Shown: in pieces, positions 1 through 26,963 of the stretch | How the letters are laid out: the number at the start of each line of letters is the position of its first letter | Numbering within the stretch: the stretch's first letter is position 1 | From: a virus | Length of the DNA: 26,963 nucleotides | IMG/VR virus record: IMGVR_UViG_3300030328_001922 | Location: 1-26,963 of that record | Direction: 5' to 3' (one strand) | Translations under genes and position numbers: made by a program | The notes under the pieces: model-generated | What the model saw: the letters and a program-made list of their open reading frames with translations, nothing else | Told to the model about the DNA's origin: nothing | Database searches by the model: none

Positions 1-12
1 AAGGAAAGGATC

Positions 13-36
13 AAGCGCTCGTTATTGTGAACGCTT
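13..36 (-). other. Small hairpin at the end of the 49-aa gene
   Basis: Arms AAGCG (13-17) and CGCTT (32-36) pair. Two more pairs (T19-A30, C20-G29) are possible across one mismatch. It overlaps the stop codon of the adjacent 49-aa gene. Read on the minus strand it is followed by a CTTGATCCTTTCCTT stretch rather than a clean U-run, so it is a weak terminator at best and could be an RNA-processing or stabilising hairpin. Confidence 0.3.
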
Positions 37-184
37 AATCTTCAGTAGGTACATACACCTGTTCGTGTATCTCTCTACCTATTGACATTAGTTCCTCATT
101 GTCCTCAGCATAGCATAGGTGTTCAATGAGTGTTTCTACTTGGTCTTCTGATAGAGTGATGAAGCGAGGAAGATTTAATTTCAT
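35..184 (-). CDS. Tiny hypothetical protein, 49 aa, presumed early gene
   Basis: Unrecognised acidic protein with a predicted helical middle (the segment around EDQVETLIEHLCYAEDNEEL). I chose the ATG at 184, which starts 4 bases after the stop of the preceding gene. The longer frame begins at a TTG at 241 inside that gene and has no clear ribosome site. It has no signal peptide, membrane segment or known motif. It sits last in a run of four minus-strand mini-genes following a sigma-70-like promoter, a position where T7-like phages keep host-takeover genes. That role is inferred from position only. Confidence 0.5.
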   Translation of the reverse strand: MKLNLPRFITLSEDQVETLIEHLCYAEDNEELMSIGREIHEQVYVPTED

Positions 185-188
185 TAGC

Positions 189-377
189 TTAGTCTCTATC
201 CGAAATGTTCCAAGAGCCAGATGGTCTTGACTTATACTCAAAGTTGGTCTTAGCTTCTTCAGCTAACACAGCCATGATGATTGGATCATTCATTGCTGAT
301 TCATTCATAAGTACACGACCATCAAACATTGGAGTGAGATCTGAATTGAACATGGAATTAGGTTGAACTGTTTTCAT
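189..377 (-). CDS. Small hypothetical protein, 62 aa, presumed early gene
   Basis: Unrecognised. The product has many methionines and asparagines in its first half and no hydrophobic segment, so it is probably a soluble cytoplasmic protein. It starts at an ATG 27 bases after the stop of the 42-aa gene, with only a weak ribosome-site match (TAAG) upstream. The end is 4 bases from the next ATG at 184, which fits a compact operon. Short length and lack of a strong ribosome site make the call moderate. Confidence 0.55.
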   Translation of the reverse strand: MKTVQPNSMFNSDLTPMFDGRVLMNESAMNDPIIMAVLAEEAKTNFEYKSRPSGSWNISDRD

Positions 378-404
378 ATTCTTAGTATAGGATGGATTGG
401 TTGA

Positions 405-533
405 TCATGCAAGCTCTCTTAACATTCTGTTATAAAGAGGCTTAGGACAATTCGTGTAGCTTCCGCTCACGAGCCAACCGTTATCAAGCAAGATCTGTTT
501 CATGCAATGCTCGGTGATGTAAGTATCAAACAT
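405..533 (-). CDS. Tiny hypothetical protein, 42 aa
   Basis: An open frame from an ATG at 533 to a TGA at 405. The start overlaps the end of the 63-aa gene by 8 bases, a typical phage coupling arrangement. The product begins MFDTYITEHCMKQILLDNGW, is soluble-looking, and has two cysteines. I do not recognise it. It fills the gap of about 120 bases between two other small genes, and its tight fit is the main support. Alternatively it is a chance frame. Confidence 0.4.
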   Translation of the reverse strand: MFDTYITEHCMKQILLDNGWLVSGSYTNCPKPLYNRMLRELA

Positions 534-717
534 TTGCTCTCATCTCTTTGTTGGTGAACTCGAGCATGTCATCCAAGCGGTAATCATTTAACAATGAAAC
601 GTACTCAAGAATTACAGCGTTGGTGAATCCGTTATCACCGTCGCAAAGGTAAGCAAGATTCATACAAAGTTTCTCGCGATCTGTTTGAGTCTTTGGATCA
701 GTGTTGAATGTCATCAT
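526..717 (-). CDS. Small hypothetical protein, 63 aa, first gene after the early promoter
   Basis: Unrecognised protein, acidic with a helical C-terminal half. The start is well supported: GAGGT precedes the ATG at 717 by 7 bases, and a sigma-70-like promoter lies just upstream at 744-772, giving a leader of about 20 bases. A second ATG follows at once (the protein begins MM). The next gene overlaps its end by 8 bases. As the first gene downstream of the non-coding genome-end region it is probably transcribed early by host RNA polymerase. Function unknown; a host-takeover role is only a guess from position. Confidence 0.65.
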   Translation of the reverse strand: MMTFNTDPKTQTDREKLCMNLAYLCDGDNGFTNAVILEYVSLLNDYRLDDMLEFTNKEMRANV

Positions 718-743
718 GTGCTTAACCTCGTGTGTATATTCAT

Positions 744-772
744 ATCATACATCCGATCAGTTGGTCTGTCTA
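744..772 (-). promoter_or_regulatory. Sigma-70-type early promoter
   Basis: On the minus strand TAGACA (767-772) and TATGAT (744-749) are separated by exactly 17 bases, each one mismatch from the -35 and -10 consensus. Transcription would start near 737, about 20 bases before the ribosome site and ATG of the 63-aa gene. In T7-like phages host-type promoters drive the first genes to enter the cell, which matches the position after the genome-end region. Confidence 0.65.
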
Positions 773-845
773 TTCATCTTGTGCAGGTTTGTGAACTGTA
801 CCATGTCAGCTTGACAAGGCGACGCGCAACAGATGCTCACATTTG

Positions 846-867
846 AAAACGATAATCATTATCATTT
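846..867. promoter_or_regulatory. Fur/Zur-box-like palindrome, copy 1
   Basis: Contains GATAATCATTATC at 851-863, a perfect 6-1-6 inverted repeat. It resembles the classical Fur consensus (GATAATGATAATCATTATC) and the cyanobacterial Zur consensus (TGATAATNATTATCA). It lies about 80 bases upstream of the -35 of the early promoter. Binding by a host Fur-family repressor is inference. Confidence 0.5.
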
Positions 868-877
868 CAGGTTAACC

Positions 878-896
878 GCTCGCGCTTCGCGCTCGC
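878..896. repeat. GC-rich hairpin repeat, copy 1
   Basis: GCTCGCGCTTCGCGCTCGC with an inner GCGC-TTC-GCGC hairpin (882-892). On the other strand this contains GCGAAGC, a sequence known to form an unusually stable mini-hairpin. It stands out sharply from the AT-rich surroundings and recurs at 942-960 (inverted) and 992-1010. Confidence 0.7.
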
Positions 897-913
897 TCGT
901 CGCGCGTATGGAA

Positions 914-930
914 ATGATAACCATTATCAT
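914..930. promoter_or_regulatory. Fur/Zur-box-like palindrome, copy 2
   Basis: ATGATAACCATTATCAT, a perfect 7-3-7 inverted repeat (ATGATAA/TTATCAT). It shares GATAAYCATTATC with copies 1 and 3. It starts 65 bases after copy 1 (core to core). Confidence 0.5.
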
Positions 931-941
931 CCGTGCCATCA

Positions 942-960
942 GAGCGAGCGAAGCGAGCGG
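942..960. repeat. GC-rich hairpin repeat, copy 2 (inverted)
   Basis: GAGCGAGCGAAGCGAGCGG is the reverse-oriented form of the GCTCGC-CTTCG-GCTCGC unit and holds GCGAAGC at 948-954. Being inverted relative to copies 1 and 3, it could pair with either over about 8-10 bases, so alternative folds of the whole block are possible. Confidence 0.65.
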
Positions 961-975
961 GCATCAAATGAAAAC

Positions 976-988
976 GATAACCATTATC
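976..988. promoter_or_regulatory. Fur/Zur-box-like palindrome, copy 3
   Basis: GATAACCATTATC, identical in its 13-base core to copy 2. It lies 60 bases after it and is preceded by AAAAC as in copy 1. Five of the six arm pairs match around the centre. Confidence 0.45.
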
Positions 989-991
989 ACC

Positions 992-1010
992 GCTCGCACT
1001 TCGTGCTCGC
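992..1010. repeat. GC-rich hairpin repeat, copy 3
   Basis: GCTCGCACTTCGTGCTCGC with an inner GCAC-TTC-GTGC hairpin (996-1006). Relative to copy 1 both members of one base pair have changed (G-C to A-T), keeping the stem intact. This compensatory change suggests that the folded form is what is selected. Confidence 0.7.
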
Positions 1011-1150
1011 TTCTTAAATAATATTTAGTGAGGACACTATGTAATAATAATAAACAATTAATTACAATTAGTTTGTAATAAGAATTAATTAATAAATAAA
1101 ATTACAGCTGCTAAGTAATAACAATTGCTAAAAATAATATCATTAAGTAT
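1011..1150. other. AT-rich non-coding segment, possible genome-end or replication region
   Basis: Almost pure A/T with TAAT and AATTAATT runs and a perfect 7-bp inverted repeat, ATTACAA (1061-1067) and TTGTAAT (1073-1079), with a 5-base loop. No credible gene lies here. It sits between the late terminator and the repeat block. Such easily melted sequence would suit a replication origin or the terminal repeat of a T7-like genome, but I cannot see the repeat boundaries. Confidence 0.4.
1017..1040 (-). promoter_or_regulatory. Candidate phage RNA polymerase promoter (T3-like core)
   Basis: The minus strand at 1024-1033 reads CCTCACTAAA, which matches ten consecutive positions of the T3 phage promoter core (CCCTCACTAAAG). 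The initiation bases differ. It lies between the late terminator and the early genes, where T7 keeps its genome-end promoters (phi-OL/phi-OR). I saw no second good copy in the window, so this may be chance. Confidence 0.25.
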
Positions 1151-1214
1151 AAAGAAAAAGCCCGAGACCCCTTGCGGGGGAATGGATCTCACACTCATAA
1201 ATGAGATAGGCTTC
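1151..1214 (-). terminator. Structured terminator at the end of the late transcript
   Basis: Read on the minus strand, AAGCC (1209-1213) pairs with GGCTT (1158-1162), closing a three-way junction. One arm is ATCTCA/TGAGAT (1186-1191 with 1202-1207). The other is CCCC-GCAA-GGGG (1168-1179), with a GNRA-type loop. A CTTTTTC tract follows immediately. It begins 12 bases after the stop of the last small late gene, so termination of the long late transcript is the simplest role. The branched shape is unusual for an intrinsic terminator. Confidence 0.6.
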
Positions 1215-1225
1215 ACAAAATTATG

Positions 1226-1390
1226 TCAAATTTTTACAGCTTCTCTTGCCTCTTGGAAGGTATTATGGAAGACACAAGACCCCAGGTAACACCCTAGATA
1301 ACGTTCAAACGTTCTTTTACCTCCTTCAAGGTCATATAAATGAATTGTAGCTCCCTGTGGACTCGTATAAACTAGTTTTGGCTTTCTCAT
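1226..1390 (-). CDS. Small hypothetical protein, 54 aa
   Basis: An ATG-to-TGA frame on the minus strand, beginning MRKPKLVYTSPQGATIHLYD and ending in a helical EAREAVKI tail. The composition is protein-like, with beta-type segments followed by a helix, and it contains two cysteines. No ribosome site is visible before the ATG, and I do not recognise the family. It lies between the 48-aa membrane protein gene and the structured terminator, so it would be the last gene of the late transcript. Confidence 0.45.
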   Translation of the reverse strand: MRKPKLVYTSPQGATIHLYDLEGGKRTFERYLGCYLGSCVFHNTFQEAREAVKI

Positions 1391-1452
1391 ACTTTTTAAT
1401 AATCTTTTGCGCTTTAATCCTAGAGGTACATTCTTGTGCTTTAGTATTAAGC

Positions 1453-1599
1453 TTAATTAATTTTCTTACTGATTTCTTCAATAGTTTCTACCATCTGTCT
1501 GTAGCCAGTACCTACATATATCTGCCCGATCAATACAGAAATAGTAGCTAAACCCCAGAATATGTAATAATATCCTGATTTAACTTGATGTTTCCGCAT
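1453..1599 (-). CDS. Small membrane protein, 48 aa, overlapping talC
   Basis: Starts at an ATG inside the last codons of talC (20-base overlap, different frame). It has a short basic N-terminus (MRKHQVK), one membrane segment (about residues 9-30, including YYYIFWGLATISVLIGQIYV) and a charged C-terminal helix. This layout and the YYYIFWG motif look like small single-pass proteins I associate with cyanophages, though I cannot name a function. Coupled translation with talC is likely given the overlap. Confidence 0.65.
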   Translation of the reverse strand: MRKHQVKSGYYYIFWGLATISVLIGQIYVGTGYRQMVETIEEISKKIN

Positions 1600-2218
1600 G
1601 ATCCTTATTAAATTGAGCTATACCTGCATCTGTTAGTACATGTTTGTACATTTTATCAAACACTAAGGGAGGTAAGGTACAAATATGAGCACCATTATTA
1701 AAAGCTTTACCTACGGATTGAGGATCACGTATAGAAGCTGCTAATATTTGAGTATCAGATAAATCCAAACTTGCGATATCTTTAATTAGTTTTAAACCGT
1801 CTAAAGAGTTATCATCCATCCTACCAACAAAGGGTGATATATAAGAAGCACCCGCTAAGGACGCTAGAATCGCCTGTGACGCGTCAAAGATCAAAGTAAC
1901 GTTAGTACGTACCCTTTGCTTATTAAACAGCGTACAAGCCTTTAAACCCTCAACTGAGCAAGGTAGTTTAATAGTCGATGCAGCAGGGAACCGTTCAGCC
2001 AGTATCATACCAGAATAATACATTCCATCTGCAGTATCTTCTACAACTTCCATACTAATATCGGGAATACCCATATCGTATAGTTCTGTATAGATATCTA
2101 TAGGTTTATTTCCACTTCTTTTTATCAAAGTAGGGTTAGTGGTTACCCCAGCTATTAATCCAGTATCGAATCTCTTCTTTACTTCATCTATAACAGCTGT
2201 ATCTAAAAATAGTTTCAT
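1580..2218 (-). CDS. talC: Transaldolase, short FSA/TalC type
   Basis: Cytosolic pentose-phosphate enzyme that transfers dihydroxyacetone units between sugar phosphates. Cyanophages carry this host-like metabolic gene, and it is thought to steer carbon toward NADPH and ribose for phage DNA synthesis. Counting from the ATG at 2218 (212 aa), visible family features are LFLDTA with Asp6, TTNPT with Asn28, the Schiff-base lysine in STIKLP at Lys84, TNVTLIF (105-111) and SPFVGRMDD (128-136). Length fits the short TalC class. A longer frame opens at a TTG at 2257, but family proteins start at MKLFLDTA, so I use 2218. No clear ribosome site is seen. It follows terL after a gap of about 185 bases containing a long hairpin, and overlaps the next small gene. 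Confidence 0.93.
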   Translation of the reverse strand: MKLFLDTAVIDEVKKRFDTGLIAGVTTNPTLIKRSGNKPIDIYTELYDMGIPDISMEVVEDTADGMYYSGMILAERFPAASTIKLPCSVEGLKACTLFNKQRVRTNVTLIFDASQAILASLAGASYISPFVGRMDDNSLDGLKLIKDIASLDLSDTQILAASIRDPQSVGKAFNNGAHICTLPPLVFDKMYKHVLTDAGIAQFNKDHAETSS

Positions 2219-2314
2219 AGTTAGAGTAGATATAATATGTATATTAGGTATATCCAAAGATTCGTTGAGTCCCTTGGAGATAGAATTAGGGATATAAGTA
2301 ATATAAGTATTAAG

Positions 2315-2355
2315 AGAGAGGAATTGTTGTCTTGGAAAGACAGCGGTTCCTCTCT
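2315..2355 (-). other. Long stem-loop between terL and talC, possible RNase III site
   Basis: A 9-bp outer stem (AGAGAGGAA 2315-2323 with TTCCTCTCT 2347-2355), a symmetric 5x5 internal loop, then a 5-bp inner stem (GTCTT 2329-2333 with AAGAC 2337-2341) capped by 3 bases. T7 RNase III sites are hairpins with internal loops placed between genes, which this resembles. No U-run follows on the minus strand, so it is unlikely to be a terminator. A second inverted repeat lies next to it (AGGAGG 2357-2362, CCTCCT 2380-2385). Confidence 0.5.
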
Positions 2356-2403
2356 AAGGAGGCGAGTCCACCCTTCTCTCCTCCTGTATACGGTAGTGGT
2401 TGG

Positions 2404-4137
2404 TCAAACCCAAGTAGGGGTGCCCTTTCTGCCGGAAGCACCTCTAGCTTTACGTCTTTGGTCTAGATTCATACCTAAGACCATATGATTAGCAGCTGAT
2501 TTAGGATCATCTGTCCAAGTATCTAGCATATCTTGCCATTCTTCTTGTTTACGAAGTTTAACAGTTTCATATGCAGAAATAGCTAGAGCATCTGTGAAAT
2601 ACTTGACACCTTGTGCCAAACAATCCAATCTGTCATCGTGTTTAACAGCTCCTTTTTCTCTACACATTCTCGACATCTGATAGAAAAGCATATAGAGAAG
2701 GCGTAATTCCGGAGCTTCATCTTTATTAGAGTTATAGTCCCAATCAATAACGCTACGGTTACATATAAGACGATGTTGATTAAGAACTGGCTCCAAGCTA
2801 TCAATGATTCTATCCTCCTTCCTAACGTTTGCACGGATTTCCTCTATGTCTATAGATTGTTTAGTTTGTTGGAGATGTTTTTTAAATAATTCACCAACTA
2901 TTCCATCACCGAAGTTTGTTTCGATGACAAGTTTAGTAACTCCATATCTATTACATCCTCTAAGTATATCCAGCAAGGTCCGGTCAGAGTATCCATCTCT
3001 GTAAGCTCGCATTTCATGCAAGTATAGGAACCCGTTCTTTTGGGATAAGAAAGCGGCTGCTGTTTCATCTGTTCCTCGTCCAGAGGGGTCAACAGAACAA
3101 ATTGTTTCAGTGTATGGACTCCACTCTCCCTGTAACTGCATTGGAGAGTAAAAGTAGTCTCCTGGAAGTCCAACTGTTGGGAGGTCTTTGATAACGTTTG
3201 AGGGGTCGGAGCACCATACAACGGCATCGGGAGCTTCAGTGGGGTTAACAGAAGTAACGACCAAATCAGCCATTTTAAGTGGAAATTTTTCAGCATCACT
3301 AAGTGAGGTATCTAGCATGAACTGAAGCATGAAGTTAGATCTTCCCATGGAAGCTTCACGATCTATCAGATCATCATTATCAAATCTATCTGGGTCTGTA
3401 CATTCTCCAGATTGAGCACCTGTATCTATATCCTCTTGTAGTTGAGGAGCTATAAGCCCTTCGTAATTGGAGAGGGATTTGGGGTATCTCGCTGGCCAAA
3501 CGAAGGGACGATACGAACGCTCTGCCAACTTACGATAAACAGTAAAAGTAGTCTGAGGAGTCCCGAGATACATAATACGGCTATCATTTTTGGGGGTAAG
3601 AATCGACTCTGCTTCCGTGCATAATTGAAGTAATTTCTCACGCATTAACTCCGTCATAGAGTTGCCCGGAACCTCTATATCGTCTAAGATCATCAAATCT
3701 GCGCGACTTCCTGTTAGCTGTCCAGTTATGCCCACTGACTTTACGCTTGGGGCTTGGTGTGGTGAACAGTTTACGTCGAAGCTGATGCGACTCCAGCGAG
3801 AATCGTCCGATTTCGGTTGTAGATGTTTTAGCCATGCGGTTTCAATGATTAGTTTTTGTAGGAAGATTGACATGTTGTCTGCTCTCTCTTTAGAGGCAGA
3901 TATAATCATTATTTTCTTTTCCGGATCTTTAAATAGTGTCCATAACACAAAAGCACCAGTAATCCAAGACTTACCAACACCTCGGAAGGCTTGAATTTGA
4001 AGTCTTTTGGGACCATTCTGAAGGTAATCTGCAATTGCATATTGTGCTCGTGTTGGAGAAGGAAGATCTAGCTGATCCCACAAAGCTTGTAAGAACAGCT
4101 TAAAATCATCTTTTAATGCGGTTATTATATCAGTCAT
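2404..4137 (-). CDS. terL: Terminase large subunit (T7 gp19-like DNA maturase B)
   Basis: The packaging motor: an N-terminal ATPase drives DNA into the prohead at the portal and a C-terminal RNase-H-like nuclease cuts the concatemer. Visible motifs in the 577 aa are Walker A QAFRGVGKS (49-57), Walker B LMILDDIE (148-155) and LGTPQT (191-196). The nuclease acidic residues are Asp350 in SVDPSGRGTDET, Glu406 in VIETNFGDG and the Asp cluster in HDDRLDCLAQG (500-510). The C-terminus is basic (RRKARGASGRKG). Length is close to T7 gp19. It starts in an ATGA overlap with the preceding 400-aa gene, implying coupled translation. Confidence 0.96.
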   Translation of the reverse strand: MTDIITALKDDFKLFLQALWDQLDLPSPTRAQYAIADYLQNGPKRLQIQAFRGVGKSWITGAFVLWTLFKDPEKKIMIISASKERADNMSIFLQKLIIETAWLKHLQPKSDDSRWSRISFDVNCSPHQAPSVKSVGITGQLTGSRADLMILDDIEVPGNSMTELMREKLLQLCTEAESILTPKNDSRIMYLGTPQTTFTVYRKLAERSYRPFVWPARYPKSLSNYEGLIAPQLQEDIDTGAQSGECTDPDRFDNDDLIDREASMGRSNFMLQFMLDTSLSDAEKFPLKMADLVVTSVNPTEAPDAVVWCSDPSNVIKDLPTVGLPGDYFYSPMQLQGEWSPYTETICSVDPSGRGTDETAAAFLSQKNGFLYLHEMRAYRDGYSDRTLLDILRGCNRYGVTKLVIETNFGDGIVGELFKKHLQQTKQSIDIEEIRANVRKEDRIIDSLEPVLNQHRLICNRSVIDWDYNSNKDEAPELRLLYMLFYQMSRMCREKGAVKHDDRLDCLAQGVKYFTDALAISAYETVKLRKQEEWQDMLDTWTDDPKSAANHMVLGMNLDQRRKARGASGRKGTPTWV

Positions 4138-5336
4138 TTATTTAATGCTTGCAACTTATCCCATTCAGTACCATACTTACTCTTCATCATATGCTCGAAA
4201 ATATATTCTTGTATCTCTAGCATCTTTGGTGCATAAGTTGTATCTATAAATACCTTTATTTCATCAATAGTCATATCTTTGAAATTTAATTTCATCCAAT
4301 CTAAACCTAATGTTTTCATCTCAGCATGGACTCCATAGTGAAGTGGTTTAGGTATAGCCATTTTATTACCAACAGAAGCACCAGTAAATAATCCATGTGT
4401 CTCTTGGATATATTTAAAAATTTCAACAGCTTGTGAAGGTGATAGATATTCTGTAAGAACTGATAACAATTTAATTTGATTTAAATGGTGACCTTCCCAA
4501 TTTTGTGGAACTTCTAATGATTGATACCATTTTTTAAGATCTGCTTTATCTAATGTTTGCAACTCCTCTGCAAATAATCTTTGTGTATTATGTGTAGCAG
4601 TTTCATCTAGTTTTTGTGATATATCTCTAAATGCTAATCGTCCTTCTGGATATTTTTTGGTTACTTCTTTATAATCGGCAAAGAAATTAGTTGCATTATT
4701 AGTTTTTTTATGGATTGTCCTAATATAAGGCATTTCTTTTTGTGGTACACCAGCTTCACGTAAACCATAAGCAAAATTCTGCGCCAAATTATAAACTTTT
4801 TGATCTGACATTAATCTAGAATTTCCAGCTTTTATTTTATTAGGATTCCAATCTGGTAGATCTGGATATTTTTTCCTTAGTTTATTCCAAGCTTGTTCTA
4901 ACTCATTTGCAACCTGATCTATATCTTTAACAGTTTTATCATCATCAAGTAAACCAGATATAATACTACGTTTCTGAGGCTCAGTCTGCACCTTTTTAAG
5001 TACATCACCGGGGTCACTACCTTCAGGGAGTTGTCTCGCTGACATTGCAAGCTCAAATAAAGCATTTGGATCATTATTATTTACAGCTTTTAGTATTTGC
5101 TGTTGTACAGTGTAAGCACCTTCTTCGCTGAAATCAATTAATCTATTCATCTGAGAATTTGATATAGGATCATCAACAACTTTCCAAACTTTAGCTGTTG
5201 GAACATCAATAGATGTGAATCCCAATCTAGTTAAAGTTTGTATACCCTCTTTTGTAAGCTTTTCGGCACCCTCTCCTAAAAACTCTCCTAAAAATTTTTT
5301 TCCAACTCCCTTTGCAATTTTTGATTTAATAACCAT
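4134..5336 (-). CDS. 400-aa protein with a GHH motif, possible HNH-superfamily nuclease
   Basis: Not a T7 gene. It sits between the small and large terminase genes and is coupled at both ends (TAATG with the upstream gene, ATGA with terL). A strong ribosome site, AGGAGG, precedes the ATG by 8 bases. The N-terminus is basic and glycine-rich (GKKFLGEFLGEGAEKL), followed by a long helical region. The notable part is residues 280-340: WEGHHLNQI (His283, His284), then HGLFTG, GNKM (323-326) and PKPLHYGVHAEM (329-340; His333, His337). A GHH motif followed by spaced Asn and His residues recalls the treble-clef HNH/AHH nuclease families. That assignment is by pattern only. It could act in packaging, host DNA breakdown or phage competition. 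Confidence 0.6.
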   Translation of the reverse strand: MVIKSKIAKGVGKKFLGEFLGEGAEKLTKEGIQTLTRLGFTSIDVPTAKVWKVVDDPISNSQMNRLIDFSEEGAYTVQQQILKAVNNNDPNALFELAMSARQLPEGSDPGDVLKKVQTEPQKRSIISGLLDDDKTVKDIDQVANELEQAWNKLRKKYPDLPDWNPNKIKAGNSRLMSDQKVYNLAQNFAYGLREAGVPQKEMPYIRTIHKKTNNATNFFADYKEVTKKYPEGRLAFRDISQKLDETATHNTQRLFAEELQTLDKADLKKWYQSLEVPQNWEGHHLNQIKLLSVLTEYLSPSQAVEIFKYIQETHGLFTGASVGNKMAIPKPLHYGVHAEMKTLGLDWMKLNFKDMTIDEIKVFIDTTYAPKMLEIQEYIFEHMMKSKYGTEWDKLQALNK

Positions 5337-5608
5337 TATGAAATCCTCCTACCTGTACCAGATGAATATTTTCTACGTTTTCTAGGATTAGCTCTATTAG
5401 CTGACGGAGATTGTAGTCTAGCTCGATTCGGTCCTGTATGTGCAGCATCTAATCCATCTCCATTTCCATATGTACCTAGAGCACGGTTGGCACGGTTTGC
5501 ACGTCTGCTTATTGCATTACCTTTACCACTTTTATTATAACGTTTTTGTTGTTCGTTACGTTTTTTCCGTGCTGTTGGATTTCGTTTATAATAATCAGAC
5601 GTTGACAT
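5336..5608 (-). CDS. Small very basic protein, 90 aa, HNH-like traces
   Basis: Rich in Arg, Lys and Asn with no hydrophobic segment, so it probably binds nucleic acid. The N-terminus STSDYYKRNPTARKKRNEQQ is a charged helix. The middle reads GTYGNGDGLDAAHTG, then a short segment with repeated NRA triplets. The DGLDAAH motif followed by spaced Asn residues resembles the core of small HNH proteins (DGxDxxH, then NRxxN), but the full catalytic set is not evident. It overlaps the small terminase gene by 14 bases and its end supplies the ribosome site for the 400-aa gene, so it belongs to the packaging operon. Confidence 0.65.
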   Translation of the reverse strand: MSTSDYYKRNPTARKKRNEQQKRYNKSGKGNAISRRANRANRALGTYGNGDGLDAAHTGPNRARLQSPSANRANPRKRRKYSSGTGRRIS

Positions 5609-5840
5609 TCCGGTGTAACCTCCGTTTTATAAGTTCCGGGTTAACTGTAGGTATTACTTTAGCAAGTTTATCTAAAGGATTACCATCATATTGAACTCCA
5701 CTTATATCATTAGTTTTAAGCCAATCACAGGCTGCTTTAAGATCTTGAGTTGTAGCTGTGCCACTCTTAACCCTTTGAAGGAATTCAGTAGTGACAAGGT
5801 TATGCAGTTCATTAAACTGCTCTTCTGTGGCTTTAGCCAT
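5595..5840 (-). CDS. terS: Terminase small subunit (T7 gp18-like DNA maturase A)
   Basis: An 81-aa helical protein with the pattern seen in short small terminases: FNELHNLVTTEFLQRVKSG, then ATTQDLKAACDWLKTNDI, then a loop YDGNPLDKL. The subunit recognises phage DNA and regulates the large subunit. Size is near T7 gp18 (89 aa) and the gene is in the gp18 position, after the lysis-region genes and upstream of terL, though here two extra genes separate the pair. It starts two bases upstream of the previous stop boundary (directly abutting at 5841). Identification rests on the small terminase-like pattern and synteny. Confidence 0.8.
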   Translation of the reverse strand: MAKATEEQFNELHNLVTTEFLQRVKSGTATTQDLKAACDWLKTNDISGVQYDGNPLDKLAKVIPTVNPELIKRRLHRNVNV

Positions 5841-6011
5841 TTAACTAAATAGTTTTTCTTTTACAATTTTAAGTGCCTGATCGTCCAATTTGTTATCAGT
5901 TCTAGCAACATAAGCTTCTAATAGGTCTACTACGAGCTTCTTCACTGAATCTGACTTCAAGAAGGCGAATAGGATGGGCTTGATTAATACGATCATTGTT
6001 TTAAAGGACAT
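5841..6011 (-). CDS. Small hydrophobic protein, 56 aa
   Basis: One hydrophobic stretch (IVLIKPILFAFL) near the N-terminus, then an amphipathic, charged C-terminal half ending IVKEKLFS. It looks like a conserved small cyanophage protein of unknown role. Its site next to holin and exported-protein genes makes a lysis link possible. Start is uncertain: ATG at 6011 is used here; an ATG at 5996 forms an ATGA overlap with the upstream stop (51 aa), and a TTG at 6032 would add 7 residues. None has a good ribosome site. Confidence 0.65.
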   Translation of the reverse strand: MSFKTMIVLIKPILFAFLKSDSVKKLVVDLLEAYVARTDNKLDDQALKIVKEKLFS

Positions 6012-6907
6012 GTGGTTTGCGGTTTTTGCCAAGGTTTATACCAAGGCTTGGGTGGTGTTTTGCACTTTACTATCTTTTCTTGTGCTTTTTTCCATGCAGC
6101 TATAGGTATAACATCACTACACATATGATATACCCGTGATCCGGGTAATAACATGAAACCTTTTTGCTGTAATTCAGCACAATTCTTGACACGAACTAAT
6201 TCATAGTCAAGTTTCATCTTATCATGTTGTTGTTTTGCTATACCTCTACATCTATCTAGACCTTCTCTATCTAAAGGAACCATAAAATTTAATTGCATAC
6301 CCCAGTTTTCAGCTACAGTATAACTCTGTTGAGCCATAGTATCATCAAAAGGAGATGTATGATTACCCATATAGAAGGGAGAAAAGGTCATAGTTGCACC
6401 ATTACAGCTTATGTTTGGTCCATAATGCTGTCTGGAGGGTGCTCCATTGTTTTGAAATTGTACAGCTTGGTTTGTAACGTTCCCAGTAGCAGCTGCCACA
6501 GGATTAGATACATTTTTGTCTCCTTCCTCCGCATGTACTGGAGCTATTGAGAGAAGACTGATAAGGATACCGTAGTAGAAGTAGTATCGATTTCGCGATC
6601 TATTTCTGTTATTTCTAGTACCTGACTGGCTGCTCTTGTTACTATTTCTAGTGTAAAGTCCGAACCAGCTGTTGTCATGTTGAATACCGAATCTGAATCC
6701 GCTATACCACCTGACGATGTTGAGGTATGGGTTATATTGTCTCCAGACCATTTGTTTAACGCGGACCCATAAGTTGTGATGGTTATTTCCTCCACTATTT
6801 CTTGGGTCGTTGTCGTTGTTGAATTCATCGACCCTTGGGTAAACTGTGGGGTCACTAATTCTGCTCTTGCTACCGAGGGTGATGCGAGTAGGAAGAGTAA
6901 AAGCCAT
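5993..6907 (-). CDS. Cysteine-containing exported protein, overprinted on the preceding gene
   Basis: The C-terminal ~180 residues look like a real exported domain: a membrane or signal segment YYGILISLLSIAPVHA (111-126) with an AxA-type cleavage site before EEGDK, then six cysteines and motifs such as NPVAAATGNVTNQAVQFQNN, MTFSPFYMGN and YHMCSDV. I recognise this as a cyanophage family of unknown function. The first ~107 residues are Asn/Arg-rich and lie out of frame over the 123-aa gene. No ATG, GTG or TTG exists in frame between 6907 and the hydrophobic segment. So either the whole 304-aa frame is translated from the ATG at 6907, eight bases inside the preceding gene, or a rare start or frameshift is used. 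No classical slippery heptamer was seen. Confidence 0.65.
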   Translation of the reverse strand: MAFTLPTRITLGSKSRISDPTVYPRVDEFNNDNDPRNSGGNNHHNLWVRVKQMVWRQYNPYLNIVRWYSGFRFGIQHDNSWFGLYTRNSNKSSQSGTRNNRNRSRNRYYFYYGILISLLSIAPVHAEEGDKNVSNPVAAATGNVTNQAVQFQNNGAPSRQHYGPNISCNGATMTFSPFYMGNHTSPFDDTMAQQSYTVAENWGMQLNFMVPLDREGLDRCRGIAKQQHDKMKLDYELVRVKNCAELQQKGFMLLPGSRVYHMCSDVIPIAAWKKAQEKIVKCKTPPKPWYKPWQKPQTTCPLKQ

Positions 6908-6915
6908 TTCTTCAT
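6544..6915 (-). CDS. Small secreted protein, 123 aa
   Basis: Starts with a textbook signal peptide, MKKWLLLFLLASPSVARA, with predicted cleavage before ELVTPQ. The mature part is Thr/Ser-rich with beta-type alternation and no cysteine, ending TTSTTVSLSVFSQ. I chose the ATG at 6915: it forms an ATGA overlap with the stop of the holin candidate and has AAGGA just upstream, while the longer frame from 6942 would bury the signal. The family is familiar from cyanophages but its function is unknown. The downstream gene overlaps it for 364 bases in another frame. Confidence 0.75.
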   Translation of the reverse strand: MKKWLLLFLLASPSVARAELVTPQFTQGSMNSTTTTTQEIVEEITITTYGSALNKWSGDNITHTSTSSGGIADSDSVFNMTTAGSDFTLEIVTRAASQVLEITEIDREIDTTSTTVSLSVFSQ

Positions 6916-7223
6916 TCTTCCTTTTTCTTTAACATAGGACAATTTACAGGTGTATTACCTTTACCATTCTTATTACCAGTGGTCAAGCCAAAAGTAGCGA
7001 GTGCTCCCGTAAATACCGAAGCAACGAACGTGATATCTGAGTTACCAGATTTCTTAACTACTGGAATATCAATGTAATTCAATGTTATTATGAACCCGCT
7101 CCAGACAACTACGCCAAGTCTGACGAATGTTCCAAGGATCTGGATTTGGTGTTCTTGATCCTCAGCAGCATCTTTCAGCTTTCCGAGGAGTCCTTTCTTT
7201 TTTTCTTCCGGTTTTCCTTCCAT
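6912..7223 (-). CDS. Holin candidate, 103-aa two-helix membrane protein
   Basis: Charged N-terminus (GKPEEKKKGLLGKLKDAAED), membrane segment one at about 30-52, a short linker with two lysines, membrane segment two at about 63-82, and a charged tail ending LKKKEE. Two spans with a lysine-rich tail is the class II holin layout. The gene follows the tail-fibre group at the T7 gene 17.5 (holin) position. The family looks widespread in cyanophages; the lysis role is inferred from topology and position. It overlaps the previous gene by 49 bases and couples to the next through ATGA. Confidence 0.7.
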   Translation of the reverse strand: MEGKPEEKKKGLLGKLKDAAEDQEHQIQILGTFVRLGVVVWSGFIITLNYIDIPVVKKSGNSDITFVASVFTGALATFGLTTGNKNGKGNTPVNCPMLKKKEE

Positions 7224-7576
7224 TTGTTAACTTTAGCTTGTAGTTGTTTTTGAACTTTCTTTTTAATAGGTTCAAATAAGGATTGAGTAACAGAAGTCGT
7301 AGCTACTGCCACTACAGCTGTTGTTACAGCCGTCACCACTACCGCTGTTTCCGGTATTGGCATCTGTATATCTATTACAGGTATCTTTAAAGTAGGTGGT
7401 TCTACTTGTTCCTCTTTTGTCTCCTCCTTCTGAACGTCCTCAGGCGGCTCTAAATCAGCTGGAGGTACGATCATAGGCTTATAGGCTGGAACGTCCGCTG
7501 TAGGCTGTCTGAGGTACATCTGAGGGATGTCTAGAGCTTTGGGTAGGGTAGGTGTTGGAAGGCGGATAGGATCCAT
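7175..7576 (-). CDS. Proline-rich single-pass membrane protein, 133 aa
   Basis: The first 75 residues are proline- and glutamate-rich and probably extended (PLPTPTLPKAL-like start, later VPPADLEPPEDVQ). A hydrophobic Val/Ala/Thr segment (78-96) then crosses the membrane, and the tail is strongly basic (KKKVQKQLQAKVNKWK, RKKKRK). With a positive C-terminus inside, the proline-rich arm would face the periplasm, as an envelope-spanning strut might. Spanin-like function is conceivable but no lipobox or coiled coil is present. It begins at a TAATG junction with the chaperone-like gene. Confidence 0.7.
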   Translation of the reverse strand: MDPIRLPTPTLPKALDIPQMYLRQPTADVPAYKPMIVPPADLEPPEDVQKEETKEEQVEPPTLKIPVIDIQMPIPETAVVVTAVTTAVVAVATTSVTQSLFEPIKKKVQKQLQAKVNKWKENRKKKRKDSSES

Positions 7577-8064
7577 TAGTCTATAGTTGGACCATAAGGA
7601 TCACTCGGCCAGAGTGTTATACCACCTGTTCGGTTCCCAGAACTATCAAAAGTACCATCAATTAATGTTTTTAATGCAGCTATATCTGAACAGTTATTTA
7701 TTTCTGTTTCACGTGTATTGCATGTAGTTCTTATGTTATCTCTATAAGTAACAACTTGCGAATCTATTGCAGTACCCTTCTCAGATTTACGTGTTACTTG
7801 CCAATCATAGGTTGCTAATAATGTATTTGCTGTTTCTTTACTTAAATTGATCCAATAAGTTTTTGTTTTTGCTAAATCTTTAGCTGTAGAAGCATTCCAA
7901 TAAAACCTTTGGTCATATGTAGCTTCATCTGCAACCTCTGTTATACCGATTGCATTTTTCTCAGACAACGAAGTTAGTCGTAACCAATTCGCTGGGTAAT
8001 TTACACCATTTGATGTAAAAGGTACATCAACTGGCAATGTGTTTCCATTTAGTTTAAATGCCAT
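7576..8064 (-). CDS. Tail-fibre assembly chaperone-like protein, 162 aa
   Basis: Begins AFKLNGNTLPVDVPFTSNG, a pattern common at the start of phage proteins encoded next to fibre genes. The second half contains YDWQVTRKSEKGTAID, VVTYRDNIRTTCNTRETEI and DIAALKTLI, resembling the C-terminal helical region of fibre-assembly chaperones (DUF4376-like). It ends LWPSDPYGPTID. It follows two fibre or surface proteins, with a ribosome site GAGGT five bases before the ATG, so a role in folding or attaching them is likely. It could instead be a small virion part. Confidence 0.65.
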   Translation of the reverse strand: MAFKLNGNTLPVDVPFTSNGVNYPANWLRLTSLSEKNAIGITEVADEATYDQRFYWNASTAKDLAKTKTYWINLSKETANTLLATYDWQVTRKSEKGTAIDSQVVTYRDNIRTTCNTRETEINNCSDIAALKTLIDGTFDSSGNRTGGITLWPSDPYGPTID

Positions 8065-8066
8065 TT

Positions 8067-10400
8067 TTACCTCGCATTAGCATATTTAAAAGGTCGTTCG
8101 GCAAATGCCATATATATAAAATTCGATCCACTTTCGTTTGCACTAGCATCAGTGCCTCTTAATTTGAATCCATTAGAATATAAATCAACTGCCCAACCAT
8201 CTAAAGCTTCTTCTGCATTAGTTGCGTTAGATAATAAAGCTGTTCTAGTAGGATTATATCCCTCAACTTTATTATGCCATATAATCCAATGACCACCACT
8301 TTTTACCATAACAAAAGCTGGTTTAAATCCGGTGAACACGAAAGGTCCATCGGCAGCTCCATTTCCTGTATAATTTCCAAATTTAGAAAACCCTTCAACT
8401 CCAGACCAACCCCACCAATAGATTGTTGTTGAACTAGCATTTACAGCACCATCACTATAGAGAGTAAATAAAGTACTAGTTGGTAATGTGTTATTCCACA
8501 TAAACGCACCACTAGTAGATTTTCCTCCTGATCCTTGCCATTCGTAGTAATCGTCTTCTGGTGAACTAGAAGTTTTATGATGGTAAACAATCCAGTTATC
8601 AGAAGTACGTTTAATGATCATCCACTGTGGGACAGCATTTAATCCATGCTCAACTGTAGCTCCAGCCGTAGCATTTCCTGTATAACTTAGATTTGAAAAA
8701 CCTGCTGTTGTATTTGCTCTTACTGATGAATTTATTGTTCCAGCTGTTTCAGCAACTGCAGCACTTCCTCCATTCCAACAAAATGCAACATAGGTGTGAG
8801 TATTAGTATTAGAAGAGTCATTAGCTCCTACACTAAAACCATTAGCCGTAAAAGCTGTTAAACCATCACTAAGGGTATCATCATCTGCTGTACTATTAGG
8901 AATATATCTCAAAGTAGCTCCTCTCATTGCATCATATAAACAATGATTTTCAGCTGCATTACGTTCCTTTATCCAGACCAATTCAGGTTGAAACGAGAGC
9001 GTAGAGAAAGTTTGAGTACTACCATTTCCAGTATAAGTTACTATATCAAAATGATCTGAAGGTTTTGTAATAGTTGGATCAGGTAAGTTAGATGTATTTA
9101 TCTTATTAAATCCTGTTGGTGGTGTATGTGCAAAATCCATATTAGCACCAAAGTTCATTGTATAATCTTCATTATCATACAAAGCAACGCAAGGACTAAC
9201 TGGATTTGTTATTGCAGTTGATCCGGCATTTGCTCCTGTTGCTGGATTACCTGAATCAAACCATGTTCCTGATTTACCAGCCCAGAATTTACCAGCATCC
9301 ATATCAACAGCGAACATCATTACATCACCGTCAGAGATAGCTGATCCATAGGAAGAAGTACTACCACTTATTCGTTTATGTCCATTTGTAGATCTGATTG
9401 TACAACTATTAGCATTATCTCCACCTCTCGTAGTTAGTGGATCTGTTTGATCTGATACACCAACAAAACCGTTTCCAGTGTCAGTACAAACAACTTCCCA
9501 ATACCATTTTCCTGATGTTAAGAAAAAAGTAGACTTAACTAATTTGAAACCAGAAGAAACGTTAGTAACTAAGTTACCATCAGACAAAGTGACTGAACCG
9601 TTATCATTAGGATTTAATGTACACCAATTGTTGCTAGGTGTATCTTCAAAAGAGTCATTACCTGCACCTGCTGAAACTGAGAAGTTTTGAGGAGTAAAGT
9701 TATTACCGTTCCCAGAAGAATCTTTGCCTAAGGTTGATGCTGTAACGCCTGAATTGTCTGAGAAATTTAGATAGAATCCATTCGTTCCATAACTTCCAGT
9801 ATATTTTTTAGGTTTCCATTGGCCTGTATCTGTATCTGTTTCACCAAAATTACTGGCATCTATTTGCTGCCCATCAATAAGATGTACCTCTGCCATATAA
9901 CCACCGAAGCCATCAGAGCCATCACCTCCAACATGGTGGTCACCTGCGGCATTCATAGCAATAGTTAAACCACTAAGATTAGCGTTTGTATCAAAAGCTG
10001 TTTCTCTGACTCCATTAATCCAAATTTGATGCCGATCATTTGCTGTTCCGTTATCTGTATTAGTATTGCATAGGATATGGTACCAAGCATTAGTATCCCT
10101 AAATTTTCTTGTTGTTACTAATAAACTAGTATCTCTACACATTAATTCCAAACGATCACTAGCATCAAAATTAATTCGGTCAGTAACTGTAGTATCTGTT
10201 CTCATTAAGTATTGACTATTAACACCTAACATTGATCTCTTTACCCAACAACTAAAAGTAAAAACCTTTGTATTACCTGCTCCACTAGGAGTCCATTCAA
10301 ATCGAGAATCGTCAGTATTATTATTCAACCTAACTGATCTATTTATTTCATAGGTACTTGCAATTCCAGATGCACCTAGTCGTGTTAAAGTATCGAACAT
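8067..10400 (-). CDS. Multi-domain virion surface protein: LamG-like, SPRY-like, three C-terminal repeats
   Basis: Presumed distal fibre or receptor-binding component, 777 aa. Residues 45-215 form a LamG/concanavalin-like jelly roll (FTFSCWVKR, WYHILCNTNTDNG, HQIWINGV, GYMAEVHLIDGQ). Residues 290-420 are SPRY-like (SGKWYWEVVC, GFVGVSDQ, GDVMMFAVDMDAGKFWAGK). Residues 452-770 hold three diverged copies of a module with YTGNG near the start, a Pro-aromatic-hydrophobic core (QPELVWIKER, VPQWMIIKRT, KPAFVMVKSG) and an aromatic close. It starts directly after the T7-type fibre stop. Such carbohydrate-binding folds suggest contact with host surface glycans; no catalytic motif is evident. Confidence 0.82.
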   Translation of the reverse strand: MFDTLTRLGASGIASTYEINRSVRLNNNTDDSRFEWTPSGAGNTKVFTFSCWVKRSMLGVNSQYLMRTDTTVTDRINFDASDRLELMCRDTSLLVTTRKFRDTNAWYHILCNTNTDNGTANDRHQIWINGVRETAFDTNANLSGLTIAMNAAGDHHVGGDGSDGFGGYMAEVHLIDGQQIDASNFGETDTDTGQWKPKKYTGSYGTNGFYLNFSDNSGVTASTLGKDSSGNGNNFTPQNFSVSAGAGNDSFEDTPSNNWCTLNPNDNGSVTLSDGNLVTNVSSGFKLVKSTFFLTSGKWYWEVVCTDTGNGFVGVSDQTDPLTTRGGDNANSCTIRSTNGHKRISGSTSSYGSAISDGDVMMFAVDMDAGKFWAGKSGTWFDSGNPATGANAGSTAITNPVSPCVALYDNEDYTMNFGANMDFAHTPPTGFNKINTSNLPDPTITKPSDHFDIVTYTGNGSTQTFSTLSFQPELVWIKERNAAENHCLYDAMRGATLRYIPNSTADDDTLSDGLTAFTANGFSVGANDSSNTNTHTYVAFCWNGGSAAVAETAGTINSSVRANTTAGFSNLSYTGNATAGATVEHGLNAVPQWMIIKRTSDNWIVYHHKTSSSPEDDYYEWQGSGGKSTSGAFMWNNTLPTSTLFTLYSDGAVNASSTTIYWWGWSGVEGFSKFGNYTGNGAADGPFVFTGFKPAFVMVKSGGHWIIWHNKVEGYNPTRTALLSNATNAEEALDGWAVDLYSNGFKLRGTDASANESGSNFIYMAFAERPFKYANAR

Positions 10401-10401
10401 G

Positions 10402-12108
10402 TTACTTCACATCCAAACTAGCCACACATTGTATAGTATCAGCTGCGGTTACCACATAATCTATACGATCTACAGCTGAGGCTGTAGTTGTTAGTGTAGG
10501 TGCTGTGCCTCCAACCCATTTAAATTGACTTTGCCATGCACAAGTCCTTGAACCAGTACCATCTTGTGTGATTATAATAGATCCACTTTGTCCAATGGAT
10601 TCAGTTGTAGGGTTCTGTACTGTAACATTACCAGTAAGTGTCATGGTAATATAGTTAGCAACAGTAAAGTCAAATGTAGGGTTACTGTTGACATTACCTA
10701 AAGCATTTTGAACAGCTTCGGAATGTCCAAATAACTTAACTCCAGCTGATTTTGTAGCAAATTCTTTAGTATTATCATAATAAAGATCTACACTACCATC
10801 AGCAGTAAAGACAGCACAAGTTTCATCAGCAGCTTGTTTTTTAATTTCAACAGCACTACCTCTAATTCTTAATGCTCCTGTACCTGCATCATCAATATAA
10901 GAGTTTGATGCATCATGGTATATACTTAAATCATTACTAGCACCGAAATTTGCTTTAACATTATCTGAAAATTCTAAAGCATCATCAGATTCATCCCATG
11001 TAATATCTTTTCCAGTATTAGTACCATTATCCAGTACTACATCTCCAGCAACAGTAAGCCCAGTTAATGTACCAAGTGCTGTTACATTACTTTGAGTAGC
11101 ACCTGTAACGGTTGCAGCAGTACCTGATGCATTACCAGTTACGTTACCTGTTAGATTACCTGTAAATGCCGTAGCAGTTACAGTACCTGTACTAGGATTA
11201 TAATGGAAGTCTCCATCAGATTCTAATCCAACATTACCTGTAGCAGAAGCATCTTCTATAAAAGGAACTAAATTATTTTCATTAGTACTTTCATTATCTG
11301 CAACACTTACATGAGCCGCATTAGTTGCGTTAGTTACAGTAACTCCAGCAATAACTGTATTAAGTGCAGTACCACCAACTGTAATAGCGTCAGCTTCTAA
11401 TGTACCATCAAAGTCTCCATCTACAGCATCTATATTCCCTACAAATTCTGTAGAAGTCAATTTACCTGTACTTGGATTATAACTAAGTCCTGTATCTGAT
11501 TCTAACCCTTGGTCTCCTGTAGCTCCATCTACAAAGACTGGATATACAGTTTCATTATTAGAATTATTAGCAGTTATATTCATTACGGCTTGAGAAGATG
11601 GTGCTACCCATTTCATGCCACCGCCTGTAGTTGAATCAGCTGTTAGTATGTATGTATCAGTTGGAGCATTATCAATATCTAATTTTACTTCTTTAATTGT
11701 ATCGTCATCTATATCTGAGTTTGTAACATTACCAGCTGAATCTAATTCCATCAGTTTCCGTAGAACCTGAGTTTGATTAGCATTTAAATCGCTAGCTGTT
11801 ACTGATGATCCCGCACTATAAGTAGACCTTGCGGTAGGACTACCCATATCTGTATTGGGATATATTTCTACAGAACCACTGGATAAATCAGCTCCACCAA
11901 TATGTATGGTTTTAGCTGATGTATCTACAGAGTATTCTCTAGGTGAGGCGGATTCATTTATTGTTGAAGAGGTATACGTTAATACAGTATTATCAAGCTC
12001 TACTTTGACTTCAGAACCTTTGAATACATCGAAACTACCCGAGTAGCTAAATGTATTAGCTGTCCCTGTATTAGCGGAATATGCTCTTGTTACTTTTGTG
12101 TGTGCCAT
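10402..12108 (-). CDS. Tail fibre protein (T7 gp17-like)
   Basis: Residues 1-130 match the N-terminal domain that anchors T7-type fibres to the tail (YSANTGTANTFSYSGSFDVF, GSEVKVELDNTVLTY, YSAGSSVTASDLNANQTQVLR). The centre is low-complexity beta repeat rich in Gly, Thr and Asn (TGNLTGNVTGNASGTAATV), typical of marine phage fibres. The C-terminus is a beta-rich domain (FKWVGGTAPTLTTTASAVDRIDYVV). Length 568 aa is near T7 gp17 (553 aa). The gene follows gp16 after a 14-base gap, as in T7. Confidence 0.9.
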   Translation of the reverse strand: MAHTKVTRAYSANTGTANTFSYSGSFDVFKGSEVKVELDNTVLTYTSSTINESASPREYSVDTSAKTIHIGGADLSSGSVEIYPNTDMGSPTARSTYSAGSSVTASDLNANQTQVLRKLMELDSAGNVTNSDIDDDTIKEVKLDIDNAPTDTYILTADSTTGGGMKWVAPSSQAVMNITANNSNNETVYPVFVDGATGDQGLESDTGLSYNPSTGKLTSTEFVGNIDAVDGDFDGTLEADAITVGGTALNTVIAGVTVTNATNAAHVSVADNESTNENNLVPFIEDASATGNVGLESDGDFHYNPSTGTVTATAFTGNLTGNVTGNASGTAATVTGATQSNVTALGTLTGLTVAGDVVLDNGTNTGKDITWDESDDALEFSDNVKANFGASNDLSIYHDASNSYIDDAGTGALRIRGSAVEIKKQAADETCAVFTADGSVDLYYDNTKEFATKSAGVKLFGHSEAVQNALGNVNSNPTFDFTVANYITMTLTGNVTVQNPTTESIGQSGSIIITQDGTGSRTCAWQSQFKWVGGTAPTLTTTASAVDRIDYVVTAADTIQCVASLDVK

Positions 12109-12122
12109 TTAGTTACTAAGGG

Positions 12123-15100
12123 TTATCTATATAATTTAAAAAGAGGACTTGTGGTTAAGTTACTTCTTTCATTAGCGTTTCTTAATTCATCTTGTTTCAG
12201 AATTAATTCTTTAATTTTAGGATCATCTTGTATAGAAAGGAAAGCATTTTTTTTAGCTTGTCTAAATAATTTATTAATAACTGTATTATGAAAATAAGCT
12301 TTATTTGGATTTAAACCAGACTTACCCGGATTTGTACTATCGTTTTCCATTTGTGCTACAGAGTCTCTTATTGATTTAAGTCTAGAGATATAATTTAAGG
12401 CTTCCTCTAAATTTTTAAAGCTTCTATTATTAAAAGAAACAGGTGCATTACCTATAGCATTTTGGAATTTAGATCTAGCATATGCATCATCTCTAAAACT
12501 ATAACCATTATAAGATCTGGTAGATAAATTTAAATCAAAATTACTATTCTTTAATAATTCTCTACCCGGTGAATTTGATTTAAAATTTAATTGTACAGGT
12601 GAAATCATATTAAATCCACGTTGGAAAAAATTCCAATTTTTAATCGGATCACCATTTAGAATATCATATTTAATCGGTAACGGATCTGTGAATGGGTTTG
12701 GCTTTGCAAAACCTTCAGCCCATTGATTTCTATTTCGTATTGTGGACCATATATCAGAATCTAATTCTTTCATATATGGATTAATGAATTGACCTATATC
12801 ACTACGTAAGGTTGCTAAAGGTGCTGTGTTATTCATTACTGAACCTATACCTTTATACCATGATCGAGGGTTTTGAAATGTAACCATTTCGATTAAATCA
12901 TGTAAACCAGCTAAATAAGTTTTACTTGTTACACCTCGACCAATAACAAAAGCTACGGCTTGTATTCGATCTTCAGCCCACTCTGGACCCATTAATTCCA
13001 TATTATCTCCTATATCAGCTATAGCAGAAAACAATAAATTATAAGGCTCTAGAGCACTATAATCAATAGACAAATCTCCGAAACTAATAGTATTTGGTTT
13101 CCATTCTTGACTTGTTATCCATGCATTTCTAAGGGTTCTATCTGCGGGTCCATTACCTGTCAATTCTCCTGACATATATTTTTGGATCATTATCATTGTA
13201 ACAGTAGAACCAACAGCTTGTCTACCAGTAAATAATGATCTAGCTATAGCTAATGTCTCATGGTCTTCTATACCATACTTATGTAACTCAGTAAAATCAT
13301 CACCTGTATGTCTTAAAATAGCCCGACTTTCATCCATTAACGCACCAATACCGGGTAGATTTTTGGTTGATAGTTTTATACCATTTATACCTGTTCTAGC
13401 AAATAAATAAAATGGTTTTGCTTGAGGTACAAGTTTAAATAAATTATCAAAAGCCTCTCCTAATTTACCTATATCTTCAGTTAATGTGATTTCTTCAAAT
13501 TGCTTTCTAAGCCAACTATCTCTTGTAAGTTGGATATTACCTTCTTTATCTAATAATTTATTAAAATAGTTATCTTCAATTTTCTTTAGTACTTGCTCGT
13601 TTAATTGGGCATTTTCTCCAGTTTCTCCTAAAACTTCAAGAACAGCTTTTTCTTTTGCTCTAGCTCTAGCCAATAACCATCTAGCAGTATCATCTATTGA
13701 TGCTAATACCCTTGTATTATAATTAGTCCAACGACCATTATTAACATTATTAACTATATTACTTACCCGTGCTGCAGCTTGTAACCCTTCACTACCACGT
13801 GTTTCTGCTGCTGCTATAAGCATTTCAAATTCACCTTTACTTGGTGCATTAGGACGCTTCCCTTTAAAACGAGTTTTTATATCATTAATATCTGCTGACC
13901 AGTTAGACTCCATACTTTTCCAAAAAATATTCCAAGATTCTGGTATCAATTCTAATGATCCTTTTAATTTAGCAACAGAAGCTCGTCTATTTATAGTATT
14001 TCCAGTAAACGGTTCGGTCAATATAGCTCCGACTGCTTGGTTGAAATTATTTAAATATAAATTAGCTCCAGTTCCTAATAAAGCTCTTAAAGGAGTTTTA
14101 GGTCCACTAAGAACACTATTAATATACATTTCTTGTATTTCATTTATTAAAATACTATCTCCTATTTTATCATTAAATTGACCACCTATTAGCTTTGCTT
14201 GCAGCCATTTATCAAAATCAGTCCAATTATGTATATCATCAGATGCTCTAAATAAGTCTAATAATGCTTTCGCAACTTCAGGTGTATTACGTTTTTTTAA
14301 GATGCTCATCATCATTTCAACACCTTGTTTGGTATTTGCATGTAGACCTTTAGTGGATTCGTCTACACGTTTTTGTATAGCATCTAGTACTTCTCTTGTG
14401 ATTGGGAATCCCTGTTTTTTAGCTGCTGCTAATTCTTTAAGAATCAATCGAGAACGTTTAACATTTGTTAAACCTACAACAAGATTATCTGCTAGACCTT
14501 TCATCGGTCCATTGACACTAAAAATATTTACGTTTTGGTGTAATTCAGTAGCAGCTATTGCTCTATCTCTTAATTCACTTAAAAGTGATTGATTAACAAG
14601 ATCTGGAGCAACTATATTTTTTACAAACCAATGTTGGATACTATTAGGATTTTTTGCTGTTTTAACAGTCATTTTCCTTTTTAGAAAATCTCTACCCCAA
14701 AAATCCTTTCGTGATAAATCTCCTGATAATCTACCAGTTACATCTTGCTGCCTATCTAAAACATGACCATAAAGCTTATCTAAATCAAGCTCATTATTTG
14801 TTAAGGATTTTAAATAAGTTAAATATCTAGGATCTGAATTTATATCACTAACAATTTTTTCATAGTCAAAATCAGATATACCTTCTTTACTTAGTCTTTC
14901 AGTCTCTAATGGATTATATATATTACCTGCAGATCCTCTAGTACCGAAATTACCATTCTCTGATATTTGGTTTGATCTATTCAGAATTTCAACTGGTGTA
15001 TCCTTTGGTAAAACTACTCCCTGTCCTTTTGTCTTTAATTCTTGAGGGAGAGTATAACCATCAAATAAATTTAATTGAACACTCTTATTTTCTAGAATTT

Positions 15101-17042
15101 CTTTTTGAACCTTAAATTTTTCCTGATTTGTTCTATGTAGAGTTTTAAGTAAGTCTTCAGCAGAACTAGAACCATAAGTATCATCAATTATATTTCGTAT
15201 TGAATCTATATTTATTGGATTCCAACCTTTTTTTAACAAAGGAAGTTTAGGTTTTGTAGCTTTATACTCAAAGAAATGTTTGAACTTTCTTCCAAATTTG
15301 GAGGTTTCAACCCATTCAGGTAAAGTTTGATTACCAAATACTGAATGTTTTCCAGAACCAAATACATTTTCAAAATTTTTACCAATCTGACCTTTACCAA
15401 AAACAGTTTTACCGAATACATTAAATACATGACTAAAGATTACTTCTTCACCAAATAGCATAGAAACATTCATAAGTCTTCTTACAATTGGATCAGAACT
15501 AAATCCAGTTGCAACTGATGGTAAACCTTGAGAGAATTCAGGTATATAATTATAATAATTTTCTAATGTAGGATCTTGTATTTTACTCCTAAGATATTCT
15601 GGAGTATATGGTGATTTACCAGTTAAAGCAGTATAGTTATGTGCATACCCCTCTCCAGAAAGCATGTTTCCGCCTAAGAATGTTGAAGCTTCTATAAATG
15701 CGCCTTTTCCAAATGGTGTACGTAATCCTAAAGCTGGCAAAGCCTTACCTTTGAATGCCCATCCTGACAATGCAAAACCTTTATTAGCTACTAATGCCTT
15801 AGCTACAAAAGGTAAAGATAGTAGTGCTGGTGGTCCATAAAAACCAACATCCTCATATATACTATCTGTACGTTGGTATGGTCTGTTCGCTGGATTAGAC
15901 ATTTTCTTTAACCAAGGAAATTTATTAAAAGTCTCTTCCGGAATCCAAGGTTCATTAGTATCGGGGTCTATTGCAGTACCTTCTTGATATCTATTATCGC
16001 CTTCTGTATACTGTATATTAGGCTTAAGACCTTTTATTTGACCTGTTAACCAAGAACCTAACGGACCACCTAACAAACGTGTTGCTGGATCAATTTGATC
16101 TCCATAAGTACTTTCATATGTTAGTTCAGGTAGGGTTGTAATAGCCGTAGTAAGGTTTATTAAACCATTCTTCAATGCATTATATCTTTCTTCTCTCCAT
16201 TCTTGACCACCAACAAGTGGAAACCCTTTTTGCCAAGAGGACATTGGTGTTAATGCATGGCTCCTTTTCTTTTGAATATCAATAAAATTATTTTTTATTT
16301 TAAAAGAATTAGAAGGCACAGAACCACCAAAAGCCTTTTCACTACCACCTAAATTATTTGAGCTAGTTCTTGTTACAGTTAATGCATCTGTATAATCAAC
16401 TATACCATCATTGTTTGTATCATATATTTCTATAAGTTCTTTATGTGAATTAATATAATTCAATTGTTCTTGTATTATTTCACCATCCTTAGTGTTTTTA
16501 AGTATAGCCCAAGCATGTTCTTTATCATTAGTGTATTGTATATTACTTGCTGTTATAGCTACTTCAAGGTCTTCGGAGGAGGTAGGTATATTATTTTCTA
16601 GGTTGTCTTGAAAAGAAATATTAGGCTTTGCACCTTTCAGATAGTTACTCTGAGTAGGATCAAACCCTTGCGGAAAATTGAACAAATCTAAACGTGTGGA
16701 ATCTTCTTCAGGAAATTTAGGTAAACCTTCAGGAAAAAATTTATTTGTATCAAGCTTTATATCAGTATTGAATGCATCAACAACATCCATATCAGATTCT
16801 TGAAAAGCGTTACCTACTGCGCCTATTCGTTCGTCTAATCGTTCCTTCAGTGTAAGTGGTAAAGCCGCTCCTACTTTTTCTAATTCTTCGTTTTTTTCTG
16901 TTCTTAATTGGTTATAGTTCTGTTCAGCTTCACTACCTCCTAAACTATTTAAAATATTATTCTGATCTTGACCAGCTTGATATACTGCTCTGTCAAGAAT
17001 TAAATCTTTAAGATCTTCTGTGTTTTGTTCTGATGTACTCAT
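12123..17042 (-). CDS. Internal virion protein (T7 gp16-like), 1639 aa
   Basis: Assigned from size, synteny (after gp15, before gp17) and architecture. In T7 this protein forms the core, is ejected, and helps build a channel across the envelope to pull in DNA. The sequence is long, mainly helical and charged. A hydrophobic Gly/Ala/Leu segment sits near 400-450 (GPPALLSLPFVAKALVANKG), and membrane-active helices are possible near the C-terminal third. It is longer than T7 gp16 (1318 aa). I could not find the lytic transglycosylase motif (Glu followed by GxMQ-like pattern) carried at the N-terminus of T7 gp16. An EF-hand-like calcium loop, DTNNDGIVDYTD, occurs at 208-219. Confidence 0.8.
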   Translation of the reverse strand: MSTSEQNTEDLKDLILDRAVYQAGQDQNNILNSLGGSEAEQNYNQLRTEKNEELEKVGAALPLTLKERLDERIGAVGNAFQESDMDVVDAFNTDIKLDTNKFFPEGLPKFPEEDSTRLDLFNFPQGFDPTQSNYLKGAKPNISFQDNLENNIPTSSEDLEVAITASNIQYTNDKEHAWAILKNTKDGEIIQEQLNYINSHKELIEIYDTNNDGIVDYTDALTVTRTSSNNLGGSEKAFGGSVPSNSFKIKNNFIDIQKKRSHALTPMSSWQKGFPLVGGQEWREERYNALKNGLINLTTAITTLPELTYESTYGDQIDPATRLLGGPLGSWLTGQIKGLKPNIQYTEGDNRYQEGTAIDPDTNEPWIPEETFNKFPWLKKMSNPANRPYQRTDSIYEDVGFYGPPALLSLPFVAKALVANKGFALSGWAFKGKALPALGLRTPFGKGAFIEASTFLGGNMLSGEGYAHNYTALTGKSPYTPEYLRSKIQDPTLENYYNYIPEFSQGLPSVATGFSSDPIVRRLMNVSMLFGEEVIFSHVFNVFGKTVFGKGQIGKNFENVFGSGKHSVFGNQTLPEWVETSKFGRKFKHFFEYKATKPKLPLLKKGWNPINIDSIRNIIDDTYGSSSAEDLLKTLHRTNQEKFKVQKEILENKSVQLNLFDGYTLPQELKTKGQGVVLPKDTPVEILNRSNQISENGNFGTRGSAGNIYNPLETERLSKEGISDFDYEKIVSDINSDPRYLTYLKSLTNNELDLDKLYGHVLDRQQDVTGRLSGDLSRKDFWGRDFLKRKMTVKTAKNPNSIQHWFVKNIVAPDLVNQSLLSELRDRAIAATELHQNVNIFSVNGPMKGLADNLVVGLTNVKRSRLILKELAAAKKQGFPITREVLDAIQKRVDESTKGLHANTKQGVEMMMSILKKRNTPEVAKALLDLFRASDDIHNWTDFDKWLQAKLIGGQFNDKIGDSILINEIQEMYINSVLSGPKTPLRALLGTGANLYLNNFNQAVGAILTEPFTGNTINRRASVAKLKGSLELIPESWNIFWKSMESNWSADINDIKTRFKGKRPNAPSKGEFEMLIAAAETRGSEGLQAAARVSNIVNNVNNGRWTNYNTRVLASIDDTARWLLARARAKEKAVLEVLGETGENAQLNEQVLKKIEDNYFNKLLDKEGNIQLTRDSWLRKQFEEITLTEDIGKLGEAFDNLFKLVPQAKPFYLFARTGINGIKLSTKNLPGIGALMDESRAILRHTGDDFTELHKYGIEDHETLAIARSLFTGRQAVGSTVTMIMIQKYMSGELTGNGPADRTLRNAWITSQEWKPNTISFGDLSIDYSALEPYNLLFSAIADIGDNMELMGPEWAEDRIQAVAFVIGRGVTSKTYLAGLHDLIEMVTFQNPRSWYKGIGSVMNNTAPLATLRSDIGQFINPYMKELDSDIWSTIRNRNQWAEGFAKPNPFTDPLPIKYDILNGDPIKNWNFFQRGFNMISPVQLNFKSNSPGRELLKNSNFDLNLSTRSYNGYSFRDDAYARSKFQNAIGNAPVSFNNRSFKNLEEALNYISRLKSIRDSVAQMENDSTNPGKSGLNPNKAYFHNTVINKLFRQAKKNAFLSIQDDPKIKELILKQDELRNANERSNLTTSPLFKLYR
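16386..16421 (-). other. EF-hand-like calcium-binding loop within the gp16-like gene
   Basis: Residues 208-219 read DTNNDGIVDYTD. Acidic or Asn ligands fall at loop positions 1, 3, 5, 9 and 12, with Gly at 6 and Ile at 8-equivalent neighbourhood, as in EF-hand or dockerin-type loops. Helices flank it (EQLNYINSHKELIEIY before). Confidence 0.55.
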
Positions 17043-17053
17043 GTATTATACCT

Positions 17054-19522
17054 CTATGATTTTAAATAATTTGGTGTTATAAGACTATATACACTTTGGA
17101 ACCCAATGGCAGGATCACTATATATACCATACGTAGCTAGTGCAAGTAGATGTAAGTATTGTTGTTGTCTAGATTGTCGGTCATTAAATTTAGTAGAATC
17201 ATTGAGATTAGCTAATAAACCCGAAAAAATAGGATCAAGATTGCCTTTTGAACGAATTTCGTTAATCTTGGCTTGAAGATTGTCATTAGTCTCGTTCTGT
17301 TTTTTTCCGGTAGTACCTTCTGACTGTGGAGGTTTTGCTATATGAGCTTTAATTATCTTTTGTATTATTTCATCCGGAGTACCGAATTCATTTATATTTA
17401 AACGTTTAGCTAGATCCTCAAAATAAGCTCGGTATGATTGATGATCTATTTTCCATCTATCCCTAATCTCATCCTCAGTGAAATTAAATGAACTCCACTT
17501 TGGATCATTAGGATCAAAATTAGGATCTGATAATATTAAATTTTTTATATATGGAGTAGTCTGCTCTATAACAGTATTTTCCAAATTTTTATCTTTGCCT
17601 AATGTGTTATCCATTTCCGAGACAGTTGCGTTTAGATCAGTCGTTCCTTGAACAGTTTGTGCTATTGGAATTGCTTGTATCCTCTTTATTGCCGCATTAA
17701 TTAGTGGGTTTTCTAGAGTTATTTCATCTTTTTTACCAGTTTTTGTCTCTTCAATTGGACCTAAAGGAGCTGGAGGTATACCGCTAAAAGCTGCTATATT
17801 TTTTGTCTCTTCTTTATCTGGAATTGTTGTACCATATAAAGCAAAAGCCATAAGAGTGTCGTGATCTCTTACTCCAAGTATTTCGTAAGCATATCTATAT
17901 CTTTGTTGCGCCCAATCAAGTCCTATTTCATTCATCTTTTGTTCTAGATCGGATGTCGGTAACCCGGGTACTGCAGCAAAAGTTGTATCACTTAAAATAT
18001 TATTAACATTACCTTCTATGGCATCCACCATTATCTTACCATTATCACCAGTAGCATCAATTCCTAATGCTATATTATCTATTTCATAGCTACTATCATC
18101 TTGATCTTTTAACAATGCATTTATTCTGTCTTTGATTTTTTGGGCTTCAGGACCTTCAGCATTTCTAAAAGTATCCCACTCTCCCTCAGATATTGCATAT
18201 TTTTGCAAGCTAGGATTATTTTCTATTAGCGTTTGCATGTCATCAGGAGTCATAGAACCTAACAAGCCACTTTCCTTCCTTAAGTTTATTAGCTTATCTT
18301 CAATAGTTAATAAATTGCTTTCTTTTTCTTGTTTTGTAGTCTCTTGTTTTCCCTTTATGATAGCGTTTTCTAGTGCTATGATTTCAGCTCTTTTATTTGG
18401 CCAATGCTCTTCAATCGTTGGATATTTGCCTTTTGCATTTTTTTTTAATCCAAGCTTTTTTGCCATATCTTCAGATATTTCTAGCTCAAGAAACCTATCT
18501 ATTATGCCTTCATCTGTGTAAGCCATTTCAGCTATCTTACTATGAATTAAATTCCAACCTTCTTGATTACCTATAACATCAGTACCTTTAGCGTTAGAAG
18601 TATTTCTAACACCGTCTAGAAGAATTGAAACATCTTGACCAGTCATTTCTTTACCATTCTTAGTACTATTCCCAAAAATCTGGAAAGCCTTTACTCGTTG
18701 TTCAGAACCAATCTGAACATTAACTTTTTGTCTTTCTTGAGTTAGCCAATTATCTTTAGCAGTTTGGATTTTCTTATTAAATCCAGTGTTACGTCTTATT
18801 TCAGGAGAAAAGTTATTTGCTCCACTGTTTTCTAATAGTTGTGCAATAACAGTATCAACTTTGACTGATGCCTGAGCGAAACTTTTTGGAGAAATATCTG
18901 CTATTCCTGTTTCCATTTCTTGGACTAACTGTTCTGGCATAGTTTTTGCTATACTATTTAAACGTTCGGCGGCAAATCCATATTGGTAGAATGGTGAGTG
19001 CTTTAGTATATGGTCAGCATTAATAAGTTTTTTTTCATTTTCTTTATCAACTATTGAATTACTTGCATTTTGATATTCCTGATGAACCCTCTTTAACAGC
19101 GTTAACTTATCGTTGAATTTTTTATCATTAGTTTTCTGATTGTTCTCTTCTTTCTTAAGAGCTTCAATTTTTTTATTAAGATCTTTAATTTCTTTCTCAA
19201 CAACTCCAATATTTTCGTATCCACCTTCTTTTAGTAGTCCTTTTCTCTTTTTTTCAAGCTCACTAATTGCTGCATTTATATCACTGAAATTTTGAGGTTC
19301 AGCTTCTCGGCCTTTAAGTTCTTCTTCTTTTTGCCACTTCAATCTTCGTCTTTTGACTTCATCTTTTAAAGACGAAGAGAAAGTTCCTAATGCTGCTGCA
19401 TTTTCTATAAACCTATCACTTAAATCTGAAGCAGCTTGAAGGTTTTGATTTTTTAAAGTACCAACATTGAAACGTGATCTTGATTTTAATTGAGTGATTC
19501 TGTTACTTGCTGATGATGCCAT
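17054..19522 (-). CDS. Internal virion protein (T7 gp15-like), 822 aa
   Basis: Assigned by position between gp14-like and gp16-like genes, by size (T7 gp15 is 747 aa) and by its helical, charged nature. In T7 gp15 stacks with gp16 in the ejected tunnel. A strong coiled coil is visible around 55-140 (VKRRRLKWQKEEELKGRE; AISELEKKRKGLLKEGG; VEKEIKDLNKKIEALKKEE). No membrane segment or cysteine-rich region is seen. The C-terminus reads LHLLALATYGIYSDPAIGFQ. The start at 19522 lies 34 bases after the gp14-like stop, and the gene ends 11 bases before gp16. Confidence 0.8.
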   Translation of the reverse strand: MASSASNRITQLKSRSRFNVGTLKNQNLQAASDLSDRFIENAAALGTFSSSLKDEVKRRRLKWQKEEELKGREAEPQNFSDINAAISELEKKRKGLLKEGGYENIGVVEKEIKDLNKKIEALKKEENNQKTNDKKFNDKLTLLKRVHQEYQNASNSIVDKENEKKLINADHILKHSPFYQYGFAAERLNSIAKTMPEQLVQEMETGIADISPKSFAQASVKVDTVIAQLLENSGANNFSPEIRRNTGFNKKIQTAKDNWLTQERQKVNVQIGSEQRVKAFQIFGNSTKNGKEMTGQDVSILLDGVRNTSNAKGTDVIGNQEGWNLIHSKIAEMAYTDEGIIDRFLELEISEDMAKKLGLKKNAKGKYPTIEEHWPNKRAEIIALENAIIKGKQETTKQEKESNLLTIEDKLINLRKESGLLGSMTPDDMQTLIENNPSLQKYAISEGEWDTFRNAEGPEAQKIKDRINALLKDQDDSSYEIDNIALGIDATGDNGKIMVDAIEGNVNNILSDTTFAAVPGLPTSDLEQKMNEIGLDWAQQRYRYAYEILGVRDHDTLMAFALYGTTIPDKEETKNIAAFSGIPPAPLGPIEETKTGKKDEITLENPLINAAIKRIQAIPIAQTVQGTTDLNATVSEMDNTLGKDKNLENTVIEQTTPYIKNLILSDPNFDPNDPKWSSFNFTEDEIRDRWKIDHQSYRAYFEDLAKRLNINEFGTPDEIIQKIIKAHIAKPPQSEGTTGKKQNETNDNLQAKINEIRSKGNLDPIFSGLLANLNDSTKFNDRQSRQQQYLHLLALATYGIYSDPAIGFQSVYSLITPNYLKS

Positions 19523-19556
19523 AATTAATTTTTAGGTTCTAGGGTTATTTTTTCCA

Positions 19557-20288
19557 TCAGGCAATTAAAAAAGATCCGCCTGCTGATCCGCCTGGTGGTC
19601 CGCCTCCTGATCCGCCGCCTCCTTTTTTATTTCTAGCCCAAGGTTTAGCTTTAAATAATTCACTAACACCAAAAGTTGTTAAACCTTTTGCAGCTAGATT
19701 AAACATTAACTTAGATCTAGAAGGTGCAGATTCTAAGTATGGAGCTACTGGAGTATGACCATGAGCTGGAGAGAATCGTATTGCTTGCCAAGCCTTATCA
19801 GCTTTACTAGCTGCATCTGAAGCAACTGTTGTATCTTTATAAGTCACTGTACGATCTTTAGCAAGGATCATTTGTGCAGTTTCGTAGGCTAAAGCATGAC
19901 CGACTTTTCTATATGGGTCATCAGCTACACGTTGTGCTGTAACACCTGTCTGTTCACCTGCATAGTCATTTTTATATAATTCAGTCAATGCTTCAATTTG
20001 TTTGAAACTATGGTGAGCATATAATTCATCTAATTGTTGATCGGCTTCAAGCCATTGGTCAACCATAGATTTATAAATATTATCTTGGTCAATTTCTTGA
20101 TCTATAACTTCATTTTTCCACTCAGAATTATTCAGAATAACATCTGACATATACTCTTCATTATCTAAGTTAAAATTAAGTAATTTAGCTCTGTTACGGG
20201 CAAAGACACCTTCTGTTTCAGCAGAATGTGCTGATATAGAAGATATTGCATCCAACCCAAACATCGTAGCTGATACTGCGTCACACAC
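19557..20288 (-). CDS. Internal virion protein (T7 gp14-like), 243 aa
   Basis: Begins MCDAVSATMFGLDAISSISA, matching the Met-Cys start and hydrophobic N-terminus of T7 gp14, a protein ejected into the outer membrane during infection. The central part is helical with many Gln and Glu. The C-terminus is an abrupt glycine-rich tail (GGGGSGGGPPGGSAGG) followed by SFLIA. Length is a little above T7 gp14 (196 aa). The first 8 bases overlap the end of the gp13-like gene. Confidence 0.82.
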   Translation of the reverse strand: MCDAVSATMFGLDAISSISAHSAETEGVFARNRAKLLNFNLDNEEYMSDVILNNSEWKNEVIDQEIDQDNIYKSMVDQWLEADQQLDELYAHHSFKQIEALTELYKNDYAGEQTGVTAQRVADDPYRKVGHALAYETAQMILAKDRTVTYKDTTVASDAASKADKAWQAIRFSPAHGHTPVAPYLESAPSRSKLMFNLAAKGLTTFGVSELFKAKPWARNKKGGGGSGGGPPGGSAGGSFLIA

Positions 20289-20712
20289 GGCAAAATTCGA
20301 TAAAGGTCAATTGGTTAGGACCATGCTTAAGTTCTCTTAAGAATTTGAATCCTAGAAACTTTAGAAGTTTAAGATGAACGGTATTACGTTTATCTACAAT
20401 ATTCCAAAGAAGTTTTTCTTTTCTGCTATCAACGAAACGTTTAGCTTCTCTAGCAAAGGTAATGGGATATTCATGTATTGCGGGTGTGCATAACATCCAT
20501 ATCGCACCGTTAGTATGTACTCCGGCTAATCCGGCAGTCTTGCCGTTAGGTACGGTAAAGTACACTGTATCGCCTATAAAAGCGGCTTGAGGAAGGTGGA
20601 AAAGCGGGAAATGGCCATGGCCCTCATAAACTTCTCTATAGTCGTCAGGGCGTAAATTAGAGGCCACTTCAACAGCAGCCTCCATTGTAATTGGGTGAAT
20701 GTATTTAGACAC
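20281..20712 (-). CDS. Internal virion or assembly protein (T7 gp13-like), 143 aa
   Basis: The stretch LLWNIVDKRNTVHLKLLKFL then GFKFLREL parallels T7 gp13 (WNYVWVGNTSHIRFLKTIG, then AVFHEEY). This is the DUF2833 family with a GNAT acetyltransferase-like fold, though enzymatic activity is not established. The hydrophobic centre (GAIWMLCTPAI) and Arg-containing REAKRFVDSRKEK helix also fit. T7 gp13 (138 aa) is needed for virion morphogenesis. It overlaps the tail tube B gene by 8 bases and gp14 by 8 bases. Confidence 0.82.
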   Translation of the reverse strand: MSKYIHPITMEAAVEVASNLRPDDYREVYEGHGHFPLFHLPQAAFIGDTVYFTVPNGKTAGLAGVHTNGAIWMLCTPAIHEYPITFAREAKRFVDSRKEKLLWNIVDKRNTVHLKLLKFLGFKFLRELKHGPNQLTFIEFCRV

Positions 20713-23700
20713 GTCTATAATATTTAGGGTTATAATCTCCTTCCCAAGTCATTGAATGAAGTGTTGCGGGAGCTGGATGAGATGATTTTAAATGTAAACT
20801 TAAATTAGTATTTCTATCGTATACAGGTATAGTATGTATATAATCGTCAGTAATACCTATTTTACTTGCTAAATAATTATCCCATTCTATAGATTCATAA
20901 GTTTTACTATAATCTGATCTACCTGTTCGTTTTAAAGTAGTTTCAATTAAACCTACTGAACCAAAAGTTAAATTAACTCTATGGACTACTAATGATCCAC
21001 GGGTTTCAGATTTCACTTGGCCTTCACCTGACTGTTGTATATAAATCGTAGGTAGTTCTACTTCAAATTCATATAGGTATCCTAGTATAATATCTTGTCC
21101 AGTCCAGTCACCTTCAAATTCTATATTAGTACTAGCTACTGTAGCTTCTCCATATTTACCAATATTATTACCAGAAGTATGGCAAAAGACTGCTAGTTGT
21201 TGAGAGCTATTATAACCATCTGGTTTTGTGAAACTAGTTTTATTCGTTGTTGCAGAATATGATAGTGAACCTGATGCAATGAGTGATTTAGTATCTAGAT
21301 GAACTAAGTATTCAGATGGAGCTGTACCTACTGATAATGTGTCTGTAGCTTTCTTAATATCTATAGCTTCTAACGTATAAGTACTGCTATTCTTTATAAC
21401 AGCATAATACGTATCATCCATTGATACATGATAAGTTACAGTACCCGGTAGTTCCCATCTAAACCAAGCATCTTGTACTCTTTGCTCACCTTGCGTATAG
21501 AATTTATAACCCCAAACTTCTTTGTTATTTTCAGTACCAAATAGAACCATCTGATTTTCTACTGATTCAGCTAGTAATGTGATATCATCTGGAAATAATT
21601 TTGATATTAGTTTAGTTTGTTCTAGTACTTGAGGTTCTCCATTCCTTTGTATACCAGCCATTTCATGGAATCTAGTACGTTTAGCAGTACTATTCAACCA
21701 ACCTGCAGAAGTACCTAAAGAAATTGGATGTGTTTTTTCATTAAATGCGTAAGATGATAAGAATGAAATTATAGCAGTTTCAGGTGTTAATTGTGTTTCA
21801 TCTGTTTTCAATAAGAACTGTTGTGAAGCACTAAATACTAATAAACCTGCATTAACTTCTACAGCATCAAATAATTCTGTTGGGTAGGTAGAACTAGATT
21901 GTAAATCAATTGGGTCAGCATTAGCTATAGTAAACGCAGTCTTAGCCCAGAAATTATAAAAGTCATTAGTTCTAGATAATATAACATTTTCTTCACTTAA
22001 TAATCCAATTCTATTTCTAAAGAAGAATATCTTATTAATTGTACTACCAACAAAAGATGGTTTAGGGTTAGTAATATCATCACCTACACCTCTTTCATCC
22101 CATGCAGGGTAACCGAATCTAAAGGCACCATTTGTATAAGCAGCATTAGACCCACCATTAATACTGAAATAACCATTGGTTAAAGTCTGTGCATTATTAC
22201 CTGTACCTGTAAGGTTGACAGCAACTCCAGCATTAGCATTACTAAGACTAGAAGCTAAAGCTATAGTATTAACACCAGCATTAATTGCATAATAAATAGT
22301 GTCATCTGTAAGACCTGCTAAAGTTGTACCTCCACCATTATCATATAAAAGAGTATCACCTGTAGATAAACCATGACCAGTAATAGTGATCTGCTCATTA
22401 CTAGTATTAACTGCAGATGTAGCAATTGTATGTTGTGTACTAGGTAAAACTCTAGTAAGATTTAAAGGCATGGTATCCGGATCAAATGCAATCTCTAAAT
22501 TCGGACCTGCACATTCTTCCCATACACCTGTACCAAAACGATTTGGAGTTAACTCAGCAGTAGCTGAAAATACCTGACTATTATTACCTGTACCTGTTAA
22601 GTCAATAGCAGTACTAGCATCAGCATTAGCTTTAGTAGTAGCTAGTTTGAAGTTATTTGCATCAGTTTTAATACAGTAGTATATTGTATCATCTGTTAAA
22701 CCTGCAAGTGTTGTACCACCTCCATTACTATAATGTACTTCATCTCCAGTTGAGAAGTTATGAGCAGTTAAAGTAATAGTTTCAGTGCTTGTATTAACAG
22801 CACTAGTAGCAACAGTACCACCTATATTTGTAGGTACATCTTGTCTTAAAGTTAAAGTATCAGCTGAAGGAACTGTACCTATTTCATGCCAACCATCTGT
22901 TGCATTACCACTTTTAAAATCAACGATAACACTATCAGTCGTAGCTAAACCATGTGCGGTTTTAGTAAAGGTTGCTATACCATGAGTATAAGTTAAAGAT
23001 GTAGAAGTAATAATACCAGCTGCAGCATCAGTAACATCAAATGTATTTTCTTTTACATTAGCTATAGTATATGTACCATCAGTAGCAGCTCCACTAAATG
23101 TAGCAACAATCTGATCTCCAGTTACTAAACCATGAGCTGTATCAGTTATAGTTACAGTATTTAAAGCAGTTGCTAAAGTTTGAGAATTATTACCTGCTCC
23201 TGTTAAATTTATAGCTGTACCAGCTGTTGCATTACCAGATGATGTAGCTAATTTTATAGTATCTTCATCTACAATAATAGCATAATATGTTGTATTATCA
23301 GTTAACCCTGTTAAAACTGTACCACTAGCATCATCATAAAGTAATGAAGTTCCGGTAGTAAATCCATGAGCTGTAATAGTAATAGTATCATTACTTGTAT
23401 TAACTGCACTAGTTGCTATAGTATTTGAACTACCTCTAGTATAATTTGCACTTTGAGCACTACTTGCAGTTCTAGTATAGACACCTGTTATTGAATTATT
23501 TTCATCTATATTATTAACTTTAAACTTAAGGTAATAATCATCTTGATCTTCACCACTATTAATTACCTTTACAATATAACCATGTCTACAAGTTCTTGGT
23601 AAATCATCAGGAGTATTAGCGTCTGATGTGATAATATCCATCAATTGGGTTTCTGAAGTCGTTACATTGAAAGGTGTAGAACGATATAAATGTATTCCAT

Positions 23701-24748
23701 TACCAGCAATTGTAGTAGTAATTCCAGTATCAGGTATGCTATCAATAGCATTTTTCATTCCAGCTAAAATGCTTTCTGCTGATACATTTTCAGCAGCATT
23801 AGAAGATGTTGATTCAGGTCTTATTAAACCAACATTAGCTCTAGCTGTAATAGATATATGATTAGTTACTTTTACTTGAGTTTCTAAACCTTTAATTGAT
23901 GTGTATGTATGCGTATCATTAGTTTTCCAACCTTCTCCACCAAATTGAAGTATAGCATTTGGTTGATAAGAATCATCATAAGCACTAGATACACTACCCG
24001 GTTGAGGTACTGGTGTACACCGTGCATCCATCTCATATCTAAGATTAGATTTTCCTGTACCACCAAGCATATATGAAGTCCCTTTATCAGTATCAGCAGC
24101 TGTAACAGTATACTTAGCCATACCTTCACATTTACCATCATTACTATAACCAGCTATACCAGATGTATCTACATCTTCATCAGCTTCAATAGATGTAGCT
24201 CTATTGTATGTAACAGTGGTATGGTTATCAGGATCAAATATATCTAAAGCATACTGTTTACCATATGTTATACTTCTTAATGCAATATAAGCTTCATTAG
24301 CAATAGCAGGTGATTTATCAGCTGAATCTGTTTTCATTGCAACCACTTTCTTTCTATTGGTAAAGAAAGTTGTTTCATTAATAGTGAACGGTTGTATCTC
24401 GTCAGAGTTTGTATGGATTAAATATTCTGCTAAATTTGTACCCGGAATAGCTGCATAGTCAATAGGTATCTCCACACCATCACTACATCTCCATACTTTA
24501 ACAGCACCTGTAGTAGCAACTTGTCCTATATATTGTTCTCCATCATCACGATAAATAGGAAACCATTTACCAGTTGTTGCAGGTGTTATAACTTTTACTA
24601 AATCTGTACCGGGTCTTTTTATTAATCCTCTACTAATATCAGGAATGCCATTATTTAAATCAACGACCTGACCGGGGTATTTTAATTCGTCTGGTAGTTC
24701 TGATATACCTGATTTATAATTTGGGATTTGCTGGGTAATACTAGCCAT
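20705..24748 (-). CDS. Tail tube protein B / nozzle (T7 gp12-like) with inserted repeats, 1347 aa
   Basis: The nozzle protein closes the tail and bears fibres. The N-terminus (QQIPNYKSGISELPDELKYP, then GLIKRPGTDL) and the region from about 880 (RNRIGLLSEENVILSRTNDFYNF, then PIDLQSSSTYP and FSASQQFLL) follow T7 gp12. The protein is far longer than T7 gp12 (794 aa) because of an insert at about 430-870. This holds three ~84-aa repeats (443-526, 645-729, 774-856) and two shorter related modules (527-643), all with the TAHGLxTGD-type motif. It starts in a TAATG overlap with tail tube A. Confidence 0.9.
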   Translation of the reverse strand: MASITQQIPNYKSGISELPDELKYPGQVVDLNNGIPDISRGLIKRPGTDLVKVITPATTGKWFPIYRDDGEQYIGQVATTGAVKVWRCSDGVEIPIDYAAIPGTNLAEYLIHTNSDEIQPFTINETTFFTNRKKVVAMKTDSADKSPAIANEAYIALRSITYGKQYALDIFDPDNHTTVTYNRATSIEADEDVDTSGIAGYSNDGKCEGMAKYTVTAADTDKGTSYMLGGTGKSNLRYEMDARCTPVPQPGSVSSAYDDSYQPNAILQFGGEGWKTNDTHTYTSIKGLETQVKVTNHISITARANVGLIRPESTSSNAAENVSAESILAGMKNAIDSIPDTGITTTIAGNGIHLYRSTPFNVTTSETQLMDIITSDANTPDDLPRTCRHGYIVKVINSGEDQDDYYLKFKVNNIDENNSITGVYTRTASSAQSANYTRGSSNTIATSAVNTSNDTITITAHGFTTGTSLLYDDASGTVLTGLTDNTTYYAIIVDEDTIKLATSSGNATAGTAINLTGAGNNSQTLATALNTVTITDTAHGLVTGDQIVATFSGAATDGTYTIANVKENTFDVTDAAAGIITSTSLTYTHGIATFTKTAHGLATTDSVIVDFKSGNATDGWHEIGTVPSADTLTLRQDVPTNIGGTVATSAVNTSTETITLTAHNFSTGDEVHYSNGGGTTLAGLTDDTIYYCIKTDANNFKLATTKANADASTAIDLTGTGNNSQVFSATAELTPNRFGTGVWEECAGPNLEIAFDPDTMPLNLTRVLPSTQHTIATSAVNTSNEQITITGHGLSTGDTLLYDNGGGTTLAGLTDDTIYYAINAGVNTIALASSLSNANAGVAVNLTGTGNNAQTLTNGYFSINGGSNAAYTNGAFRFGYPAWDERGVGDDITNPKPSFVGSTINKIFFFRNRIGLLSEENVILSRTNDFYNFWAKTAFTIANADPIDLQSSSTYPTELFDAVEVNAGLLVFSASQQFLLKTDETQLTPETAIISFLSSYAFNEKTHPISLGTSAGWLNSTAKRTRFHEMAGIQRNGEPQVLEQTKLISKLFPDDITLLAESVENQMVLFGTENNKEVWGYKFYTQGEQRVQDAWFRWELPGTVTYHVSMDDTYYAVIKNSSTYTLEAIDIKKATDTLSVGTAPSEYLVHLDTKSLIASGSLSYSATTNKTSFTKPDGYNSSQQLAVFCHTSGNNIGKYGEATVASTNIEFEGDWTGQDIILGYLYEFEVELPTIYIQQSGEGQVKSETRGSLVVHRVNLTFGSVGLIETTLKRTGRSDYSKTYESIEWDNYLASKIGITDDYIHTIPVYDRNTNLSLHLKSSHPAPATLHSMTWEGDYNPKYYRRV
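22181..23422 (-). repeat. In-frame repeat array coding FCCH-like modules in tail tube B
   Basis: Long copies lie at 23171-23422, 22562-22816 and 22181-22429, each coding for ATSAVNTS, TITxTAHGxSTGD, a glycine segment, LAGLTDDTIYYxI, a KLATS-like strand and LTGTGNNSQ. Two shorter modules fill 22820-23170. The pattern resembles the small beta domain that databases often label E1 FCCH-like in phage proteins. Confidence 0.8.
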
Positions 24749-25386
24749 TAGCGTCTAAGTGCTCTATAGGGTTGGTAAGATTGATAAGCAGAATCATCTG
24801 GCCATCCGAAGAAGGAATGATCTCCTTGATTACATTCGTATTCTATACAAGATGCTCGGGCTTGCATTTCAAATGTAGATAACATTTGTTGTAATTCTGG
24901 ATTAGCTACTAATTGTACTGCAGCTCTTCCAGCAGCTTTATAGATAATATACCGTTGGAATACAGTAGGTATATCTTCAAATTTTAATAGTCTTACTACA
25001 TTGAAATGGAAATAATCATCATCTGGAAATTCAAATGTATGATTTACTCTATCATATACTTTCCATTTATTATCTGTAGTATCTTTACGTCTAACAAAAT
25101 CACGTGTACGATCCCATCCATCTTCCATATCCATACGGATAACGTCAGAATCAATTATAATTTTGTCATCAGAATCAGTGGTATATTTTATATGGTTTTC
25201 TCTATTGAATATCCATCCTTCATTTTGCACGTCTTGATTGCTTTCCTTTAAAAGATTGTAGACAAATGCAATTTCAGGATTATCATAGTCTAATGTTGAA
25301 ATTGGAGACTGACCAATACTACCCAATATGGTATTAACTGCGGATAGTTCTGTATCGAGATCAACTGTTGTGGGAGTAGAAGTCAT
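24748..25386 (-). CDS. Tail tube protein A / adaptor (T7 gp11-like), 212 aa
   Basis: Contains the characteristic start of the family: LSAVNTILGSIGQSPISTLD then NLLKESNQDVQNEGWIFN, followed by FPDDDYFHFNVVRLLKF and a helical Ala-rich C-terminal region (YIIYKAAGRAAVQLV). It forms the ring between portal and nozzle. Length is close to T7 gp11 (196 aa). It is the first gene after the intrinsic terminator, just as gene 11 follows T-phi in T7. No clear ribosome site precedes the ATG at 25386. Confidence 0.92.
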   Translation of the reverse strand: MTSTPTTVDLDTELSAVNTILGSIGQSPISTLDYDNPEIAFVYNLLKESNQDVQNEGWIFNRENHIKYTTDSDDKIIIDSDVIRMDMEDGWDRTRDFVRRKDTTDNKWKVYDRVNHTFEFPDDDYFHFNVVRLLKFEDIPTVFQRYIIYKAAGRAAVQLVANPELQQMLSTFEMQARASCIEYECNQGDHSFFGWPDDSAYQSYQPYRALRR

Positions 25387-25406
25387 AGGTATAAATATTT
25401 GTGAAT

Positions 25407-25434
25407 AAAAAAAAGGAGGGCGGTTAACCCTCCT
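25407..25434 (-). terminator. Intrinsic terminator after the capsid gene group (T-phi equivalent)
   Basis: On the minus strand AGGAGGG (25428-25434) pairs with CCCTCCT (25414-25420) across a 7-base loop, followed by a run of eight T. It lies 9 bases after the 66-aa gene's stop and about 20 before the tail tube A start. T7 has its only major late terminator for phage polymerase in the same place, where it lowers tail expression relative to capsid. Confidence 0.88.
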
Positions 25435-25442
25435 ATATAATG

Positions 25443-25643
25443 TTAAATAAGACTGATGTTACATCTATCTGTAGCTGTATTAGCATAAGCTAGACGTAAA
25501 TTTTTTGTTACTGATTTAACAGCGGAATCTGCTTGAGCGGCTGTACTACCAGCGGCTGTAGCAGTCCAAGTTTTAGATACAGAAATACGTTGTGCATCTG
25601 TTTTGCAGATACCCGATCCGGATACTGCTGTAGCGACTGCCAT
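25443..25643 (-). CDS. Small hypothetical protein, 66 aa, in the capsid gene group
   Basis: Rich in Ala, Thr and Ser (AVATAVSGSGICKTDAQRIS, later TWTATAAGSTAAQADSAV), with two cysteines and no membrane span. The start is supported by GAGGT nine bases upstream. Its position between the capsid, a 138-aa accessory protein and the strong terminator predicts abundant expression, as for a minor capsid or decoration protein. I do not recognise the family. Confidence 0.7.
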   Translation of the reverse strand: MAVATAVSGSGICKTDAQRISVSKTWTATAAGSTAAQADSAVKSVTKNLRLAYANTATDRCNISLI

Positions 25644-25669
25644 TTGTTTTTACCTCGTTATGTAAGTTA

Positions 25670-26086
25670 CTATACTACTTTACCAATTGGTCTACTAAAT
25701 GTCTGATTATCATTACCATCAGTACTTACTTGTAAGCCAGATCCACTAGCTGTAGCAGTAAGTTGGAATGTATCAGCATCTACATACTTAACCCAGAAGA
25801 CATCACCATCAGCAGCTGTATCTGACGATCCAGTTACTAAGGCTGTGCCTCCTTCACTATGATAAGTAAGTAAATCATTTGTTGCTAAACCATGAGCAGC
25901 CGATGTAAACACACCCGGACTAGCTTCGGTTATAGCTGATTGAGCAATTGTTAATGTAGTATAATCTGCTGCTAGCATTGATCTACCATTTTCAAGACCA
26001 ACATTAGGGTCTTTAGTGGAAGAAACAACGACACCAACACCTTGACGTCTGGTAACTGTATGTTGGGTTCCCGGTACTACAGGCAT
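25670..26086 (-). CDS. 138-aa capsid-region protein with an FCCH-like domain, possible decoration protein
   Basis: A strong ribosome site GGAGGT lies 8 bases before the ATG. Residues about 50-130 carry the same module as tail tube B: ITEASPGVFTSAAHGLATND, then an HSEGGTALVTG strand, FWVKYVDADTFQLTATASG and DGNDNQTFS. The N-terminus is different (VVPGTQHTVTRRQGVGVVV). Directly downstream of the capsid gene and before the terminator, it is likely made in large amounts and may decorate the head or head-tail joint. Role is inferred. Confidence 0.72.
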   Translation of the reverse strand: MPVVPGTQHTVTRRQGVGVVVSSTKDPNVGLENGRSMLAADYTTLTIAQSAITEASPGVFTSAAHGLATNDLLTYHSEGGTALVTGSSDTAADGDVFWVKYVDADTFQLTATASGSGLQVSTDGNDNQTFSRPIGKVV

Positions 26087-26103
26087 AAGATTATACCTCC
26101 AGA

Positions 26104-26963
26104 TTATTCGTTAGAGAACTCAATCGCAGCGGCTGGGTTAAGTGTTCCTACACCCATTGCTAAACGTCCGACCATTACATCACCTTGGTAAAGAACTGAG
26201 ACATCTCCACCTGTTACTTGAACCTGTGGTCCAACGGCTTCAACAACACCTGCAGCATCTTTTTGATAAATCAAACCACAGTGATATTGGAAGTCACCAG
26301 AGTAATCATTGTTCTCACCAGATACTTGATTAACAGTACCAGCTAAGAATGGTAGGTTATTAGAGCGTCTGATTTGAATACCAGCAATCTCATATAGACC
26401 TTCACCAGAATTTAGGCTACCTTGTGAGTTACCAAAGTCACGGTTTAGAATGTTTGTAGATACCTGAGATACAAGAGCGTAGTACTGTCTTGGAGATAGT
26501 ACAGCTGTTCTACCTGTCTTAGGTACATTCTTTTCATCTAAGATTGAAGCGGCTTCAAAGAATCCATCAACTAATGCTTGAGCATCATACTCTTTACCAG
26601 TACCTAGCTTGATGGTTGAACCACCGGGCTCAGGTCCGGGTGCAGCTGTAATAGGATGTGAAGCACGAGCTGCTAGAGCAATAGATCTGAAGACCTTTTT
26701 ATCATAAGCTTCTGCAAGAGCGTGACCGATCTTAGCAGATATCTCTGATCTTAGAGAGTAGTGTGCAAGTGTCTCATCTAAGTCATATACGAAAGCACTA
26801 GAGATGAGGAGATCATCACAAACGATGGTCTTCTCTGCTACTGGTGGATCGCCTGATCCTAGAATTGGCTCACCGGGAGTATGGTAAGCGGCTTGCATAC
26901 GTCCCGTAAAGATGAACTGTAATGATTTACCGTTCTTTAGGGTACGTCTTTGCACGGTATCAC
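26104..26963 (-). CDS. Major capsid protein (T7 gp10-like), partial at the window edge
   Basis: The open frame continues past the right edge, so the N-terminus is missing; about 286 residues are present. GTG at 26955 is an internal valine (context DTVQRRTLKNGKSLQFIF), not a start. Family features include FTGRMQAAYHTPGEPI, the E-loop-like region, LSPRQYYALVSQ, the IAGIQIRRSNNLP segment and a C-terminal GVGTLNPAAAIEFSNE. These fit the HK97-fold T7 capsid family. Position upstream of tail tube A agrees. Confidence 0.93.
   Translation of the reverse strand, partial: DTVQRRTLKNGKSLQFIFTGRMQAAYHTPGEPILGSGDPPVAEKTIVCDDLLISSAFVYDLDETLAHYSLRSEISAKIGHALAEAYDKKVFRSIALAARASHPITAAPGPEPGGSTIKLGTGKEYDAQALVDGFFEAASILDEKNVPKTGRTAVLSPRQYYALVSQVSTNILNRDFGNSQGSLNSGEGLYEIAGIQIRRSNNLPFLAGTVNQVSGENNDYSGDFQYHCGLIYQKDAAGVVEAVGPQVQVTGGDVSVLYQGDVMVGRLAMGVGTLNPAAAIEFSNE

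Follow-up and report, generated by a model that had tools for sequence, protein, structure and literature searches.

Candidate operators for the host zinc regulator Zur inside the terminal repeat of T7-like cyanophages

The DNA analysed here (the window) is the whole of a 26,963-base linear viral record from a T7-like cyanophage, whose terL protein is 89.3% identical to that of Cyanophage NATL1A-7 and whose nearest neighbour in a terL tree is the metagenomic locus L098 (92%). Minus-strand late genes run to talC, the same strand carries small early ORFs below position 717, and an array of palindromic boxes and GC-rich elements occupies the space in between (Table 1). No zinc gene is seen among the ORFs neighbouring the array in the window. 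An IMG/VR search with the first small early ORF yields 3 pattern matches, none of them a relative by tblastn; tblastn of this ORF and of ORF 35-241 against the phage collection, and blastn of 720-1240 against phages, give no matches. Because these searches came back empty, comparison of the array with its relatives is based on flanking anchors, with no alignment of the array itself.

Table 1. Features around the genome junction of the window
Feature	Position	Strand	Evidence or remark
First small early ORF, 63 aa	526..717	-	tblastn relatives in L055, L021/L022; L019 weakly
Early sigma-70-like promoter TAGACA-17-TATGAT	744..772	-	10/12 positions; -35 start 62 nt from repeat boundary
ATCTGTTGCG, directly outside right boundary	825..834	-	T7: ATCTGTT at 161
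Inferred direct terminal repeat, 371 bp	835..1205	.	present once, at genome junction; by anchors from P-SSP7, S-TIP37 and T7 ends
Zur-like box 1 (core 851-863)	843..865	+	15/16 of RegPrecise cyanobacterial Zur 23-mer; nearest right repeat boundary; exact core
GC-rich element ACCGCTCGCGCTTCGCGCTCGCT	875..897	+	counterparts in terminal repeats of relatives
Zur-like box 2 (core 916-928)	908..930	+	14/16 of Zur 23-mer; exact core
GC-rich element, inverted; + strand reads AGCGAGCGAAGCGAGCGGGC	943..962	-	pairs with neighbours when 870-1015 is folded
Zur-like box 3 (core 976-988)	968..990	+	14/16 of Zur 23-mer; exact core
GC-rich element ACCGCTCGCACTTCGTGCTCGCT	989..1011	+	sequence and composition
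Terminator-like palindrome GAGATCCATTCCCCCGCAAGGGGTCTC near left end of repeat	1164..1190	-	sequence; T7 has CCCCCATAGGGGG at 26
Left-boundary anchor TGACATAATTTTGTG + AAGCCTAT	1206..1228	-	same 15-mer + 8 nt precedes P-SSP7 and S-TIP37 repeats
talC (transaldolase)	1580..2218	-	final large late gene before terminal repeat; phrog_440 9.8e-81, PF00923 3e-37

Each box has an exact palindrome at its core (GATAATCATTATC in box 1, GATAACCATTATC in boxes 2 and 3); these are the sole exact matches in the window, none arises in 100 shuffles of it, and the spacings of 65 and 60 bases between cores that had been reported for them hold. Sites matching at least 14 of the 16 specified positions of the cyanobacterial Zur 23-mer (consensus NTNANAATGATNATCATTNTNAN, as set out in the Methods of PMC9337993) are, in the window, boxes 1-3 only. 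The segment 845-1011 was also said to differ strongly in base composition from the phage around it, and roughly it does (50.3% GC vs 36.0% for the window; 8 of 1340 sliding windows get as high). The GC-rich elements are not, one by one, the hairpins for which they were first taken: their two GCTCGC arms form a direct repeat, and when the three elements are folded singly, 150, 180 and 40 of 200 shuffles, respectively, fold at least as well. The middle element is indeed inverted, neighbouring copies being mutually inverted with boxes 2 and 3 placed between them, and 870-1015 folded as single-stranded DNA reaches -31.7 kcal/mol (z -2.53; a level attained by 3 of 200 shuffles) by element-to-element pairing with the inverted neighbour.

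The window holds a single genome junction in a linear fragment, and its terminal repeat has been placed by homology. The terminal repeat of T7 is 160 bp long, so that ATCTGTT at position 161 directly follows it. The S-TIP37 record has an exact 150-bp repeat that ends at the junction of CACACGCG with ATCTGTCGC and starts 8 nt after TGACAAAAATCTCTG; in the record of P-SSP7, whose ends have been sequenced and whose repeat is 206 bp long (PMC3350473), the end lies at the junction of GTTAAGCG with ACCTGTTGC and the start 8 nt after TGGCAGAAATGTCTG. PMC11617373 describes ATCTGTT as the sequence of class II terminators for T7 RNA polymerase and places terminators of this kind in the concatemer junction of phage DNA. 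The window has both marks of a T7-type repeat, ATCTGTT just outside the right boundary and the conserved left anchor. Since the two anchors put the repeat at 835-1205, the whole array lies inside it, with box 1 about 8-15 nt from the right boundary. Location at the genome end, a secondary suggestion of the first-pass annotation, thus turns out to be more central than was thought there; the placement upstream of the early promoter also stands, with about 70-77 bp between the minus-strand promoter (772-744) and the nearest box (promoter-like sites within 600-1300 number 4, vs 2.4 in shuffles). As in T7, the repeat has a C5..G5 palindrome close to its start and is followed at once by ATCTGTT. Unlike T7, cyanophages often add GC-rich elements and Zur boxes to the repeat; we know of no such host boxes in T7.

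Terminal repeats of relatives were collected from loci picked by talC similarity, by the GC-rich element (among the matches listed) or as named phages and, the window excepted, without use of the box motif. (What this means operationally is that most of the phage loci were fetched by the GC-rich element, and that counts of boxes describe this sample, not cyanopodoviruses at large.) Six of 116 anchor pairs fall outside 130-460 bases and were left out, among them those of L138 and L170, which are possibly true long repeats; the remaining 110 anchor-defined repeats form 59 clusters. Two of these, on the minus strands of L116 and L080 (best 9 and 7 of 12), are false anchors and were dropped from the analyses of the Zur 23-mer, of GC-rich elements and of position, which refer to 57 clusters. 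P-SSP7, S-CBP3, S-CBP4, P-SSP3, S-TIP37 and MedDCM S28-C3 stand outside the scored set. The loci encode a relative of the T7-like terminase, of talC or of the RNA polymerase (L176 only ThyX; L110, L197 and L214, of 1.7-2.0 kb each, have no match to T7-like proteins), and their terminases are mostly 73-92% identical. GC-rich elements of the form CGCTCG..GCTCG, with the inverted CGAGC..CGAGCG, are found among the matches listed in the inferred terminal repeats of 47 of 57 clusters, which is no measure of prevalence because many loci were fetched by that element. In relatives they are often paired, 37-72 bp apart, and perhaps serve repeat duplication or concatemer processing.

Of the 59 clusters, 19 (or 18 of 58 if the window is set aside) have a box that matches TGANAATNATTNTCA at 11 or more of 12 positions, and the other 40 do not; 200 shuffle sets give 0.025 such clusters on average. 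A perfect 12/12 box is present in 12 clusters, vs none in shuffles. The concentration in the repeat is steep: 22 such sites lie in 13.9 kb inside repeats and 8 in 690.7 kb outside them in the same loci, a 137-fold difference in density, and perfect sites are divided 12 to 0. The Zur 23-mer at 14/16 or better behaves likewise, with 16 sites inside repeats and none in 635 kb outside, and is present in 12 of 57 clusters (0.01 by shuffling). A motif-free search for shared palindromes ranks TGAGAA-N3-TTCTCA and GAGAAT-N-ATTCTC first, with 5 clusters each.

Within the repeat the boxes favour two places. Five clusters have a box 4 nt from the right boundary and seven have one at 10-15 nt from it; eight clusters, three of them at 10/12 only, have a box 5-7 nt from the left boundary, and L101 and L237 have boxes at both edges. 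Of the 22 sites at 11/12 or better, 17 are within 20 nt of a boundary vs 4.0 expected, a test that kinship makes too generous since four of the five 4-nt clusters belong to one clade and the fifth to a neighbouring one. On a terL tree of 54 rows (four clusters had no usable terL), box presence needs 13 changes, at least 10 being forced for the box-free group by well-supported branches, which implies that boxes have been gained and lost repeatedly. The label used on the tree is looser, admitting left-edge boxes at 10/12 as well as host-type 16-mers that have at most one mismatch. Recurrence in close relatives, on which the first-pass annotation had staked the array, is accordingly found in part. 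L098 and NATL1A-7 lack a box; L012/L013, L223 and L076 of the same tree set carry boxes. (L012, L223 and L076 are carriers under the looser label and are outside the 19 of 59.) L012/L013 and L223 combine two or three host-type boxes with the same GC-rich elements as the window. Among the 8 named phage records scored, S-RIP1 is the sole carrier (TTTGAGAATGGTTATCATTA, 36 nt from the boundary; host per record, Synechococcus sp. WH8101). The terminal repeats of NATL1A-7, P-SSP2, S-RIP2, P-GSP1, S45-C4, DSL-LC07 and S-B28 have no box at 11/12 or better, and none is seen by eye in P-SSP7.

A scan for ACAGAT followed at 0-30 nt by a box returns at least 120 stretches; the loci read from it, among the matches listed, have repeat anchors at 11 places, 8 of them at spacing 4. 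When 15 other or doubtful loci are checked by tblastn, 2 are T7-like (L412, L167) and 13 are not, and the pattern of boxes in the repeat is claimed for T7-like cyanophages only. Fur/Zur-type boxes 5 nt from ATCTGT (for example TGAGAATGATTCTCATTAGCATCTGT) also occur on L381, L389, L391 and L407, contigs in which tblastn finds neither a terminase nor a polymerase of T7-like type. Six further viral contigs (L005 2956-3236, L006 2919-3107, L007 4093-4356, L008 30-109, L009 2071-2313 and L010 8846-9113), from which matches to T7-like proteins are absent, have arrays in which GATAATCATTATC-type boxes number from two to eight. L005 and L008 have genes for a terminase large subunit and major head proteins, L006 and L007 for a terminase and L010 for a transposase, and in L006/L009 a 54-bp unit containing the box is repeated.

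The counterpart of the motif in picocyanobacteria, as plausible hosts, points to zinc. Upstream regions match at 11/12 or better for 13 of 20 zinc-type znuA genes, 0 of 30 futA/idiA genes and 1 of 30 genes of a Mn-like znuA paralogue; the Zur 23-mer at 13/16 or better gives 16/20, 0/30 and 0/30, respectively. (The ZnuA family splits in two, its top-scoring members being the Mn-like ones that lack the Zur 23-mer, 0/30, and the 20 zinc-type loci were hand-picked from lower in the match list.) At a looser 10/12 the counts are 18/20, 7/30 and 2/30, the 7 futA/idiA matches indicating that sites of the Fur family overlap. The first-pass proposal of host metal-repressor sites therefore survives in its Zur part and not in its Fur part. 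The exact 15-mer is found in 41 of 121 genomes of the picocyanobacterial family, at 67 sites vs 17 for a reversed control (a tally), so that some of it is chance background; 10 of 15 regions opened around exact sites, hand-picked from the 67, have a ZnuA, ABC-ATPase or CobW gene adjoining, and of the other five sites one runs into the beginning of an ORF that has a Crp-like domain, one is inside an ORF and three have no assigned neighbour. Of 201 host-family genomes, 9 contain the window-type variant GAAAACGATAAYCATT, with 13 copies in total and none of the reversed control, and one copy adjoins a gene for a ZnuC/AztA-like ATPase; of 7 ORFs beside such sites, one is a clear ABC ATPase, two match ABC or CobW proteins weakly and four match nothing. 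No Fur-family protein is encoded in 9 phage records, the window included (several are fragments); a phage-encoded Fur or Zur was rejected for that reason, and host Zur is the expected binder.

Computation thus supports the identification of the motif as the picocyanobacterial Zur box, concentrated in the terminal repeats of T7-like cyanophages with a preference for both boundaries. Judged by sequence, the array of the window probably consists of three operators for the host zinc regulator inside the direct terminal repeat; in the proposed reading these operators would go together with zinc-dependent events at the genome ends. Both on the linear genome as it enters the cell and on concatemers during replication, zinc-loaded host Zur would occupy the repeat and form an obstacle next to the place where terminase cuts and the ATCTGTT site where polymerase pauses. 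On right-edge boxes it would also stand some 40-150 bp upstream of the early promoter. The zinc status of the host could in this way control early transcription, the movement of polymerase across the junction, and cutting and packaging. Action at the genome end is favoured because perfect boxes are confined to the repeat and because the left edge is used too; that the main effect is exerted there, as against early-promoter control or titration, is put forward tentatively. The more specific notion that Zur can be thought of as a terminal DNA-binding factor, sitting a few bp inside the repeat boundaries and gating terminase cutting, junction pausing or the fate of linear ends as a metal-responsive, repeatedly evolved checkpoint on genome maturation, is speculative and rather doubtful.

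The alternative that fares best, though somewhat unlikely, is that Zur bound upstream activates or represses the first promoter used by host RNAP, the boxes being terminal simply because that is what lies upstream of this promoter. Sigma-70-like promoters (9/12 or better) follow the right edge in 31 of at most 57 clusters, the window among them, at a median of 62 bp to the -35 element, a count that stands without a shuffle control; two of the eight sites outside repeats (L083 and L120, 11/12) are 127 nt past the right boundary, near the early promoter and the start of the gene; bmtA is activated by SynZur and has a second box past the -35 element (PMC9337993); and cyanophages use host PhoB boxes at their promoters (PMC10976474). 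Promoter control does not account for the absence of perfect sites outside the repeat, nor for the left-edge group of boxes, which is 149-347 nt from the right boundary and adjoins the late genes at their 3' end. None of the boxes in the window overlaps the minus-strand promoter, and a weak plus-strand match (836-865, 9/12) overlapping box 1 is within shuffle expectation.

The many repeats in replicating DNA might instead act as decoys that sequester Zur, so that zinc uptake by the host (znuABC, cobW) is derepressed. The likeness of the sites to host operators at znuA and cobW-type genes would suit titration, as would the three boxes of the window and the presence of the terminal repeat at both ends of the virion genome. 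This is unlikely as the main effect: 16 of the 19 box-bearing clusters have a single site at 11/12 or better, and titration leaves the concentration in the repeat and the preference for boundaries unexplained. Less likely still is that the boxes are packaging or replication signals for a phage protein, terminase or an initiator, resembling Zur boxes by chance; location inside the repeat and at its boundaries, in a T7-like layout, is what such signals would be expected to have, but most repeats lack a box and the box turns over among phages with closely similar terminases, and the match extends to the zinc promoters of the host. Fur (iron) sites are the least probable reading, for although the two kinds of box overlap, the E. 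coli Fur consensus is matched by eye at 16-17 of its 19 positions, and some futA/idiA regions match at 10/12, these regions are empty at the stringent thresholds at which zinc-type znuA is well represented.

The candidate Zur operators share their motif, at 14-15 of 16 positions, with the cyanobacterial Zur regulon (SynZur, znuA/znuC, bmtA) as described in PMC9337993, where host sites control zinc genes; the phage sites are instead at genome ends. Among the papers listed by literature searches, none deals with Zur/Fur (zinc-regulator) boxes in phage terminal repeats. The nearest precedent is the host PhoB box in cyanophage promoters (S-PM2d; pstS of P-SSM2), which (PMC10976474) likewise places the sites of a host stress regulator on a cyanophage. 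There the signal is phosphate and the sites are in individual gene promoters; here candidate zinc-regulator sites lie in a T7-like terminal repeat, often at its boundaries. If the preferred reading of Zur operators with zinc-dependent genome-end events is true, exploitation of host regulators would extend from phosphate to zinc, a host transcription factor would be stationed at viral DNA ends, and ocean zinc chemistry would be directly linked to infection by T7-like cyanophages. A cultured carrier of the box exists (S-RIP1), and SynZur has been purified and assayed (PMC9337993).

Two minor observations concern other conserved sequence. In the inferred terminal repeats of L077, L082, L092 and L145 there is a second shared palindrome, GATACG-N4-CGTATC, in some cases about 20 bp from a Zur-like box. 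On the host side, a conserved stretch, CACTCAAGCGAAAACGATAACCATTTGTC, occurs in varying orientation, with no identified gene adjoining, in four host-family genomes (L493-L496) and is possibly a further Zur target.

Follow-up and report, generated by a model that had tools for sequence, protein, structure and literature searches.

Gene organization at the g1/g2 locus

The stretch of DNA analyzed here (the window) is a 26,963-base virus record, a T7-like cyanopodovirus. Its minus strand carries, in order, tail genes, a gene for a 133-aa protein, three genes that we designate g0, g1 and g2, a gene for a 55-aa protein and the small terminase subunit; the large subunit, named by size and position, lies further on. 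After the terminase, positions 1580-2257 hold a gene that by its sequence resembles transaldolase (talC type), for which the in-frame ATG of MKLFLDTA is a likelier start than the listed upstream TTG. The nearest named relative of the g1/g2 stretch is Cyanophage NATL1A-7 (Cheungvirus, Autographiviridae), with a DNA identity of ~75%. The features of the locus are collected in Table 1.

Table 1. Features of the g0-g1-g2 region, in window coordinates
Feature	Position	Strand	Basis
g0, 103-aa holin-like protein, two predicted TM segments (DUF6450)	6912..7223	(-)	Pfam PF20048, E 9e-32; hydropathy
Shine-Dalgarno-like stretch (AAAAAGGAAGA) before both ATG 6915 and ATG 6907	6916..6927	(-)	Sequence
g1, 123-aa exported protein, signal peptide MKKWLLLFLLASPSVARA, phrog_650, C-terminus SVFSQ	6544..6915	(-)	353 distinct relatives aligned
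g2 long form, 304-aa frame from ATG 6907, -1 relative to g1	5993..6907	(-)	Frame protection in the clade
Second in-frame ATG, on a g1 Trp codon (AAA TGG), possible second start	6749..6751	(-)	Homologous start in S-TIP37-like phages
g2 N-terminal arm, ~107 codons, basic, Asn/Ser-rich, middle part little constrained	6587..6907	(-)	Sequence comparison
g2 signal-peptide core and type I cleavage site (YYFYYGILISLLSIAPVHA^EE), overlapping the g1 end	6530..6586	(-)	Site in 416/417 loci
g2 mature domain, 178 aa, four invariant Cys, phrog_1755/848	5993..6529	(-)	Profile match; alignment of relatives

The stop codon of g0 overlaps the start of g1 (ATGA). As an earlier note on this DNA had said, g1 encodes a 123-aa protein with a signal peptide at 6915..6544; nearly the whole protein (residues 2-123) matches the phrog_650 profile (E 1e-30). 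That note also described another frame that overlaps g1 by 364 nt and contains a signal-like segment, and this holds as well: the frame runs without a stop from ATG 6907 to 5993 (304 aa), and the segment (YYGILISLLSIAPVHA) ends at 6530. Its statement that ATG 6907 is the only start before the signal segment was wrong, as ATG 6751-6749, codon 53 of the 304-aa open reading frame (ORF), is also in frame. The six-cysteine domain that it placed downstream was overstated: of the six cysteines in mature g2, only four (C42, C94, C117 and C137) are invariant among 32 aligned relatives. The mature domain of g2 matches the phrog_848 and phrog_1755 profiles with E values of 5e-55 and 1e-47. ATG 6907 lies 8 bases after the ATG of g1, and a single AGGA-like stretch precedes both; of the 69 members of the clade to which the window belongs, 39 have a Shine-Dalgarno-like motif at a distance of 5-20 nt before the 6907 position.

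The predicted start of g2 lies inside g1 and differs between clades

A tblastn search with the 304-aa ORF matched 454 phage records, nearly all of them cyanophages, of both podovirus and myovirus type. Our sample combined 24 named regions with the results of six IMG/VR scans, giving ~435 loci, of which 417 were usable; because the scan queries consisted of the signal segment and the mature domain, the open arm played no part in the choice of loci. g1 and g2 co-occur in cyanopodoviruses and cyanomyoviruses. Relative to g1, g2 lies in the -1 frame at 413 of the 417 loci, and the g1 C-terminus reads [VIT]F[ST]Q at every one. The four other loci (L346, L348, L349 and L353, all S-H38-like) place g2 in the +1 frame; its start there is a TTG, and its signal peptide is short and ordinary. 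P-SCSP1/2 likewise carry g2 in the +1 frame, there with a plain ATG start.

Among 364 distinct overlaps examined, all 362 complete ones have an ATG, GTG or TTG between the last -1 stop and the g2 signal peptide, and the two lacking such a start are both cut by a contig edge. When 353 g1 genes were aligned, the nearest g2 start fell in a few clade-specific columns, so that a single start conserved in all relatives can be rejected. Most of these starts sit on a tryptophan codon of g1, since nnA TGG read one base back gives ATG. P-SSM2-like phages have ATG at one tryptophan column (64/65) and S-H38-like phages at a second (61/65), while a third holds ATG or GTG in 66 of 69 window-like genes and ATG in 47 of 73 S-TIP37-like genes; P-SSP7-like phages start g2 in two further tryptophan columns. 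The base before TGG was A in 64/64, 61/61 and 67/73 cases, compared to 0.49, 0.40 and 0.30 expected from codon usage. From start to g1 stop, the distance ranges from 12 to 120 codons, always ahead of the same mature domain. Judging by these alignments, the predicted start of g2 has shifted from clade to clade, so that the N-terminal arms now measure ~12 to 120 codons. Such relocation among tryptophan codons offers a clean natural series for the lengthening of overlapping genes, with built-in controls in the clades in which the same stretch is not translated.

The g2 frame is protected from stops downstream of its start

We compared the number of -1 stops within g1 with the number expected when synonymous codons were permuted within each gene. 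Upstream of the g2 start, observed and expected stops were 217 and 143 in P-SSM2-like phages, 288 and 168 in S-TIP37-like, 453 and 414 in S-H38-like, and 260 and 247 in P-SSP7-like phages. Downstream of it, the corresponding values were 1 and 292, 13 and 270, 16 and 115, and 12 and 106. Third-base T before AA, AG or GA, which creates a -1 stop, showed the same boundary at the g2 start, and independent changes counted on FastTree trees for three clades agreed with it. Count-based p-values are too small here, as the sequences are related, an effect that the tree-event test lessens but does not remove. Stops in the -1 frame that are at least as frequent as expected upstream and nearly absent downstream are the pattern of a gene that begins at that codon. 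g2 combines an in-frame canonical start within its host gene with protection that begins there, the two sequence marks of an overlapping gene with an internal canonical start. By this comparative evidence, the overlapping frame is genuine and represents a predicted gene.

The earlier note had envisaged relatives with stops across the overlap together with a normal start near the signal segment. Outside the window clade the stops are indeed present, but the start is inside g1, generally 12 to ~107 codons before its end. In S-TIP37-like phages, the stretch of g1 before the g2 start has T at 287 of 433 stop-prone sites, compared to a frequency of 0.36 at safe sites, and the excess -1 stops often fall within a few codons of that start. 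This upstream excess could be a shared ancestral feature or could reflect selection that blocks longer forms.

The arm is little constrained; the signal core and cleavage site are conserved

Changes that are silent in g1 were radical in g2 in 0.35-0.45 of cases within the arm, compared to 0.37-0.47 in most control stretches. In the first part of the window-clade arm there were fewer changes and the radical share was 0.31; in the signal core it dropped to 0.06-0.26. In composition, the arm is Arg-, Asn- and Ser-rich. Behind the hydrophobic core, 416 of 417 loci have a signal-peptidase-I-like site, and the same mature domain occurs in lineages whose g2 signal peptide is short and ordinary. These two observations argue against the suggestion in the earlier note that mature g2 is anchored with its N-terminus inside the cell; in the simplest reading, the arm would be an extended n-region, removed together with the signal peptide.

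The AlphaFold model of g2 had a mean pLDDT of 66 (low confidence). A fold search with g2 matched its own family in a viral library and nothing in the PDB, and a sequence search of the PDB with the g2 profile returned nothing convincing. In P-GSP1 (L012, 1746-2462) and P-SSP3 (L009, 1797-2507), the g2 frame runs without a stop into a small gene homologous to the one that follows g2 in the window (compare window 5841-6008). The small downstream protein may be functionally tied to g2. The fusion in P-SSP3 is possibly a sequencing error, as its close relative P-SSP2 is not fused.

ATG 6907 is the probable main start in the window clade

In the window clade, 0 -1 stops were observed downstream of the 6751 position, against 182 expected, and 13 upstream of it, against 68 expected. 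Between 6907 and 6751, T was found at 13 of 576 stop-prone sites versus 534 of 2866 safe sites, and tree events involving T numbered 6/88 at stop-prone sites versus 232/487 at safe sites (p 9e-15). Among the clades tested, protection reached back to ATG 6907 in this one only. An ATG is present at the 6907 position in all 69 members, in two of them one codon further on with a shifted Trp. The A before Trp at 6907 is not decisive by itself, because P-SSP7-like phages keep AAA there without the Trp. Since the frame is protected back to ATG 6907, the 304-aa protein is probably made in this clade, from an ATG 8 bases inside g1. Translation of a long N-terminal arm, one of the options raised in the earlier note, is therefore probable in the window clade; translation of the whole arm as a family-wide trait can be rejected, as relatives outside this clade have -1 stops in the overlap.

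Use of ATG 6907 is not universal even here, as five members (L083, L088, L091, L094 and L102) have stops between 6907 and 6751. All five keep an ATG at the 6751 position, which is also the homolog of the start in S-TIP37-like phages and of the annotated start in P-SSP10. One might accordingly propose that ATG 6751 is the sole g2 start in the window and that the open frame up to 6907 is incidental. We consider this possible but rather unlikely, given that the frame is protected upstream of 6751 in the window clade and in no other, and that ATG 6751 is itself weakly kept there (57 A, 11 G and 1 C at its first base, with A expected at 0.71). From these comparisons, we conclude that ATG 6907 is the predicted main start in most of the window clade, the window included, and that ATG 6751 is a possible second start.

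More exotic starts fared worse. A programmed -1 frameshift that yields a g1-g2 fusion would fit the -1 placement of g2 at nearly all loci, but the -1 frame is open for up to ~100 codons beginning exactly at a canonical start, leaving no role for a shift near the g1 end. We saw no shared slippery heptamer near the g1 end, nor a -1 frame open only downstream of such a site, and the S-H38-like and P-SCSP1/2 loci with g2 in the +1 frame use ordinary starts; we regard a frameshift as very improbable. Equally hard to sustain is a non-canonical start codon adjoining the signal segment. It would agree with the annotation of 14 of 23 records, in which g2 starts inside or after that segment, but no near-start codon is shared there and frame protection reaches far upstream. 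The unusual start codon or frameshift offered in the earlier note is thus not borne out: a canonical start is present in frame in each of the complete overlaps, and it marks where the stop-free zone begins.

The explanation that we consider likely is that g1 and g2 form a conserved exported pair in which g2 starts at an ordinary codon inside g1, in the -1 frame, with ATG 6907 as that codon in the window lineage. The start would sit on a g1 tryptophan codon, where nnA TGG supplies an ATG one base back. In the window, ribosomes choosing between neighboring out-of-frame AUGs behind one Shine-Dalgarno-like stretch would produce both proteins, and ATG 6751 may yield a second, shorter form of g2. 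The arm would be cleaved off with the signal peptide, in which case both mature proteins would act in the periplasm or envelope.

Possible function of the pair

g1 (phrog_650) and g2 (phrog_848/1755) belong to families of hypothetical proteins. Because the pair follows a holin-like gene in podoviruses, envelope disruption at lysis is our leading guess for its role. A DUF6450 gene stands directly 5' of g1 in the seven other podoviruses tested, among them P-SCSP1/2 and P-RSP2 with their different neighborhoods. In myoviruses, the gene upstream of g1 is phrog_564, which encodes an exported protein rather than a holin-like one, and this counts against a lysis role, itself a guess by analogy.

The pair resembles the lambda Rz/Rz1 two-component spanins (PMC6139136), which are likewise encoded by overlapping genes in different frames, carry export signals and adjoin a holin-like gene. 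The spanin analogy drawn in the earlier note is positional only: unlike Rz/Rz1, g1 and g2 lack a lipobox, and both have cleavable signals in place of an anchor. No Cys occurs in the g1 signal peptide or at the start of mature g1, and g2 has a type I site, so that neither protein carries the lipoprotein signal of an outer-membrane spanin partner and the pair falls outside the spanin definition. A hydrophobic core that might suit an inner-membrane partner is present in g2, with a conserved type I cleavage site behind it. We found no sequence or fold similarity of g1 or g2 to such spanins. A study which stresses that wrong start codons hide spanin genes lists P-SSP7, P-SSM2 and other cyanophages among the phages in which no spanin can be identified (PMC6139136). 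That listing, together with the overlapped exported pair behind a holin-like gene, would suit a g2 that retains its arm and serves as an N-in, membrane-anchored, i-spanin-like partner of g1. The near-universal cleavage site, arm lengths that vary ~tenfold among clades and a g1 without a lipobox make this improbable. A somewhat less remote, still doubtful idea is that g0-g1-g2 could be a lipoprotein-free system of outer-membrane disruption with two cleaved exported proteins, replacing spanins in "spanin-less" cyanophages. In such a system g1 would be a beta-hairpin protein, weakly like pore stems in its model, and in the window clade two out-of-frame AUGs 8 bases apart would share one ribosome-binding site. 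With corrected starts, phages listed as spanin-less are predicted to encode two exported proteins, which matters for the question of how cyanophages open the outer membrane.

g1 was modeled as a long beta-hairpin protein (mean pLDDT 83). In the model of its mature part (window 6544-6861), residues 9-32 and 80-104 form long beta strands that pair with each other. A fold search of the PDB with g1 gave weak hits only (best E 0.04), mainly to beta-pore stems and otherwise to phage tail proteins. In myoviruses, g1 additionally matches Pfam DUF6322. The phrog_564 genes (L020 549-1016, L021 642-1148, L023 540-1034 and L022 999-1451, all cyanomyoviruses) have a signal-like N-terminus in three of the four phages examined and at most marginal likeness to DUF6322, the Pfam family of P-SSM2 g1; phrog_564 and g1 may be an old duplication.

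Known systems and existing annotation

One phage gene whose start lies out of frame within an older gene is the MS2 lysis gene. Like it, g2 begins inside another gene in a different frame; unlike it, the g2 start has been relocated among tryptophan codons of the host gene between clades, with arms of ~12 to 120 codons, and in one clade two AUGs lie 8 bases apart. The cyanophage "gp165" (T4-GC 235) and its neighbor T4-GC 236 belong to the same families as g2 and g1, respectively, and Sullivan et al. 2010 (PMC3037559) noted that T4-GC 235 and 237 are part of a conserved cluster. In the papers that we searched, we did not find the internal start, its shift between clades or the lost signal peptides described, and the literature on gp165, DUF6322, cyanophage overlaps and lysis yielded no study of the g1/g2 overlap.

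Among the 23 annotated records inspected, g2 keeps its signal peptide in 7, starts inside or after the signal in 14 and is absent from the annotation in two (S45-C4 and S-H9-1). Export of g2 has thus been hidden, as 16 of the 23 records annotate it without a signal peptide or not at all. The annotations of NATL1A-7, 9515-10a and P-SSP10, all isolates of the window clade, keep g2 and drop g1.
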